From the NCBI GenBank assembly GCA_023205875.1, contig CP060756.1:310001-374000 (forward strand): 64,000 nt of DNA, written 5' to 3'. The translations under genes and the position numbers were made by a program. The stretch is from Chloropicon primus (lineage: Eukaryota; Chlorophyta; Chloropicophyceae; Chloropicales; Chloropicaceae). Shown piece by piece: positions 1 through 64,000 of this stretch (the first letter of the stretch is position 1; the number at the start of each line of letters is the position of its first letter). Under the pieces are notes generated by a model. That model saw only the letters and a program-made list of their open reading frames with translations, was not told the origin of the DNA and ran no database searches.

Positions 1-1394
1 ATCTTCAAGGACCTCACCCTCTTGACAAACTCGCTGATCTTCCTCGCCGCGTTGGACTGTGGAATCTCGTACAGGTCCTCGATCAGATTCTTCCGCTCCC
101 TGTCCATCAGGTCCCCGAACTCGGTGTACACGTACTCCGAGTCCTGAAAATTCCCTGTGTACACCCTCGGAACCTCGGGGGACCTGAATATCCTGCTGAG
201 CGACCACATTAGGGCTCCGTACACTTTCATGAGGTGCTGGGAGTCGACCTGATCCGCCTTGTTCAGCACGATTCTCACCTTGTCGTCGAACCCATGGAGG
301 GCTTGAATCACCCTCTTGAACTCGTCGCTGATGTCCAGCTTGTAAGGATCGAACAGGAGCAAGATCAGGTCGGTCCTCTCCGCGAACCAGCGCACCACCT
401 CGGGGAACTCGTAGCCCCTCTCCAGCCTCTGCTTCTCCCCGGAGAGGACTCCAGGGGTGTCCACAATGTCGATGGAATTCAAGAGCTCGGCCGGCATCTC
501 CGCTCCCGCGAACTTGTTCAAGAACTTTTGCCCAAACTTTGTCAAACCGGCGTAGGGCTTGTCCGCCGAGACCGCCAAGGCGTTGCCGGGCATCGTCTTT
601 GCGGTCACGGAGTGGGAGACGACCACAAACCTATCGGTGGTCGGCTCCGGCCCGATCACCGCGGACGGGTACTGCTCGCCCAGGAGGTACTTGATGAAGC
701 TGGTCTTCCCCACACTGTACTGCCCGAGCATCATCACCGACGGCTTTGCCGAGAAATCCTGCGGCCTCATGACCGGGGAGTGGAAGAGGGGAAACTGGAA
801 CTTCTCCTCCAGAGGCTTCAAGTTCTTCATGTAGAGCTTGCAGAGGCCGTCCTGGAGGCTGTTGACGTTCTTCACCGACATTTTGGGGTTCACCTTGGTC
901 CCCAGCCCGAGCTTGCTCTTCATGGGCGAGGCGCTGGGCTTCACGGCCGGCTCGAAGGACCCCGACACATTGATGCCGACCAGCTGCGGCAGGCTCAGGT
1001 CCTGCTCCTTGTTGATCTCCCTGGCGACCTGGGAGTTGATGGTCCTCCCCGCCTGTGCGATCGAGATCAGCTTCATCGCGACGACGAACTCCTCGAGCTC
1101 CAGGGTCCCCCTCCTCTTGCTGTCGGCGAGGGCCCACACCTTGGCGAGCGTGGGCTGGGGCAGCCTCGACCTCGAGAAGAACGTCACGGCCTCATTCCCG
1201 TTCACCACCCCGTCCTTGTCCTTGTCCGCCTCCTTGAACCACTTGTAAAACTCGCCGGGCGAGTCCCCGAGTCCCAGCGGCCTGCTGTAGTTCGGCTTCT
1301 TCGCGGACCCGTCCCCCTTCTTCGAGGGCGTCTTCGCCTTGCCCTCCTTCCCCTGGGGGCTCGGGCTCGGGCTCTTCTTCGACGATGAGAACAT
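1..1394 (-). CDS. EHD1: EHD-family dynamin-like ATPase, plant type with N-terminal EH domain (C-terminus outside window)
   Basis: Membrane-remodelling ATPase of endocytic recycling. The ATG is at 1394 and one frame stays open to position 1, so about 464 residues are seen and the C-terminus lies beyond the window. After a Lys/Ser/Pro-rich start there is an EH domain (about residues 45-140) with a good EF-hand loop (DKDKDGVVNGNE, about 57-68). The dynamin-type G domain follows: P-loop GQYSVGKTS (about 224-232), DTPG and NKAD. An EH domain at the N-terminus is the plant arrangement; animal EHDs carry it at the C-terminus. No intron is visible. The composite upstream motif lies at 1504-1557. Family identity is secure; the symbol follows the Arabidopsis gene. 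Confidence 0.95.
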   Translation of the reverse strand, partial: MFSSSKKSPSPSPQGKEGKAKTPSKKGDGSAKKPNYSRPLGLGDSPGEFYKWFKEADKDKDGVVNGNEAVTFFSRSRLPQPTLAKVWALADSKRRGTLELEEFVVAMKLISIAQAGRTINSQVAREINKEQDLSLPQLVGINVSGSFEPAVKPSASPMKSKLGLGTKVNPKMSVKNVNSLQDGLCKLYMKNLKPLEEKFQFPLFHSPVMRPQDFSAKPSVMMLGQYSVGKTSFIKYLLGEQYPSAVIGPEPTTDRFVVVSHSVTAKTMPGNALAVSADKPYAGLTKFGQKFLNKFAGAEMPAELLNSIDIVDTPGVLSGEKQRLERGYEFPEVVRWFAERTDLILLLFDPYKLDISDEFKRVIQALHGFDDKVRIVLNKADQVDSQHLMKVYGALMWSLSRIFRSPEVPRVYTGNFQDSEYVYTEFGDLMDRERKNLIEDLYEIPQSNAARKISEFVKRVRSLK

Positions 1395-1503
1395 CTCCTC
1401 GAGCTCGAGGGGTTCGCACACCAGCAACAACACACACACACACAAGAACTCCCTCTCCTTCTCCACTTGGTAACGGCTTCTGTCTCGAGAGTCTCTTGTC
1501 CAC

Positions 1504-1557
1504 GACTCCGGACGCCAAACGCGTCAACCGAGGGCTCTTTGGAAAGACCAAGAGACG
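1504..1557 (-). promoter_or_regulatory. Composite upstream motif, copy 1 (EHD)
   Basis: On the + strand it has three blocks: GACTCCGGACGCCAAA (1504-1519), GTCAACCGAGG (1523-1533) and GGAAAGACCAAGAGACG (1541-1557). The same blocks occur in the same order at 62064-62115. It lies about 110-160 bp upstream of the EHD start codon and is probably core promoter or transcription-start DNA. The function is inferred. Confidence 0.55.
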
Positions 1558-1885
1558 GTGACTCGCGCCAATCCCTCCTCTCCCGCTTCCTCCGTCCCTC
1601 ACGTCGCCCAAAAACAGACCAAAGCACACAAGAGAGCACGCGCGGCCGTTACCGCCCCACACAATTGATTCCCCTCGTCGAAACCCTCGAAACCCTAAAC
1701 CTTTTTGCATTCTACACGAGACGTTAATTCTACGGAGTAACTTTCCATAAGAATAAGTAACGTCTCCTGAAGAATGATACCCCCAATTTTTACTTAAGGA
1801 AATACGATGTGTGTTGGCGTTTGATTAAGGAAAAGCGCTAGCACTGGCCGCGGCCCTTCCGAGAGACAAGCGAACAACGGCTAAC

Positions 1886-2190
1886 TTTTTACCCAGCACA
1901 GGAGCCAGGAGCTTTACCAGAGGAGCCAGGAGCTTTACCAGAGGAGCTTTACCCAGCACAGGAGCCAGGAGCTTTACCCAGCACAGCCAGGAGCTTTACC
2001 AGAGGAGCCAGGAGCCAGGAGCTTTACCAAGCACAGCCAGGAGCTTTACCAGAGGAGCCAGGAGCCAGGAGCTTTACCAAGCACAGCCAGGAGCTTTACC
2101 AGAGGAGCCAGGAGCTTTACCAGGAGCCAGGAGCTTTACCCAGCACAGCCAGGAGCTTTACCAGAGGAGCTTTACCCAGCAGAGGAGCCA
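1886..2190. repeat. GC-rich minisatellite, unit about 19-24 bp
   Basis: Tandem imperfect copies built from two short blocks, AGGAGCCAGGAGCTTTACC and CAGCACAGCC/CAGAGGAGC, shuffled in different orders over about 300 bp. Higher-order duplication is visible: the stretch around 2010-2060 recurs almost exactly about 60 bp later. It sits directly upstream of the gene at 2282. Confidence 0.85.
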
Positions 2191-2281
2191 AGACTTTTGG
2201 ACGAGGGGGTCGAGAGCGAGTGGAGCGAGTGTCTGCAGAGAGCGTTTCATTGACCGAGGTGTTGAGTGGTTTGCTTGCGAG

Positions 2282-3763
2282 ATGGCGGGGCCAGACGAAG
2301 TCGTTGTCAAGCACAGGAAAGGGGCAGTGGGCCTGTACCTGGTCCTCATGGCAGGTGAGTTTGCTCCCTCCTCCTTTTCTTCTTCTCTTTTCCGTGTTTT
2401 CTTTTTGTTGTTGTGTCGAACGGTGTTTAGGGGTCTCTCGCTGGGACTGACGTCGTGCGTGGCTTGCTCCTCTTCTCTGCTCGTATCAAGGATACTTGGC
2501 GTACTGCATCGTCACCCTGGTGACAACCTTTAAGAAGTTGGACAACCCTCCCATATCCTCCACGAATCAACAGTTATCGTGGAACCTACCGGCACTTTTC
2601 ATAGGACCGAGCGAGAGATACGCGCCGGACTTCACCAGTCAGAGGTTCTTCGCCCGTTGCGTCTTCCAGGTAAGTTGGTCGTCCTCTCCAACTTCTCATC
2701 ATCATCATCAGCAGCAGCAGCAATGTCACCTGCAACTGCAAGATCGCATGACGAACTAACGTTTGCTCTCTCTGTGTCTGTCTGTCTCTCTGCCTCTCGA
2801 TTGCTTGTGTGGCTGGTGTGTGTCCTCCTGCAGGAGTCTCACTTCGCTTTGGGTCCGGACTTCAAAACGGACAAGAGGTGCACGGGAGGGCGGTGCTTCT
2901 GCACGGCGAGGGTCGTCGACCATCCCAACGACCCGAGCAAGAAGAGGGTCGGCGTGGACCTCAGCAGTCTGGTGGCCAAGCACAAGGGAGCGTCGGTCGA
3001 GATCTACATGGAGTTCCCAAAGCCAACGAAGGTGGTCTGCCCTACGATCTCCCAGCTGCTGAACCAGGGGGCGGACGTCGCTCTGCCCATCGTGTGCGAT
3101 AGGACGATGATCACGGACTTGTACTCGAGGAGAATGTTCGATGAGGCGGTTGCGAACAAGGAGGCCGTCGAGCCCCAAGGAAAGATGGCGACGACGGCGT
3201 CCAGCCCATCCTTCCCGATGAACAACAAGTTCTGGATCGAGATGAGTCAGATTGAGAGGTACGTGAGGGACGAGAGTTACTTCAGTGGCGCGCCTACCGC
3301 CCAGCTGGAGACCGAGGATAGCTTTGACACCACGGGTTACTCGGAGCACCTCTCGTTCGACAGCACACACGTCAACTATCTCGAGGCCAACAACCTTGAC
3401 TTCATGCTGCTGACGGTCAAGGCGTCCTCCGTGGGCGTCGTCGTCAAGCACAAGGAGCTCAGCCCCATGGATTGGACCATCTTGCTGGGTCAGCTCGGAG
3501 GTTTCTGGGTGGTGGTGACCATCCTGTTCAGGATCGTGTACGTCCCAAAGGCGTACATGGTCCCTCGCTGGAAGAAGACCGAGGCCGACTTGGAGGACGA
3601 GATGAACGCGGCCCACACGGAGAAGCTGTGGGAGGGTGCCGTCCGGAGGAAGTCCCAGGCGCAGCCCGGGGCCGCCTACCCCCTCACTCCCGCGCAGAGA
3701 GTCACCTCGTACCCGCCCAAGGGGAACAACCAGTCCACCATCCAGATGACAGACACCGCCTGA
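2282..3763 (+). CDS. Two-transmembrane protein of unrecognised family
   Basis: Three exons inferred from splice signals and frame: 2282-2354, 2491-2669 and 2834-3763, with introns starting GTGAGT and GTAAGT and ending AAG and CAG. The product is about 393 residues. It has one membrane segment near the N-terminus (about 15-40) and one near residue 300 (from the motif LSPMDWTILLGQLGGFW). Between them is a loop of about 260 residues with several cysteines (KRCTGGRCFC), and after them a hydrophilic tail. This two-TM, large-loop topology resembles P2X or ENaC channels, but I see no P2X or ENaC signature and do not assign it. Exon joins are good; function unknown. Confidence 0.75.
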
Positions 3764-3913
3764 GTGACACGAAGAAGGAAGGACTCCACGAGGAGCTTGT
3801 AGTTTTTTTGTAGATATGTATCACCAAGCAAAGCTGCCAAAGCAAGGTAGCAGGGGTGGCATCCGTTTAGCATTAAGTTATTGAATAAAGAAAGCAACTC
3901 CATGTCATCAACA

Positions 3914-3945
<32 letters not shown>
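3914..3945. repeat. CGT trinucleotide run between convergent genes
   Basis: About ten CGT units with one CGC, between the 3' ends of the two-TM gene (+) and the cystatin gene (-). An AATAAA lies at about 3882. Confidence 0.8.
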
Positions 3946-3958
3946 ATGAATGGAAAGG

Positions 3959-4396
3959 TCACTCGATTTGGTCGTCCACCTTCTTCCCGGACTCGACGCT
4001 CACGAGCTGAGGGCCCTCGCCGGTGTGAGGCAGAGGGCAGTAGACCAAGACGTGGACGCACTCCTCCTCGCTCACTTTGACCTTCACCTTGTAGTTGATG
4101 CCCGCGACCTAAACGACAAAACAAACAAACAAACAAACACAAGAGACAGCTTGGTGTGAGGCTTCCTCCTGGCTGGAACGAGGGCAATCTCCCCTTGGAG
4201 AGCCGCGATTCATCACGTGCGTGCGTCACTCCATCGATCTACTCTCTCTTCTTACCACTTGCTTGACAAAGGAGACAGGCTCGAACGTCTGAAAAGCCTT
4301 CCCGTGCTTCCCTTCGACCTCCGCCTTCAACCCAGTCACGATCTCCTTTACCTCCGCCGTCACGGCTTCTGCTCCTCCGTACGCTCCCACTGCCAT
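3959..4396 (-). CDS. Cystatin, stefin type (cysteine protease inhibitor)
   Basis: Two exons on the minus strand: 4396-4256 and 4108-3959, with a 147-nt intron that begins GTAAG and ends TTTAG. The product is 96 residues, the size of animal stefins. The papain-binding loop QVVAG (residues 46-50) is split by the intron after QV. A conserved start (MAVGAYGGAEAV) is followed by an alpha-helix (about 10-33), and HVLVYCPLP corresponds to the strand and second hairpin of stefins. There is no signal peptide, so it is presumably cytosolic. The intron holds a run of GTTT units near its 3' end. Open-reading-frame scans alone would miss this gene. Confidence 0.9.
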
Positions 4397-4872
4397 CGCC
4401 TCTCTCTCTTCTCTCTTCTTCTCTCTCCTCCTGTCTCTGTCTCTGTCTCTCCTGTCTCTCTCACTTTTGCTTCCTCCACCGTCGGAGAGACAGAGAGACA
4501 GAGAGACAGAGAAGGGGAGGAAAGGCGAGGGTGTTGGAGCGATCGGTTGCGCCGGTTGCGACGGAGGAGGGTGCCGATCGATAGAACGCTTCGTTCTCTT
4601 TCCGTGGACCCGAGCATCACCTGGGTGGCTTGGCGAGCGACCTAATTCATCCCCAGCGAATCGTGTTGTTGTTGTTAAACTTGCAGAGAAGGGAGGAGGA
4701 GGCATCGTCCTACCTGATTGATATATTGTTGGTCGAAGGGTTTGGTCCGATCGCCTGAGGCACAGGATCGAGGAGGAGGCATCGTCGTGCTCGTCGCGGT
4801 CTTTGGAGAATTGTTTTGGGTTACTGCGCAAGCGCTCCGCATTTTGGTCGAGATCAGTAGAGTTGGCCGAGC
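4397..4872. other. Divergent promoter region, cystatin to UNG
   Basis: 476 bp with a pyrimidine-rich tract (TCTCT/GTCTCT units, 4398-4465) that turns into a purine-rich tract (AGAGACAG units, 4484-4512). This makes an imperfect inverted repeat centred near 4475. Nothing coding was recognised. Confidence 0.5.
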
Positions 4873-5989
4873 ATGAGTGCGGCGTCACAGCGAAGGCTCG
4901 AGGACTTCTTCGGGGCCCCCGCGAAGAAGAGGAAGGTGGAGGATGCGTCGGATGGGAAGGAGGAAGGCGAGGGCTCTCGTGATCAATCTAAGCAGCCGGA
5001 CCGCGCGGAGATCAACCGCGCGGTGGCGTTGATGCTCGCGAAAACGAGGAAGGTTAGGGAGAGGTGAGTCCCAGAGGAGAGCCAAGTCAAGCCTACCTCG
5101 GTGGAGTGTTCTGACCCACAATTCTGTTTCGCTTTGCACGACAGTGTCTTGGGGACTCGGCAGAAGGGGGAGCAACCCAAGCTGAAGGAGCTCCTGCTGG
5201 AGGCAAGCTGGATGGACGCTCTCGAGAATCAGTTCTCTCGTGAATACTTTCTGTCTCTGGAGCGTTTCATACACTCGGAGTGGAAGGGAAAGGTCCAGAT
5301 ATTCCCTGAGCCTTGGAACATCTTCCGCGCGCTCAACGCCTGCCCCCCAAGCAAGGTGAAGGTAGTGATCCTGGGTCAGGTGAGTTCTTGAGGCGACTTT
5401 TGTCGCGTCGCCAGTTCTGCCACAAACGACTTTGCTCGCCTCGGCCCGCCCCCTTCCTGACGCGCGATAACTCGGCTCTGCCTGCCTCTTCTTCTGTCCC
5501 TCCTTTCAGGACCCGTACCACAACATCGGGCAGGCCATGGGACTGAGCTTCTCCGTGCCCAACGGGGTTCAGGTTCCGATGAGTCTTAGGAACATCTACA
5601 AGGAGTTGAAAACCGACTGCGGGACAGTGACCCCGACGCACGGGAACCTCGAGAAATGGGCCGCCCAGGGCGTCCTGCTGCTCAATTCCGTGCTCACCGT
5701 GCGAGCACACGCCGCGGGGTCCCACAGCAAGAGGGGCTGGGAGACATTCACCGAGGAGGTCATAAAGACGATCTCTTCTCAGCAGGAGAACATCGTGTTC
5801 CTGCTGTGGGGCAAGTGGGCACAGGACAGAGGCAGGCTGATCAAAAACAATTCCAGGCACTGCATCTTGAAGTGCCCCCATCCCTCCGGGCTCTCCGCGC
5901 ACAGGGGCTTCTTCGGGTCCAAGCACTTCTCCCAGGCAAACGAGTACTTGGTGGGCAACAAGAAGGCACCGATCGACTGGCAGTTGTAA
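4873..5989 (+). CDS. UNG: Uracil-DNA glycosylase, family 1
   Basis: Removes uracil from DNA in base excision repair. Three exons: 4873-5063, 5145-5379 and 5510-5989, giving about 301 residues. The catalytic water-activating motif [16 protein letters not shown] starts exactly at the exon 2/3 junction (catalytic Asp about 143). [11 protein letters not shown] and the DNA-intercalating [12 protein letters not shown] (His about 266) follow. The N-terminus has a perfect PIP box, QRRLEDFF (residues 6-13), and a nuclear localisation signal, PAKKRKVED. This mirrors human nuclear UNG2 and suggests PCNA-directed repair at replication forks. Confidence 0.96.
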
Positions 5990-6066
5990 GATTGTGCTGT
6001 TTGTACGTAATCTTTTATCACATATATTAACGAGGGTATTTGAGTAATGGTACAAGTAGTCTTCGG

Positions 6067-7377
6067 TTAGAACAGCGCCTTCCCGGACACGAACACGCCC
6101 AAGCAGGCCAAAACGGCACCCAGAGTGACCAAAGAGGCGTGGAAGCACAGCCTGGGCCACCTGCACTTGTGCGTGGTGTCCAAGATATCCAACAGGGGAG
6201 GTAGAATCAGGGCGAGCATGGTGGACGCGCCGGATCCAATCAGGGCGATCATCAGGCCAAGGTTGTTGCCCATGGCTATGGCGAGGCCTCCGGTGAATAT
6301 TGCCAGGGCAAGCCTGCCATAGTAGGGGCCCGAGGTCCCCGCGGGGGAGCCCAGGACCCGCTCCGCAATGACTTCGGCGGCCGGGCGGAGCTGCAGGGGG
6401 TACGTCAGCAGGACAGCCGCGCACAGGAAGATGTTGATCACGATCATCCACGCATTTGAGGCCACGCCCCTCTTGTCCAGCTCCGCCGTGATGCTCCCAT
6501 CTGAAATTTTCCCGAACGAGTAGTAGCTCAAAGTCCCCATGAGCCACAATATCGTGCAAGCTGTGATGATGCCCGGGAAGAACACCTTTCGAAACTCCTT
6601 GGTGGACCTCATCGAGTTGCCAATCGGGAGGACGAGGCCGATGCCCTCCAGGGAGTAGACAGAGTTTCCAACAAAAAGTGGAAACTCCGACCTACAAAGA
6701 GGCAGCTTCTTCACGGCGTCGAAGTTGTCAGCGACAGCGTGCCTCACGCTCTCCACGAGAACCCAAAGGATGCTGGAGCATATGAGAAGGTTTGACATGC
6801 CGGAAAAGACGGCCAGGCTCTTCACTTGGTTGGGCACGATCAAAAGCAGGACCACCGGGAAGGCCAGGGCTGCCATGTAGGCATACGGGATCTCGTTATC
6901 CTTTCCGAACAAGTCCTCCGAAGGAAACGAGTCCCCAAAGAAAGAAAAGTAGACGGAACAGATGCCCAGCTGAGTCAGGACAATGAAGGTGTCCACCAAG
7001 GGCTTGCCGCTCTTGCCGAGGACGTGCCCCGCCACCTCACCATACGTCCGAGCAAATCGCCCATCCACTTTGAGGCGTTCCCTGCACTGGATCAGAAGGT
7101 GCATGTTGTACACGGCCATGCTCGATAGGATGAAGAATCCCAGCGGCCCGAGGAGTGAGCCGGCTTGCGAAAACGCGAAGGGGAGACTGAGGCAACCCGG
7201 TCCCACGTTACCCTTCAGCACGTTCATGAAGGTCTGCTTCCTGCTGGCATAGACGACGGTTTGGGCTCCCTCCCCCCCCTTGTCGTCCCCCGCACAGACA
7301 TCCGTCAGCGAAGACGATCGGCTCCGCAGCAGAGGCTGCTGCTGGTCGCTCACCCCCGCCAAGGCCTCCCCATCCAT
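6067..7377 (-). CDS. Amino-acid transporter, AAAP family (AVT/vacuolar type)
   Basis: A single exon of 436 residues. The first membrane segment has the family hallmark GNVGPGCLSLPFAFSQAG (about residues 54-71). About ten further hydrophobic segments follow, with no long C-terminal tail. The family moves neutral or other amino acids across vacuolar or plasma membranes with protons; yeast Avt proteins and plant AVT are the nearest types I know. The acidic, Ser-rich N-terminus (about 45 residues) is cytosolic. It is divergent from CNOT3, and the composite motif lies between the two genes. The substrate cannot be read from the sequence. Confidence 0.92.
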   Translation of the reverse strand: MDGEALAGVSDQQQPLLRSRSSSLTDVCAGDDKGGEGAQTVVYASRKQTFMNVLKGNVGPGCLSLPFAFSQAGSLLGPLGFFILSSMAVYNMHLLIQCRERLKVDGRFARTYGEVAGHVLGKSGKPLVDTFIVLTQLGICSVYFSFFGDSFPSEDLFGKDNEIPYAYMAALAFPVVLLLIVPNQVKSLAVFSGMSNLLICSSILWVLVESVRHAVADNFDAVKKLPLCRSEFPLFVGNSVYSLEGIGLVLPIGNSMRSTKEFRKVFFPGIITACTILWLMGTLSYYSFGKISDGSITAELDKRGVASNAWMIVINIFLCAAVLLTYPLQLRPAAEVIAERVLGSPAGTSGPYYGRLALAIFTGGLAIAMGNNLGLMIALIGSGASTMLALILPPLLDILDTTHKCRWPRLCFHASLVTLGAVLACLGVFVSGKALF

Positions 7378-7465
7378 CCTCCTCCTCCCCTCTCTTCAGA
7401 CCTGTTTCCCAATCCTCTCCCGGACACAAGACATCCAAGCCCTGGGCCTCTCTTGAAAGGAAGAC

Positions 7466-7490
7466 GAGAGAGAGAGAGAGAGAGAGAGAA
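7466..7490. repeat. GA dinucleotide run
   Basis: A pure GAGA tract in the 5' region of the amino-acid transporter gene. Confidence 0.85.
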
Positions 7491-7615
7491 GAGGTCCGAC
7501 CTCCTCGGGCCCTCAACGCGCCCCCCGTCCTCCAATCCAATCCCAAACTCAATCCTGATGATGATGCAGCGAGGGTTCTGATCGACCTCAGCGGTTCCAC
7601 CTTTCCGTCAAACTC

Positions 7616-7650
7616 GTCAACCAAGGTACGAGCGGAAAGGTCTTGAGACG
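7616..7650 (-). promoter_or_regulatory. Composite upstream motif, copy 2 (transporter/CNOT3)
   Basis: GTCAACCAAGGTACGAGC is followed by GGAAAGGTCTTGAGACG. It lies about 240 bp upstream of the transporter ATG and about 220 bp upstream of the divergent CNOT3 ATG. A telobox-like GGTTTAGGTTTAG (7779-7791) sits between the motif and CNOT3. The remaining part of 7378-7867 is a GA-rich leader with no gene. Confidence 0.6.
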
Positions 7651-7867
7651 CCCTGTCGCACCACTCGATCCTCTCGTCCTTGCTCGGTTCCCTCCGCCCT
7701 GGTGTCGCGTTCGAAGCCACGCTGATCGTACCTCGCTGACGCAGTGAGTGAGTGGTCTGTGGAGGGGCGAAGCAAGAGAGGTTTAGGTTTAGCGAGGGAG
7801 CGAGGAGGGCGAGGGCGAGGAGGGAGAGAGGGCAGAGGAGGGAGGGAGGGAGAGAGGGAAGAGGACG

Positions 7868-9502
7868 ATGGCGGCGCAACGAAAACTCCAGCAGGAGATC
7901 GACAAGGTCCTGAAGAAAATAAAAGAAGGTGTCGATGTTTTTGATAACTTGTGGGAGCAAATGCAAGCGAGCGAGTACCAGAACCAAAGGGAGAAGTTCG
8001 AGAGCGAGTTGAAGAAGGAGATCAAGAAGCTTCAGAGGTTCAGGGACCAGGTGAAGACTTGGCAGGCGTCTTCAGATGTGAAGGACAAGAAGCCTCTCCT
8101 GGAGGCGCGTAAGGCGGTGGAGAGGGAGATGGAGCGTTTCAAAGCGGCGGAACGGGAGGGGAAGACGAAGGCGTTCTCCAAGGAGGGGCTCATAAAAGCG
8201 GCGAGCTTGGACCCGAAGAGCAAGGCCAGGCAGGAGGTCAGGGACTGGGTGAACTCAACCGTCGACAAGCTGAACAGTCAGATCGATGAGCTGGACGCGG
8301 AGCTTGAGGCGTCGGGCTCGAAGAAGAAGAAGAAGTCCAGCCGCGAGCTGGAAGTGGAGCAGTACATCTCGCGCCACCGAGAGCACATACAGAAGCTGGA
8401 GAGCCTGCTGAGGCTGCTTGACAACGAGCAGCTTGAGCCCGACGATTTTGCTGACATCAGAGACTTCCTGGATGACTACATTGAGAGGAACCAGGACGAC
8501 CCCGAGGAGTTCGAGGATAGCATGGAGTACTTCTATGAAGGCGTTGCTGACGTCATGGAGAGCGCTCCTTTGGCGACCGTGACCTCCCTGACCAAGAAGA
8601 AGGACGACAAGGACAAGGAGGACAAGAAGGCCAAGGAGCGCCAGGAGAAGGAGGAGAAGGAGCGCCAGGAGAAGGTCGAGAGGGAGCAGAGGGAGAGGGA
8701 GCAGAGGGAGAAGGCGGCCCAGGCCAAGGCTGCGCTCGAGGCGGAGAAGGCCAAGGCTAAGGCAGCCATGGAGAGCACCAGGATGGCGGACGCGGTCGAA
8801 AAGAGGAGTCAGCCTTCGCACCCCGGCGCTCAAAGAGATCACGGGGCCACCGTCATGCATGGCAACACTTCCAAGGATGGAGGCCAAGGAGGCCCCGCCA
8901 ACGGGGGAAATGGTGTCTCTGCGGGTTCAACCAAGCACCACGGGGGTATGGGCAGCTGGAACTACGGAGGGAGCGGCCTGGGTGCGGGAGGTGCTGGCGC
9001 ATTCCCTCAGGAAGCCCGCGCAGCAGAGCCGAAGGACAGGCAACAGAGGGAGAGGGGCGGCAAGGGTCAGATGCCGCTACTGAACTCTTCCTTCGGGTCC
9101 AACCTGCCTTCCTTCCGCCACAACGTCCATAGCATCCCTCAGGAGCAGGACCGAACTTGGCGAAACGGGTCTTCTCGCAAGGCGACTGTGAAGGCCCTCA
9201 CCGACCCGAGCTGCTACGAGAGGTTTGATGGGGAGACTCTTTTCTTTGCTTTTTACTACCAGCCCGGTACTTACAGCCAGTACCTCGCGGCCAGGGCTCT
9301 GAAGAAGAAGAACTGGCGTTTCAACAAGCGTCACAACGCTTGGTTCCAAAGGCTCAAGGAGCCCCAGTACGTCACAGCAGAGCAAGAGCAGGGCAGTTAT
9401 ATTTGGTTTGACAATCATATGTTCCACGAAGATGGCTCCCGGGGCTGGAGGCCAAGAGTCAAGGAGAACTTTGTGTTCGAATACAGCGACTTGGAGAGGT
9501 AA
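7868..9502 (+). CDS. CNOT3: CCR4-NOT complex subunit 3 (NOT3/NOT5)
   Basis: Scaffold subunit of the CCR4-NOT deadenylase, acting in mRNA decay and transcription. A single exon of 544 residues. The N-terminal Not3 coiled-coil domain (about 1-230) begins MAAQRKLQQEIDKVLKKIKE. It is followed by a highly charged KDKEDKKAKERQEKEE segment, a Gly/Ser-rich linker (about 290-400) and the C-terminal NOT box (about 415-544: GTYSQYLAARALKKKNW, RWHF-type WRFNKRHNAWFQR, VKENFVFEYSDLE). It is shorter than animal CNOT3 because the linker is short. An AATAAA lies just after the stop (9503-9508). Confidence 0.96.
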   Translation: MAAQRKLQQEIDKVLKKIKEGVDVFDNLWEQMQASEYQNQREKFESELKKEIKKLQRFRDQVKTWQASSDVKDKKPLLEARKAVEREMERFKAAEREGKTKAFSKEGLIKAASLDPKSKARQEVRDWVNSTVDKLNSQIDELDAELEASGSKKKKKSSRELEVEQYISRHREHIQKLESLLRLLDNEQLEPDDFADIRDFLDDYIERNQDDPEEFEDSMEYFYEGVADVMESAPLATVTSLTKKKDDKDKEDKKAKERQEKEEKERQEKVEREQREREQREKAAQAKAALEAEKAKAKAAMESTRMADAVEKRSQPSHPGAQRDHGATVMHGNTSKDGGQGGPANGGNGVSAGSTKHHGGMGSWNYGGSGLGAGGAGAFPQEARAAEPKDRQQRERGGKGQMPLLNSSFGSNLPSFRHNVHSIPQEQDRTWRNGSSRKATVKALTDPSCYERFDGETLFFAFYYQPGTYSQYLAARALKKKNWRFNKRHNAWFQRLKEPQYVTAEQEQGSYIWFDNHMFHEDGSRGWRPRVKENFVFEYSDLER

Positions 9503-9624
9503 ATAAAATGTGTGTTGTGCAATTTTATTATAAGGGGACTGCGTCCTTCATCATCCAAAAAAATAAAAGGTGTCCTCCTTCTCATCCTTCATGATTCACC
9601 GACTGTTCTTGGTGTGGTTGTGTC

Positions 9625-10515
9625 TCATGTTATGAGGAGTATCGTGGGCTCTCTCTCGTCGTGGCTGTGGCGGTAAAACTTGAGGAAACCTCTTAGGGCG
9701 TAGGTCACTATGAAGATCGGGACGAATATCACGAGAATCCGGAACGTGTAGACGAAGGCCTCAAAGATCGTCGTCTCGCTCGTACTGACACCGATCACGA
9801 CATTCATGATCGTCAGGAGCAAGCAAAACTTGCAGAGGAACCTGTTGTGACCCTTGGACCAGAATCTTTGGAACATCGTTTGCCCTTCCTCAGCCTGAGC
9901 CTCCGCCTCCTGCGCGGCTCTCGAGTAACCTGGAATCAACCAGCCAACAAAAGCTGCGGGCGATGGCTCTTCGATCCGGGCTACGCGTCTTGGTGTTGGA
10001 ACAGTAAAGTCGCCGTTGAGCGGAGATCTGCATATCTCGCAGGTGATGTTCCCTTTCTCGTTTATCCACTTCTGAAGGCACCGTTTATGCACGTACTTCA
10101 AGGTGCCCGAGCACGAGCAAGGGCTTTCCAGTCTCGACTCCAAATCAAGCTCCTGGCATATACGGCACTCGAGCTCACCCTCCTCTGCTTCTGTTGAGAA
10201 GCTTGGTGATCTCGAAGGCGAGCACCCTTCGTCCCCTTGCCCCTGATCCCGCTCCCCCCGGTCGTCCTCTTCAGGCTCATCCACAACGACGACGTTCAGC
10301 ATGTGGATAGACTGGTGGCCCTCCTCCCTGCTCTGGATTTGAGCCGCAGTCTCTTCTTCAAGGCGCTCTTCTGCCCGAACAATGTCGATCCAAGTTTCTC
10401 TATCATTGATCTCCAACTGGCTGAGCGCTCGACTTCTTTGCCTCTCTCTCGTCACACGCCTCTCTTCCCTCTCCTGCATCTCCTTCCTCAGGAGATAAGA
10501 CGCAACGAAGGCCAT
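9625..10515 (-). CDS. MARCH-type RING-CH membrane E3 ubiquitin ligase
   Basis: A RINGv (C4HC3) domain is plain: CRICQELDLES, then CSCSGTLKYVHKRCLQKW, then CEICRSPL. Two hydrophobic segments follow near the C-terminus (FLCKFCLLLTIMNVVIGVS and an adjacent VIFVPIFIVTYAL segment), as in MARCH ligases anchored in endomembranes. I start it at the first in-frame ATG, 10515, giving 296 residues. The frame is open upstream to about 10605 but has no ATG there, so an upstream exon remains possible. The N-terminus is charged and coiled-coil-like (RKEMQEREERRVTRERQ). The target is unknown. Confidence 0.88.
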   Translation of the reverse strand: MAFVASYLLRKEMQEREERRVTRERQRSRALSQLEINDRETWIDIVRAEERLEEETAAQIQSREEGHQSIHMLNVVVVDEPEEDDRGERDQGQGDEGCSPSRSPSFSTEAEEGELECRICQELDLESRLESPCSCSGTLKYVHKRCLQKWINEKGNITCEICRSPLNGDFTVPTPRRVARIEEPSPAAFVGWLIPGYSRAAQEAEAQAEEGQTMFQRFWSKGHNRFLCKFCLLLTIMNVVIGVSTSETTIFEAFVYTFRILVIFVPIFIVTYALRGFLKFYRHSHDEREPTILLIT

Positions 10516-11283
10516 CCTTGTTGTGTTGGGTTGTCTTCTGATGTCTCCAAGACCACCTTTCACAGTCTCATGCTTGCCGCTGGCTATGTCAACCTTCTTG
10601 GGCACAACGTACAGACCTCACACAAGTTCTCGGTGGGTGGCACTTGTCCGGTTACGAAAACGAAGAGAGTCTGTCCAACCAATGGGCACCTATGAACCAC
10701 ACCTCCTCCCCCTGTGCTTGTCCTTCAAGTACGTTGTCTTCTCGCCCCTCCCAAGGCTTTGGAAAGGTAGCGCTCGTCAGTAACGTGAGCAAAGAACGCA
10801 GCCAGTGGAGACCTGTGAGCCACCGCCTCCAGTGTCCTTCAAGCGTGCTGCCCTGTCTACTCAAACGTGTTCCCTTTGCCAAGGAGCCCACGCGTCACGT
10901 GCTGGGGTATACGATTTTTTGATGATTCCCCTCCCCCCCTTGAGGTTGAAGAGCAAAGCAAGGTAACGGAAGGGAGACAGCCGTGCTGGAAGGGAGACAG
11001 CCGGGCAGGAGTGATGGAAAGAGAGAGAGGAGGGAAGTAAGATCGTTCTCTTTGTCATTCATTTGAGCAGTCTCTTGTGACAACCAACGCAGTGGCGAGG
11101 ATTTGAGGACCCGAACGTGGAGAAGGGAAGGAAGCTTTTCTGCGTCTTGAAAATCTTCTTGAAAATCTTTGAAAAGGAACCGAGGAGGAACCTTGGGGGT
11201 GCTGCTAGTGCACTTGGGATGCTCGAAGCAGGACCAATGGTCGTTGCTAAAGCCCCGAACACTTGATCCACGGTTTCTTTGAA
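10516..11283. other. Intergenic region with 3'-flank repeat, copy 1
   Basis: No gene is seen in 10516-11169. From about 11170 to 11283 lies the 3' flank of the repeat-protein gene. It is nearly identical to 14528-14620: the block running from GGGATGCTCGAAGCAGGACC to the stop codon differs at two positions only. Copy 1 carries an extra insert of about 18 bp (GGTGCTGCTAGTGCACTT). Confidence 0.8.
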
Positions 11284-13977
11284 TTAAGGCACGTGAACTG
11301 TCTTCGACATGCCATTACCACGAACACCGTCAGTCGGCCTGACCACGCCTTCCGCTTTCTTGGCCTTGACGGTCACGTCGTTGCGGTTTCCTCGAGCCAA
11401 GGCGCGGAGCCTGTTGCGATCAGATTTCTTGGCCTTGATGGTCACGTCGTTGCGGTTTCCGCGAGCCATGGCGCGGAGCCTGTTGCGACCCGATTTCTTG
11501 GCCTTGACGGTCACGTCGTTGCGGTTTCCACGAGCCATGGCGCGGAGCCTGTTGCGATCCGCTTTCTTGGCCTTGACGGTCACGTCGTTGCGGTTTCCCT
11601 CGGCCTGTGCCTCAACACGATTTTCGACAGCATTCTCATAAGCTGAAGCCTTCACTGTGTTGCCCTCACCACGAGCCACGGCATCAACGTCATTTATGAA
11701 AGCACGTTTAGAAGCACTAGCAGTCACTGTATTGCCCTCACCACGAGCCACGGCACCAACATCATTCATTTCAGCAGTCTCATAAGCTTCGGCAGTCACA
11801 TTGTTGCCCTCACCACGAGCCACGGCACCAACATCATTCATGAAAGCAAAATCATAAGCTTTGGCAGTCACTGTATTGCCATCACCACGAGCCACGGCAC
11901 CAACGTCATTCATGGTAGCAGTCTCAGAAGCTTTGGCAGTCACTGTATTGCCCTCACCACGAGCCACGGCATCAACGTCATTTATGAAAGCACGTTTAGA
12001 AGCACTAGCAGTCACTGTATTGCCATCACCACGAGCCACGGCACCAACATCATTCATGAGAGCAAAATCATAAGCTTCGGCAGTCACATTGTTGCCCTCA
12101 CCACGAGCCACGGCACCAACGTCATTCATGGTAGCAGCATTAGAAGAAAAAGCCGTCACATTGTTGCCCTCACCACGAGCCACGGCACCAACGTCATTCA
12201 TGGCAGCACCAGAATCAGCAGTAGCAGTGACTTTGTTCTCATCACCGCGAGCCACGGCATCAACGTGATTCATGTTAGCAGTCTCAGAAGCTTCGGCAGT
12301 CACTGTGTTGTTATCACCATGAGCCACGGCATCAACATCATTCATGAGAGCATCAGAAAAAGCAGAAGCCATCACTGTGTTGTTCTCACCACGAGCCACG
12401 GCACCAACATCATTCATGGTAGCGGTAAACTCAGCAGTTGCAGTCACTGTATTGCCCTCACCACGAGTCACCGCATGAACATCATTTATGGTAGCAGTCT
12501 CAGAAGCTTTGGCAGTCACTGTATTGCCATCACCACGAGCCACGGCACCAACATCATTCATGGTAGCAGCATTAAAAGAAAAAGCCTGCACTTCATTGCC
12601 ATCACCACGAGCCACGGCACCAACATCATTCATGGTAGCAGCATTAGAAGAAAAAGCCGTCACTGTGTTGCCCTCACCACTTGCCACGGCACCAACATCA
12701 TTCATGGTAGCAGTCTCAGAAGCTGAAGCCATCACTGTGTTGCCAACACCACTTGCCACGGCATCAACATCATTCATGGTAGCAAAATCATCAGCTTCGG
12801 CAGTCACTGTGTTGTCCTCACCGCGAGCCGCGGCACCAACATCATTCATGGTAGCAGTCTCAGAAGCTGAAGCCATCACTGTGTTGCCCTCGCCACGAGC
12901 CACGGCATCAACATCATTCATGGTAGCAAAATCATCAGCTTCGGCAGTCACTGTGTTGTCCTCACCGCGAGCCGCGGCACCAACATCATTCATGGTAGCA
13001 TCAGAAAGAGCAGAAGCCATCACTGTGTTGCCCTCGCCACGAGCCACGGCATCAACATCATTCATGTTAGCATGAAATTCAGCAGTTGCAGTCACTGTGT
13101 TATCCTCACCGCGAGCCACGGCATCAACATCATTCATGGTAGCAAACTCAGCAGCTGCAGTCACTGTGTTGTCCTCACCGCGAGCCGCGGCACCAACATC
13201 ATTCATGGTAGCATTCCCAGAAGCTTGGGCATTCACTGTGTTGTCCTCACCATGAGCCACGGCACCAACACGATTCATGTCAGCACCAATTTCAGCAGTT
13301 GCAGTCACTGTGTTGCCATCACCACGAGCCACGGCATCAACGTCATTCATGGTAGTAGCCAAATAAGCTTCGGCAGTCACTGTGTTGTCATCATCATGAG
13401 CCACGGCACCAACGTCATTCATGGTAGCACCAGAATCAGCAAAAGTCTTAGAAGCTTGAGCAGTCACTGTATTGTCGTCACCATGAGCCACGGCATCAAT
13501 GTGATTCATGTCAGCACCAACAGAAGAAGCAGAGACGGTGTTCCCCGAGCCGACAGCCGAAGCGCGGAGGTCATTGTCGTTCCCGCCGTCAGCCGTAGCA
13601 CTTGCGGTGGACGACGAACCTTTTGCTTCGCCCGTCAACATTCCGTCACCAGAAACCTCGGTCATGACGATCTCACCCGCACCACTCGTGGAGGCGGTGC
13701 TGCTGCCTTGAGCAGCGCCATCGGTGGTCATCGCCATGACCTCTGCTTTGGTGTCTCCGGCGTCGGCCTCAGCGGAGGCCATGAACGTGCCGCTGCCGTC
13801 GACTTCCGCCTTGCTTGTTTCGCTCGCGATGCCAATACCGCTGCTCCCAACGGTGCTCGCCTTGGACCTTCCGTAGCTGTGGGGCCTCCCCCACCTCTGG
13901 CCGTCCACAGGCGTGGCGGCGGCCACCACCACCACCACGGCCAGCCAAACGCACAACCACTCGACGTTCTTTTTCAT
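11284..13977 (-). CDS. Secreted beta-repeat protein with about 30 tandem 23-24-residue repeats
   Basis: 897 residues from the ATG at 13977; the frame is open about 18 codons further upstream but without ATG. A signal peptide is clear (MKKNVEWLCVWLAVVVVVAAATPVDG). A Ser/Thr/Ala/Gly-rich region of about 120 residues comes next, then about 26 repeats of about 24 residues with core MNDVGAVARGDGNTVTA. Four basic repeats with core RNRLRAMARGNRNDVTVKAKK end the protein. Alternating V/A positions flanked by N and G suggest a strand-turn-strand unit as in curlin or beta-solenoid proteins, so an amyloid-like or cell-surface fibre is my inference. The mature chain has no cysteine. At DNA level the units are 69-72 bp and often nearly identical, which points to recent homogenisation. 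No family recognised. Confidence 0.85.
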   Translation of the reverse strand: MKKNVEWLCVWLAVVVVVAAATPVDGQRWGRPHSYGRSKASTVGSSGIGIASETSKAEVDGSGTFMASAEADAGDTKAEVMAMTTDGAAQGSSTASTSGAGEIVMTEVSGDGMLTGEAKGSSSTASATADGGNDNDLRASAVGSGNTVSASSVGADMNHIDAVAHGDDNTVTAQASKTFADSGATMNDVGAVAHDDDNTVTAEAYLATTMNDVDAVARGDGNTVTATAEIGADMNRVGAVAHGEDNTVNAQASGNATMNDVGAAARGEDNTVTAAAEFATMNDVDAVARGEDNTVTATAEFHANMNDVDAVARGEGNTVMASALSDATMNDVGAAARGEDNTVTAEADDFATMNDVDAVARGEGNTVMASASETATMNDVGAAARGEDNTVTAEADDFATMNDVDAVASGVGNTVMASASETATMNDVGAVASGEGNTVTAFSSNAATMNDVGAVARGDGNEVQAFSFNAATMNDVGAVARGDGNTVTAKASETATINDVHAVTRGEGNTVTATAEFTATMNDVGAVARGENNTVMASAFSDALMNDVDAVAHGDNNTVTAEASETANMNHVDAVARGDENKVTATADSGAAMNDVGAVARGEGNNVTAFSSNAATMNDVGAVARGEGNNVTAEAYDFALMNDVGAVARGDGNTVTASASKRAFINDVDAVARGEGNTVTAKASETATMNDVGAVARGDGNTVTAKAYDFAFMNDVGAVARGEGNNVTAEAYETAEMNDVGAVARGEGNTVTASASKRAFINDVDAVARGEGNTVKASAYENAVENRVEAQAEGNRNDVTVKAKKADRNRLRAMARGNRNDVTVKAKKSGRNRLRAMARGNRNDVTIKAKKSDRNRLRALARGNRNDVTVKAKKAEGVVRPTDGVRGNGMSKTVHVP
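11430..13560. repeat. Coding tandem repeat, period about 72 bp (69 bp at the 3' end)
   Basis: The DNA under the protein repeats. Recurrent blocks on the + strand are CACCACGAGCCACGGC, ACCAACATCATTCATGG and GCAGTCACTGT. Some two-unit blocks recur (for example around 12760-12900 and 12880-13020), so expansion has occurred by pairs as well as single units. Confidence 0.9.
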
Positions 13978-14864
13978 TTTTTCATTTTTTTTCCAGTTGG
14001 TGTTGTTGTTGCTCGGCTCCGCAGCGGTCAACCACCGAGCGGCTTCTGCTCGCGTCGCTTCGCTCCCTCCCTCCTCTCCGTTCCGTTCCGTTTCCCTTCA
14101 CGAAGAGAAAAGCGCTTTCGACGGAGGGGTTCCCTTCCTGCGCGTCGTGTCGTTTCGTTGCGTTGTCGTGGACGCGTTCTCGTCCCCTCGTCCCCTCCCT
14201 CTCCCTCTGGTGGTCGCCTTCCTCCCCTCCTCCCCTCTCCTCTGCCCGGGCGTTAATTCTCTCGGGCCTCATCCGTTAGCCACGGAACCACAGCACTCGG
14301 GAATTCTCCTCGAACTTGGCGAACCCGAGGAGAGGAGAGGAGAGGAGAGGAGAGGCCTCGGGAGAGACGGGGACGGGGGTTGGGCAAGGAGAGAGACGAG
14401 GACGGAGGGAACCTCCTCCTGTCCTGTTGAGGAGATTCCTGCCCCGGTTTCGAAAGATCCGGCAGGAGCTGAAAGAGGGAATAACATGCATAAAAAAAGG
14501 ACAACTTTTGTGTGTACTTTTTGAACTTGAAAAGGAACAAAGGAGGAACCTTGGGATGCTCGAAGCAGGACCAGTGGTCGTTGCGAAAGCCCCGAACACT
14601 TGATCCACGGTTTCTTTGAATTAAGGCAACTCGGCTTCTGTGTTCCCTGTGCGATTACCACGAACAGGGGCAGGCTTGACCTCCTTGCCTTCAAGGCGGA
14701 GCAAGCAAGCAATAGGGGAACGGTGGGAGAGTTTGAAGGGGAGGAGGACGGGGGTTATGTTTGTTTCGACTAGATGATGAGGCACGTCTCAGGGATTCCA
14801 TTGCCGTCCATAAGATAGCTCTCTCGTGAGAAAGGTGAAAGTGGAGGAAGGATCAAGGTGTACA
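13978..14864. other. Region upstream of the repeat-protein gene
   Basis: Contains poly-T next to the ATG, a (GAGAG)n tract at about 14327-14352, the gene relic at 14528-14690 and the 5' region of the GT29 gene. No further gene is recognised. Confidence 0.5.
14528..14690 (-). pseudogene. Truncated relic of a second copy of the repeat-protein gene (3' end only)
   Basis: 14528-14620 is nearly identical to the 3' flank of the gene at 11284. It is followed by an in-position stop (14621-14623) and a short coding-like tail, EVKPAPVRGNRTGN, which aligns with VVRPTDGVRGNG at the end of the intact protein. No repeats are found beyond it. It is on the same strand as the intact gene and just upstream, so it is best read as the leftover 3' end of a tandem duplicate. 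The non-coding flank is better conserved than the coding tail. Confidence 0.75.
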
Positions 14865-17157
14865 ATGCCCACAAAAGCTATGAAGCGTAGGAGGCCCAAG
14901 AGGTAAGTCTCGTCCTTTTCGAGAGCACGATTCTCTCAGCTCGAGCTCTGGAATGATTCGGACATTCTGACTCACTCCCGAATTCTTTCTCAAATCGTCG
15001 GCGTGCTCTAGGCTCATCTGGTTTCCTGTCCTCCTCGGATTCTGCATCTTGACCGTCATTGTGGCAAGGGGCAACTTCTTAGGGCTTCAGAAGCTGGAGT
15101 CGGAGCTGAGTCACGTTGACTCCAGGCCCGAATCTTCTGTAATTCCTGAAGCCAAGGCAGAGGAACCCAAGGCAGAGGAGGTGAAGGAGGAGCGGCCCCT
15201 CATAGGAAAGGAGTTTGAGCAGACGGTCAAGTCGCAGTTCTCGGAGGTGTTCTCGGGCTCTTCAGCCAACTCGTCCAGCCTCGACAAGTTTTCTGAAAGG
15301 CTCTTCCATAGAGAGGTCCGGAGGATGGAGACCGAGCTGAAGAACGAGATGCAGAGGGAGACCTGGAAGCTTAAGCAGAAGGATGGGAAGATCAAGAAGC
15401 TCAAGGTCCAGAGGATTTTCGAGGCAGACGAGCTGGAGTATTACAAGGAGCGCCGGTCCAAGGACGCCAAGAGGGTACTGAAAGTGTTCTCATCAAGTGC
15501 CTTCGGCTGCATGGATACCGAGGGATGCAAGAAAGCGATGGAGTTTCAGATAAAAATGGATTTGAGTTTTGACGCCGATGCTTTTGCTGTTCCGTACGAA
15601 GAGCCTTGCATCGTTCAGGAGAATGGCACAGAAGTCGCCACCATGGAGAACTGTGATCAGAGCAAGAACGCCTTTGCACCTCATGACATGTGCTCGGTGG
15701 TAGGAAACAGCGGCGTGATGAAAAGATCGAACAAGGGCGTTGTCATCAACAAGTCGAGCGCCGTGTTCAGAATCAATCAGGCTCCAACTTCCGGCCACGT
15801 AGGGGACGTCGGCATGCCATTCTCAGGGGAGAAGAGAACCTACAGGGTGTTGAACAACGCTTGGGCTCAAATTTATGCTGGAATCTTCCACAACCACCGC
15901 CACTACGAGTTCAAGAGACTCCCGTTGGAGAAAAACTGCACGCTGATGCTCACGCGAAGCCAGCCTCACACGTACCTCGCGCTCGTCGAGAACCTCAGGA
16001 AGAACGGCAGGGAGGACGTAAAGGTGTATCAGATCTCTCAGAGCATGATGCAAAGGGCCAGGGAGGTCATGATAAACTACAGAATGCTCTCGGATCGAAT
16101 CGCAGAAATGGAGCACAGGTGGAAGCAGAACCAAGTCAAGGGAGGGACTACCCCTTCCACGGGTTTCGTGGGAATATTGCTCGCCAAGCGACTGTGCTCG
16201 CAAGTAAATGTGTTCGGCTTGAGCAAAGAGGCGTCAAGGGATAAATCGAGCTCGACCTGGTCTTACCATTACTTCCAGCACTCGCACAAGAACATTGATT
16301 TGCCTGCAGCGGAGCTGCGAGCCCATCCTCACCACTCTTTCAGGCTCGAAGGGGTAATCCTAAACCATTTCCTTGAGGCCGGGGTGGTCGCGCACGAGGA
16401 GTTAGGGGTGTCCCCCGCAGGTGGCCTCCCACTCGACTGGGGGGACTTTGGATCCGGATCCAAGGAGAAGAAGTCTGATCACACCTTTGGTTGCCCCGTC
16501 GTGAGAAAGCCTGATTCAGATTGCGGTGGCGGGGGGGAGAAACAAAGGGATGATGCCGAGGCCGCCGTAAAGGAGGAGCCTGCCAAAGTCTCGGTCTCGT
16601 CGGAGAAGAGTGAAATCGGAGAGGAGCAAGTTGTCGACTCTGGTTCGTCGAAGAGGGGTTTAGCTTCAGGGGATAGCAGCGGGAGACAAAGGAGCTCCAA
16701 GAGAGCCCCGAGCTCCAGAAGGACGGAGGAGCCCAGAGGGAGCGATGGGGCAAACGCCACCACCACCGAGACAAGGCGGGGGAGGAGCAACAACGGCAAG
16801 CGGAGAGTGAGGCAATCGACTCAGGTCATCACGAAAAGAAACCACGACAGGGCGAAGGCGGCCGTGCCTCGGGGTGCCACGCAGAGCAAAGAGCTCCAGG
16901 AGCTCGAAGAGATCTTGCGGGCTCAGGAGGAGCAGAATGAGAAGGCGAAGAAGGCGAAGAAGCCAGCGCAGAATCTGAAGCACACGCCTTTGGACAAGAT
17001 CAAGGATCCTGAGGTGCGCAAGAGGGAAGAGGCTTGGCGGGCTGAGGAGGCGAAGATGAGTGGCGCACAAATCGATGCCAACTGCCTGGCCAAGGGCAGC
17101 AGCGACCCTTGCTTCCAGCGTTGGATGAAGGGCGTCACCCGGGTCGAAAAGCAATAG
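14865..17157 (+). CDS. GT29 sialyltransferase-like Golgi glycosyltransferase with long charged C-terminal tail
   Basis: Two exons, 14865-14902 and 15012-17157, about 727 residues. Exon 1 encodes MPTKAMKRRRPKR, and the join gives a type II membrane anchor (LIWFPVLLGFCILTVIVARG). GT29 sialylmotifs are visible: L (CSVVGNSGVMKRSNKG with NQAPT, from about residue 239), S (GTTPSTGFVGILLAKRLC, about 390) and VS (HSFRLE, HxxxxE, about 453). After the catalytic domain comes a tail of about 265 residues, Lys/Glu/Ser-rich and partly coiled coil, that GT29 enzymes do not normally have. Acceptor and donor are unknown; plant and algal members need not be true sialyltransferases. Confidence 0.88.
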
Positions 17158-17247
17158 AGCGGGGGTGGTGGATCAAAAACTTATCAGGGGGAAAACTTTA
17201 ATCCAACGCCCAAAGAAAAAAAATGCGTCACAGCTCTTGCTTCTTGC

Positions 17248-17871
17248 TCAAAACCACCTTCTCCTGGTGTTTTTAGGCGACTGCGGGTTAAACATCACCT
17301 CCAGACTTTCGCCGCTCGTTTCCAAGACCACCCCTGCCGGGATGCCGTCCAGGATGAACTGGTAGGCTTTGTCGTAGGTCTCCTCCCAGTTTCCCGTCAC
17401 CTGCTGCTTCTCAACCCCGCTTATTATGCGGCCCAGGCCCGTTGCAACCTCCATGGCAAGGAGCACACTGGGCAGCGGTTGCAGAATCGAGGCCAGGGCG
17501 TCGTGGTGTCGAAGGCCGACGCCTCTTTCCACTGCCTCTTTCTTCAGGCCTTCGTACCTCGTGAGGGCCTCCTGGGGCACCAAGGGCAGCACCGCCACGA
17601 GGTGGTGGCTGGACTCCAGGACCACCATGGGCCACACGCGCGGGCACACCTCCACCACCTGCTCGTAAAGCGGGGAGTTGCTGTTGTTGTACTCCGAGGC
17701 AGCCTTCGTCTGCTCGACGAGGGCCGAGCCAAGTTCCACGTCGTCCGGGACAGCACAAGACCACGCCGTCGCGGCGGACTGCTTCCTGTGCTTCCTCTCT
17801 GCAAGAGGAAAGCGCCGAGAGATGGGCACGTACCCGTTATCCTTGGTCACCACCCAGACCCCTCGCAACAT
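17248..17871 (-). CDS. AP5M1: AP-5 complex mu subunit, N-terminal longin part only
   Basis: 207 residues, one exon. GVWVVTKDNGYVPISRRFPL and WPMVVLESSHHLVAVLPL, then LGRIISGVE, match the N-terminal region of AP-5 mu as I know it from plants (IRALWIF..SRRFPVVEK, WPIALHTKALYSILVLPL, FGDIISGD). The subunit belongs to the late-endosomal AP-5 coat. The usual C-terminal mu-homology domain is missing: the frame ends at NTRRRWF, and the next gene on the other strand ends only 90 bp away. Either this species has a longin-only protein or the C-terminal half is elsewhere. It starts 71 nt after the DPH3 stop on the same strand. Confidence 0.75.
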   Translation of the reverse strand: MLRGVWVVTKDNGYVPISRRFPLAERKHRKQSAATAWSCAVPDDVELGSALVEQTKAASEYNNSNSPLYEQVVEVCPRVWPMVVLESSHHLVAVLPLVPQEALTRYEGLKKEAVERGVGLRHHDALASILQPLPSVLLAMEVATGLGRIISGVEKQQVTGNWEETYDKAYQFILDGIPAGVVLETSGESLEVMFNPQSPKNTRRRWF

Positions 17872-17942
17872 GTTTGCTTCTTCTTCTTGCTTTGCTTCTT
17901 TTCTCTCACGCTCACGCGGCGCGCCTCTCTTGTGTCTTCCTT

Positions 17943-18212
17943 TCACGCTGCGATGGCCTTCGCTCCTGCTGGCGGCACGACCGACTCCAACTTGTCCGCG
18001 CTCCTTATTCTCTCCTGAGCCTTGACCAACTCCGACTGACCGTACTCCACCATCACGACAAGGCTGCAACTCGGGCAGTACGCTATCTCTTCTCCCGCTT
18101 CGAGCTCTTCCATGGTGATTTGAAACAAGTCCCCGCAAGGACACTCGTACGTGAAAGCCTCCAACTCGAGGTCATACTTCATGTCGTTGAGGTTCACTTC
18201 CTCGTACGCCAT
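17943..18212 (-). CDS. DPH3: DPH3 (KTI11), CSL-type zinc finger protein
   Basis: 89 residues, one exon. The CSL zinc ribbon is complete: C24-P-C26 and C46-P-S-C49, with MEELEAGEEIAYCPSCSL. DPH3 donates electrons to the radical-SAM enzyme of diphthamide synthesis and serves Elongator-dependent tRNA modification. Length is normal; the last 25 residues are variable and Ala-rich. It is followed at 71 nt by the AP-5 mu gene on the same strand. Confidence 0.96.
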   Translation of the reverse strand: MAYEEVNLNDMKYDLELEAFTYECPCGDLFQITMEELEAGEEIAYCPSCSLVVMVEYGQSELVKAQERIRSADKLESVVPPAGAKAIAA

Positions 18213-18702
18213 GGCGCCGTCCCCTCGCCCCTCCCTCTCTCTCTTCTCCCTCGTGCGCAGGGGAACGACGAAAATGAAGCTCCGCCGCAGAAGCGGCTGC
18301 AGACTTAGACTTGGCCTTGGCCTTGGCAGAGGAGAGGAAAAGAGAGGAGTGCATGCTTTGCTTGCTTTGCATGCTTTGCATGCTTGCTTGAAGGAATGGA
18401 AGGGGCGGTTGCTTTTCTTGGTTCCGATTGGTGAACGAGGAGGAAGTCCACTAGCCTTGCCTGGTCACTCTCAGAAGGTTTGGATGGATTCATGTCTCGT
18501 CGTCCAGAGGGAGGCTGCGACGACGACGAGGTGCAAGCTGATCTGATGCTGGCTGATGATGCTGGCTTTTTGAGGGAGGAGAGGCGGGTGGTTCGGCAAC
18601 GATCAAAAATGATGGTGTTACAAATCGTGGTTGTAGGCGGCAGGCGCACCTCGCACTTTTGCGTTTGATCCGGATGCCGACGACGATCGCCGAGGCCTTG
18701 CG
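18213..18702. other. Intergenic region with small GCATGCTTT repeats
   Basis: Upstream DNA of DPH3. At 18351-18391 there are five short GCATGCTTT/GCTTGCTTT units. TTACA at about 18618 is a possible poly(A) signal (TGTAA on the minus strand) for the four-TM gene. No gene seen. Confidence 0.5.
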
Positions 18703-19371
18703 CTACTTGAGTGTCATCGTGACGTGCTTGTAGTCCAGCACCTGGATCCCCCAGAACGCCGTGACCGAGAGGAGGGCCAAGGACTGGAAAGTCATCGCCA
18801 GCACTCTGCTCCACATGCCTTTGTCCCCTTCCTCTTGGGTGACGAATCCCAGAACGAGGAAGCAGAGAGAAAGCATCATGGAAGGAAAGGCAACTGGCCA
18901 AAGAACAAGGGAATACGACAGCCTCTCGAGTTTGGTGCAGATGTGGTCGCTGGTGAGGTACATCCCGGAGATTCCCATGTACAGCAAGAGGTTCATGCTG
19001 ACGCTCGTGATCAAAAAGTTGTAGGTGCTTGGCTCGGCCTTGCCCTGCTGCACGGCCACCCAGCCCACGACCAGCGTCACTTGGAGCAGACCCATGAAGA
19101 TCATGTAAACGAATACCACCATCATGGTGAAGACGAGGTAGAACAAGGGCGTTATCGCTGACATGAGCAGAAGGTTCACGATAGACTCCTTCCCGTCGCC
19201 CTCGTGGTCGTCGTCCGAGCTGTTCCGGATGTCTTCCAGGTCTTGGAAGTCATCGCTGAGGCGGGGGTCGACCTGGTTCGGCAAGCAAATCTCGACGATA
19301 ATTTGTTCCTCCCTCGATCCCCTGCGAGACGACGTGCCCAAGGGGCTAGGTATGACAGGCATTGCCGCCAT
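18703..19371 (-). CDS. Four-transmembrane protein of unknown family
   Basis: 222 residues, one exon. An acidic N-terminal part (about 1-65, with LSDDFQDLEDIRNSSDDD) precedes four hydrophobic segments: about 66-93, 97-107 extended through 112-133, 150-172, and 192-212. The loops are short. I do not recognise the family. The downstream TTACA supports the 3' end. Confidence 0.75.
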   Translation of the reverse strand: MAAMPVIPSPLGTSSRRGSREEQIIVEICLPNQVDPRLSDDFQDLEDIRNSSDDDHEGDGKESIVNLLLMSAITPLFYLVFTMMVVFVYMIFMGLLQVTLVVGWVAVQQGKAEPSTYNFLITSVSMNLLLYMGISGMYLTSDHICTKLERLSYSLVLWPVAFPSMMLSLCFLVLGFVTQEEGDKGMWSRVLAMTFQSLALLSVTAFWGIQVLDYKHVTMTLK

Positions 19372-19617
19372 CCTTTCCCGTCTCCGGTCTCACCGCGAGT
19401 CCCCCTCGGTCCCACGACGTCTCCAGAGCTCTAGCAGGGAGACCTAGTGACGCACCGGCGTATCCACGTGTTCATACTCTTTCTCGTGTTCGCTTTCTGA
19501 CATACCATGCCTTCCGAGCCGTCCTCCTCAAGGTTCGTTACGCATCCTCCTCACCCTATTGTGTGTATGGTGCCCAAGCCCTCCAAAATCAACCTTCCAA
19601 CCAAACACACCTTCGGC

Positions 19618-20003
19618 CTCCTTTCCCCTCCACGGCGGTCTCTTTGGCCTTCAACTTTGGCTTGGCCTTTGGCTTCAGATATCGTACCCTGACCTTTGCC
19701 TTACGTTGTGCCCTTGCCCCTCTCCCCTTGCCCTTCCTCTGCCCCTCTTGCCTCCTTCCCCTTGGCCTCCTGGCACCTTTGATCTCCTTTCCCCTCCACG
19801 GCGGTCTCTTTGGCCTTCAACTTTGGCTTGGCCTTTGGCTTCAGATATCGTACCCTGACCTTTGCCTTACGTTGTGCCCTTGCCCCTCTCCCCTTGCCCT
19901 TCCTCTGCCCCTCTTGCCTCCTTCCCCTTGGCCTCCTGGCACCTTTGATCTCCTTTCCCCTCCACGGCGGTCTCTTTGGCCTTCAACTTTGGCTTGGCCT
20001 TTG
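19618..20003. repeat. 166-bp tandem repeat, about 2.3 copies
   Basis: Copies begin at 19618, 19784 and 19950 (CTCCTTTCCCCTCCACGG). They are almost identical over 166 bp, and the third stops within TTGGCCTTTG at about 20003. Because 166 is not a multiple of three, the open frames that run through it shift from copy to copy, so I do not call it coding. The array is strongly pyrimidine-rich on the + strand. Confidence 0.9.
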
Positions 20004-20090
20004 CAGGGAGGAGCCTATTGCGTTCTTTGGCGGAGGAGACGCGTCGCAAGAGGAGGAAGGGGGGAGAGTGAGGGAAACAGGCGAAAGCGT

Positions 20091-20118
20091 CGTCTCGTGC
20101 TGTTTCGAACGAGGTGTC
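20091..20118 (+). promoter_or_regulatory. Weak reverse-oriented match to the composite upstream motif (SWIB-Myb gene)
   Basis: CGTCTCGTGCTGTTTCGAAC then GAGGTGTC resembles the motif read in the gene direction (CGTCTCnnGAnCTTTC). It lies about 135 bp upstream of the ATG at 20235. Similarity only. Confidence 0.3.
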
Positions 20119-20234
20119 GCTCGAAGGAAACGACCCGGTGGTGAGGATTTGAGGACGCGGAGAGAGGTTGAGAGGGGGGAGGAGCAAGTTGGCCTGCCCA
20201 ACACTGCTCACGGGAGAGAGAGGGTGTTGGCAGC

Positions 20235-21593
20235 ATGTCCAAGAAGAAGAGGGGCAAGGAGAGGCAGGAGGAGAGGGAGAGGGGACTGGACGACCCAGCG
20301 TCGAATCCAGAAGCTTCTGGGGGCAGCGATAACGACGTCGAGGTCGAGGTCCATTCGTCGCCAGGGAGGAGCGAAGCAGCAGGGGGTGAGGGCGACGAAG
20401 CTGCCACAGTGGATGAGGGCGGGTACATCGTTTACAAAGTTTCGAAGCCGCTTCGAAAAGTAATTGGCAAGAAGAAGTGCACTCGCAAGAAAGCGTGCGC
20501 CCTGGTGTGGAAATACGTCCTGAAGAACAACCTGCTTCACGATGGGAAGGTGAAGCAGGACAGGCTGCTGGACAAGGTCTTCAACGGCCACCAAGTGGTC
20601 AGGAGTGGCTTGCACACGGTAGTCCGGCCCCACCTCTCCGTTAGCCGTTCGTCCGGCTCGGGTGGGCAAGACCACGCGGCTCTTCCAGTCTCCGCGCAGG
20701 AGGAGACCTGGCAGGAGAACAAGGACAGAAACTCCGGAAAGAGGAGTGGTCCCTTCAGCGTCCAGGAAGACGAGATCATCCGCAACAAGGTGAGGGAGGT
20801 GGCCCTGGCGCAGAACCTGAGCATGACGGACTTCTCCTGGATCTTTGCACCGAAGAAATCGGGGTACAAGAAAAGGAACGGACTTTGGTCTCAGATCGCG
20901 CGGTGTCTGCCGGAGAGGACCTTTAGGTCCGTCTACGACCACGGCAAGAGGCTCTTCAACGTGTCTCACGGCTGCAGCGGGGAAATGGGGATGTGGAGCA
21001 AGGAGGACCAGGACGAGCTGAAGAAAGCCGTAGAGAGGTACGGTAGCCACAAGTGGAAGTGGAAGAAAATTTCGAACGTCGTGGGGCGTCCCCAGGAGGC
21101 CTGCAGGCAGCACTGGAACAAAGTGCTGTCTGTCAAGAAAAAGAGGGTGAAGTGGACGGACGAGGAGGAAAGGAAGCTCAAAGAGATCGTGGGGAAGTTT
21201 CTCGCGGACAGGGCCAGGTCGGAAATCGAGTCGCAGCCGGCCAGAAGGAGGCAGAAGGAGGACATCCCTTGGAAGAAGATTGCCCTCGATCACAACTGCG
21301 AAAGAACGGGGCACCAGTGCATGCAAAAGTGGTACGGGAAGCTGAGGCCTTCCATGGTGACGGTCGGGGAGTGGGGTAACGGGCAGGACAAGGTCCTGCT
21401 CAACAAACTCACGGCCTACAAGGGGAAGTCGGACTGGGAGGTCGATTGGGAGACCATAGTTCCCGGGAGGAACGCCATCCAGGCGAAAAAAAGGTGGAAT
21501 TTGATGCGTGAGACTATTCCTGACTATCGGGATAGATCCTTCACAGAGTGCATCGAGTTCCTGCGGGAAAAGTTCGCCAAGCACCTTTCATAG
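20235..21593 (+). CDS. SWIB-domain and Myb-domain fusion protein
   Basis: 452 residues, one exon. A Ser/Glu-rich start is followed by a SWIB/MDM2-type domain (about 66-140: VSKPLRKVIGKKKCTRKKA, ALVWKYVLKNNLL, VKQDRLLDKVF). The C-terminal half (about 245-430) has repeated Myb/SANT-like units, for example GMWSKEDQDELKKAVERYG with RPQEACRQHWNKVL, and VKWTDEEERKLKEIVGKF with RTGHQCMQKWYGKL. This Myb arrangement is like the REB1/TTF1 class of rDNA-binding proteins. SWIB joined to Myb repeats is not an arrangement I know as common. Probably nuclear; chromatin or RNA polymerase I regulation is inference. Confidence 0.85.
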   Translation: MSKKKRGKERQEERERGLDDPASNPEASGGSDNDVEVEVHSSPGRSEAAGGEGDEAATVDEGGYIVYKVSKPLRKVIGKKKCTRKKACALVWKYVLKNNLLHDGKVKQDRLLDKVFNGHQVVRSGLHTVVRPHLSVSRSSGSGGQDHAALPVSAQEETWQENKDRNSGKRSGPFSVQEDEIIRNKVREVALAQNLSMTDFSWIFAPKKSGYKKRNGLWSQIARCLPERTFRSVYDHGKRLFNVSHGCSGEMGMWSKEDQDELKKAVERYGSHKWKWKKISNVVGRPQEACRQHWNKVLSVKKKRVKWTDEEERKLKEIVGKFLADRARSEIESQPARRRQKEDIPWKKIALDHNCERTGHQCMQKWYGKLRPSMVTVGEWGNGQDKVLLNKLTAYKGKSDWEVDWETIVPGRNAIQAKKRWNLMRETIPDYRDRSFTECIEFLREKFAKHLS

Positions 21594-21893
21594 TTTCATC
21601 CATTCTCGTAGTGATTCTATTCCATCAGTTCATCACCATCGCCACTTGGCAATGGCCTCCTCTTCGAACCCTCCTTCGTCGCCGCATTGCCCAGCCCGAG
21701 TCGAATACAAGCCGAGTCCTCCCTCCTCTTCGTCCCCGTCCCCTCGCCCAAGACTCGCCCGCTTCCGGCCTCGCCCCCTCGCTCCACCTTCCTCGCCGCC
21801 TTTCGTCCACCCTCCTCTTTCCCGTTCCCGCCACATCCATATTTTCTCGAGCTGTCGCTCGAGGGGGCGCGTGGCTTGTCGAGCCGCGTCACC

Positions 21894-22379
21894 ATGGGGA
21901 CGCCCTCGTCGGCGGAGCTGAGCCTCTCTCAGACGGCGCTTGCAGCGGCCAAGGTGCTCGTGGGACCCCTGGCGAGGCGCGTGAGCGACAAGGTTGGTCA
22001 AGGCACCAGGAGGACGTCCTCCGGTGGGTTCGCCGTGGACCTGGTCGAGGGGTCCTTCTCGTTCACTCGGGCATGGATACAAGGCGTGGTGGTGTCGTCC
22101 AACTCGGGAGTCGTCTCCTTCGTGGTCGACGACGGCACAGGGGCGTTGACGGTCGATGCGAGGGCCGTGGCGAAGCAGCTGTTGAGGAAGAAGGTGAAGT
22201 TCTCGCCACCGAGGGAGGGGTCCTACGTTCAAGTCATCGGTGCAGTCGTTCCGCCTGGAGAGAGTGTCGAGAAGCTTACGCTCAAAGCGCACAAGGTCAT
22301 CGCGGTCGATGACCCGAATCGGGAAGCGCTGTGGCATGCGGAAACTCTGCAGTTGTATCGGGAAGTGTACTCGGTTTGA
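21894..22379 (+). CDS. RMI2: RecQ-mediated genome instability protein 2-like OB-fold protein
   Basis: 161 residues from the ATG at 21894; the frame is open further upstream but that part is low-complexity. The OB-fold core fits RMI2: RAWIQGVVVSSNSG, VVDDGTGALTVDAR, GSYVQVIGAVVP, then DDPNREALWHAETLQLYREV, which corresponds to the C-terminal helix of human RMI2 (NPIHESMWELEVEDLH). RMI2 with RMI1 supports the BLM-TOP3 dissolvasome. The first 45 residues are Ala/Ser-rich and variable. Confidence 0.85.
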   Translation: MGTPSSAELSLSQTALAAAKVLVGPLARRVSDKVGQGTRRTSSGGFAVDLVEGSFSFTRAWIQGVVVSSNSGVVSFVVDDGTGALTVDARAVAKQLLRKKVKFSPPREGSYVQVIGAVVPPGESVEKLTLKAHKVIAVDDPNREALWHAETLQLYREVYSV

Positions 22380-22484
22380 AGACCGCGTTTGTTTGGGAAC
22401 GTTTGCAGTAAATCAAACTGTCCATCAAATTAATTACTCGCTCTAACTTTGATTGACTCGTCAAGCAGGAAGTGACTGACGGCC

Positions 22485-24158
22485 TCACGACAGCGGAGGC
22501 ACTTCCTTTGGGATCGGTCCCTCATCGTAAATGATCTCCCTGTGGCAGGACCAGACCGCCTGGATGGCTTCTATCGTGCCGATTCCAGCGGCCCTCGGGT
22601 CTCCTGCCGGTCCGAACCAGTGGTTCTGGGGAGCCCCGGTTGTCCTCGCCCTCAGCCCCGCGTAAGTCGTCCCGTTCACGGTGTTGGCGAGAACCTTCTG
22701 CCTGAACAGGACGTCGTTCGAGACCAAAGCGGCGGTCAGGTGGGCGTTCATCCTCTCGCAAGCTTCCAGGACAAGGTCCAACTCCGAGTCCGAGTACTCG
22801 GTCACGATCTGGAACGGTCCGAAAATCTCCTTGGTCACCAGCTCGAAGGACGCCTCGTTCCTCAGCATGGTCTTGATCGGGACGTGGATGGCCGTGGGCT
22901 CGTACGCCCCGTAGCAACCTGGAATGTCGTGGCCCTCCAGAGGCTTTCCGCCGAAGAGAAGCTGGGCGCCGTCCAAGGCCAGCACGTCCTTGATGTGCTG
23001 GCCGATCTGCTCGTTGTTCACGGACAGCACGGGGCCGATCGTGAGGTCGGCGAGCTTCCTCTTGGACGCCCTCTCCTTGATCAGTTCCAGGAACTCTGTG
23101 TTCTCCTCCCAATTCTCGTGCATGAAAAGGATGCTCTGCGCGGAGCACTTCTGTCCAGAGAACGCGAACGCGTCCTGGTCAGCCTTCGCGGCGATGTACT
23201 TGATGTCCTCCCACTTTTGGGGGACGTCGGGCCCAAGGATCTTCCAGTCGAACCCGGCGTCCTCCAGCTTGATCTTGCCGTTCAAATCCTTGGCAAGGAG
23301 TTCCGCGACCCGGGAGCTTCCCGTGAAGAGCGTGTTCCTCGGGTCCGACCGCATCAGAAGCTCGTGCATGGTCTCCCCGTCGCAATTGATGAAGCAAAGG
23401 TCGCCCAGCGGCATGCCGCAGTGGTTCAGGAGCTTGAGAAACTCGGCCATCACCACCGAGACTTTGGTGTCCACCTTCAGCACGGGCTTGTTCCCCATGA
23501 AAAGGGCTCCCATGAGCTGGAGGGCCGGGATCTCCAAGGGGAAGTTGAAGGGGGTGATGAGGGCGACTTTGCCGAAGGGCCACCGCATCCCCTCGGTTCT
23601 CTGGCCGGCGTAGTCCCCGGGGGCGACGAAAGACTTGCAGAGAAAGCGAACGTTGTCGCCGCAAAAGTTCTCGAAAAACTTTCTCGTCACCTGAACCTCC
23701 CCCAGGGCCTGGGCCCTGCTCTTCGGGGCGACCCTGATGATCAAATCGGTGAAGTACGCCTCGACCTCGGGGTTGTTCAGGGCCTCCGCGACCCTGGAGC
23801 AAACGTTCCCGTACAGCAGGTACCTCTCCGGCCTCTTCAAAGGATTGTGCAGGCCGCTCTTCGGGCAAGCGTCCAGGCAGGACACGTACCTGTGCAAGCT
23901 CTCCGAACCAACCTCGTTGACCTTGGCCATGACTTGGCCGTTCATCGGATCGACAACCTCGACGTACGCTTCGTCTCCAGCGCTTGCATGTCCGGTGACC
24001 TCCACCCATTCCCCTCCCACCACGTTCAGCACCTTGCCGAGCTCCTGCTTGGAGGGATCACAGCCCGCCCAAGACAACACTCCTGACGAGGAGAACATCC
24101 TCGCCACACCTCCCCTCGAGGAGCTCAACCCGAGCACCCTTCCACCCAAGCGAAGCAT
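22485..24158 (-). CDS. P5CDH: Delta-1-pyrroline-5-carboxylate dehydrogenase (ALDH12 type), mitochondrial
   Basis: Oxidises P5C/glutamate semialdehyde to glutamate in proline breakdown. 557 residues from the ATG at 24158, one exon. The N-terminus looks like a mitochondrial presequence (Arg/Ser-rich, MLRLGGRVLGLSSSRGG). ALDH core motifs: TPFNFPLEIPALQLMGALF, GNKPVLK, LFTGSSRVAE, the catalytic Cys in FSGQKCSAQS (about residue 338) and EIFGPFQIVTEY. The sequence is of the plant ALDH12 type, not the ALDH4 type of animals. Confidence 0.94.
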   Translation of the reverse strand: MLRLGGRVLGLSSSRGGVARMFSSSGVLSWAGCDPSKQELGKVLNVVGGEWVEVTGHASAGDEAYVEVVDPMNGQVMAKVNEVGSESLHRYVSCLDACPKSGLHNPLKRPERYLLYGNVCSRVAEALNNPEVEAYFTDLIIRVAPKSRAQALGEVQVTRKFFENFCGDNVRFLCKSFVAPGDYAGQRTEGMRWPFGKVALITPFNFPLEIPALQLMGALFMGNKPVLKVDTKVSVVMAEFLKLLNHCGMPLGDLCFINCDGETMHELLMRSDPRNTLFTGSSRVAELLAKDLNGKIKLEDAGFDWKILGPDVPQKWEDIKYIAAKADQDAFAFSGQKCSAQSILFMHENWEENTEFLELIKERASKRKLADLTIGPVLSVNNEQIGQHIKDVLALDGAQLLFGGKPLEGHDIPGCYGAYEPTAIHVPIKTMLRNEASFELVTKEIFGPFQIVTEYSDSELDLVLEACERMNAHLTAALVSNDVLFRQKVLANTVNGTTYAGLRARTTGAPQNHWFGPAGDPRAAGIGTIEAIQAVWSCHREIIYDEGPIPKEVPPLS

Positions 24159-24398
24159 CCTTCCAGACCACGACCTACGGTAATCAACCAACTCAATCAC
24201 AAACCAACCAACCAATCAATCAATCAATCAATGCTCCACCTCTCGACGACTCGATGCAATCAAACAACACAACACAACACAACACAACACGAGCCGCTGC
24301 CACCTTCTGAACCGACCGAAGGAATGGATTCGAACCCCGTGACGACGAATGAAACCGGTCGACCGCGAGCCGATTGATTGTGAGACACCGTCGTCGTC

Positions 24399-24431
<33 letters not shown>

Positions 24432-24625
24432 CTCGTCACGAGGCTTGTGAGGAGTGCAAACTTTGCTTTGGAGGAAGAGGAAGAGGAAGAGGAAGAGGAA
24501 GAGGTTGAACCCGTACCTGGCAAGGTCTCGCGTCGGGAAAGAGCGTCGGGACCGGTGGAGCGTCTCGTGGCCTTGCCCTCGACCCACGTCATTGACCTTT
24601 CGACGGATTGCTTCGTTCGGAAAGG

Positions 24626-24661
<36 letters not shown>

Positions 24662-24938
24662 TTGTCCTGCTTGGTGGTGGTGCTGGTGGTGCTGGTGGTG
24701 GTGGTCGAGAGAGAGGGAGGTGGCGAGGAGGAGGGGGGGGTCTCTGCCCAGGGCGTGTGATCGGTGCGTTTTCTCCTGAGGAGTGGAACGTTTCGTTACG
24801 GAGGGCAAGCGGGAAACGACTTGTTGCAGACCTTGGTTCTCGTGATCTCAGCAAGGTGCAGACTTTGTTGGGCCTCCCTCTGTGTGTGTGTGCGCGCGTG
24901 CGTGTGCATGGCTCAAGCGTGACAGCGCATCGACGACA
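24159..24938. other. Divergent promoter region rich in simple repeats
   Basis: Contains AATC units (24212-24232), ACAAC units (24258-24290), a GTC trinucleotide run (24389-24438), AGGAAG units (24471-24506), a GA run (24629-24658), a TGGTGG/GCTGG run (24671-24703) and a GT/GC run near 24883-24905. A weak reverse match to the composite motif (GGAACGTTTCGTTACGGAGG) ends at about 24803. No gene seen. Confidence 0.6.
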
Positions 24939-26171
24939 ATGTATGGCAAGGGCGGGAGTGGCGGCAATCGAGGAGGGCCTGGAGGAGGCGGTGGCTATCC
25001 AGCAGGTGCTCCCCCGGACCAGTACTACCAGCAGTACTACCAGCAGTACGGGAACTACGCGTACGAGGGGCAGCAAGGGGTCGGCCCGAGCGGCCATCAC
25101 GCGGGGAACGGGGGGCAAGTTGGTCCTGCACCGACCTCGTCGTACTATCAGAACAGCTGGCAGTACGGCAGTCCTTACCCGCAGCACCAGCACCAGCAGG
25201 GGGTGTATGGCTCTCCCGGGCAACCCCATATTCCTTACCCAGGTCAGCCGCACATGCAGCCTCAGCAGTGGGCGCCGGGGCCGCATCCCTACAGCAACTG
25301 GGAGTACCACCCCGTTGCGCCGCAGCAGTACCCGCAGACAAATTACAGGCAAAGCCCGAAGAACTCCCGGGAGAAGGGGAAACAGGAGAAGGCGCCTTCG
25401 CGCCCCGCCGCCGTGACGGCGGCGGGAGGAAGCGGCAAGAAGGTCCAAGAGACTCTGGAGTGCAAGAACTGCCAAAAGGTGTTCAAACAGCCCTCTCAGC
25501 TGGCGGCTCACTTGTCGATGCATCAAGTCTGCGGTCACGACGGTTGCACCTTCTCCGCGATACCCAAGGTGCTGAAAGAGCACAGGGAGCAAGTGCACTT
25601 CAAGTCCCAGAACAAGTCGCCGTCGAAGAAGAAAGTGGTGTGCCTGGAGTCCGAGGAGGAGATCAAGGCCTACCTCGCGGAGAGGAGGGCGAATTATCCC
25701 TCGGGTGAGAACGTGAGGAAGAAGAGGGAGCTGGAGAACAAGAGAAAGGCCATAGGGCAGCTTGAGCCAGACAGCGCGAAGAGCAAGAGGATGAAGCGCC
25801 TCAAGGAAGTCCTGCAGACGCAAAAGAACATGGGGGTGGCAAAAATTGCGGGCACGGACAAGATAGGGAAGGTCCTGGTCTCAGAGAACAGCGGGGCCGA
25901 CCAAGTCGGGAAGGGTGGCAAGGAGGAGGTGTCCCTTGTTCCATACTCGCCGAGTGACAGCGAAGACGGCGAGGAAGCCAAGCAGAGGGGGAAGGGCCCT
26001 CCCAAGGCGAAGAAGAACCAAAACAGGAACCAGGGCAGACAGCACATCAAGAAGAAGGAGGTTTCGCTTGTTTCCAAGCTGCTGTCGAAAAGCATACGGA
26101 AGGAGAAGAGCCACATTTTGCAGTGTTTCCGATTCTTGGTCAAAACGAAGTTCAAGATGGCTTTTTCCTGA
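24939..26171 (+). CDS. NUFIP1: NUFIP1-like zinc finger protein (box C/D snoRNP assembly)
   Basis: 410 residues from the ATG at 24939, one exon. The N-terminal third is Gly/Tyr/Gln/Pro-rich and prion-like (DQYYQQYYQQYGNYAYEGQQ). A C2H2 finger follows (CKNCQKVFKQPSQLAAHLSMH, about residues 170-192) with a second Cys/His pair (CGHDGCTFSA, HREQVHF). The NUFIP signature is EIKAYLAERRANYPSGENV with following basic KKRELENKRKA (about 235-265). NUFIP works with R2TP in snoRNP assembly. A TGTAA lies 51 nt after the stop. Confidence 0.85.
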   Translation: MYGKGGSGGNRGGPGGGGGYPAGAPPDQYYQQYYQQYGNYAYEGQQGVGPSGHHAGNGGQVGPAPTSSYYQNSWQYGSPYPQHQHQQGVYGSPGQPHIPYPGQPHMQPQQWAPGPHPYSNWEYHPVAPQQYPQTNYRQSPKNSREKGKQEKAPSRPAAVTAAGGSGKKVQETLECKNCQKVFKQPSQLAAHLSMHQVCGHDGCTFSAIPKVLKEHREQVHFKSQNKSPSKKKVVCLESEEEIKAYLAERRANYPSGENVRKKRELENKRKAIGQLEPDSAKSKRMKRLKEVLQTQKNMGVAKIAGTDKIGKVLVSENSGADQVGKGGKEEVSLVPYSPSDSEDGEEAKQRGKGPPKAKKNQNRNQGRQHIKKKEVSLVSKLLSKSIRKEKSHILQCFRFLVKTKFKMAFS

Positions 26172-26455
26172 CCGCACCAGTGGTCCTTTCCTTCCTTCTA
26201 AACCTTCCACACCTTCCATCATGTAAGTCTATTCTTCCCTCCGGCTGTTTCAACTCATTCTCTTCTCAATTAAATACCCAAAGTCCAAAGTTGTTGTTGT
26301 TCCCAGCAGAAGAGAAGGAGCCCGAGAGTGAACGCGTCCAAAGGATCGCGCAGTGTACGACGCCGAGGGCGTTCTCAGCTTGCCGGGTTCGAAGGACCAA
26401 AGGGAGGGATAATGCCGGCTGTTGCCTATGTTCTCGCTACTGCACAGGAACTGCA

Positions 26456-27465
26456 ATGAGCTTGAGGCCTACAAAAAGGTTGGGGACGGGGAGTCTCGTC
26501 AAGGTAAGGACTCGTCTGGCTTGCTTGGCGACCTGAACAGGAGCAGAGGTCGTCCGATGGGTCGTCTCGGTATCGGTACTGACTCGTCTCATCACGTGCT
26601 TGCAATCTTTGCCGCGAAACATTGGTGGGGGGCAGACCTATGTGCACATTGACAAGGAGGAAGACGGTGTATCAGCTTACGTGTTTAAGCATCCACTTCC
26701 AAGCGACTTGAAATGTATATTGTGCGGGAAGCTGTTCGAGGTGAGTGGAGCAAGTGATGACGTGTTACGTTTGTGGTCCCAAAGATTCCATCTTTCCTTC
26801 CCTTGCCCCCTCTTCTCCCCCGCAGTCCAGGAGGGACGCTCGACAGGCCAGGCCAAGGCAGTCCAGTGCCAGCGAGACTAACGCAGAGACGCGTCGTTGC
26901 TCCTCGCACGCAGGACCCCGTGTTGAGTCCATCGGGGTACACGTACTGCTACAAGTGCATCAGGCGGAGGATCAAGAGGACGGGGACGTGTCCCATCACC
27001 GGGAGAAGCTTGACTGAGGAGCAGCTGGAGCCGAACGAGCTAGCGATAGCGTTGATCGATCAGATAGAGCTCTATCCAGCGAAAAGGTTGGGAAAGCATT
27101 GGGTGCCAATCACGGACAAGACGAAGAAGACGATAACCTTCGGCTTGAGGAGGCTGTACAAGAACACCTACCTGAAAGCGACCAAGGAGAAGGATGGTGA
27201 GGGGGACGAGGAGGGGTTCAGGGACCCCGCGGAGAACTACGACATCTACGAGCTCTTCACCTATCTCATCATCGTTTCTCTCTTGATTTACGGCGTGCTG
27301 AGGACAGAATTCCTCGGGAATCAGCTGCGGCAAGCGAGGGTGCCCTTGATGATCCTACTGTCCGTTCCAGGAGTCCTCCTCGTGCTTTACGTGATTATCG
27401 AGCAAGTTTACTCTGCGGTCGGTACCGAAGATTACTCGGACAGCGAGGAAGAAGGGGAAGGCTGA
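26456..27465 (+). CDS. U-box E3 ubiquitin ligase-like protein with two C-terminal membrane segments
   Basis: Three phase-0 exons: 26456-26503 (16 codons), 26636-26740 (35 codons) and 26914-27465 (183 codons plus stop), about 234 residues. The join at 26740/26914 makes a U-box: LKCILCGKLFE + DPVLSPSGYTYCYKCIRRRI, then CPITGRSL. The C-terminal third has two hydrophobic segments (LFTYLIIVSLLIYGVL and VPLMILLSVPGVLLVLYVII) before an acidic tail. It could be a membrane-bound E3 of an organelle; the target is unknown. The first exon is short and chosen by phase, so the start is less certain than the rest. Confidence 0.72.
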
Positions 27466-27883
27466 AAGCTGCGAGAATCGTTCTGGACCACGAGACAAGG
27501 ACGGCCTTGCCGTGACCCGTCACTTGCGTAAAAACCCTGTGTACATTCTATCTCTATACGCGCGCGACCTTCTTCGACAACAAGCCCCACCGAAACTTGC
27601 AGCAGCAGCACTCCCTCCAACAACTCGTCGAGAAAGAGACGAGAGCAAAAGCAAAAGGGAAATAGATAGAAAGATAGATAGATAGAGATAGAATGAAAGC
27701 GAACCCTGTGGAGGACAATGCCAATGCCTCCTCTCCATTCATCCATCGTCCATCCATCCATCTCCTCTTCTCCTCTTCTCCTCTCAGGCAGCAGCAGCAG
27801 CAGCAGCAACAGGCAGCAGTCCCTGGGAGATCCAGCGGCTGGAGGAAGCGAGAAGGAGACGGAGCGCGAGGCAAACATTCATC
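27466..27883. other. Intergenic region with short tandem motifs
   Basis: AGAT units (27665-27692), CCATC units (27738-27762), CTCTTCTC units and a GCA run (27786-27812) lie in the leader of UFC1. No gene seen. Confidence 0.5.
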
Positions 27884-28784
27884 ATGGGAGACTGGGACGC
27901 TGGAACGAAGTCGACGGTCCAGAAGATACCTTTGCTCAAGGTAAGTGAGTGAGCCTCCATGAGCGAATCGAATCCATTCGAGAAGGAAGGCACGCCACGC
28001 CAAGGAGTTGTTCGCTGCAAGGAGGGAGAGGGGAGAGGGGTGTGCCAGGGTGCCAGCGGTTTGCAGTAGAGCGGCGAGGAGGGAAAGGATCGTCCAGGAA
28101 GAGCCTCGTCGCGAAGGGGAGGAGACAGAGGAGCCATCGGGAATCGGGAAGCACTAACTCTTCACCTCTCTTGATCGGAACGAACTCTCATCGGCATCGC
28201 GCGCGCTGGGATACGATGCAGACGAAGGCAGGGCCCAGGGACAAAGAGGAGTGGCCGAAGAGACTTAAGGAGGTGAGTCAGGTGGTCGGCACGGTCTGGG
28301 AGGAGCCATCCGAATCGACGAGTCCCTTGCGCTGACGAGCGAGTCTTGTCCAATTGAACTTTTGCTTCCTCATCTTCGCCCTTCCAAGGAATATGCCGCT
28401 CTGATCAAGTACGTGCAGCTGAACAAGGGCTCGGACCAAGACTGGTTCACCATCTCATCGAACAAGGAGGGAACCCATTGGAGCGGCAAGTGCTGGTACA
28501 TTCACAATCTGTTGAAGTACGAGTTCGACCTCGAGTTTGATATCCCAGTGACGTATCCGATGACTTCCCCGGAGCTGCAGCTGCCGGAGCTGGACGGGAA
28601 GACCTCGAAGATGTACAGGGGTGGAAAAATTTGCCTCTCGATACACTTCAAGCCCCTTTGGGCGAAGAACAGCCCCCACTTTGGCGTTGCCCATGCACTT
28701 TGCCTCGGCCTCGGCCCTTGGATGGCCGCGGAGATCCCCCACCTCATCGACAGCGGGATCATTTCGCACAAGGACAAGAAGTGA
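27884..28784 (+). CDS. UFC1: UFM1-conjugating enzyme 1
   Basis: Three phase-0 exons: 27884-27940, 28222-28272 and 28389-28784, giving 167 residues, exactly the family length. The joins restore the family sequence: IPLLK + [17 protein letters not shown] + [10 protein letters not shown]. The UFC1 core [20 protein letters not shown] and [22 protein letters not shown] is present, with the active-site Cys in [10 protein letters not shown] (about residue 117). UFC1 is the E2 of ufmylation, which modifies ER-bound ribosomes. Its presence implies an active UFM1 system. Confidence 0.96.
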
Positions 28785-28938
28785 CGACGCTGGGAACCGG
28801 GTTTCGTGTTTTGCGGCTTTGGAACAAGCAGCTACTGCTAGTATATCTTACACAAACATTTTTTTTTGGCTTCGCCTTGGAATGGTCACGGCCTTCCTCT
28901 TCCGCTCGGGCGCGAACCAGAGGTCGGAGCAGCCATCC

Positions 28939-29646
28939 CTACGAAGTCTCCTCTTCGGCGCCCTTCTTGACGAGCCCACTCGACTTGGTCTTGAGCATCT
29001 TGAAGAACTTGGATCCCTTGGATTTCATGTCCGTGAGGTTCTTCTTGCCAAGCTCCTTTATCTTCTGCACGTTCTGGCTCTGCGAGACTTGCTCCTTGAC
29101 GCTCTTCAGGGAAGTCACCCCCTTTTCGGTGAAGCTGTTGACCTTGCTCTTGACAACCGAGCTCTGGTCCAGCACCGAAGTCTGGAGCTGCTTGAACTTG
29201 TCCGATATCTCTGCCTGTTTCAACGAACCCGCCTCTCTCTCCGCACGGTGAAGCTCCTGCTCCATGTGTTCCACCACCTGTTGTAACGCCTTGATCCTAT
29301 CGCTGATGTGGTCAATCTGGCGGTAGTCCTGTTGAAGCTTCGCGGCGATGGCCTCAAAGAACGGAATCATCTTCTCCCTCTCCTCCTTGAACTCTCCCTT
29401 CGCCACGCCAATGAGAAGCTCGAGCTCGTCCAAGCTTCCGAGGATCGCTTCGACGACATTCTCCACGCTGTGCGAGGCACTTTCCGCGGCTTGGTGGCTC
29501 CCTGTCACAGCCTTCGCCGCGTCCAGGGACAAGGACTCGAGCGAACTCCGCAGCGTCCCCCCCTCCTCCATCAACGGACTCACCTCCGCCCCTCCCTCGC
29601 TCCCCTCCTCCGTGCTCGACACCTCCACCTTCACCTCCTCCTCCAT
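28939..29646 (-). CDS. Coiled-coil protein of unknown family
   Basis: 235 residues from the ATG at 29646, one exon. An acidic N-terminus is followed by long amphipathic helices (about 60-180, including EREKMIPFFEAIAAKLQQ and ISDRIKALQQVVEHMEQELH) and a Lys/Ser-rich C-terminus. The pattern recalls small coiled-coil subunits of BLOC/BORC complexes, but I cannot assign it. The composite upstream motif lies 46-79 bp from the ATG. TTACA at 28849 fits a minus-strand TGTAA poly(A) signal. Confidence 0.75.
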   Translation of the reverse strand: MEEEVKVEVSSTEEGSEGGAEVSPLMEEGGTLRSSLESLSLDAAKAVTGSHQAAESASHSVENVVEAILGSLDELELLIGVAKGEFKEEREKMIPFFEAIAAKLQQDYRQIDHISDRIKALQQVVEHMEQELHRAEREAGSLKQAEISDKFKQLQTSVLDQSSVVKSKVNSFTEKGVTSLKSVKEQVSQSQNVQKIKELGKKNLTDMKSKGSKFFKMLKTKSSGLVKKGAEEETS

Positions 29647-29691
29647 GGCAATGGTCCCTTCCCTCGCCACCTCACCACGGCGTCAAATCCT

Positions 29692-29725
29692 TCGACCACG
29701 GTACCAATGGAAAGCTCGCGAGACG
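29692..29725 (-). promoter_or_regulatory. Composite upstream motif, copy 3
   Basis: TCGACCACGGTACCAAT then GGAAAGCTCGCGAGACG, with GCGTCAAA just before it at 29680-29687. It is 46-79 bp upstream of the ATG of the minus-strand coiled-coil gene and about 220 bp from the next + strand gene. The rest of 29647-29948 has nothing else recognisable. Confidence 0.65.
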
Positions 29726-29948
29726 TGCGTTCGTGTGATCCCTTTGCCGCGCCCTTTCTCTCTCGTCCTCGTCGAGAACGGATCAAACTCTTGGCCTCGC
29801 CCTCTGGCCTCGACGCCAAGGAACAGGACAGTCTGCTGCTGGAGCGAGGGCGATGGCGTTGAGGTGGAGGAGCAGAGGAAGCGTCCGAACGAGGAAGAGG
29901 GGATGCCTGATGCGTGCAGGACCGACCAGAAGGGCTCCTCACGACTGG

Positions 29949-30240
29949 ATGGCGCCGGATTGGAATTGGGGGTACGCGAGGGGAGCGGCACACGACGGTA
30001 AGGAGACCAAACACAGGTGATGATGATGTTGATGATGTTGATGTTGTTGATGATGATGATGGGAGGAGAGTTTGACAAGAGTTTGCTTTTGCCAGCTGCT
30101 TTTGAGTTGAGGCAACGATTGGGCAGGAGGGAAGACAGGGAGAAGTGGATTCAGGACGACAGCATCCCGTGGGATGAGACGGTTCTGTGCCTGGCTTTGA
30201 GGATCCAGAGGTAAGTCGTTATCGTTAATATGAATCCGTG

Positions 30241-30276
<36 letters not shown>

Positions 30277-30545
30277 AGTCATCATCTCCAGGAGTTTCGA
30301 GGGCTGACCCCCACCCTCTTGTCTGCAGGAGCTGCAACTATGGTCGAGATGCGGCGGGCTTCGGGTCAGTGCTTGACGCCTTGGCAGCAGGCGAGTACGG
30401 AAGCGCGTCGGCCCCCAACGCGGCTCTCGTGGGGGCGCTGAGCGCACGCCTGGTGGAAGGGCTCGGGCAGCAGGAGCCAGGGAGTGACGCTGAAGCGATC
30501 CAGAGATCTCTCATCGCCCTTGGCTTCCTAGAGGAGGGCCTGTGA
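29949..30545 (+). CDS. Small conserved-looking protein with WNWGY start, unknown function
   Basis: Three exons: 29949-29997, 30066-30210 and 30329-30545, about 136 residues, phases 1 and 2 consistent. It starts MAPDWNWGYARGAAHD and continues GEFDKSLLLPAAFELRQRLG and WIQDDSIPWDETVLCLALRIQ, ending in an Ala/Gly/Leu-rich helical part. The first intron is only 68 nt and its acceptor (GATGATGGGAG) has a poor pyrimidine tract. The alternative is a start at 30059 (122 residues, two exons). The second intron contains a TG run. No family assigned. Confidence 0.55.
30242..30273. repeat. TG dinucleotide run inside an intron
   Basis: About 14 TG units in the second intron of the WNWGY gene, 55 nt upstream of its acceptor. 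Confidence 0.9.
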
Positions 30546-30635
30546 CGACAAGTTGTGTTTCCTTTCCTTTAATGAACAGAGTAGACTTCGTATACAAAGG
30601 TGGGGTGGTTGGCCGCCAAACGCTTCCGTTCGTCC

Positions 30636-31465
30636 TCAGCAGACTCTCTCCTTGCAGACGGGGCAGTTGGTGCTGTATTTTCCCAGCCACTCGTCCGCGC
30701 ACTCGGCGTGAAAGGTGTGGCCACAAGGCAGCTTCTTTATCTTCTCTCCCGCATCGAAACCGCACTGGCAGATGGAGCAGATATCGTCCTTGGTGACGCT
30801 GCTGTCGTCCACAATTTTTGTCTCCAAGTTTTCAATCACTCGCTTGGGTGCCGTCACCTTGACGTCTTCCAGCTTGCAGAGGTCCTCGTAAGACATCTCG
30901 CCCAGCTCCCATTGCTGCTGCGGTGCCCCGGCGTCTTGCCCGCCTCGGAACCTGCCCGTCCCGAAACCGGAGCGGCCCAAGGCACTCGCCCTCTCGGTGG
31001 TCACCGGCGCGCTGGACGTTGGGAACATGATGGAAGACGCCGGACCAGGCTCGAAGATCTGCGCTGGCCTGCCGTTCGCCTCAGCCATCGAGAGTGAGAT
31101 GGCCAGAGCAAGCTCGTACTCCTCCATCTCCTGGCGCTGCTGGGAGTGTGAGTCCGTGAGCCCCGCATAAAACTGCTCTCTCTGGATGTCCAAAAGCTCG
31201 AGGTCTCTCTCCAAGTTCGTGGTCCCCATCGGCCTGGTCACCGCTGGCCGAGAATGTCGGCTGCTGCTCGAAGCGTCCCCGAGGTGTCCCATGGCCCGCT
31301 GCTGCTGGGCTCTCCTCTCCTCCGCCTCCTTCTGGTGGTTCAGCTCGTTCTGGATCTTCTCGCGCTTGGCCTCGTACTCCAGACGCTTCTTGCGGCCTTG
31401 ACCGATCGACGTTGTGCGCACAAGGAGAGAGGAGTCAGGACAACCGATGAGATAGATGGATCGAT

Positions 31466-31507
<42 letters not shown>

Positions 31508-31870
31508 TCCTCGTACCTCTCTCTGCTTGGCGCTGGATATCCGCCATGTTTCTGCTGTGAAACCTCCTCGCTTGGTCCAACACATTCGATTCACAATGAG
31601 GGAAGGGAAAGAAAAGAAGCGTCAGACGATCGATACGCGTATCGACTGAGTGCAATTTAGGCGAACGGGAGTCCCGTTCCACTCACCTGAGATGACTGCC
31701 CGACTCCTCCTGGCACTCGAGGACGCCTCGTTCTCGTTCGTCACCGTGTTTTCCCCGGGCGCGACAGAGGCCTGCTGTGTCTTCTTCCTCGAAGGAAGCT
31801 GCGAGACGACGCTGTCCCTCTCCTTGTTTCCACCGCCCTCTCCCCCGAACGTCAACACAATGTTCGACAT
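30636..31870 (-). CDS. RING-H2 E3 ubiquitin ligase-like protein
   Basis: Three minus-strand exons, 31870-31687, 31570-31517 and 31396-30636, all joined in phase 1, about 332 residues. It starts MSNIVLTFGGEGGGNKERD. Middle helices (RKKRLEYEAKREKIQNELN, MEEYELALAISLSMAE) include a UIM-like stretch (YELALAISLSMAE), which would bind ubiquitin. The C-terminal RING-H2 is complete: CSICQCGFDAGEKIKKLPCG, HTFHAECADEWL, CPVCK. The second intron starts with a long TC tract. A weaker form of the composite motif (CTATCGAAAGAGCACGAAAC) lies about 75 bp upstream. Confidence 0.83.
31469..31504. repeat. GA/TC dinucleotide run inside an intron
   Basis: About 17 GA units on the + strand (TC on the coding strand) in the second intron of the RING-H2 gene, close to its 5' splice site. 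Confidence 0.9.
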
Positions 31871-31943
31871 GGCTCCTCCCTGTGCCCTCCAAAAGTCCTG
31901 TCCCTGGCGAGAGGGGTACTCAAGGCGTGCACCGAATCCTTCG

Positions 31944-31964
31944 AGAGACGGCTCTATCGAAAGA
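31944..31964 (-). promoter_or_regulatory. Weak copy of the composite upstream motif (RING-H2 gene)
   Basis: CTATCGAAAG then AGCACGAAACG resembles copy 5 (CAATCGAAAG, CTCGTGAGACG). It has the same orientation and spacing from a minus-strand ATG, about 75 bp. The surrounding 31871-32470 holds no recognisable gene. Confidence 0.35.
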
Positions 31965-32470
31965 GCACGAAACGAAGGTTCCCCTGGTCGTGTTCTTCCT
32001 CCCTTGGGTTGCCTCTGTCCCCGCCTCAAGGCGTGTCTCCTCTCGTCCTCACGTCACCAAAGCTGTCGCTTCGTCCTTGTCGTTGAGTCTGTCCTGTGAT
32101 TTGGATTCTACGGGTCTATTCATCAGTGTACACGTAGCGAGCCCACCTTGATCTTTGATTAAGGAAATATATCGTACACCCAAGACTAGACCTTGGCATG
32201 GAAATCGCTCCAGGAGAGAAAGGAGGAGGGCAGCGTCGGCTTGGCGCGGCAGGACCGAGAGGACGTCCCGTCGTTTCTGACATCGTGTTCTTTATCGCGG
32301 CGGATAGACACGATACAAGGCCAACATCGACAACGCCGACGGATTGGTTGGGTTCGTCCTTTGTCTTGTTCCAGTTCCTGCTCGTTCGAATAGGAGACAA
32401 GTTTGTTTGTGTGTTGTTTGTCGTGTGTGCGTGTGTGTGAGAGAGAGGTCCGTGTGCGAGCGTTATCACG

Positions 32471-33721
32471 ATGACAGGGGGCGACAAGGGTCGGATCGAT
32501 GCGAGGGCGGAGTTCATGCGGGCGTACCTTATCCTCGGAGTCCTCGCCCTCCTGGTTGTGGGAGCTTTCGTTGGCACCAAGTGGGAGAGGCCGTCGTCGT
32601 CCTCGTCCTCGTCGTCCTCGTCGGAGGTGGTGGAGGTGGAGACGGTCGCTGCTTCCTCAGCCTCGCTGGAGGTGCCGAAGCTGAGGACGGAGGGGCCCAA
32701 GGCGGAGGCGAGCAAGAGGAAGGCTCCGAAGCCACCGTCTCCTCCCGCGGCGGAGAAGAAGAAGAAGAAGGCCAACAAGGTCGCCAAGTCTCAGCAGGAG
32801 GAGGTGGCGGCCAAGCCTCAGCAGAAGGCGGTGGCGCCTCACCTGGACTTCTCCCAGCCCCAGCACGTTTGCCCCGGAAGCCCGACGACCAAGGGGATCA
32901 AGACGGGGGGCCCGAGGCAGAACAAGGAGGTCATCTACCGGATCCTGGACAAGCTCGGGGACGGGGAGGTGCCGGAGACCACGACGGACATGAAGGTGAT
33001 AAAGGGGGGAAACTTCGGCTTCAACAAGATCGAGTGCCCCTTCCTGACTCGGGACTGCGCGGACGTGAGGACCCACACCGGGAAGCAGGCCGCGGCGCAG
33101 ATGAAACAGAGCGGGCCCAAGTGGAACGAGACGGCCCAGAACTTCTTGGACCTCAAGCCCGGGAGCCTTGGGTCGTGCGCCCTCATCGGGAACAGCGAGA
33201 ACATGCTCAAGTACAACTGGGGCGAGAGCATCGACGCCCACGACACGGTGATCAGGCACAACACCCCGGTGGGAAAGTACGCTAAGCACGTGGGCAGCAA
33301 GGCGACGATCATTTGGGTGAAGGGGAGGTACAAGGGCGGCGGCTCCGCCAAGGCTTCCCTGGCGTACCTCCTGCCGAAGAACGTCAACGAGCTGCCGAAG
33401 AACTTCAAGAAGGACGGCAAGCCGATCTTGATCCGGGGGATCGGCGCCAAGCCCCTGGACAAGACCAAGAGGCTCCTGTACTACCTGCAGGGGGCGAACC
33501 TTCGGAGGAAGCACCCCACGGGGGGCTACAGCAGGCCCCTCAACATCATCGCCTCCCGGCTGTGCACGAGGGTCGACCTGTACGGCTTCGGGTCCAGGAA
33601 CTCCTCCGGCAAGTACTTCAAGAAGAGCGCCAAGGTGAGGCCCGCGCACATGATGGCCTTCGAGCACTGGACCTTCCGGTACATGATGTCCAAGGGCAAG
33701 CTGTGCGTGTACGGGGAGTAG
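32471..33721 (+). CDS. GT29 sialyltransferase-like Golgi glycosyltransferase
   Basis: 416 residues, one exon. Type II membrane topology: a short cytosolic start, a membrane segment (AYLILGVLALLVVGAFVGT, about 17-35) and a Ser/Lys/Glu-rich stem. Sialylmotif L is SCALIGNSENMLKYNWGE with HDTVIRHNTP (about 234-265), S is HPTGGYSRPLNIIASRLC (about 347) and VS is HMMAFE (HxxxxE, about 393-398). It is a second GT29 gene 15 kb from the first, but with a normal length and no long tail, and the two are clearly diverged. Substrates unknown. Confidence 0.9.
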   Translation: MTGGDKGRIDARAEFMRAYLILGVLALLVVGAFVGTKWERPSSSSSSSSSSEVVEVETVAASSASLEVPKLRTEGPKAEASKRKAPKPPSPPAAEKKKKKANKVAKSQQEEVAAKPQQKAVAPHLDFSQPQHVCPGSPTTKGIKTGGPRQNKEVIYRILDKLGDGEVPETTTDMKVIKGGNFGFNKIECPFLTRDCADVRTHTGKQAAAQMKQSGPKWNETAQNFLDLKPGSLGSCALIGNSENMLKYNWGESIDAHDTVIRHNTPVGKYAKHVGSKATIIWVKGRYKGGGSAKASLAYLLPKNVNELPKNFKKDGKPILIRGIGAKPLDKTKRLLYYLQGANLRRKHPTGGYSRPLNIIASRLCTRVDLYGFGSRNSSGKYFKKSAKVRPAHMMAFEHWTFRYMMSKGKLCVYGE

Positions 33722-33805
33722 TGAGGAGTTTCGGTGAGGGGGAGGAGCTGGCGTGTGTACATGTATAGAGAGGCAACAGCAGCAGCAAAGCAAAGCTAGT
33801 GGAGA

Positions 33806-33838
<33 letters not shown>

Positions 33839-34683
33839 TGAAGGGATGGATGGAGGGAGAGAAGAGTAATGTCTCTATCTTCCTTTCCTTCATAACATGA
33901 CTTGTGTACTTTGATTCTATTATTTTGTGTATTTATTCATCGATTCTTTTTTTTCAACTCTGCAATGCTCTTCACCGAGGAGAGGACACGGATGGTTTGG
34001 TCTGGTTCGTGAAAGAGAAGCGATGCCCTCGTCTCCATCTCCATCTCCATCATCATCCTCTCCATCCATCCATCTTCCTCCTCCTCGTCTCCATCTCCGT
34101 CTCCACGCTCTCTGACCCTGTCTCCGCGTCTTCCAATCCCAAACTTCCAGCAAAATTCCTCAACAAGACGGGTTTTCTACTCTCGCGTACCGTTGATCTC
34201 CCCCCCTCGTGTTGTAATGCGGTTGTAAATCAAAGTGTTCTCTCGTCGCGTTCTTCCAGTTGTCTCCTCTCTCGTTCACAGGATCTCAGCGACCACGACG
34301 ATCGAGACAGAGAGAACACAGAGACACAGAGGTAAGGTTCCCGCGCGGTAAGGCTCCCGAACGCGACGGAAAGGCCTCCGTCCCGACGAAGGAGCGGAAC
34401 CGCCTCCTCGCGAGCTTTCCGTGGAACCGCCACTCGAAGGGAACGACCGCTGAAACGTTGGAGTTTTTTGTTTTTGTTTTTGTTTTTGTGTCCTTTGGTT
34501 CTTGGACGCAGACTGTTGCTCTGTTTGGCAAGAGGATTGAAGGGGCGGCGAAGGGAAGGGGATGATCAGACGGAAGTGAAGGGGTTCGAGACAAACTCTT
34601 TCGTTTTCTGCTTTCCTCCCTCATTTTTTTTTTTCTTTTCATTTTTTCATATTTCTTTTTTTGGCTCCTCGTCGAAGAAGAAG
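33722..34683. other. Intergenic region with GA and GGAT simple repeats
   Basis: A GA run at 33804-33838, a CATCTC/CATC-rich tract at about 34030-34110, a (GTTTTT)n tract at 34464-34490 and a T-rich stretch at 34624-34662 next to the MATE start. No gene recognised. Confidence 0.5.
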
Positions 34684-36576
34684 ATGACAAGAGCCACGAC
34701 GGCAAGAACAACAACAGCGAGGTTGGCCTCGTCCCGCGGTGGCGCCGTCCTTCGGAGGAGGAGCAGCAGCACCGTCCTGCCCCACCGTCGGAAGGTGACC
34801 GCCTCGAGGAGGGCGGCACCGGAGGAGGTGGAGTACGAGTACGAGCCGCAGAGGGAGGCACCACCTCTCGGCGACAACAGCAACAACAAGGTCCAGCTGG
34901 AGGCGGAGGTGGTGAGCGAGCCCGGCCTGGTTCTGGACAACTCCCCCCAGCAGGCGGTGGAGCTGGACTCCGCGGCTGACATCGCGGTGGGGGACGGCGC
35001 GGCCCCGGCCTACGACGCGGTGCATTCGGAGGCCAAGTACGTGGAGATACAGAAGGGCCACCAGGAGGAGCCGGACGTGTTCGGGGTGGTGCGGCCCCAG
35101 CAGGTGTTCGACCTGGAGGTCCTCTCGGAGGACGCAGCGGCGGAGGTCGTGATACCGAGCGGGGAGACCGAGGCGGAGGTCGTCCTGCAGGAGGCCGCCG
35201 CGCCCCTCGTCGGCGAGCCGGAGCCCGCCTCCCTGGATACCCTGCTGTCGCCCAAGCCCTCGAGGATGACGCTCCAGCAGGTTCTGGCCTTCAGCATCCC
35301 CGCCCTGGCGGGGATCATGACGGACCCCCTCATGTCCTTCGTGGACACGGCCTGCGTGGGCAGGATGTCCTCGACGGAGCTCGCGGCCATGGGGCCGAAC
35401 ACGGCCATCTACAACTTTGTGCTCCAGATCTTCACGTGCTTCATCGTGTACACGTGCAGCATGGTCTCCAAGCTCAGCTCCAAGGCCGAGCACGACAAGG
35501 TGTTCGAGCTGGTGTCCCACGCCCTGTTCCTCGGGGTCGCGACGGGGGTCCTCGTGGCCGCGGGCCTGATCGGCTTCTCCACGCCGCTCCTGGCTTCCAT
35601 GGACACGCTCCCCGAGCTGATGGCGCCGGCGGCGTCCTACCTCAAGATAAGGGCGCTGTCCATGCCGGCGGTCCTCGTCTGCATGGTCTCCGGGGCCTTC
35701 TGCCTGGGCAGGAAGGACAGCAAGACGCCCCTCCTGGTGGCGATCGCGTCCACGATCACGAACCTCCTGGGGGACATCGTGCTCATCTTCGGCCCGGCCA
35801 AGATGGGTATCACGGGGGCGGCCTTGGCCACCGCGGCATCGGTCTACGTCGGGGCGGCCTACTTTTTGTGGAAGGTCGGCAGCCAGATCCCCCTCAGGCT
35901 GTCGGTCCCCGGCCTGAAGGACATCAAGCCCTTCTTGACGACGAGCTCCATGCTAACGATCAGGAACTGCAGCATCATGTTCAACTTTGTGGCCATGACG
36001 ATGTTCGCGGGGACGTATGGGGCGGTGGCCACGGCCTGCCACCAGGTGGCGATCTCCGTCTTCATGATCGGGAACCTCGCGGCAGAGCCCTTCTCGCAGT
36101 GCGCCCAGTCCTTCCTGGCGTCCATCGGGTCCCTGAAGCGCAGGAGCCAGGAGGAGCACGCTTACCTCGTGGGGGCGATGAAGCTCCTCACGGTTACCAC
36201 GTTCGTGTGCGGCGCCGCGATGTGCCTGTTCACCGGGGGGATGTGCAGCATCCCCGCCCTGTTCACCACGGACGCGGTCATCGGGACCAAGGTTGGGCTC
36301 GCGGCCCCCATCGTCGGGGTGGCGGTCTGGCTCTCCTGCGTCAACTGCGTCAGCGACGGCTTCATCTTCGCGAACCAGGACTACAACTACGGCGCCCTCC
36401 TGGCGGTGCTGAACATCCCGGTCCTCCTGTTCATCCTCCAGACCGCGGGGAAGCTCGGGTTCGGCTGGGTGTCCGTCTGGATCGGAATGGCCGCTTTCTA
36501 CGCCATCAGGCTTACCGAGAACACGGTGAGGATCTTGTACCTGAACAAGAAGAGGCTCGCTGCGAAGGAAGCCTGA
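34684..36576 (+). CDS. MATE-family transporter with plastid transit-like N-terminus
   Basis: 630 residues from the ATG at 34684, one exon. The first 45 residues are Thr/Ala/Arg/Ser-rich without acidic residues (MTRATTARTTTARLASSRGG), a typical plastid transit peptide. A long acidic Val/Glu/Ala-rich linker follows to about 190. The MATE domain (about 195-620) begins LQQVLAFSIPALAGIMTDPL with MSFVDTACVGR and has about twelve hydrophobic segments. It resembles chloroplast-envelope MATE carriers such as EDS5-type proteins. The substrate cannot be told from sequence. A TGTAA lies at 36656. Confidence 0.9.
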   Translation: MTRATTARTTTARLASSRGGAVLRRRSSSTVLPHRRKVTASRRAAPEEVEYEYEPQREAPPLGDNSNNKVQLEAEVVSEPGLVLDNSPQQAVELDSAADIAVGDGAAPAYDAVHSEAKYVEIQKGHQEEPDVFGVVRPQQVFDLEVLSEDAAAEVVIPSGETEAEVVLQEAAAPLVGEPEPASLDTLLSPKPSRMTLQQVLAFSIPALAGIMTDPLMSFVDTACVGRMSSTELAAMGPNTAIYNFVLQIFTCFIVYTCSMVSKLSSKAEHDKVFELVSHALFLGVATGVLVAAGLIGFSTPLLASMDTLPELMAPAASYLKIRALSMPAVLVCMVSGAFCLGRKDSKTPLLVAIASTITNLLGDIVLIFGPAKMGITGAALATAASVYVGAAYFLWKVGSQIPLRLSVPGLKDIKPFLTTSSMLTIRNCSIMFNFVAMTMFAGTYGAVATACHQVAISVFMIGNLAAEPFSQCAQSFLASIGSLKRRSQEEHAYLVGAMKLLTVTTFVCGAAMCLFTGGMCSIPALFTTDAVIGTKVGLAAPIVGVAVWLSCVNCVSDGFIFANQDYNYGALLAVLNIPVLLFILQTAGKLGFGWVSVWIGMAAFYAIRLTENTVRILYLNKKRLAAKEA

Positions 36577-36698
36577 GCGAGCGTAAGGAGGTGGAGGTGG
36601 AGGTGGAGGGGTGTACATCGGGAAAGAAGAAAGGGGTATTATTTTTATTTTTGTGTGTAATATAGTTTGTTCCTCCAAACAAAGCTCGCGCGTGCGTG

Positions 36699-37131
36699 CT
36701 ACCAAAGGTCTTTGGCGCTCTTTCGAAGGGCCCTCCTGCTCAGCCTGGACGACTTCTGGGTCGTGATCCTGTCCGTGACGGCCAGGGCCTTGCTGATGCC
36801 TTTCGCCTTCCTCCTCTTGGCCGACCTCTTCGCTCCCTTCATCATGTGCTCCCCCTTCTTCCTCGCCACCGGAATCTCCACCCCGCCGCTCTCCAGGCCT
36901 TCCATCCCGTCGCCGCCTACCGGCCCAGTCTTCCACTCGCTCGCCGTCGCCGTCGTCGTCGCCATGTTGTGGTCCCCATCAGCATCTGAGAAAAACAAAC
37001 AGCAAAGAAAAAAAAGAGAGAGAAGTGTGTGTGTGTGTGAGCGCGTGCGTTGGCACCAAGTCCCCTTCCCGCCCCCTTCAGTCCCTGGTCGCGTCCTTAC
37101 CCTTCTCCTTCCTCTTCCTCCGCTTCGGCAT
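36699..37131 (-). CDS. Small basic, probably nucleolar protein
   Basis: Two minus-strand exons: 37131-37101 and 36985-36699, with a 115-nt intron (GTAAGG...TCTCAG) that splits an Asp codon; 105 residues. It starts MPKRRKRKEK and ends with a highly basic segment (KKGEHMMKGAKRSAKRRKAK, TQKSSRLSRRALRKSAKDLW). The layout is like small ribosome-biogenesis proteins such as SLX9 or LLP, but I cannot name the family. It is convergent with the MATE gene. Confidence 0.65.
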
Positions 37132-37273
37132 GGTGCCCCTCTCTCTGACCAGAGTCACCCGGTTCGACACCGAACACGCCAGCATTGGTGTCATCCGTGG
37201 TGCTGGATTGGCGATGGCGATGGCGATGGATTGCGATGGATTGCGATGGATTGCGATGGTGATTTAATCATCA

Positions 37274-39007
37274 TCAGGGGTCTTCCAGGGGGTCCAAAGG
37301 CGCGTCCTCGCACTCGTAGTTCTCCACCTCGAAGAGCTCCCACATTTTGATGCCGCACTTGTCGTGGGCTCGCTCGATCCTTTCGAGCTGACTCCGGTCG
37401 TCCGGCCAGCGTCCCGTGCGGGAGACGAAGACGGCGCCCGTGTACGCCTGGCCCGCGGCCGAGGCGGCTCCGGAGTAGTAGAGCACGGCCCAGGACAGGT
37501 CGTCCGCGGCGTCGGCGATCCTCCAGTACTCGTCGGAGATCACCCCGTTGTCCAGCACGCTGAAGTGGAACGTCCCCGGGGAACGCCCCCGCCTCACTCG
37601 GTAGTGCCTCCTCCGCCACACCAGGTCCCCGTCGAACGTGCGGGCCTGGAACACGGGGTCGTACCAGAAGCTCCTCTTGCGCTTCCCCCTGTAAAAGATC
37701 TGGTGCTGGTTCGGGAACACGTCGTACGCCGCGTTCTGGCCCGTGACGACCTTCCAGGAGTGGCGCTCCTCGCCCAGCCAGCCGATGAGGATCTGATCCG
37801 GCGACGACGACGACGACGACGAGAGGACGGGATGGGGATGGCGACGAAGATGAAGATGGAGATGGAGAGTCAAGTCAGTCTCAGTCTCAGTCTCTGCCGA
37901 ACGAACGAGCGAGCGAATCGCGCGCCAGCCACTCACTTCCTCGGCGACCTCGTGGGTCAGGGCGGATCCCCTGAACTCGTGCATGGGCTCCACCTCGGGG
38001 AGCCTCGGCACCTTGGCGGACTTTCGCATGCAGTTGTGCTTCTGCAGCACGCACTTGGAGAACTTCTCGAAGAGCTCGGACTCGTAGCTCACGATGCACT
38101 GGTAGCTGCAGACTTGGTCGTTCAGGCCGCAGCCCGCGAGGCAGTCCAGGGCCGCCCGGCAGGTCTCGTCCGACACGCAGTCCCAGACCTCCCTGCCGCA
38201 GTTGGTGAGCATGCACCAGACGAGCGGCAGGGAGGACCCCCCCGAGGCGTCCATGGAGACCCTGGGCACCGGCCGGACGCACGCGTCGATCAGGACGAGG
38301 ACGAGGTACAGGAGGTCGTCCGCGCTCTTCCTCTCGTAGAGCGTGCGGACCGTCTCCAGCAGCAGAGCTCTCTTTCTTCTGGCGGTGGTGGTTTGCACCG
38401 CCACGTTTGATGCAAGAGCCCCAGAGCCCAGGCTCACGACCGAGGTGGTCGGGGAGGGGCAGGAGGAGAGCCCCAAGGCGGAGGGGGAGACGTCCACGCA
38501 GATCACCAGGTCGAAAGAGGAGAAGGAGGAGACGTCTTCGTCTTCGTCGTCTTCGTCCAGCCCCATCCCCGTCTGTGGTGCCGCGACTGTGGTGAGGCGG
38601 TAGGACGCGTCCGTCCACCTCAGGAGGTCCGCGAGGTGGCGGAACACCGAGGACCACGTGGGCGGGGAACGCTGCAGGATGGCGGGGTACCTGAAGTGGG
38701 AGAGGTGGTGGTGGTGGTGGTCATCCTCCTCCTCGCGATCAACATCCGCGGGGACGACCGCCAGGATGTTGACGATCGGTTCCGACGGTGCGTTCGCCGA
38801 AGAAGATGAAGAAGATGAAGATGATGATGTTGTTGATGATGAAGAAGATGAAGATGGTGAAGCAGCAGCAGGTCTGTGAAGATGTTGGTGATGACGCTGG
38901 TGCGTGGTGGTCACGGCACGAAGGCGGTGGTGCAGGTTGTTGTTGTGGTGATGGTGACGGTGATGGTGAAGACGCCTCGACGACCGCGCGAGGGTGGACC
39001 TCCTCAT
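37274..39007 (-). CDS. Violaxanthin de-epoxidase-related protein (VDR type)
   Basis: Two exons, 39007-37937 and 37792-37274, about 529 residues. The N-terminus is His- and Ser-rich (probably includes a transit peptide) and is followed by a variable domain. The VDE Cys-rich domain is clear, with ten cysteines: CMLTNCGREVWDCVSDETCR, LDCLAGCGLNDQVCSYQCIV, FSKCVLQKHNCMRK. The lipocalin-like region follows the intron (GWLGEERHSWKVVTGQNAAYD to YYSGAASAAGQAYTGAVFVSR). It belongs with VDE-related proteins of the xanthophyll-cycle superfamily; de-epoxidase activity cannot be assumed. The 144-nt intron is a multiple of three and free of stops. Confidence 0.82.
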   Translation of the reverse strand: MRRSTLARSSRRLHHHRHHHHNNNLHHRLRAVTTTHQRHHQHLHRPAAASPSSSSSSSTTSSSSSSSSSSANAPSEPIVNILAVVPADVDREEEDDHHHHHLSHFRYPAILQRSPPTWSSVFRHLADLLRWTDASYRLTTVAAPQTGMGLDEDDEDEDVSSFSSFDLVICVDVSPSALGLSSCPSPTTSVVSLGSGALASNVAVQTTTARRKRALLLETVRTLYERKSADDLLYLVLVLIDACVRPVPRVSMDASGGSSLPLVWCMLTNCGREVWDCVSDETCRAALDCLAGCGLNDQVCSYQCIVSYESELFEKFSKCVLQKHNCMRKSAKVPRLPEVEPMHEFRGSALTHEVAEEVSGWRAIRSLVRSAETETETDLTLHLHLHLRRHPHPVLSSSSSSSPDQILIGWLGEERHSWKVVTGQNAAYDVFPNQHQIFYRGKRKRSFWYDPVFQARTFDGDLVWRRRHYRVRRGRSPGTFHFSVLDNGVISDEYWRIADAADDLSWAVLYYSGAASAAGQAYTGAVFVSRTGRWPDDRSQLERIERAHDKCGIKMWELFEVENYECEDAPLDPLEDP

Positions 39008-39353
39008 GACGACGAGAGCCTCGCCTCTGCTTCCGACGAGAGCGAGAGCCTCTGCACTTTTGCACTTTTTCTGGGCTTTTGCCTCTTTCACCGAATTCCC
39101 ACATTCCCGGTTCGCCGAGAGAATCTAATCTTGGCTGAGTCATGACACGGGGATTTCTACACACCGATCGTCTCCCAAAAAACCCCCGAAACGAACACGT
39201 GGGCCCTTGGAGTAGAAATCGTGTGTTACAAAAAAGATCAAAAACGATAAGGTCGACGTGTTTTGGAACGCCAAGAGAGAGAGAGAGAGAAAACGAAAGA
39301 CCTCGTCGACCAAGATCAAACGACGGAAACCAAACCACGAACAACAGCAACAA

Positions 39354-39391
<38 letters not shown>
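39354..39391. repeat. GAC trinucleotide run abutting a start codon
   Basis: About twelve GAC/ACG units that end directly at the ATG at 39392. Confidence 0.9.
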
Positions 39392-39392
<1 letters not shown>

Positions 39393-39739
39393 TGAGAGCA
39401 GCACTTTCTTGTTCTCCACCTTCTACTTTTCTTTGTTCCACCACTTGTTCAGGTTCCGCTTCTTCTTGTCGAGTGGTGACGCGTGCTGTGCTCAAGCCCC
39501 CGAGTGGGAAGGCGACCGGGAAGGGGCCGAGGGATGACCTGTTTCGGACGAAGAACGCGTCCGCGTTGGCGTACCAGAGCGACGGGGCTCTCGTGGACGC
39601 CAAGGGCTTGAAGAGGGCGAGCGCTCTCGAGCAGGTGTCTTCGGTGACGTCCGCGTACAGGGCTCTGTTGTCCACGGAGGACGACTACGAAAACGCAGGG
39701 GACACTGTCTTCCCCACGCCCTCCCCTTACCTGATGTAA
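39392..39739 (+). CDS. Small protein, possibly plastid-targeted, unknown family
   Basis: 115 residues. The first 40 are Ser/Thr/Cys/Ala-rich with Arg and no acid (MRAALSCSPPSTFLCSTTCS), like a transit peptide. The rest is hydrophilic (DDLFRTKNASALAYQSDG, YRALLSTEDDYENAGD). The stop codon overlaps a TGTAA, and a second lies at 39813. The opposite strand is also open here, so the coding call rests on the transit-like start and on the 3' signal. Confidence 0.5.
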
Positions 39740-39962
39740 AACCACCACCAGCCAAAGGAGCAACCAGCCAAAGGAGCAACCAAGAAAAGAAAAACCTGCC
39801 TTGCCTGCCTGATGTAAACCACCCTCTCCGGGCTAGCTTGCCTTTGTGTAAAAATAAAAATTACGAACCACAAAAAACATCAAAGAAGAAAGCTCACGCA
39901 AGAATTCAATCAATCACATAAAACAACGACAAGCGTTACACCACCACCACCACCACCTCCTC

Positions 39963-40484
39963 CTACTCGTTCACCTTCTGGCCGGTCTTCTCGCTGGGGA
40001 GGGGCTTGTTGAACCCGCCCTTGCGGTTCATGTACTGCCTGGCCTGCCTGGTGGACTGGACCTTGACCGCCCCGGTGTTCCTGTTGCCCTCCACCTCCTC
40101 CCCCTTGGTGGTGTCAAAGGAGCCGAAGCCCATCAGCCTCATCATGGCCTGCTCCTCGTCCTCGTCCTCGGCCACCAACGCCTGATTCACGAATTGGTTT
40201 TGATTCTCCTGAATCTTCTCCTTCTGCTGCTGGGAAGGCAACTCCCCCCTTCTCTTCTTCTCCTGGTGCTCCCTCCTCTCCCTCTCCCTCTCCAGGGACC
40301 TCTCCCTCTCCCTCCGGTCCCTCCTGTCGTACGGCGAGGGGGACCTCCTTCGGCCGCGCCCCCGGTGGTCCCTGCCGTAGGACGGGGACCTGGACCTGGA
40401 CCTGGAACGACCCCTGTCCCTGTACCCGCCCCCCCCCCTGCGCCACCCCTCGTCCCTCTCCCACCTCCCCCTGCCGTGCTCCAT
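39963..40484 (-). CDS. SNRNP27: U4/U6.U5 tri-snRNP 27 kDa protein
   Basis: 173 residues, one exon. The RS/RD-rich N-terminal half is typical ([18 protein letters not shown]). The conserved C-terminal block [20 protein letters not shown] and [17 protein letters not shown] (about 110-165) matches human SNRNP27 ([31 protein letters not shown]). It acts in spliceosome 5' splice site handling. Its ATG lies only 17 nt after the COA6 stop codon on the same strand. A TTACA at 39936 (TGTAA on the coding strand) lies 23 nt after its stop. Confidence 0.93.
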
Positions 40485-40501
40485 CTCTCCCTCTCTCTCT
40501 C

Positions 40502-40731
40502 TCACGACGTCCTCCTCCCTCCTTGCTGGACCTTCTCCTGCAGGAACTGGGCCACGGCCTTGTTGTGGGCGTACGTCTGGTCGAAATGCACGACCCAGGA
40601 CGCCGGGCACTCGCTCTCGTACGCCTTCCTGCTCTTGGCGCACGACCGAGGAACGGCGTCGCCTTTTGAATTGGAACAAACAAACAAACACAACAACAAC
40701 GCAAGATGGAGAGAGAGAAAGAGATCACAGT

Positions 40732-40762
<31 letters not shown>

Positions 40763-41081
40763 AGAAGAAGAAGAAAGGTGGGGCGAGTGCTTTCCACTGG
40801 TTGTTTTCCGCTCACCTCTCCGCCAGTCGGGGACTCCGCTGTCCTCCAAGCACTTGTAAAACGCGTCTCGCGCCTGCACACACACACACACACACACGAA
40901 CCAATCCATGATGCACGAATCGATCGTTCAGGAGGAAGGGGGTCAGTCGTTTCGTTTCGTTGTGGTCTTTCCGATTCGGGGGTGGATGTGTCTTCGCTCC
41001 TCTCCCTCTCTCGTGACTCACGTCGTGGCACGCTCGCCGCCCCTTGCGCCTCGCGAACTGCTTCACCTCCTCGACCGTCAT
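40502..41081 (-). CDS. COA6: Cytochrome c oxidase assembly factor 6
   Basis: Three exons, 41081-41022, 40873-40816 and 40662-40502, 92 residues. The twin cysteine motif is the CX9C-CX10C type specific to COA6: C18-x9-C28 and C47-x10-C58. The motif [11 protein letters not shown] and [21 protein letters not shown] align with the human protein. It works in the mitochondrial intermembrane space in copper delivery to COX2. The first intron ends in a TG run directly before CAG. The stop at 40504-40502 is followed 17 nt later by the SNRNP27 ATG; the spacer is GA-rich. Confidence 0.93.
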
Positions 41082-41329
41082 CCACCCACCACGCGAGGAA
41101 CAAAATAAAACAAAAACCTGCAGAAAGCTGAGAGCTTGAGCTTGAGCTTTGGCTTTGGCTTGATGGATGGTGAAGATGATTGAAGGAGAGGGATGAGATG
41201 ATGGTGATGGATACGTCGTAGTACAAAAACACGACGCCGGGCGTCCGGTTCGTTTCATTTACACGCAAGGGCATTGTTGTTATCCTAAAAATACAAAACG
41301 GGTTTCTCTCTCCAAAATCCATCCATCCG

Positions 41330-41366
41330 TGCCATCCATGCCATCCATGCCATCCATGCCATCCAT
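41330..41366. repeat. 10-bp tandem repeat in the SEC 3' flank
   Basis: About four copies of CATCCATGCC immediately after the SEC stop codon (minus strand). Confidence 0.85.
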
Positions 41367-41367
41367 G

Positions 41368-44300
41368 CTACCCTTCTTCTTCCGCCACCTCAAAGGTCCT
41401 GGGCGTCTCCTTGGCGGCGTGCAGGTCCCACATCTTCTCGAAGACCTTCTCAAAGTCCTTGACCCAGGCCTCCGTGTCGAAGAGGGAGCTGGTCATCCTG
41501 GCCTCCTTGAGCTTCCGCCGGAGGCCGAGCCTGTACTCGTGGTCCGTTCCCAGGGCCACCGCGATCTCCTCGTAGTCCGCGCGGTCCCGAGCGATGAGCT
41601 CCGGGCAGCCCACCGAGTACACCAGGGAGGCCGCGACCCTGCTCGCCATCCTGGACAGAGGGAGGGTGACCATGGGGCACCCCGACCACAAGACGTCGCA
41701 GCCCGTGGTGTGGGCGTTGCACAGCGGGGTGTCCAGGAAGACGTCGGCGAGGCCGCTCCGCTTGATGTGCAAGTCCTTGTGGACCACGTTCGTGAAGATG
41801 ATCCTGTCCTCCTCGATGCCCTGCTTGGCGGCCTCGGCCCTGATGTTCATCTCCCCCTCGGGAGGGAACCGGAGGAGCCAGAGCACGCTGTCCGGCACCC
41901 TCTTCAGGACGTTGCACCACGTCTCAAACGTCCTCGGGTCGTACTTGTACAGCTGGTTCGAGCACGAGTACACGATCTTGTCCTCCGGCAGGCCGACCTC
42001 CGCCCTGGTGGGCATGTTCTCCCCGCGGACCACGTCCATGTGCGACTGCTTGTAGTCGTTCGCAAAGTAGCAGTTGGGCATGAGCGCCAGGTTCTCGCTG
42101 TAGCAGTGGTGGAGCTCCGCCGGGGCGACGATCTTGTCCGTGATCAGGTACTGCAGAAAGTCCGCGCCCGTCGTGGCCGGGAAGCCCATGTACGAGCACT
42201 GGATCGGCGCCGGCTTCAGCGCGAAGATCTCGTTCTTGGCGCCCTTGGTGTAACCGTTCAGGTTCACGGCGATCATGATCCCGTCCTGGCTCATCCTCCT
42301 GGCGATGCCCGCCGCGTTCCAGTTGCTCACGTCCACGAAGTGCTCCACCTCGGCGGAGATCTTGGTCCTCCACTCCGACCTGTCGTCGGGCGAAAGGGCG
42401 TAGCAGAAGATCTCAAACTTGGACTTGTCGTGCATCCCGAACACGCTGCCCATCAGGTGGCTCAGAGGGTGGTTCCCAAAGTCGCTGCTCACGTAGCCTA
42501 TCCTGAGCCTCTCGCCGTCGGCCAATGGCCTCTGCTCGGGGTGAGGCAGCCCCCCCACGTTGAAGCTCCTGGCGATGATCTCGCAGTGCCTGGCGTAGGC
42601 CCTGGAGATGCCCAGGGCCATCTCGTCCGTGAAGGGGTAGGCCATGGCGTGGAAGGGCTGCACGGGGGGCAGGGTGTCCGCCTTGAAGCTGTACTGGACC
42701 TGCTTCTCCAGGTTCAGGAAGAGGTCGTTCCTGTCTGTCCAATCGCAGATGCACTGCATGCTGTGGACGTAATTCGCAAAGGCGTCCGGCAGGTCGTTCC
42801 TGAGGTGCAGGGCGTGCCTGTACTCCACGATCGCGTAGTCGTGCTTGCCGCAGTCCTTGTACGCGGAGGCCAGGTTGGTGCGGGCCTCCGGGGAGTCCGG
42901 TTGCAAGGTCCTCACCTGCTGGAAGCAAGCGATGGCCTCCTGGACCCTCCCCTGGAGCTTGAGCACCCCGCCCAGGTTGTTGTACACCACGCACAGCCTC
43001 TGCACGGCCGTGACGGAGAAGAGCGGGGGCAGGGCCCGGTAGATGTTCGCGTTGGGCGCCAGGCCGCACTGGATCCTGATGCAAGTCATGTAGCACGTGA
43101 CGGCGTCCTCCAGGAACCCGGCCTCCCTGAAGGCGTTGCTCAGGTTGTTGTACACCTCGGCAAAGTTGGGGTCGATCTTGATGGCCTCCTTGTACGTCTG
43201 GATCGCCAGGTCGAGCCTCCCCTGCTCGTAGTACACCCCGGCGAGGTTGGCCAGGGCGACCGCGTTCTGCCTGTACATCTTGACGACCTGCAGGTAGCAC
43301 CTCTCCGCCTCGCTGAGGTTCTTGAGCTCCGTGTAGCACAGGCCGAGCCCGGAGTAGGTCTCCGCGCTCCCCGGCTGGAACTCCAGGATGGTCTTGTAGC
43401 AGGAGATCGCCCTGGCGTACTCCCGCTGCTCCTTCCACAGCTCGGCCAGGCCGATCCAGGCCGGGGCGTACTGCCGGTTGTACTGGATGGCCTGCAGGTA
43501 GTAGTACTCCGCCATCTGCCTGCCGTTCGAGCCCCTGGTCGTCCTCCACAGGTCCCCGAGGTTGCTGCACACGACGTACAGCGAGGGGTTGATGTTCAGC
43601 GCAAGGTTGTAGCACTGGATGGCCTGGGCCACCTGGCCCTTCTGCACCAGCAGGCTGGCGAGGTTGTTGTACGAGTCCGTGAACGAGGGCTTGAGGTGGA
43701 TCGCGCTCCTGTAGTGCGCCGCGGCCAGGTCGAGGTCCCCGGACTTCTGCAGGGCGTTGGCCAGGTTGCTGTGGGCCTCCGCCATGTCCGGCTTGAGGGC
43801 GATGGCCCGCCTCGAGCACGCGATGCACTGGTCATAGCTCTTCAGCTGGAAGTGCACGGCGCTCAGGAGCAGGAGGACGTCCGTCCTCTGGGGCTGGGTG
43901 AGGTGGGCGCTGTTGCAGTACGCCAGAGCGTTGCCAAAGTCCCCGCTCTTGTAGAACTGGTGCGCGGCCGCCAGCAGGGTGTTGACCTTGAAGGTGGCGC
44001 TGCTCTGCTGCTTCCGGAGCTGCAGGAGGGACCTCTCCGACATGATCATCGAGGCGACCACCGAGGTCTCGTAGTCGTCCCCCCCCAGCTGCTGCCCCGC
44101 GATCTGGTCGATGGGAACCTCGTACCGCTGGAGCTGCCTCTTCTGCAGGGGGACGGACATGAGCTCCGCCGCGCTCAGCTGCAGGGAGTCTATCCTGTCA
44201 AAGTACCTCACCCCGTAGTGCGGCTTGAGGGACAGGGGGCAGCTGGAGAACCTCAGGACGTGGCCGTACCGGCTCGCGGACGGAAGCGTCGACGTGTACG

Positions 44301-44580
44301 CCGGGGGCGCCAAGTACGACGTCGAGGGGTACTGGCTCCCCTGCTGCCTCTGGACGTGGGCCGAGACCACGTCGCTCTCGCTCGGAAGGACCTCGTAGTG
44401 CGCCGCTGCGGCCACGGTCGTCCCGTTCGGGTACACCACCTGCCCGTCCACCAGGATGGGCTGGTGAGGCAGAAGCGGGGGGGGAGCCATCAGCACGGAA
44501 GGAGACCCAACACCAGGCAATGAGGCGTGCTGCTGCTGGTGGTGCACCACCCGGATGTTGTGCTGCTGGAGAGTCTCCAT
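41368..44580 (-). CDS. SEC: O-GlcNAc transferase, SECRET AGENT type (GT41)
   Basis: 1070 residues, one exon, the largest minus-strand gene here. A variable Gln/Pro-rich N-terminus (about 1-190) is followed by about ten TPR units (about 200-560; for example ALKPDMAEAHSNLANALQKS, and IDPNFAEVYNNLSNAFREAG). The GT41 catalytic lobes follow: RLRIGYVSSDFGNHPLSHLM, IAVNLNGYTKGAKNEIFALK, APIQCSYMGFPATTGADFL and KRVPDSVLWLLRFP. It transfers O-GlcNAc from UDP-GlcNAc to nuclear and cytosolic proteins. The TPR and catalytic signatures fit OGT/SEC better than the O-fucosyltransferase SPY. Confidence 0.95.
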   Translation of the reverse strand: METLQQHNIRVVHHQQQHASLPGVGSPSVLMAPPPLLPHQPILVDGQVVYPNGTTVAAAAHYEVLPSESDVVSAHVQRQQGSQYPSTSYLAPPAYTSTLPSASRYGHVLRFSSCPLSLKPHYGVRYFDRIDSLQLSAAELMSVPLQKRQLQRYEVPIDQIAGQQLGGDDYETSVVASMIMSERSLLQLRKQQSSATFKVNTLLAAAHQFYKSGDFGNALAYCNSAHLTQPQRTDVLLLLSAVHFQLKSYDQCIACSRRAIALKPDMAEAHSNLANALQKSGDLDLAAAHYRSAIHLKPSFTDSYNNLASLLVQKGQVAQAIQCYNLALNINPSLYVVCSNLGDLWRTTRGSNGRQMAEYYYLQAIQYNRQYAPAWIGLAELWKEQREYARAISCYKTILEFQPGSAETYSGLGLCYTELKNLSEAERCYLQVVKMYRQNAVALANLAGVYYEQGRLDLAIQTYKEAIKIDPNFAEVYNNLSNAFREAGFLEDAVTCYMTCIRIQCGLAPNANIYRALPPLFSVTAVQRLCVVYNNLGGVLKLQGRVQEAIACFQQVRTLQPDSPEARTNLASAYKDCGKHDYAIVEYRHALHLRNDLPDAFANYVHSMQCICDWTDRNDLFLNLEKQVQYSFKADTLPPVQPFHAMAYPFTDEMALGISRAYARHCEIIARSFNVGGLPHPEQRPLADGERLRIGYVSSDFGNHPLSHLMGSVFGMHDKSKFEIFCYALSPDDRSEWRTKISAEVEHFVDVSNWNAAGIARRMSQDGIMIAVNLNGYTKGAKNEIFALKPAPIQCSYMGFPATTGADFLQYLITDKIVAPAELHHCYSENLALMPNCYFANDYKQSHMDVVRGENMPTRAEVGLPEDKIVYSCSNQLYKYDPRTFETWCNVLKRVPDSVLWLLRFPPEGEMNIRAEAAKQGIEEDRIIFTNVVHKDLHIKRSGLADVFLDTPLCNAHTTGCDVLWSGCPMVTLPLSRMASRVAASLVYSVGCPELIARDRADYEEIAVALGTDHEYRLGLRRKLKEARMTSSLFDTEAWVKDFEKVFEKMWDLHAAKETPRTFEVAEEEG

Positions 44581-45635
44581 GTCGTCGTTCGTCGCCTGAG
44601 AGTGTGAGGAGTGGGCGTGCGGGTCTGAGAAAGCGTCGTCAAGGTGTCAGGGACGAACGTACCAAGCAGGCCAACCAAATACCGAACCAAATAACCTCCC
44701 TCCCTCCCTCTCTCGCTTGTGTGGTCCGTGTCGCGCACAACTTTTCGTCCACCCTTATCGCGATATTGGAGCCCTCTCTTGGTTTTTTTTTCCACTTTCG
44801 AGGACGCGAGGTCTCACCTATACGTTTTTCCCTTGAGAGGGAAGCGTTACCATCGTCGTGACGCCGTGACAAAGGGTCTCACGGTCGCGTTCAACGCGCA
44901 ACGCACTCTAGTCCGTGTCCGCTCTCTTCGTCCGCCCCTCGTTAAGCGCAGATTCCATCCACCTTTCCACGCCGTTCGACGAGTTTTCTATGCGAGAAGT
45001 CCTTACTATGTAGTTCTCTCTGTATGAATGTAATTTCTCCCAAAAAATACGTCAAAAATCGAATGAGTCACAAATCCCGAAGGAGTAGAAAACTCACGGT
45101 TTGGTCAAACGTGTCAAATGAGGTGTACGAGAGTACACTCGTTGGTACACAAAGGAGAACGAAAGGGAGGGAAAACCCGAAGGAGGCCCAAGGAGGCGAT
45201 TGAGGTGAGTTTGGGCTCTCTTGAGGAGAGTTTTTCGTCAAGGGGAGGGACGTGAATGTGGAAGGAGAGTGCGTAGACGTCTTCGTCGTCTAGATATCTT
45301 TCCATCGGTCCCCTCCTTGAACGGTTTGGACGACGGCGTCGTCCTACCGCCGGCGACAAAGGTTTGTTTGGAGTGCTGAAACTTAACCGAGAGATTGAAG
45401 TTTTGCTTTGGTGCGATTGAGGGAAGGAGGAAGGCGAAGGAGGAAGGCGAAGGAGGAAGGCGAAGGAGGTCGATCGATCCTCCACTTCGTTCTGTCGTTC
45501 TTTCGGTTCGTTCGCGAGAAGGAGAACTCGGTTCCCTGGAGACGATCCGATCAGCACGGCTCCGGGTAGAAGACCTCTCCCCGTTATTCTAGAGCGCAGG
45601 GCATTCGATAGAGAGAGAGAGAGAGGGAGAGAAGG
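44581..45635. other. Intergenic region without recognised genes
   Basis: About 1.05 kb. There are imperfect repeats of AAGGCGAAGGAGG (45427-45470) and a partial reverse match to the composite motif (CGTTCTTTCGGTTCGTTCGC, from 45494). A 62-codon minus-strand frame at 45117-45305 (MERYLDDEDVYALSF) is possible but unsupported. Confidence 0.45.
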
Positions 45636-46076
45636 ATGATGATGGAGGACGCGGCGAGAAGCAACGACGGCGGCGAGGTTCCCACGACGGCGACGACTGT
45701 CGTCACCCCCCCTCCGCCTCTTCCTCCAGTGGCTGCCGCGGTGGCCGAAGCTGGTGACGAGGACAAGGCCAGCAAGAGGAGGACGGCCCGGTCGAACGCG
45801 GGGAGGAACAACCAGAGGGATTCCCTCCTCGCCATCGAGCTGCAAGCCGCGCCGAGGAAGCAGCAGGCCAAAACCCCCAGGAAGAAGAGGGCGACGCCCT
45901 CGTCCAAGTCCTCCAAGACCCCGGGCGCCAAAAAGTCCAAGTCCAAGTCCAGGTCGACCCCGCAGAACAGGCGGCTGCGGATGCTGAGGTACCTGGGTCT
46001 GCTGCGGCCTGAGGGGAGCTTCTTCACGTGGTCTCCCCTCGACGGGGAGTGGTACGACCCCATCCAAGGCCTCTGA
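45636..46076 (+). CDS. Small basic protein, unknown family
   Basis: 146 residues, one exon, starting after a GA run. The middle is Lys/Ser/Arg-rich (KTPRKKRATPSSKSSKTPGA), suggesting a nucleic-acid-binding or nuclear protein. The C-terminal 35 residues look folded (RLRMLRYLGLLRPEGSFFTW, then WYDPIQGL). No family recognised. It is on the same strand as the ARPC1 gene, 480 bp upstream. Confidence 0.6.
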   Translation: MMMEDAARSNDGGEVPTTATTVVTPPPPLPPVAAAVAEAGDEDKASKRRTARSNAGRNNQRDSLLAIELQAAPRKQQAKTPRKKRATPSSKSSKTPGAKKSKSKSRSTPQNRRLRMLRYLGLLRPEGSFFTWSPLDGEWYDPIQGL

Positions 46077-46093
46077 GACGAGCAAAGCGGCAC

Positions 46094-46190
46094 GGGGTTA
46101 CGATAATAACGCGGTGCTGGCGGTGACGGACGCACGCCTCGGGGTTACGATAATAACGCGGTGCTGGCGGTGACGGACGCACGCCTCGGG
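46094..46190. repeat. 47-bp exact direct repeat, two copies
   Basis: Copies start at 46094 and 46141 with GGGGTTACGATAATAACGCG, just after the stop of the small basic gene. They are identical as far as I can see, so recent. The remainder of 46077-46555 has a (CCATCAC)n tract and a GA run at 46464-46492; no gene. Confidence 0.9.
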
Positions 46191-46555
46191 GTGGAGGGTC
46201 CGAAGGAGAGAACCTTTCCCCCTTTTCCCTGGCCGGCGGCGCTTTTCTATATATCTATATACATACGCGTGAGGTATTTCGTACGTTTCGTTCCCTCGGG
46301 GTGCCTCCGCCCGTCCCACATCCTTGGAAAGAGAAAGGCGAAGAGAAAGAGGATGAGGCGCTGCATCGGGTGACCTCCCCTTCCCCTCTCCCCTCTCCCT
46401 CCATCACCACCACCACCACCATTCCCTTCGCCCGCCCAGGGATCATTTTTCAGGGTTCCTTGAGAGAGAGAGAGAGAGAGAGAGGGAGAGGCGTAGGCGT
46501 AGTGTCGGGACTCGTGAGTGAGGACTCGTCCGTCGTCGGGTGGCGTGGCGTCGTC

Positions 46556-47801
46556 ATGTCGGTGGTGAAGAAGAAGCTGTCGTCCTCGAGTGGGATCTCG
46601 TGCCACGCTTGGAACGGCGCCCACAACCAGATAGCGTTGTGTCCCGGAACCCCGGAGGTTCAGGTGTATGAAGTGGACGAACAGAGCGGGGAGTACAAGC
46701 TGGTGGGCAGCTTGAAGGAGCACGAGCAGCTCGTGTCCGGCGTGGATTGGGCACCGAAGAGGGACATGATCGTCACCTGCGCTCACGACAGGAACGCTTA
46801 CGTCTGGGAGCGCAACAACGAGGGCAAGGTAAGAAGAGCAAGGACAACGTTCATTCCATTTCATTCACTCGAGACAGAGACCGCACGCAGAGGCAGCTTG
46901 TTGTCCCTTCCGGATACCAGGGGGAGTGAACTGACTCTGGCCCGATCTCCCTTTCTTTCCTCGTCGCATTGTCGTCATCCAGTGGGAGCCGCAAATGTCG
47001 ATGCTCGCGTCGACGTTCAACAGGGCTGCCCTGTGCGTGCAGTGGTCGCCTCGGGAGAACAAGTTCGCCCTCGGAGGAGGGAGCAGGTCGGTGGCTGTGT
47101 GCTACTACCAAGAGGAGAACAACTGGTGGCTGTCCAAGCTAATCAGGAAGAAGCACACGTCCTCGGTGACTTGCGTGAGCTGGCACTCGAACAACTGGCT
47201 CCTGGCGACGGGGTCGAGCGACTTCAAGTGCAGGCTCTTCGCGGCCAACATCTCGAGCGTGGACGCCGACGTCAAGAGGAAGTTCGGCGAGCTCCTGATG
47301 GAGGTCGACGTGGCGAAGAATTGGGTCCACGGCATCACTTGGTCCCCGAGCTGCGCGAGCCTCGCGATCTGCGCCCACGACAGCTGCGTCCACGTCGTGG
47401 ACCTGGAGGGAGAAGTTCCGTCGATCGACAAGGACCCCAAGTGTTACACTGTCAAGTTCCCCCAGCTTCCCCAGTGCGCTGCCCTCTTCCTGGACGAGAA
47501 CAGGCTCGTCTCGGTCGGGTTTCACGACAAACCTTTGCTGTTCAAGCGGGAGTCTGCGGGCACGGGGATGTGGGTCATGGAGGGGGAGCTCAACGCAAAG
47601 GACACGCAGGCTAAGAAGAGCAGCAGCAAGTTCGCCGCGGCGAGCTCGATGTTTGGGGGTTCCGGCAACTCGGGCAACAAGGCCAAGCCAACTTACGCGA
47701 GGGTCAAAACCGATATCAAAAAGATGGTGAAAGATAACCAGGTGGTCAACAAGTTCAGTGTCTCTGGAATGGACCAGAACTTGGACACCGTTACCCTTTG
47801 A
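46556..47801 (+). CDS. ARPC1: Arp2/3 complex subunit 1 (WD40)
   Basis: Two exons, 46556-46828 and 46983-47801, joined in phase 0; 363 residues. WD40 features follow the ARPC1 order: ISCHAWNGAHNQIALCPGTP, HEQLVSGVDWAPKRDMIVTC, AHDRNAYVWE, RAALCVQWSPRENKFALGGG, VSWHSNNWLLATGSSDFKCR, GWVHGV-like NWVHGITWSPS and the late insert with FAAASSMFGG. ARPC1 is the beta-propeller subunit of the actin-branching Arp2/3 complex. Identity is well supported by the DRNAYVW and DFKCR signatures. Confidence 0.93.
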
Positions 47802-47852
47802 CAAGCTGCTCTAAAGGTCAATCTTATTTAAAATTAATTTATCATTTCCTAA

Positions 47853-51575
<3,723 letters not shown>

Positions 51576-51788
51576 TCCCGATCCGTTATTTAATACCAAA
51601 ATCGAAAACAAAACACAAACACCCAACGATGCAACCATCCATCCTCTCCATCACCTCTGCTTCATCCCAATCCCATCCTCCTGCCTGCAAAACTGCTCCT
51701 CCTTGGCTTGGGCCAGGAGAGAGAGATCTTGCTGCGGCGGGAGGAGGCAAGGGTTGGTTGGAACGAGCGAGCGTGCGGGTGACAAAAG

Positions 51789-52985
51789 ATGTTGCGCGGG
51801 GTGAGCGAGGAGGGCACGCTTCGTGTCCAAGCCAAGCTTGTGGAGTCCCTCCACCAGTTCTCGAAAGCGGAGCCAGAGATACTCGCCAAGTTCGTCACCT
51901 CCGTTTTGGAAGACTTGCAGAGGCGCGACGTTCATGGCGAGGAGAAGATCAAGTCCGCCGTGAAGGCGTCCTTGCTGGAGTTCAACTCGGACGAGGAGGT
52001 CCTCTCCTCCCTCATCGACGGCCTCCTGGTGTCCCTCAGGAACGAGTCGTGGATGCTTCTGACGGATCCCACGCGTTGCAAGGAGGAGAACGAGAGGGAG
52101 AGAGGAGGGGGAGAGGAGAGGCAGGAGAGGGAGAGGCGGTTCAGCTACGACGAGGACGAGGGCGAGAGGAGGGGTCGGGGGGGGCACCGCCGGAAGAGGT
52201 CGAGGTCGAGGTCGAGGTCCCGATCCCCGGCCTACCAAAGGGGAGAGAGACAGAGGGACAGCAGAGGAGGTTATCGTGATAACCGGAGGGACGAGAGGGG
52301 GAGGCGAGGCAGGGATGATCGCCAGGGGTACAGGGATAGGAGAGACCGGAGCGGGTTCAGGGGTGGGAGGGGCGGAGGGAGGGGTGGGAGGGGCGGAGGA
52401 AGTTCCGGGTCCTACCCGAGGGCCAAGACGACCCTCCACGTCTCCGGCTTGCCCCAGCAGGACTACACGGTGATCTCTCGCAAGCTGAAAGCCCACTTCT
52501 ATCGGTTCGGGTACGTCCAAGACATGAAGGTCCTTGGGGAGAACGCCTTCGTGCAGTTTGGCACCAAGAAGGAAGCGGAGGAGGCGATGCGGTGCCCCGA
52601 CGCTATCCTTGGCAACAGGTTCATTTCGTGTGGCTGGGCGAGGAGGGACAACCTTGGCGAGGAGGAGAGGGAGAAGCTACAGAAGGAGAGGGAGAAGAAG
52701 AAGGAGGAGAAGAAGGAGAAGGCCGAGAGGGAGCAGGAGCTCAAGCAGAAGCAGAAGGAGCTCCAGGACAAGCTCAGGGAGCTCCAGGAGAAGCAGAGGC
52801 AGATCAAGGAGAAGCAAGGTCAGACGACGACGACGACGACGACGGGGTCTACTCCCTTGTCCGCCTCCGCTCCTCCATTTGAGATGGGCCGGGGACGCGG
52901 GAGAGGCAGGGGCAGGGGAAGGGGAAGAGGAAGGGGAAGGGGAGGCTTCACCTGGCGCCGGGAGGAAGAGCCCAAGGAAGGATGA
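51789..52985 (+). CDS. RNA-binding protein, RBM26/27-like (PWI-like, RS and RRM)
   Basis: 398 residues, one exon. The N-terminal helical domain (about 1-95, ILAKFVTSVLEDLQ, LIDGLLVSLRNESWMLL) resembles the PWI-like fold of RBM26/27. A charged RS/RG region follows (about 100-205), then an RRM (about 212-285: TTLHVSGLPQQDYTVISRKL, ENAFVQFGTKKEAEEAM). A long coiled coil (EKLQKEREKKKEEKKEKAER) and an RG-rich tail (GRGRGRGRGRGRGRGRG) end it. Relatives usually also carry a CCCH finger before the RRM; I see none here. RBM26/27 act in nuclear RNA turnover. Confidence 0.78.
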   Translation: MLRGVSEEGTLRVQAKLVESLHQFSKAEPEILAKFVTSVLEDLQRRDVHGEEKIKSAVKASLLEFNSDEEVLSSLIDGLLVSLRNESWMLLTDPTRCKEENERERGGGEERQERERRFSYDEDEGERRGRGGHRRKRSRSRSRSRSPAYQRGERQRDSRGGYRDNRRDERGRRGRDDRQGYRDRRDRSGFRGGRGGGRGGRGGGSSGSYPRAKTTLHVSGLPQQDYTVISRKLKAHFYRFGYVQDMKVLGENAFVQFGTKKEAEEAMRCPDAILGNRFISCGWARRDNLGEEEREKLQKEREKKKEEKKEKAEREQELKQKQKELQDKLRELQEKQRQIKEKQGQTTTTTTTGSTPLSASAPPFEMGRGRGRGRGRGRGRGRGRGGFTWRREEEPKEG

Positions 52986-53093
52986 CGACCCCCCAAACGC
53001 ATTCATCATTACCACCAGTGAAAGTAAAAGGCGTAAAGTCTTTGGGTTGTGATGATTTTTTTTTATCAGAGCAAAGCTGCAAAACAAGAGTCC

Positions 53094-53777
53094 TTAGGAC
53101 GAGAGCTCGCGGATTCCCTTGTTCTCAATGATGTCCTCCGCCTTGGGCTCTCTCTCCCCCCTGGCGATCTGCTCCGCGTAGTTGCGCATCGCTCTCGCCA
53201 AGTCCGTTACAGGAAGCCCCCGCGCGCCGATCCACTTTGCAAACTGCTCGCCCCTGCGCGTGAAGCCGCCCCTGTCCAGGAATCCCGGGTGCCAAATCGC
53301 GAGGCTCTTGAAGCCAAGGGACAGGATCGCTTCCTCGCTCCTCGCCTTCGTCCAGACGTAGTTGGAGAAAAAGCGTGGACAAGATCGCATCGTGCCCGCA
53401 GCCGTAACAAGGTGAAAGTGGTCCATACCAGCAGCTCTGCAGACCTTCCCGCACTCTGTCACGTAGTCAAGGTCCACCCTCCTGAAGCCTTTCGCGCCTC
53501 CCGCGTCCCCGTGCGTCGTGCCAAGCGCGCAGAAGGCAACGTCTGCCTTCGTGGCCTCCCCTATCGTCCCTTTCAGGTTCTCATAATCCACCGGACAAAC
53601 GGTGATCTTCTTTCTCGTCTCTTCGCTCGTGCCAGGGAACGCCTCCTCGAGCTCGACCTCCCTCCGGGTCACGGCGTTCACCTTCGTGCAGTGCTCGCTC
53701 GCTGCTAACTCCGCCACAAGGTCCCGTCCCGTCGCCCCAGTCGAACCAAACACCGTCGCCCGAAACGTAGCTGCCAT
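53094..53777 (-). CDS. Atypical SDR, HTATIP2/TIP30-FMP52-like NAD(P)-binding protein
   Basis: 227 residues from the ATG at 53777, one exon. The nucleotide-binding motif is at the N-terminus (ATVFGSTGATGRDLVAELAA). Family signatures: DVAFCALGTTHGDAGGAKGF with RRVDLDYV, HFHLVTAAG, YVWTKARSEEAI (YxxxK catalytic pair) and LAIWHPGFLDRGG. Relatives include metazoan TIP30 and fungal FMP52. The substrate is unknown. Confidence 0.9.
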   Translation of the reverse strand: MAATFRATVFGSTGATGRDLVAELAASEHCTKVNAVTRREVELEEAFPGTSEETRKKITVCPVDYENLKGTIGEATKADVAFCALGTTHGDAGGAKGFRRVDLDYVTECGKVCRAAGMDHFHLVTAAGTMRSCPRFFSNYVWTKARSEEAILSLGFKSLAIWHPGFLDRGGFTRRGEQFAKWIGARGLPVTDLARAMRNYAEQIARGEREPKAEDIIENKGIRELSS

Positions 53778-53866
53778 CTCTCTCTCCCTCCCTCCTCTCT
53801 CTCTGTCCCTCCTTCGAATGAAATCGACGACGCACCAGTCCCTCCCCAACGAAACCCCAGCGATGT

Positions 53867-53893
53867 GGGTACCAGCGGAAAGGTCACGAGACG
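53867..53893 (-). promoter_or_regulatory. Composite upstream motif, copy 4
   Basis: GGGTACCAGC then GGAAAGGTCACGAGACG, 90-116 bp upstream of the minus-strand SDR ATG and about 125 bp upstream of the divergent + strand gene at 54017. Confidence 0.6.
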
Positions 53894-54016
53894 CTCCACC
53901 GATCTGTCACCCTTACCGACGCTCTTCTCCAACCAGACGCCTTCCCGGTGCGGTCAACCTCCTCCCTCCCTCGCTCTATCCCTCCTCCTGGTGCTTCTGT
54001 CCAGTACATCGTGGCG

Positions 54017-54308
54017 ATGGCGGACGAGGAGGAGATCGAGGTGTTGTCGGAGGAGGAGATTGAGGTGTTGTCGGGAAGCGAGGAAGCCTCCGGGCCCATC
54101 GTGACGAGGAGTGCCACGCAGAATACGAGGCAGACTCCTTCTCAGCAAGTACAAGATGCTGTGAGCGAGTTCGTGGCGGGTTTTATGGGAGATATGTTGT
54201 CGTACGAGGAGGAGGATGCCGAGGATACCGGGACCGAGGAGGACGAGGACTTGGTGCGTCCCCTATCCCTTTAGTGCTCCGATCATTACCACTCGTGGCT
54301 ACCTTCTG

Positions 54309-54347
<39 letters not shown>

Positions 54348-56243
54348 GGCTTGCTGCTGTGTTCGTAGGTGTGGGATGAGGAGAACGATTCGGACGATTC
54401 CTTCTTGTACTCCGAGGAGGAGGAGTGGGCGTGGTGGGCGGAGCTGGAGGGGGACTTGTCGACGGTGCTGCAAACGCCTGCCGTGGTCGAGAGGGTATGG
54501 GGCTCGAATCCACCAAGCTTCGAGGAGCAGCAGGAGGAGGTTTACGCCTACTACACGCTGTTGAAGCAAGCGCACCAGACGGACGAGTCGCTGAGCGAGA
54601 GGGGGACGAGCAAGCGCTTGTTGGGGGGGGACTCGTGCTGCGTCCTGGACAGCGGGAAGGGGGAGGCGATCGTGTTCGGCGACGGGGACGCGAGCGGGAC
54701 CACCAGGCACATCAACTCGAGCTACGACCACTGCCAGGTGGCGGACTCCATAATCTGCAACTGCTACGACGGGGTGAACGACGAGATCGTGGTGGTCAAG
54801 AAAAGAATGATGCACCTCTACACTGTATCGAGGACCTCCACAGTAGCGAGAAAGGACGCGGACGTATACCTTGGAATAAACCCCTACACGATCGCCAGGT
54901 CAGCGAACGGGGAGTGCATAGTCGTGGGGGGAGATCTGCACGCTATGCTGTTCCACTACAATCGGGAGAAGAGGGAGCTCAAGTACAGCAGCATCTTGGT
55001 CTTTCAGAGGAACCAGGCGTCGGAGTTTCCCATGGCAAACTACGCGACGTTCGGGAAGGTCGGGGGGAAGGAGAGGCTTTTGTTGACGAATCAGAACGGG
55101 AACATTTACATCTTTGAGGTGCCGTCTCGGGGGGAGATCGAGGAGCGCCAGGCGCAGGGCGAAGACCCTTCTCCCCTCTTTATGTGCACCACGTTCTACG
55201 ACAACGTTTGGAACCCGCCCCAAATCAGCAACAGCAGACTCGAGTCGCAGGTGATGACGGTGGGCTCCAGCTCGGTCCAGTCGTGGATCCAGACCGTGAA
55301 TTCCTCCCCAAACCGCGCTCCCAATGCGTTTGAGGTCTACGTGTCCCTTTCGTCTGCCCAGAAAGAGCTCCGCACGAACGTGGTAGGAAAGTTTCCGATA
55401 GCGCTGAACTGCGCCGTGCCCTCGGCCGATTCCAAGTGGCTGGCGGTGGTGGGGGATTCCCAGATGGTCTTCGTCTGCCCGCTGGACAAGATCATCCAGG
55501 GCCACATCATGAAGTACAAGGCCACGTCAACAGAAGTTTACATGCCCTACGTGGTCCGCCTCAAGCTTCCGGGAGGAAAAGCCCTGGCCCACAAACTCCA
55601 GCACAGGCCCGTGGCCAGACCCTACAGCCAGTACTGCGTCTGGAACGACTCCTCCACCTTGCTAGCGGCTTCCAGCGACAATGGCAACTACGTTGCCGTG
55701 TGGAGCTCGAGCAACTGGTCCCTCGTGAAAGTGTTCGAGTACAAAAAGCAGGGGCCTTGCCTGTCCCTTCGCTTCGTCGATGGCTTGGATTCCAGCCTGC
55801 TGTGGGCGGAGGACATCAGCGAGTCGGTCAGCGTTGGAAACGTGTACTGTCCAAAGAAGAAGGACAGGACGTTCCTCAAGCTTCCGGACAGGATGGACAG
55901 GAGGAAGAGGAAGCGCTTGTCCCAAGCCTTCAACAATTTTGGCGGCGGAATGACCAAGGACATCCCTCCCATTCTGGGCCAGAGGATCACGGGCATCGGG
56001 TGCACTACTGGGGGCAACCGGACTTACGTGTACACCGCCAGCACCTCGCAGCTGTCCAGGCACGAGGTCCTGCGGTCGTGGTCCCCCGAGACTCACTCCA
56101 AGTTCACGAGCAAGAAGTTCAAGAAAGCGCTCTTGCAGGTCCTCCTCGGGGCTCGGAGCAGCGCCACCTTGCGCCTTCTCCCGGAGCCAGTCTTGCTGAA
56201 GATTCTCTCGCTGGCTGCGTTTCCAGCGGAGGCTTGGGCTTGA
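54017..56243 (+). CDS. Large beta-propeller-like protein with acidic N-terminus, unknown function
   Basis: Two exons, 54017-54253 and 54369-56243, joined in phase 0, about 703 residues. The first 110 residues are strongly acidic (MADEEEIEVLSEEEIEVLSG). The rest has WD-repeat-like elements such as VGKFPIALNCAVPSADSKWL, LAVVGDSQMVFVCPLDKI, SSTLLAASSDNGNYVAVWSS and SWSPETH. It may form a seven-bladed propeller; I recognise no family with confidence. The intron contains a long TC tract. A TGTAA lies 12 nt after the stop (56256-56260). Confidence 0.75.
54310..54343. repeat. TC dinucleotide run inside an intron
   Basis: About 17 TC units in the intron of the beta-propeller gene, about 25 nt before its acceptor. 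Confidence 0.9.
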
Positions 56244-56318
56244 GACACGCACCACTGTAATACAAGTTTTTTCTTGTTCATGCTGGTTCTTGGTCATGAC
56301 GCAAGCGAGGGAGCCGCC

Positions 56319-56957
56319 CTACTGTTCCACGTCCCCGCCGTCGCTGCCCTTGCCCTCCTTCCTGTTCAGCCTCACGGAGGAGTCCTCCATCAGCAGGACG
56401 AAGAGATTTCCCTTGTCACCGCGACAGATTCTCATGTCGCCGTCGAGGTAAGTGATTTCCAGCTCCCCCCGCGCCGTCTCCGGAGCCTTGATGGGTATCA
56501 GCCCGAAGATCCAGAACGTCTTGAACTGCACCTTCACGTTGCTCGTCCCGTCCGGCGTCAGCTCGGCGTCGACCCCATTGAACAGGGGAGAAGTCTCTTG
56601 GTTTCTCGCCCTGCCCGAGATGGCGTCCAGGGTTTGGAAGATCGGCCCTCTTGGCTGCAGGAGCTTGTTCTTCCTCTTCCCCAAAATCGACTCGCTCGTC
56701 GTGTACACGAGCTTCCACTGGCCGTTGATCAGGTCAGAGGTCAGAGGTCTGGCCGTGGGGTTGAGCCTCTCCACTGACCTCGCCAGGGAGTCCACCTCGT
56801 CCTGCTCCTCCTCGCTCGCGACCAGGCCGCGCTTCAGGGGCTCGATGGCCGTCAACAGGCGAGCCTTCTGCACCGCCCTATCACTCGGCGAGTTCCCTCC
56901 GAACCTCGGCGCCCCGATCCTCAGCGTCGCCCTCGTCCCCAAACGAACCGAAACCAT
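56319..56957 (-). CDS. Plastid lipid-associated protein / fibrillin (PAP family)
   Basis: 212 residues, one exon. A short Arg/Thr-rich transit-like N-terminus is followed by the fibrillin core: KARLLTAIEPLKRGLVASEE, VERLNPTARP, LINGQWKLVYTTSESILG, VQFKTFWIFGLIPIKAPETA and LEITYLDGDMRICRGDKGNL (the C-terminal signature WRICRG-type). Fibrillins sit in plastoglobules and thylakoids and bind lipid. Supports a photosynthetic host. The composite motif lies 39-64 bp upstream. Confidence 0.93.
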   Translation of the reverse strand: MVSVRLGTRATLRIGAPRFGGNSPSDRAVQKARLLTAIEPLKRGLVASEEEQDEVDSLARSVERLNPTARPLTSDLINGQWKLVYTTSESILGKRKNKLLQPRGPIFQTLDAISGRARNQETSPLFNGVDAELTPDGTSNVKVQFKTFWIFGLIPIKAPETARGELEITYLDGDMRICRGDKGNLFVLLMEDSSVRLNRKEGKGSDGGDVEQ

Positions 56958-56995
56958 GATGGATGGATTAGAAATAATGATGCCAGTCGAGTGAA

Positions 56996-57021
56996 GGCAC
57001 CAATCGAAAGCTCGTGAGACG
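56996..57021 (-). promoter_or_regulatory. Composite upstream motif, copy 5
   Basis: GGCACCAATCGAAAG then CTCGTGAGACG, 39-64 bp upstream of the fibrillin ATG. The block continues into the 380-bp region shared with the divergent cryptochrome gene, which holds nothing else I recognise. Confidence 0.6.
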
Positions 57022-57401
57022 TCCTTTCCGATAACCTCCCCTTCCCTCTCGTCGCGTAGCCCCTCAACGTACTAAGGGGTCTCTCTTCCCCTCTCTCCTC
57101 TTCTAAAGGTAAAGCGCTCCCAGCCTTATCCAAAACGAAGCTCTCTCAGCCTCAAGATATTTTTCTGGCCAGCAGAGCCAAGAGGAGGACGGAGAGACTC
57201 TGACGAGAGAGACGGGAGACGGTGCGACGGTCGATACGGCGGTTTGCGGGGCCAGGGGCTGGAGGCAAGATAAGCGTCGTCCTGCGAAGTTGCGCGCGAC
57301 CCGCGAGGCTCCTTGCGATTGGTCGATGCACCAGGGGAGTACGAGTGACTTCAACATCAACATCGACAACGACGTCAACGTCATCATCCTGCAGAGACGG
57401 G

Positions 57402-58964
57402 ATGGTGGCGGTGAAGAAGGAGGGGGGTCCGCTTCGGAAGCGGAGCTTGGTGTGGTTCCGGAAGGGGCTCAGGGTGCACGACAACCCCGCGCTGCTTGAG
57501 GCGAGCCAGTCCGCGGCAGAGGTTTACCCGGTTTTCGTTCTCGACCCTTCCATCGATCCGACGGAGGATGGGGTTAAGATCGGGGCGAACAGAGCCCAGT
57601 TCCTGCTGGAGAGCCTGGAAGACCTCGACCAGAGCCTGAAGAAGCTGGGGAGCCACCTGATCTGCATCCGCGGCAGACCGGAGGACGTCCTTCCGCCCCT
57701 GATGCGGGAGCTCGACATCAACCACTTGGGCTTCGAGTTCGACACGGAGCCGTACTGGAAGGCGCAGGGGGAGAAGATGGCGAAGGAGGCCGAGAATCTG
57801 GGGGCCCGCGTCCACTGTCCTGCGACTCACACGCTGTACGACCCGGAGCACCTGATGGCCAAGTGCATGATGGATGCCCCCAAGTCATACGGCCAGTTCC
57901 TCAAGCTCGTGGCCAAGTGCGGGAGCCCGCCCGCCGTGGCAAGCGCCCCCGAGAGTCTTCCACAGATATCCAAGGACGTGCTGGGGAGGAAGCACTCGGG
58001 CGTTCCGACCCTGCGGGACTTGGGTTACGAGCCTCTCCCCGCGTCGGAGCGGACGCCGTTCCCGGGAGGCGAAACGGAGGCGCTCCGGCGGCTCGAGGAC
58101 CAGTTCCGGGACACGAGGAGGATCGCCCTCTTCGAGAAGCCGAAGACGAGCCCGACGGATTTCGAGACTCCTTCCACGACGGTGCTCTCGCCCTACCTCA
58201 AATTCGGCTGCCTGAGCTCTCGCGTGTTCTACTTCAAGCTCAAGGAGGCCTACAGGAAGAACGGCAAGCATGCTGATCCACCGGTGTCCCTGCTGGGGCA
58301 ACTCTACTGGAGAGAATTTTTCTACCTGTGCGGCTACGCGTTCCCCAACTTTGGAAAGATGGAGGGGAACCCCATCTGCAGGCAGATTCCCTGGGATCAC
58401 AGCGAGGGTGGCAAGGAGAAGCTCCGCGCTTGGGAGAGCGCCCAGACTGGGTATCCATTTATTGACGCTGCCATGACACAACTCAGGCAGCAAGGCTGGC
58501 TCCACCACCTGGCGAGGCACGCCGTGGCCTGCTTCCTGACTCGCGGGGACCTGTGGGTGAGCTGGGAGGAGGGGAGGAAGGTATTCGACAAGCTCTTGAT
58601 CGATGCGGATTGGAGCCTCAACAACGCGAACTGGATGTGGCTGTCCTGCAGCTCCTTCTTCTACCAGTACTTCAGGTGCTACTCCCCAGTTGCTTTCGGA
58701 GGAAAGTACGATCCCAGCGGGAAGTACATCCGAAACTTCGTCCCTGCGCTGAGGAAAATGCCGAAGCAGTACATCTACGAGCCCTGGAAAGCGCCACTGT
58801 CCGTTCAGGAGGCAGCGGGCTGCATCGTTGGGGTGGATTACCCCATGCCCGTCTGCGATCACGCCGTCGCGAGTAAGGAGAACATGAGTAAGATGGCAGC
58901 TGCTTACAAGAAAGCGAAGAGCGAGTCGCCCCCGCCAAAGAAGAAGGCCAAGAAGGCCAAGTAG
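57402..58964 (+). CDS. Cryptochrome/photolyase, 6-4 photolyase and animal-like cryptochrome class
   Basis: 520 residues from the ATG at 57402, one exon. The photolyase N-terminal domain (SLVWFRKGLRVHDNPALLEA) is followed by the FAD domain: TTVLSPYLKFGCLSSRVFYF, LLGQLYWREFFY, QTGYPFIDAAMTQLRQQGW, LHHLARHAVACFLTRGDLWV and DADWSLNNANWMWLSCSSFF, then YSPVAFGGKYDPSGKYIR. HHLARHAVACFLTRGDLW with the DADWSxNxxxWMWLS block is characteristic of the 6-4 photolyase/animal-type group rather than plant cryptochromes. The C-terminal PPPKKKAKKAK is a nuclear localisation signal. Repair or light-sensing role cannot be separated from sequence. A TGTAA lies at 59003. Confidence 0.94.
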   Translation: MVAVKKEGGPLRKRSLVWFRKGLRVHDNPALLEASQSAAEVYPVFVLDPSIDPTEDGVKIGANRAQFLLESLEDLDQSLKKLGSHLICIRGRPEDVLPPLMRELDINHLGFEFDTEPYWKAQGEKMAKEAENLGARVHCPATHTLYDPEHLMAKCMMDAPKSYGQFLKLVAKCGSPPAVASAPESLPQISKDVLGRKHSGVPTLRDLGYEPLPASERTPFPGGETEALRRLEDQFRDTRRIALFEKPKTSPTDFETPSTTVLSPYLKFGCLSSRVFYFKLKEAYRKNGKHADPPVSLLGQLYWREFFYLCGYAFPNFGKMEGNPICRQIPWDHSEGGKEKLRAWESAQTGYPFIDAAMTQLRQQGWLHHLARHAVACFLTRGDLWVSWEEGRKVFDKLLIDADWSLNNANWMWLSCSSFFYQYFRCYSPVAFGGKYDPSGKYIRNFVPALRKMPKQYIYEPWKAPLSVQEAAGCIVGVDYPMPVCDHAVASKENMSKMAAAYKKAKSESPPPKKKAKKAK

Positions 58965-59319
58965 ACTCCAGTAACCCAGTATACCACTACATTTTTTACC
59001 TCTGTAAATCAATCACATAATTGTTTGTACAACCACCCAGCACCAGCACCATCGCCTCCTCGATCACCCAGCACCATTGCGCATCTTTGCGCCCCACCAA
59101 GAGAGTGAGGGCACTTTGGCAAGGGGAATGAGAGGCCACGACCGCTTATCTGTCCCTAGCCCGGCACCCTGGTTCCACCTCCACCATCGCCACCATTCAT
59201 CGCCTTCCTCTTCATCTCCCAAGGAGTTCGCGAGCAGGTGAACGCTCGAAAATCAAAACAAGATCAACAGAGCAAAAGCGCGTTTGTGGCGGTGACCTCG
59301 GTCGGTTCCGCGCCCCAAG
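58965..59319. other. Short intergenic region, nothing recognised
   Basis: 355 bp between two + strand genes with the poly(A)-type TGTAA at 59003-59007 and a few short CACCAC/CATCGCC repeats. Confidence 0.5.
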
Positions 59320-61653
59320 ATGAAGACCTTGGCGTCCCCCTTCGCATGGCTTCGAGGTCCGAGTGGTGCTGTCGACTCCCAGCCCGCGCCCGAGGAAGGA
59401 GACCTGCTGCCGAGACTTCCAAACGAGTGGAAGACTGCAGCTCTGGTGGTCATCTTGGACTTCCTGCAAAGGCAAGGGTACTCGAGCGCGGCGGTGGCGC
59501 TGGAGAACGAGACGGGGATCCAGGCCGAGGAGCTGGAAGAGGATTTGTGCCTGGTGAGGTCTTGGATCCTCCAAGGGAGCTGGTCGCAGTGCTACGAGTA
59601 CTTAAGCGTCTTGGGTGACGGGAGTGACAAGGAGAGTGTGGAGGGTCTGGATGTTGTGGGCGCAGTCTCGGAGTGCAAGAAGGCCGCCTTCTTCGAGCTT
59701 CTCTCCCAGAAGGACAAGCCCACCCCCGTGAACGAGCTCGTGGACTCGCTGGAAGACATCGAGAAGACTTGCACAACCGAGTGCTTCAACGAGGCGTGCT
59801 ATTGCATGTCTCTGAGCCGCTTGCAGGACAACCCCAAGTACGAGAGTTGGACTCGAGAGAAGGGGAGGGCTGACTGCTTTGCTGCTGTGCGAAAATGCCT
59901 CGAGTACACGTACAACAGGAGCCCGAGGCCCGGGAGGTCTGCTCAGCGCAGCCGCCCAAGCCTGGAGTTGATATTGCGGCGGTCCAGGGCTTGGCTGGAG
60001 CACCGGTGCCACGTTGGTGCCAGCAGTGGAGCAGCAGGACGGCGGGAGGACGGACTGGGGAGCCCATCGAGGTCTCCCAAATCATCGAAAGGAGGCGAGA
60101 TGCCGGGAGCAGACTACGAGAGTCTGTCCTCATCTGCCGCTTACCATACAGACGAGCTCATCGACTTGTGCGACAAGCTGAATGAGAAGGCGGAGATACT
60201 GACGCAAAGCAACGACTTTGGTGCAGGGATGCGCAACGGGGGCAGGGCGTCGTCAAACCCCAACTCGGCCGAGTCCCCGGGGCTGCGTGGAAAGATCAGG
60301 GACATCAGCAACTCCAAAAACCATTCTGGATGCATGCGTCACCACCACGACCTGCCGTGCTCACCTGGCTACCTCGCGGAGCCGAAGACTTCGCCAAAGG
60401 TCAAGAAAATATCCCCAAGATCTGCGAGGCGGCAGAGGAGCCACCAGCCAAAGTCCCCCCAAGCCCAAGGGGGGCAGGCCAGCATGGGCAACTCCCCGCC
60501 CCGGGGTCCTCCCGCAACACAGGAAGAGGGGAGCAGAGTGGCCAGAGCTCTCAGCGCGTCATTCGCCGGGGATGATTCCACCACCGGATCATCGTACTCT
60601 GTGGGAAGCTCGGGTCGTAGGACTGGAAGCCAAGCGGAAGAACGTGGCTATGGCTCGGCCGACATCTCGAGAGGGTTCGTGTGCCAAGAAGTGTTCAAGG
60701 ACTCCCACCCCATTCGCTGCCTGAGTTACTGCGATGGCTCAAATATTCTGGGTTTGGGTTGCAACAAGGACAAAGCCCTTCGAGCATTTCAATTGAAGCG
60801 GTCGGAGGAGCAAGACAAGGAGACTGCGGAGGAAATCTTCACGCGGAAGAGGCACCACGAGGGCTCGATCTATTGCATGGAGTGGAAGCGCGCCGACGAC
60901 AGGTATCTCATAGCCACGGGGTCCAATGACCACCAAGTGAAGGTCTTGACAACGTTTGATTTTCGGGGAGACAGCACGGCGACCTTGTCAGGCCATGACG
61001 GCACGGTGAGGGACCTCAGCATCAGCAACAGCGGCAAGCTGTTAGCCTCTGGAGGGGCGGGGGACAACGCCGTTCGCCTTTGGGACATTGACAGGCAACA
61101 GTGCGTTGGAGAACTCTTTCGCCACGAGTCCATGGTCACTGGGGTGGGTTTCAGCAAGCAGAGCGAGTACCAGTACTTCAGTGGAGATGCCGCAGGGAGC
61201 CTGCTGGCGTGGGACGCTCGCTCGGATGAGCTTAGCTTCTCGTGGAAAAGCCTGCAATCGGGCCGGATTGGAATCTCAAGTTTGGCCGTCTCTGGCACGC
61301 ATTACATCGGGGTCGGTTACAGCGACGGGTGTTTCCAGCTGCTGGACGCCAGAAAGAGCTCCGGCGGCGAAGCAATTTTCGAAAAGTTCATTCACTCGAT
61401 GGAGTGTCGTTCCCTGGACTTTTCCCCAGACGATGCTTGGCTCCTCAGCGCCTCCTTTGATTCCATGTCCCACGTCGTCTCCGTCGTGGATGGCTCGCTC
61501 ATCTCCAGCAGCAGAGGCCACTCGGACAAGGTCGTCCAAGGCAAGTGGAACCCGTCCAAGGTCCAGTTCGCGACTTGCTGCGTCGACGGAACAGTCAAGA
61601 TCCACGAGCCCAGGCAGCCTTTGGTCATCCCCCAGGACCTCATCGCGATATAG
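59320..61653 (+). CDS. WDR47-like protein (LisH/CTLH plus WD40)
   Basis: 777 residues, one exon. The N-terminus has a LisH/CTLH module (about 35-185: TAALVVILDFLQRQGYSSAA, LVRSWILQGSWSQCYEYL, LYCMSL-type CYCMSLSRLQDNPKYESW) that fits WDR47/nemitin. A long low-complexity linker (about 195-445) follows, then WD40 blades from about 450 (HPIRCLSYCDGSNILGLGCN, GSIYCMEWKRADDRYLIATG, GHDGTVRDLSISNSGKLLAS, GHSDKVVQGKWNPSKVQF). WDR47 binds microtubules in animals; CTLH-WD40 proteins of other kinds are alternatives. A TGTAA lies 15 nt after the stop. Confidence 0.82.
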   Translation: MKTLASPFAWLRGPSGAVDSQPAPEEGDLLPRLPNEWKTAALVVILDFLQRQGYSSAAVALENETGIQAEELEEDLCLVRSWILQGSWSQCYEYLSVLGDGSDKESVEGLDVVGAVSECKKAAFFELLSQKDKPTPVNELVDSLEDIEKTCTTECFNEACYCMSLSRLQDNPKYESWTREKGRADCFAAVRKCLEYTYNRSPRPGRSAQRSRPSLELILRRSRAWLEHRCHVGASSGAAGRREDGLGSPSRSPKSSKGGEMPGADYESLSSSAAYHTDELIDLCDKLNEKAEILTQSNDFGAGMRNGGRASSNPNSAESPGLRGKIRDISNSKNHSGCMRHHHDLPCSPGYLAEPKTSPKVKKISPRSARRQRSHQPKSPQAQGGQASMGNSPPRGPPATQEEGSRVARALSASFAGDDSTTGSSYSVGSSGRRTGSQAEERGYGSADISRGFVCQEVFKDSHPIRCLSYCDGSNILGLGCNKDKALRAFQLKRSEEQDKETAEEIFTRKRHHEGSIYCMEWKRADDRYLIATGSNDHQVKVLTTFDFRGDSTATLSGHDGTVRDLSISNSGKLLASGGAGDNAVRLWDIDRQQCVGELFRHESMVTGVGFSKQSEYQYFSGDAAGSLLAWDARSDELSFSWKSLQSGRIGISSLAVSGTHYIGVGYSDGCFQLLDARKSSGGEAIFEKFIHSMECRSLDFSPDDAWLLSASFDSMSHVVSVVDGSLISSSRGHSDKVVQGKWNPSKVQFATCCVDGTVKIHEPRQPLVIPQDLIAI

Positions 61654-61691
61654 ATAAACTCTCGCCCTGTAAATATACACACAACGACCGG

Positions 61692-62012
61692 CTACGACTT
61701 GTTCGTTCTGGCGAGGGAGACGACCCCATGGCAGTCGATTCCGACCCTCTTGCTGCTCTTCAGGATGCTGTGAAGGCTGGCGAGCATCTCCGGCTCCCGC
61801 TTCGCGAGGGACGACCAGGAGCCAGCACCTCTCTCACTCTGAGTGAAGATCTCCTCCAAGACCGTTTTCGCCAACTTCCTCAGCTTGATGGGCTTCCCCT
61901 CTTCCTCGAGCTCTCGCAAAACCCTGCGCCTCACCTGGCCGGCCCTCCGGCGGACCACCTTACCGAATGGCCCGTGGGTCTTCAGGCCCTTCCTCTCCCC
62001 CTTCTTCCTCAT
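61692..62012 (-). CDS. Small basic protein, unknown family
   Basis: 106 residues from the first in-frame ATG at 62012. The frame is open to about 62200, but that part has no ATG and includes DNA shared with the EHD promoter region, so I take it as 5' leader. The protein is Lys/Arg-rich at the start (MRKKGERKGLKTHGPFGKVV) and ends LASLHSILKSSKRVGIDCHG VVSLARTNKS-like. The last 50 residues faintly recall the Costars domain, not enough to call. Convergent with the WDR47-like gene. Confidence 0.6.
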   Translation of the reverse strand: MRKKGERKGLKTHGPFGKVVRRRAGQVRRRVLRELEEEGKPIKLRKLAKTVLEEIFTQSERGAGSWSSLAKREPEMLASLHSILKSSKRVGIDCHGVVSLARTNKS

Positions 62013-62063
62013 CCCTGGCACGACTCGGAGGGAGAGATCCTCTTCCAACAACAAGTTGTCGAG

Positions 62064-62115
62064 GACTCCGGACGCCAAAATGGTCAACCGAGGTACCAAA
62101 CGAAAGACCTCGACG
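62064..62115 (-). promoter_or_regulatory. Composite upstream motif, copy 6 (most complete)
   Basis: GACTCCGGACGCCAAA (62064-62079), GTCAACCGAGGTACCAAA (62083-62100) and CGAAAGACCTCGACG (62101-62115). All three blocks match the EHD copy in order, sense and spacing within a few bases, although the genes are unrelated. 51-103 bp upstream of the small basic gene, about 290 bp from the + strand Rab3GAP gene. The rest of 62013-62404 holds nothing recognised. Confidence 0.65.
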
Positions 62116-62404
62116 TCTAGTTTCCCGATGCGTGATCCTCCTTCCCTCCCTCTTCCCCTCTCGTACTCAATCAACCAATCAATCCATGCGCCGCTCACCA
62201 AAGCGCGCGAGCTGTCAGTCGAAATCGTTTTGGAAGGAGCGACGACGATGGGGATGGGAATGGAGGAAGGAGGACGAGGGTATTGAGGACGGGGACGGGA
62301 GAGGGACGGGGTTGAAGGATATTGATGCGAAAGATCATCGCTTGGGCTTTCCGTAGATCATTCGTTCGAAGGATTTGGCTTAGGGGTGAAGCTGGTGGAA
62401 GGTC

Positions 62405-64000
62405 ATGAAGAGGCTTGCTGACTTGGGCAGGAGCTCGATAAAGAGCTCCCTTGGGTTCATAACAGGGTCGGACAAGGTTCCCGGGTCGCCAGGCAATGAG
62501 GAGAAGGAAGGCAAGTGGTCTCACCAGGGCCAGGAGGTCGTCAAGGGGAAGAGGAGGTTGCCGTGGGAGCCGAGAACGGAAGCGGAGGTGCCGTACGAAA
62601 GAGAGCTGAGGAGCAAGATACTGAGGCTATCGCTTGACACGAGTGTCTGGCTCGAGGGGTATCGAGAGAGCGAGAGGGTGGGCGTCGAGGAAGTGATGGA
62701 CCAGGCAGGGGACATGCTGCAAGTGGACGAGAACCTTAGGAACGTGAGGTTCTCGCTGGTTCCGAAAGTCCTGACCGAGGAGGAGTTCTGGGAGAGGTAC
62801 TTTGCTGCCATAGCCAGGGTGAGGGTTCGCGTCCTGGAGGCTTCGTCATCAAAAGCAGAGTTGGCGGTGGAGGAGCAGGAGGAGGAGGCGGTGGAGAAGG
62901 CGTGCTTGGCGCTGAAAAACATGTCTGCGGGCGGCACGTCTGTGGGCAGCAGCAAACTGGGGAGAAGGCTGGACGTGAGGGCAAAGCAGTTGAGGCACAT
63001 GGCTCGGGCTCTGGAGACGGCAAAGGGGTATCGCAAAATGGAGGACCTCGCTGATGCCGGGAAACCCAGCACGAGCGCTTCGAGAAGCACGGGTTGGAAA
63101 GGCGTGTTGGCCAGCAAGGTGGAGGCGGGAAGAAACATGCTGGCCAAGAAGATGAGCGGGGGAGGGAGGCAGGAGAAGGTCCTTTGGGACCTCTTCGATC
63201 CAGAAGACGCCAAGGAGGCGGACTGGGATGTAGTGAAAGCTTTCTTTCCCTCCACCATGAAGATGACAGCGCAAATTGCCGCAGCTGGCCCTTGCTCTTT
63301 CCTGGGTCACCTGGCCAACGAAATGGGCAAGATGACCACGATGGCCCAAATGTCTCTGTTCTGGGTCCAAGTGGTCGAGGAGATCAGGTGGCACTTCAGG
63401 AACTTGAAAACGATACCCCGGGTTCCTCCCGGAGCACCAGATCTGCAATCCTGCCCCCTCAATCAGAAGCTCATGCTCCTGAACGCGTGCATCGGGAGGA
63501 AGGCGAGGTTCGCGGCGCAGTTGGCGAAGAAGGACGAGGACCCCGTGCTGGAGGTGAAGCTGGCGGACGGTACGCTTGTGCGGAGGAGGGGTCACAAGTC
63601 ACCGATCGAAGGGATGAAAATGATCTCCACGGGAGAGGACGTGTTCGTGCCGCACACCCAGGAAGAAGGATCAGTGCTCACCGAAGAGCTGATGAGGGAG
63701 CAGGAGGACCTGATCAGCAAGACCGGCACGATTGGGCCTGGACTCCAGCAGCTCCTTAGCGACATGGAGGCCTTCAAGGCTGCCAACCCTGGCTCAATCC
63801 TGGCCGACTTTGTCCGCTGGTACAGCCCAGCGGATTGGGAGAAGAGGGAGGGCGAGGAGCCCTGCCTGAGCTCGAGGATGAGAGAGCCGGGCAACATGTG
63901 GACGGAGATGTTCAAGAAGGCCAGGCCCGTGCCCTCATCGGAGCAGAACCCGCTCTTCGACTTTGATTACCACGGTGAGATGACCATCGAATCTTTGGTC
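62405..64000 (+). CDS. BSD-domain and Rab3GAP catalytic-domain protein (C-terminus outside window)
   Basis: 532 residues are seen, one open frame to the window edge. A BSD-like motif is near residues 110-145 (VRFSLVPKVLTEEEFWERYF). The Rab3GAP catalytic-subunit signatures follow: QSCPLNQKLMLLNACIGRKA, then SDMEAFKAANPGSILADFVR and WYSPADWE, which match the conserved C-terminal block of RAB3GAP1. RAB3GAP acts on Rab3/Rab18-type GTPases and in autophagy. A BSD module is not part of animal RAB3GAP1. The start at 62405 is the first good ATG, and an earlier exon cannot be excluded. Confidence 0.82.
   Translation, partial: MKRLADLGRSSIKSSLGFITGSDKVPGSPGNEEKEGKWSHQGQEVVKGKRRLPWEPRTEAEVPYERELRSKILRLSLDTSVWLEGYRESERVGVEEVMDQAGDMLQVDENLRNVRFSLVPKVLTEEEFWERYFAAIARVRVRVLEASSSKAELAVEEQEEEAVEKACLALKNMSAGGTSVGSSKLGRRLDVRAKQLRHMARALETAKGYRKMEDLADAGKPSTSASRSTGWKGVLASKVEAGRNMLAKKMSGGGRQEKVLWDLFDPEDAKEADWDVVKAFFPSTMKMTAQIAAAGPCSFLGHLANEMGKMTTMAQMSLFWVQVVEEIRWHFRNLKTIPRVPPGAPDLQSCPLNQKLMLLNACIGRKARFAAQLAKKDEDPVLEVKLADGTLVRRRGHKSPIEGMKMISTGEDVFVPHTQEEGSVLTEELMREQEDLISKTGTIGPGLQQLLSDMEAFKAANPGSILADFVRWYSPADWEKREGEEPCLSSRMREPGNMWTEMFKKARPVPSSEQNPLFDFDYHGEMTIESLV

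Follow-up and report, generated by a model that had tools for sequence, protein, structure and literature searches.

The closest described systems are the curlins, represented by CsgA and CsgB (PF07012) and by the CS class, of which R15.5 of Pontibacter korlensis is an example (PMC10192328). They have in common with the algal protein described here a leader peptide (predicted in the alga), a 22-24-residue tandem unit with similar halves, a variable repeat number and charged outward faces. The kernel of the curlin unit, as given in PMC10192328, is N1-x-Psi3-x-Psi5-x-Q7-x-G9-xx-N12-x-Psi14-x-Psi16-x-Q18, and curli fibres are described there as beta-solenoid units stacked end to end. R15.5 is a curlin whose outward face is acidic, with a predicted acidic grid on one sheet; it was seen as single rods and as side-by-side arrays, and became encrusted in calcium buffer, its authors proposing divalent-cation bridges (PMC10192328). 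The word stem "eukaryot" is absent from the main texts of PMC10192328 and PMC3521004. The acidic R15.5 shows that grids of Asp and Glu can be borne by rods of this kind.

Chloropicon is a genus important in marine phytoplankton. The window, i.e. the whole stretch of Chloropicon primus DNA that was analysed (64 kb of contig C3), contains at 11284-13977 of its minus strand an ATG-to-stop frame of 897 codons plus stop, for which an intron-free reading suffices (Table 1). An earlier note, made from the letters of the window, had placed the open reading frame here and had divided its product into a signal peptide, about 26 acidic 24-residue units and four 23-residue C-terminal units; all of this is confirmed in the frame, the signal peptide by eye. 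The top 19-residue hydropathy windows begin at residues 6-8, and past residue 40 none exceeds 0.83. The proposal of a secreted picoalgal protein is borne out as a prediction that depends on this by-eye signal peptide, and the mature protein is, as the note held, free of cysteine: the single cysteine lies inside the signal peptide and there is none beyond residue 26.

Table 1. Features of the repeat gene and its surroundings (positions in the window unless a contig is named) and loci of the gene family
Feature	Position	Strand	Remarks
Predicted secreted curlin-like repeat protein	11284..13977	-	single ORF, 897 aa
Signal peptide, residues 1-26	13900..13977	-	judged by eye and hydropathy
N-terminal region, residues 27-134 (108 aa)	13576..13899	-	near-identical across seven loci, non-repeat
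First rung, residues 135-157	13507..13575	-	23 residues, starts NDLRASAVGSGNTVSASS
Acidic array, residues 158-785	11623..13506	-	26 units, mostly 24 residues; net charge -67
C-terminal Arg/Lys array, residues 786-877	11347..11622	-	four 23-residue units, turn GNRN; net charge +20
Tail, residues 878-897 (20 aa)	11287..11346	-	alike at end of all seven loci
Relic: 3' end and spacer of lost upstream copy	14365..14681	-	identity to gene flanks
Family locus on C3, one	11284-13977
Family loci on C13, three in tandem	C13, 305-317 kb
Family loci on C8, two	C8, 104-112 kb
Family locus on C10, one	C10, 41-43 kb

The repeat is strongly periodic, with a self-identity at lag 24 of 0.547 over residues 158-897 against 0.103 +/- 0.011 (maximum 0.133) in 1000 shuffles. 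The acidic rungs total 27, made up of the 26 units from residue 158, 23-29 residues in length, and the first rung at 135-157. A reading of the N-terminal region as a degenerate rung array was rejected, its best unit score of -25.1 (residues 27-133) being close to the shuffle mean-of-maximum of -25.8. Across the seven loci, silent changes are not in excess in this region by a Ka/Ks comparison; six C-terminal rows of the 11284-13977 copy, shifted in register by its tail of one residue more, were left out of that comparison. The tail of this copy has pLDDT below 50 in the AlphaFold2 model. Plus-strand frames of 153 and 195 codons are also open across the array (window 12265-13075).

The consensus of the algal unit is N-D-V-G-A-V-A-R-G-D-G-N-T-V-T-A-x-A, and its conserved spacing is N1-x-V3-x-A5-x-A7-x-G9-xx-N12-x-V14-x-A16-x-A18. 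The curlin-like strand-turn-strand alternation noticed earlier agrees exactly in spacing with the published curlin kernel (PMC10192328), the shared positions being N1, hydrophobic residues at 3 and 5, G9, N12 and hydrophobic residues at 14 and 16. A skeleton pattern that takes N or S at position 1, widens the hydrophobic class by M and G and leaves positions 7 and 18 free matches the 11284-13977 protein 30 times (shuffle mean 0.23, maximum 2) and each of the other five intact copies 17-62 times (shuffle means over all six copies 0.06-0.23); E. coli CsgA, the positive control, is matched five times. When the 24 columns of the 109 distinct 24-residue units are ranked by entropy, the kernel positions fill the nine lowest places, one of 1,307,504 possible sets, a figure for a freely chosen register that costs a factor of at most 24. 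The unit finder itself fixes residues at 1, 3, 5, 9 and 12; among the other 19 columns, the four of lowest entropy are still kernel positions 7, 14, 16 and 18, one of 3876 sets. Periodicity, entropy and pN/pS refer to 24-residue units only (137, of which 109 are distinct in DNA), units of 23, 25 and 29 residues, the unit that closes each array and the 5' fragment of the broken copy not being included. Since unit starts lie 23-25 residues apart, with one spacing of 29 in the 11284-13977 copy, no inner unit was skipped by the finder. The one other exception is in the C10 copy, where a false start splits one unit (spacings 11 and 13) and makes the family totals of 243 unit starts and 188 acidic units, and the 19 of C10, each one too high; the counts of 243, 188 and 56 used below take in pieces of the broken C13 copy.

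Where the algal unit departs from the curlin kernel is at positions 7 and 18, which hold Ala or another small residue and no Gln. Gln is present at 7 or 18 in 0 of 243 unit starts across the family, whereas both are present in 5/5 skeleton matches of CsgA and 3/3 of CsgB. PF07012 (Curlin_rpt) had no match at E <= 10 in the whole genome, both control genomes (E. coli and Haloferax volcanii) being matched, one of the two above the cut-off, and it was likewise absent from an hmmscan of the 897-residue protein at E <= 10. The hhalign probabilities against CsgA/CsgB, obtained with a curlin profile of two sequences only, were 0.04% and 0.3%. Membership of the curlins was rejected on the missing Gln and on the lack of any PF07012 match in the genome. 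The algal protein further differs from curlins in being eukaryotic, in having a separate 108-residue N-terminal region and a C-terminal block with an Arg ladder, and in its length, 549-1614 residues in the family as against up to 529 in curlins (PMC3521004). Judged from its sequence, the protein would be curlin-like in its working and stands outside the curlin family by that family's own signature.

The inward and outward positions expected from the kernel are sharply divided in charge and in variation, which speaks for a fold independently of any predicted structure. Charged residues occupy 2 of 972 free inward positions (7, 14, 16 and 18) and 741 of 1701 outward strand positions (2, 4, 6, 8, 13, 15 and 17). 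With finder-fixed positions included, the counts are 2/1944 inward and 1068/2187 outward or turn; because the finder fixes residues at those other positions, the free-position counts are the ones relied on. Variation among the distinct units is divided in the same way, with a pooled pN/pS of 0.17 at ten core positions (position 22, which is outside the nine kernel positions, included), 1.65 for the set 17, 19-21 and 23, and 1.30 for the other outward columns, values that are descriptive only and no selection test since the pairs are not independent. Asn12 is encoded by both of its codons (63 AAC, 46 AAT), which suggests that the protein and not the DNA is what is kept. The N-terminal region, where silent changes are not in excess, speaks against this.

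Structure prediction, which the earlier note had proposed as a check, returned a beta-solenoid for the real frame (AlphaFold2, pLDDT 88.2, three alignment rows), but it did not set that frame apart: a meaningless antisense control, the 195-codon plus-strand frame, also gave a confident solenoid (pLDDT 85.5, one alignment row). As the antisense frame folds almost as well, the model proves little, and AlphaFold2 is known for unrealistic solenoids on repeats (PMC11795689). Taken alone, a solenoid fold of the repeat array is probable in our estimation.

The charged faces differ between the two kinds of unit. Of the 188 acidic units, 133 have Asp and 37 have Glu at position 10, and 157 have Arg at position 8. 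The turn between the strands reads RGD in 122/188 acidic units, which is taken as a by-product of the turn. For the C-terminal type, the Arg counts come from 56 units in whose selection only the turn GNRN was fixed. All 56 have Arg at position 2, 54 have it at position 8 and 43 at position 4, and in 49 an Arg precedes N1; on the other strand, position 17 holds Lys in 20 units, Glu in 23 and Val in 13. Mean charge of the Arg-type units, averaged over units chosen by a pattern that fixes several positions, is +5.0 in 11284-13977, +5.5 in the longer C8 copy and +1.7 to +3.2 in the other five loci, in which most Lys positions are Glu, Val or Ala and the Arg positions are largely kept. The strongly basic C-terminal block of the earlier note therefore holds for this copy and for the longer C8 copy and does not extend to the other five loci, and a net positive charge of the block was rejected as a conserved feature. 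Similarly, the charge polarity along the chain is real here (-67 followed by +20), but the C-terminal feature that the family keeps most constantly is a ladder of Arg on the first strand, not a large net positive charge.

The genome searched (17,584,162 bases in 20 contigs) holds seven loci of the family on four chromosomes, with six frames intact and one broken. The six intact frames remain open over 549-1614 residues despite a varying number of units, 17 to 62 rungs in all, of which 12-58 are acidic and 4-13 Arg-type, and each of the six opens with its acidic rungs and closes with its Arg-type rungs. The order of units differs among the seven loci, and the broken C13 copy has one Arg-type unit within its acidic array. 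This middle C13 copy (L030:334-4016) is split into 5' and 3' frames of 372 and 871 residues between stops and may be a pseudogene, an allele or an assembly error. Homology among the copies extends past the genes into the spacers. In the relic upstream of the window's gene, the part at 14550-14628 is 97% identical to 11213-11291 and other pieces are 84-90% identical to flanks of other family copies; the C3 locus thus probably once held a second copy.

Relatives of the family outside the Chloropicon primus genome were not found in the databases searched, as far as sequence comparison can tell. A search of 5.8 billion protein sequences gave no match to the whole protein (E <= 0.001) or to residues 1-180 (E <= 1), and an alignment of ten family stretches gave one match among protein sequences, with E 0.9 and 18% identity; these searches scored only candidates sharing short words (7986, 7191 and 7994). 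Genome contigs yielded 136 pattern matches to the repeat alignment and 109 to the N-terminal region, and viral contigs 62 to the repeat alignment, none of them a relative; a PDB sequence search gave no match, and NCBIfam and PHROGs gave only chance-level matches (E 0.22 or worse). The sole Pfam match, to DrrA1-3_C (PF13732; 8e-10, above the cut-off), lies wholly within the repeat array, where it shares alternating small and hydrophobic residues over 65 residues; this is the described C-terminal domain of the ATP-binding DrrA, no ATPase family is found in the protein at E <= 10, and the identity was rejected as a coincidence of periodicity. The statement that no described family has such a unit thus survives these protein, genome, viral, PDB, Pfam, NCBIfam and PHROGs searches. 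The open-licence library searched had nothing on Chloropicon together with amyloid, and among the matches listed on eukaryotic or algal curli, solenoids and adhesins a description of the family is absent. Most species-specific orthogroups are hypothetical proteins, according to PMC12301720.

The next gene found upstream of the window's copy is divergent and encodes a GT29 sialyltransferase (PF00777, 6.4e-29; window 15049-17157, plus strand); NOT3, RING-variant and GT29 genes are the Pfam-matched neighbours. None of eight chosen open reading frames flanking the C13, C8 and C10 loci is GT29, and the GT29 neighbourhood is therefore weak evidence. The sister strain CCMP1205 has 59 sialyltransferase genes, most of them silent or low under the growth conditions used, and they led its genome authors to raise a scaly or sexual phase (PMC6731263). 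The class to which Chloropicon belongs is described as having a layered wall (PMC5656628).

The explanation that we prefer, with confidence and doubt about evenly balanced, is that the protein is secreted and forms an extracellular rod in the wall or coat, built as a curlin-type beta-solenoid and anchored to glycans by its Arg block. Each 23-24-residue unit would form one rung of a two-sheet beta-arch solenoid on the curlin skeleton, with Asn 1, Asn 12 and Gly 9 shaping the two turns and Val, Leu or Ala at 3, 5, 7, 14, 16 and 18 (some C-terminal units have Thr at 18) filling a thin core. Hydrogen bonds between the backbones of stacked rungs would hold the rod together, and the number of units, 17 to 62 in the six intact genes, would determine how long it is. 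Of the edges exposed along its shaft, the one at the turn would be acidic and another (residues 17, 19-21 and 23) hypervariable, and the rod would end in the rungs that bear the Arg ladder on the first strand. Such rods may be placed in a layered wall or outer coat, where acidic glycans of the wall would be bound by the Arg block and seawater Ca2+ and Mg2+ might bridge or screen the acidic shafts.

The sequence could also belong to a true curlin-type functional amyloid, which would be secreted unfolded and would polymerise, by end-to-end joining, as cross-beta fibres in which Ala zippers replace the Gln ladders. The kernel spacing and near-symmetric core are those of CS-class curlins, and the stacking of beta-solenoid units in curli fibres (PMC10192328) would suit such an assembly; but Gln is missing at 7 and 18 in all 243 unit starts, and there are possible end caps in the N-terminal region, the charged rungs at the C-terminus and the tail of low confidence, so that an amyloid appears unlikely. 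At the other extreme the product might be a disordered secreted polyampholyte, a low-complexity acidic spacer with a basic anchor, its alternation arising from an easily expanded codon pattern. A recently expanded, highly charged sequence rich in Ala, Gly, Asp and Asn would fit this, as would the over-prediction of solenoids by AlphaFold2 (PMC11795689), seen here in the antisense control. A disordered spacer gives no evident reason for an inward/outward pattern, however, and charge at only 2 of 972 free inward positions, with the least variation exactly at the curlin core positions, makes disorder about as improbable as the amyloid.

A variable surface adhesin or mating-recognition coat, in which a solenoid displays its hypervariable edge and selection acts on that edge and on copy number (through cell-cell, gamete or virus contacts), is a somewhat better candidate, if still a doubtful one. 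At 17, 19-21 and 23 there are more replacement than silent changes (1.65), over a nearly fixed core; the seven loci differ in the order of their units, and the family includes tandem arrays and relics; and both the divergent GT29 gene upstream and the scaly or sexual phase raised for the sister strain (PMC6731263) would be in keeping with it. Against this, the pooled pairwise pN/pS is descriptive and reaches 1.30 in the other outward columns as well, and GT29 does not recur in the eight scanned flanking frames at C13, C8 and C10. Ice binding, by a beta-solenoid whose second strand carries Thr-x-Thr ladders (NTVTA), was also considered. Plant and other ice-binding beta-solenoids have NxVxG-type repeats, and share with the algal protein an Asn ladder, alternating Val and short stacked rungs; they differ from it in that the algal N-to-N spacing is 11 and then 12-13 and that its outward Thr face is not conserved in the family. 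Although T13-x-T15 occurs in 15/27 acidic units of the 11284-13977 copy, it is found in 41/188 of the family and 3/58 of the longest copy, and for want of a conserved ladder this reading was rejected as very improbable. Strain RCC138 of Chloropicon primus is moreover listed for the Pacific, with 22.75 in a column read as latitude (PMC5656628).

Should the fold of the preferred wall or coat rod prove correct, bacteria would not be alone in having curlin-like beta-arch rods, and the Gln ladders, regarded as central to the packing of curli, would be dispensable for the rung; the family would then offer a natural test of solenoid-making versus amyloid-making residues and a candidate structural or recognition protein of the Chloropicon surface. 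A bolder and more speculative form, which we consider unlikely to hold in full, is an "Ala-zipper curlin": a eukaryotic curlin-type fibre that would keep the curlin turns and packing without Gln ladders and form polar filaments outside the cell. Their length would be encoded in the gene, the shaft would be acidic and bridged by ions, the end with the Arg ladder would serve as anchor, and unit shuffling among the seven genes would diversify one exposed edge. Were this form true, either the curlin rung would have been invented a second time by convergence, or an old gift from bacteria would have been remade. Given the fold, the genes would also provide a fast-changing repeat family for the study of unit shuffling. 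Identical decayed single units, flanked by stops and lying in a longer similar stretch, are found on C5 and C15 (L035 near 1451 and L036 near 1225). A separate tandem repeat of 166 bp, in 2.3 copies with 100% matches, is located at 19618-20003 of the window.
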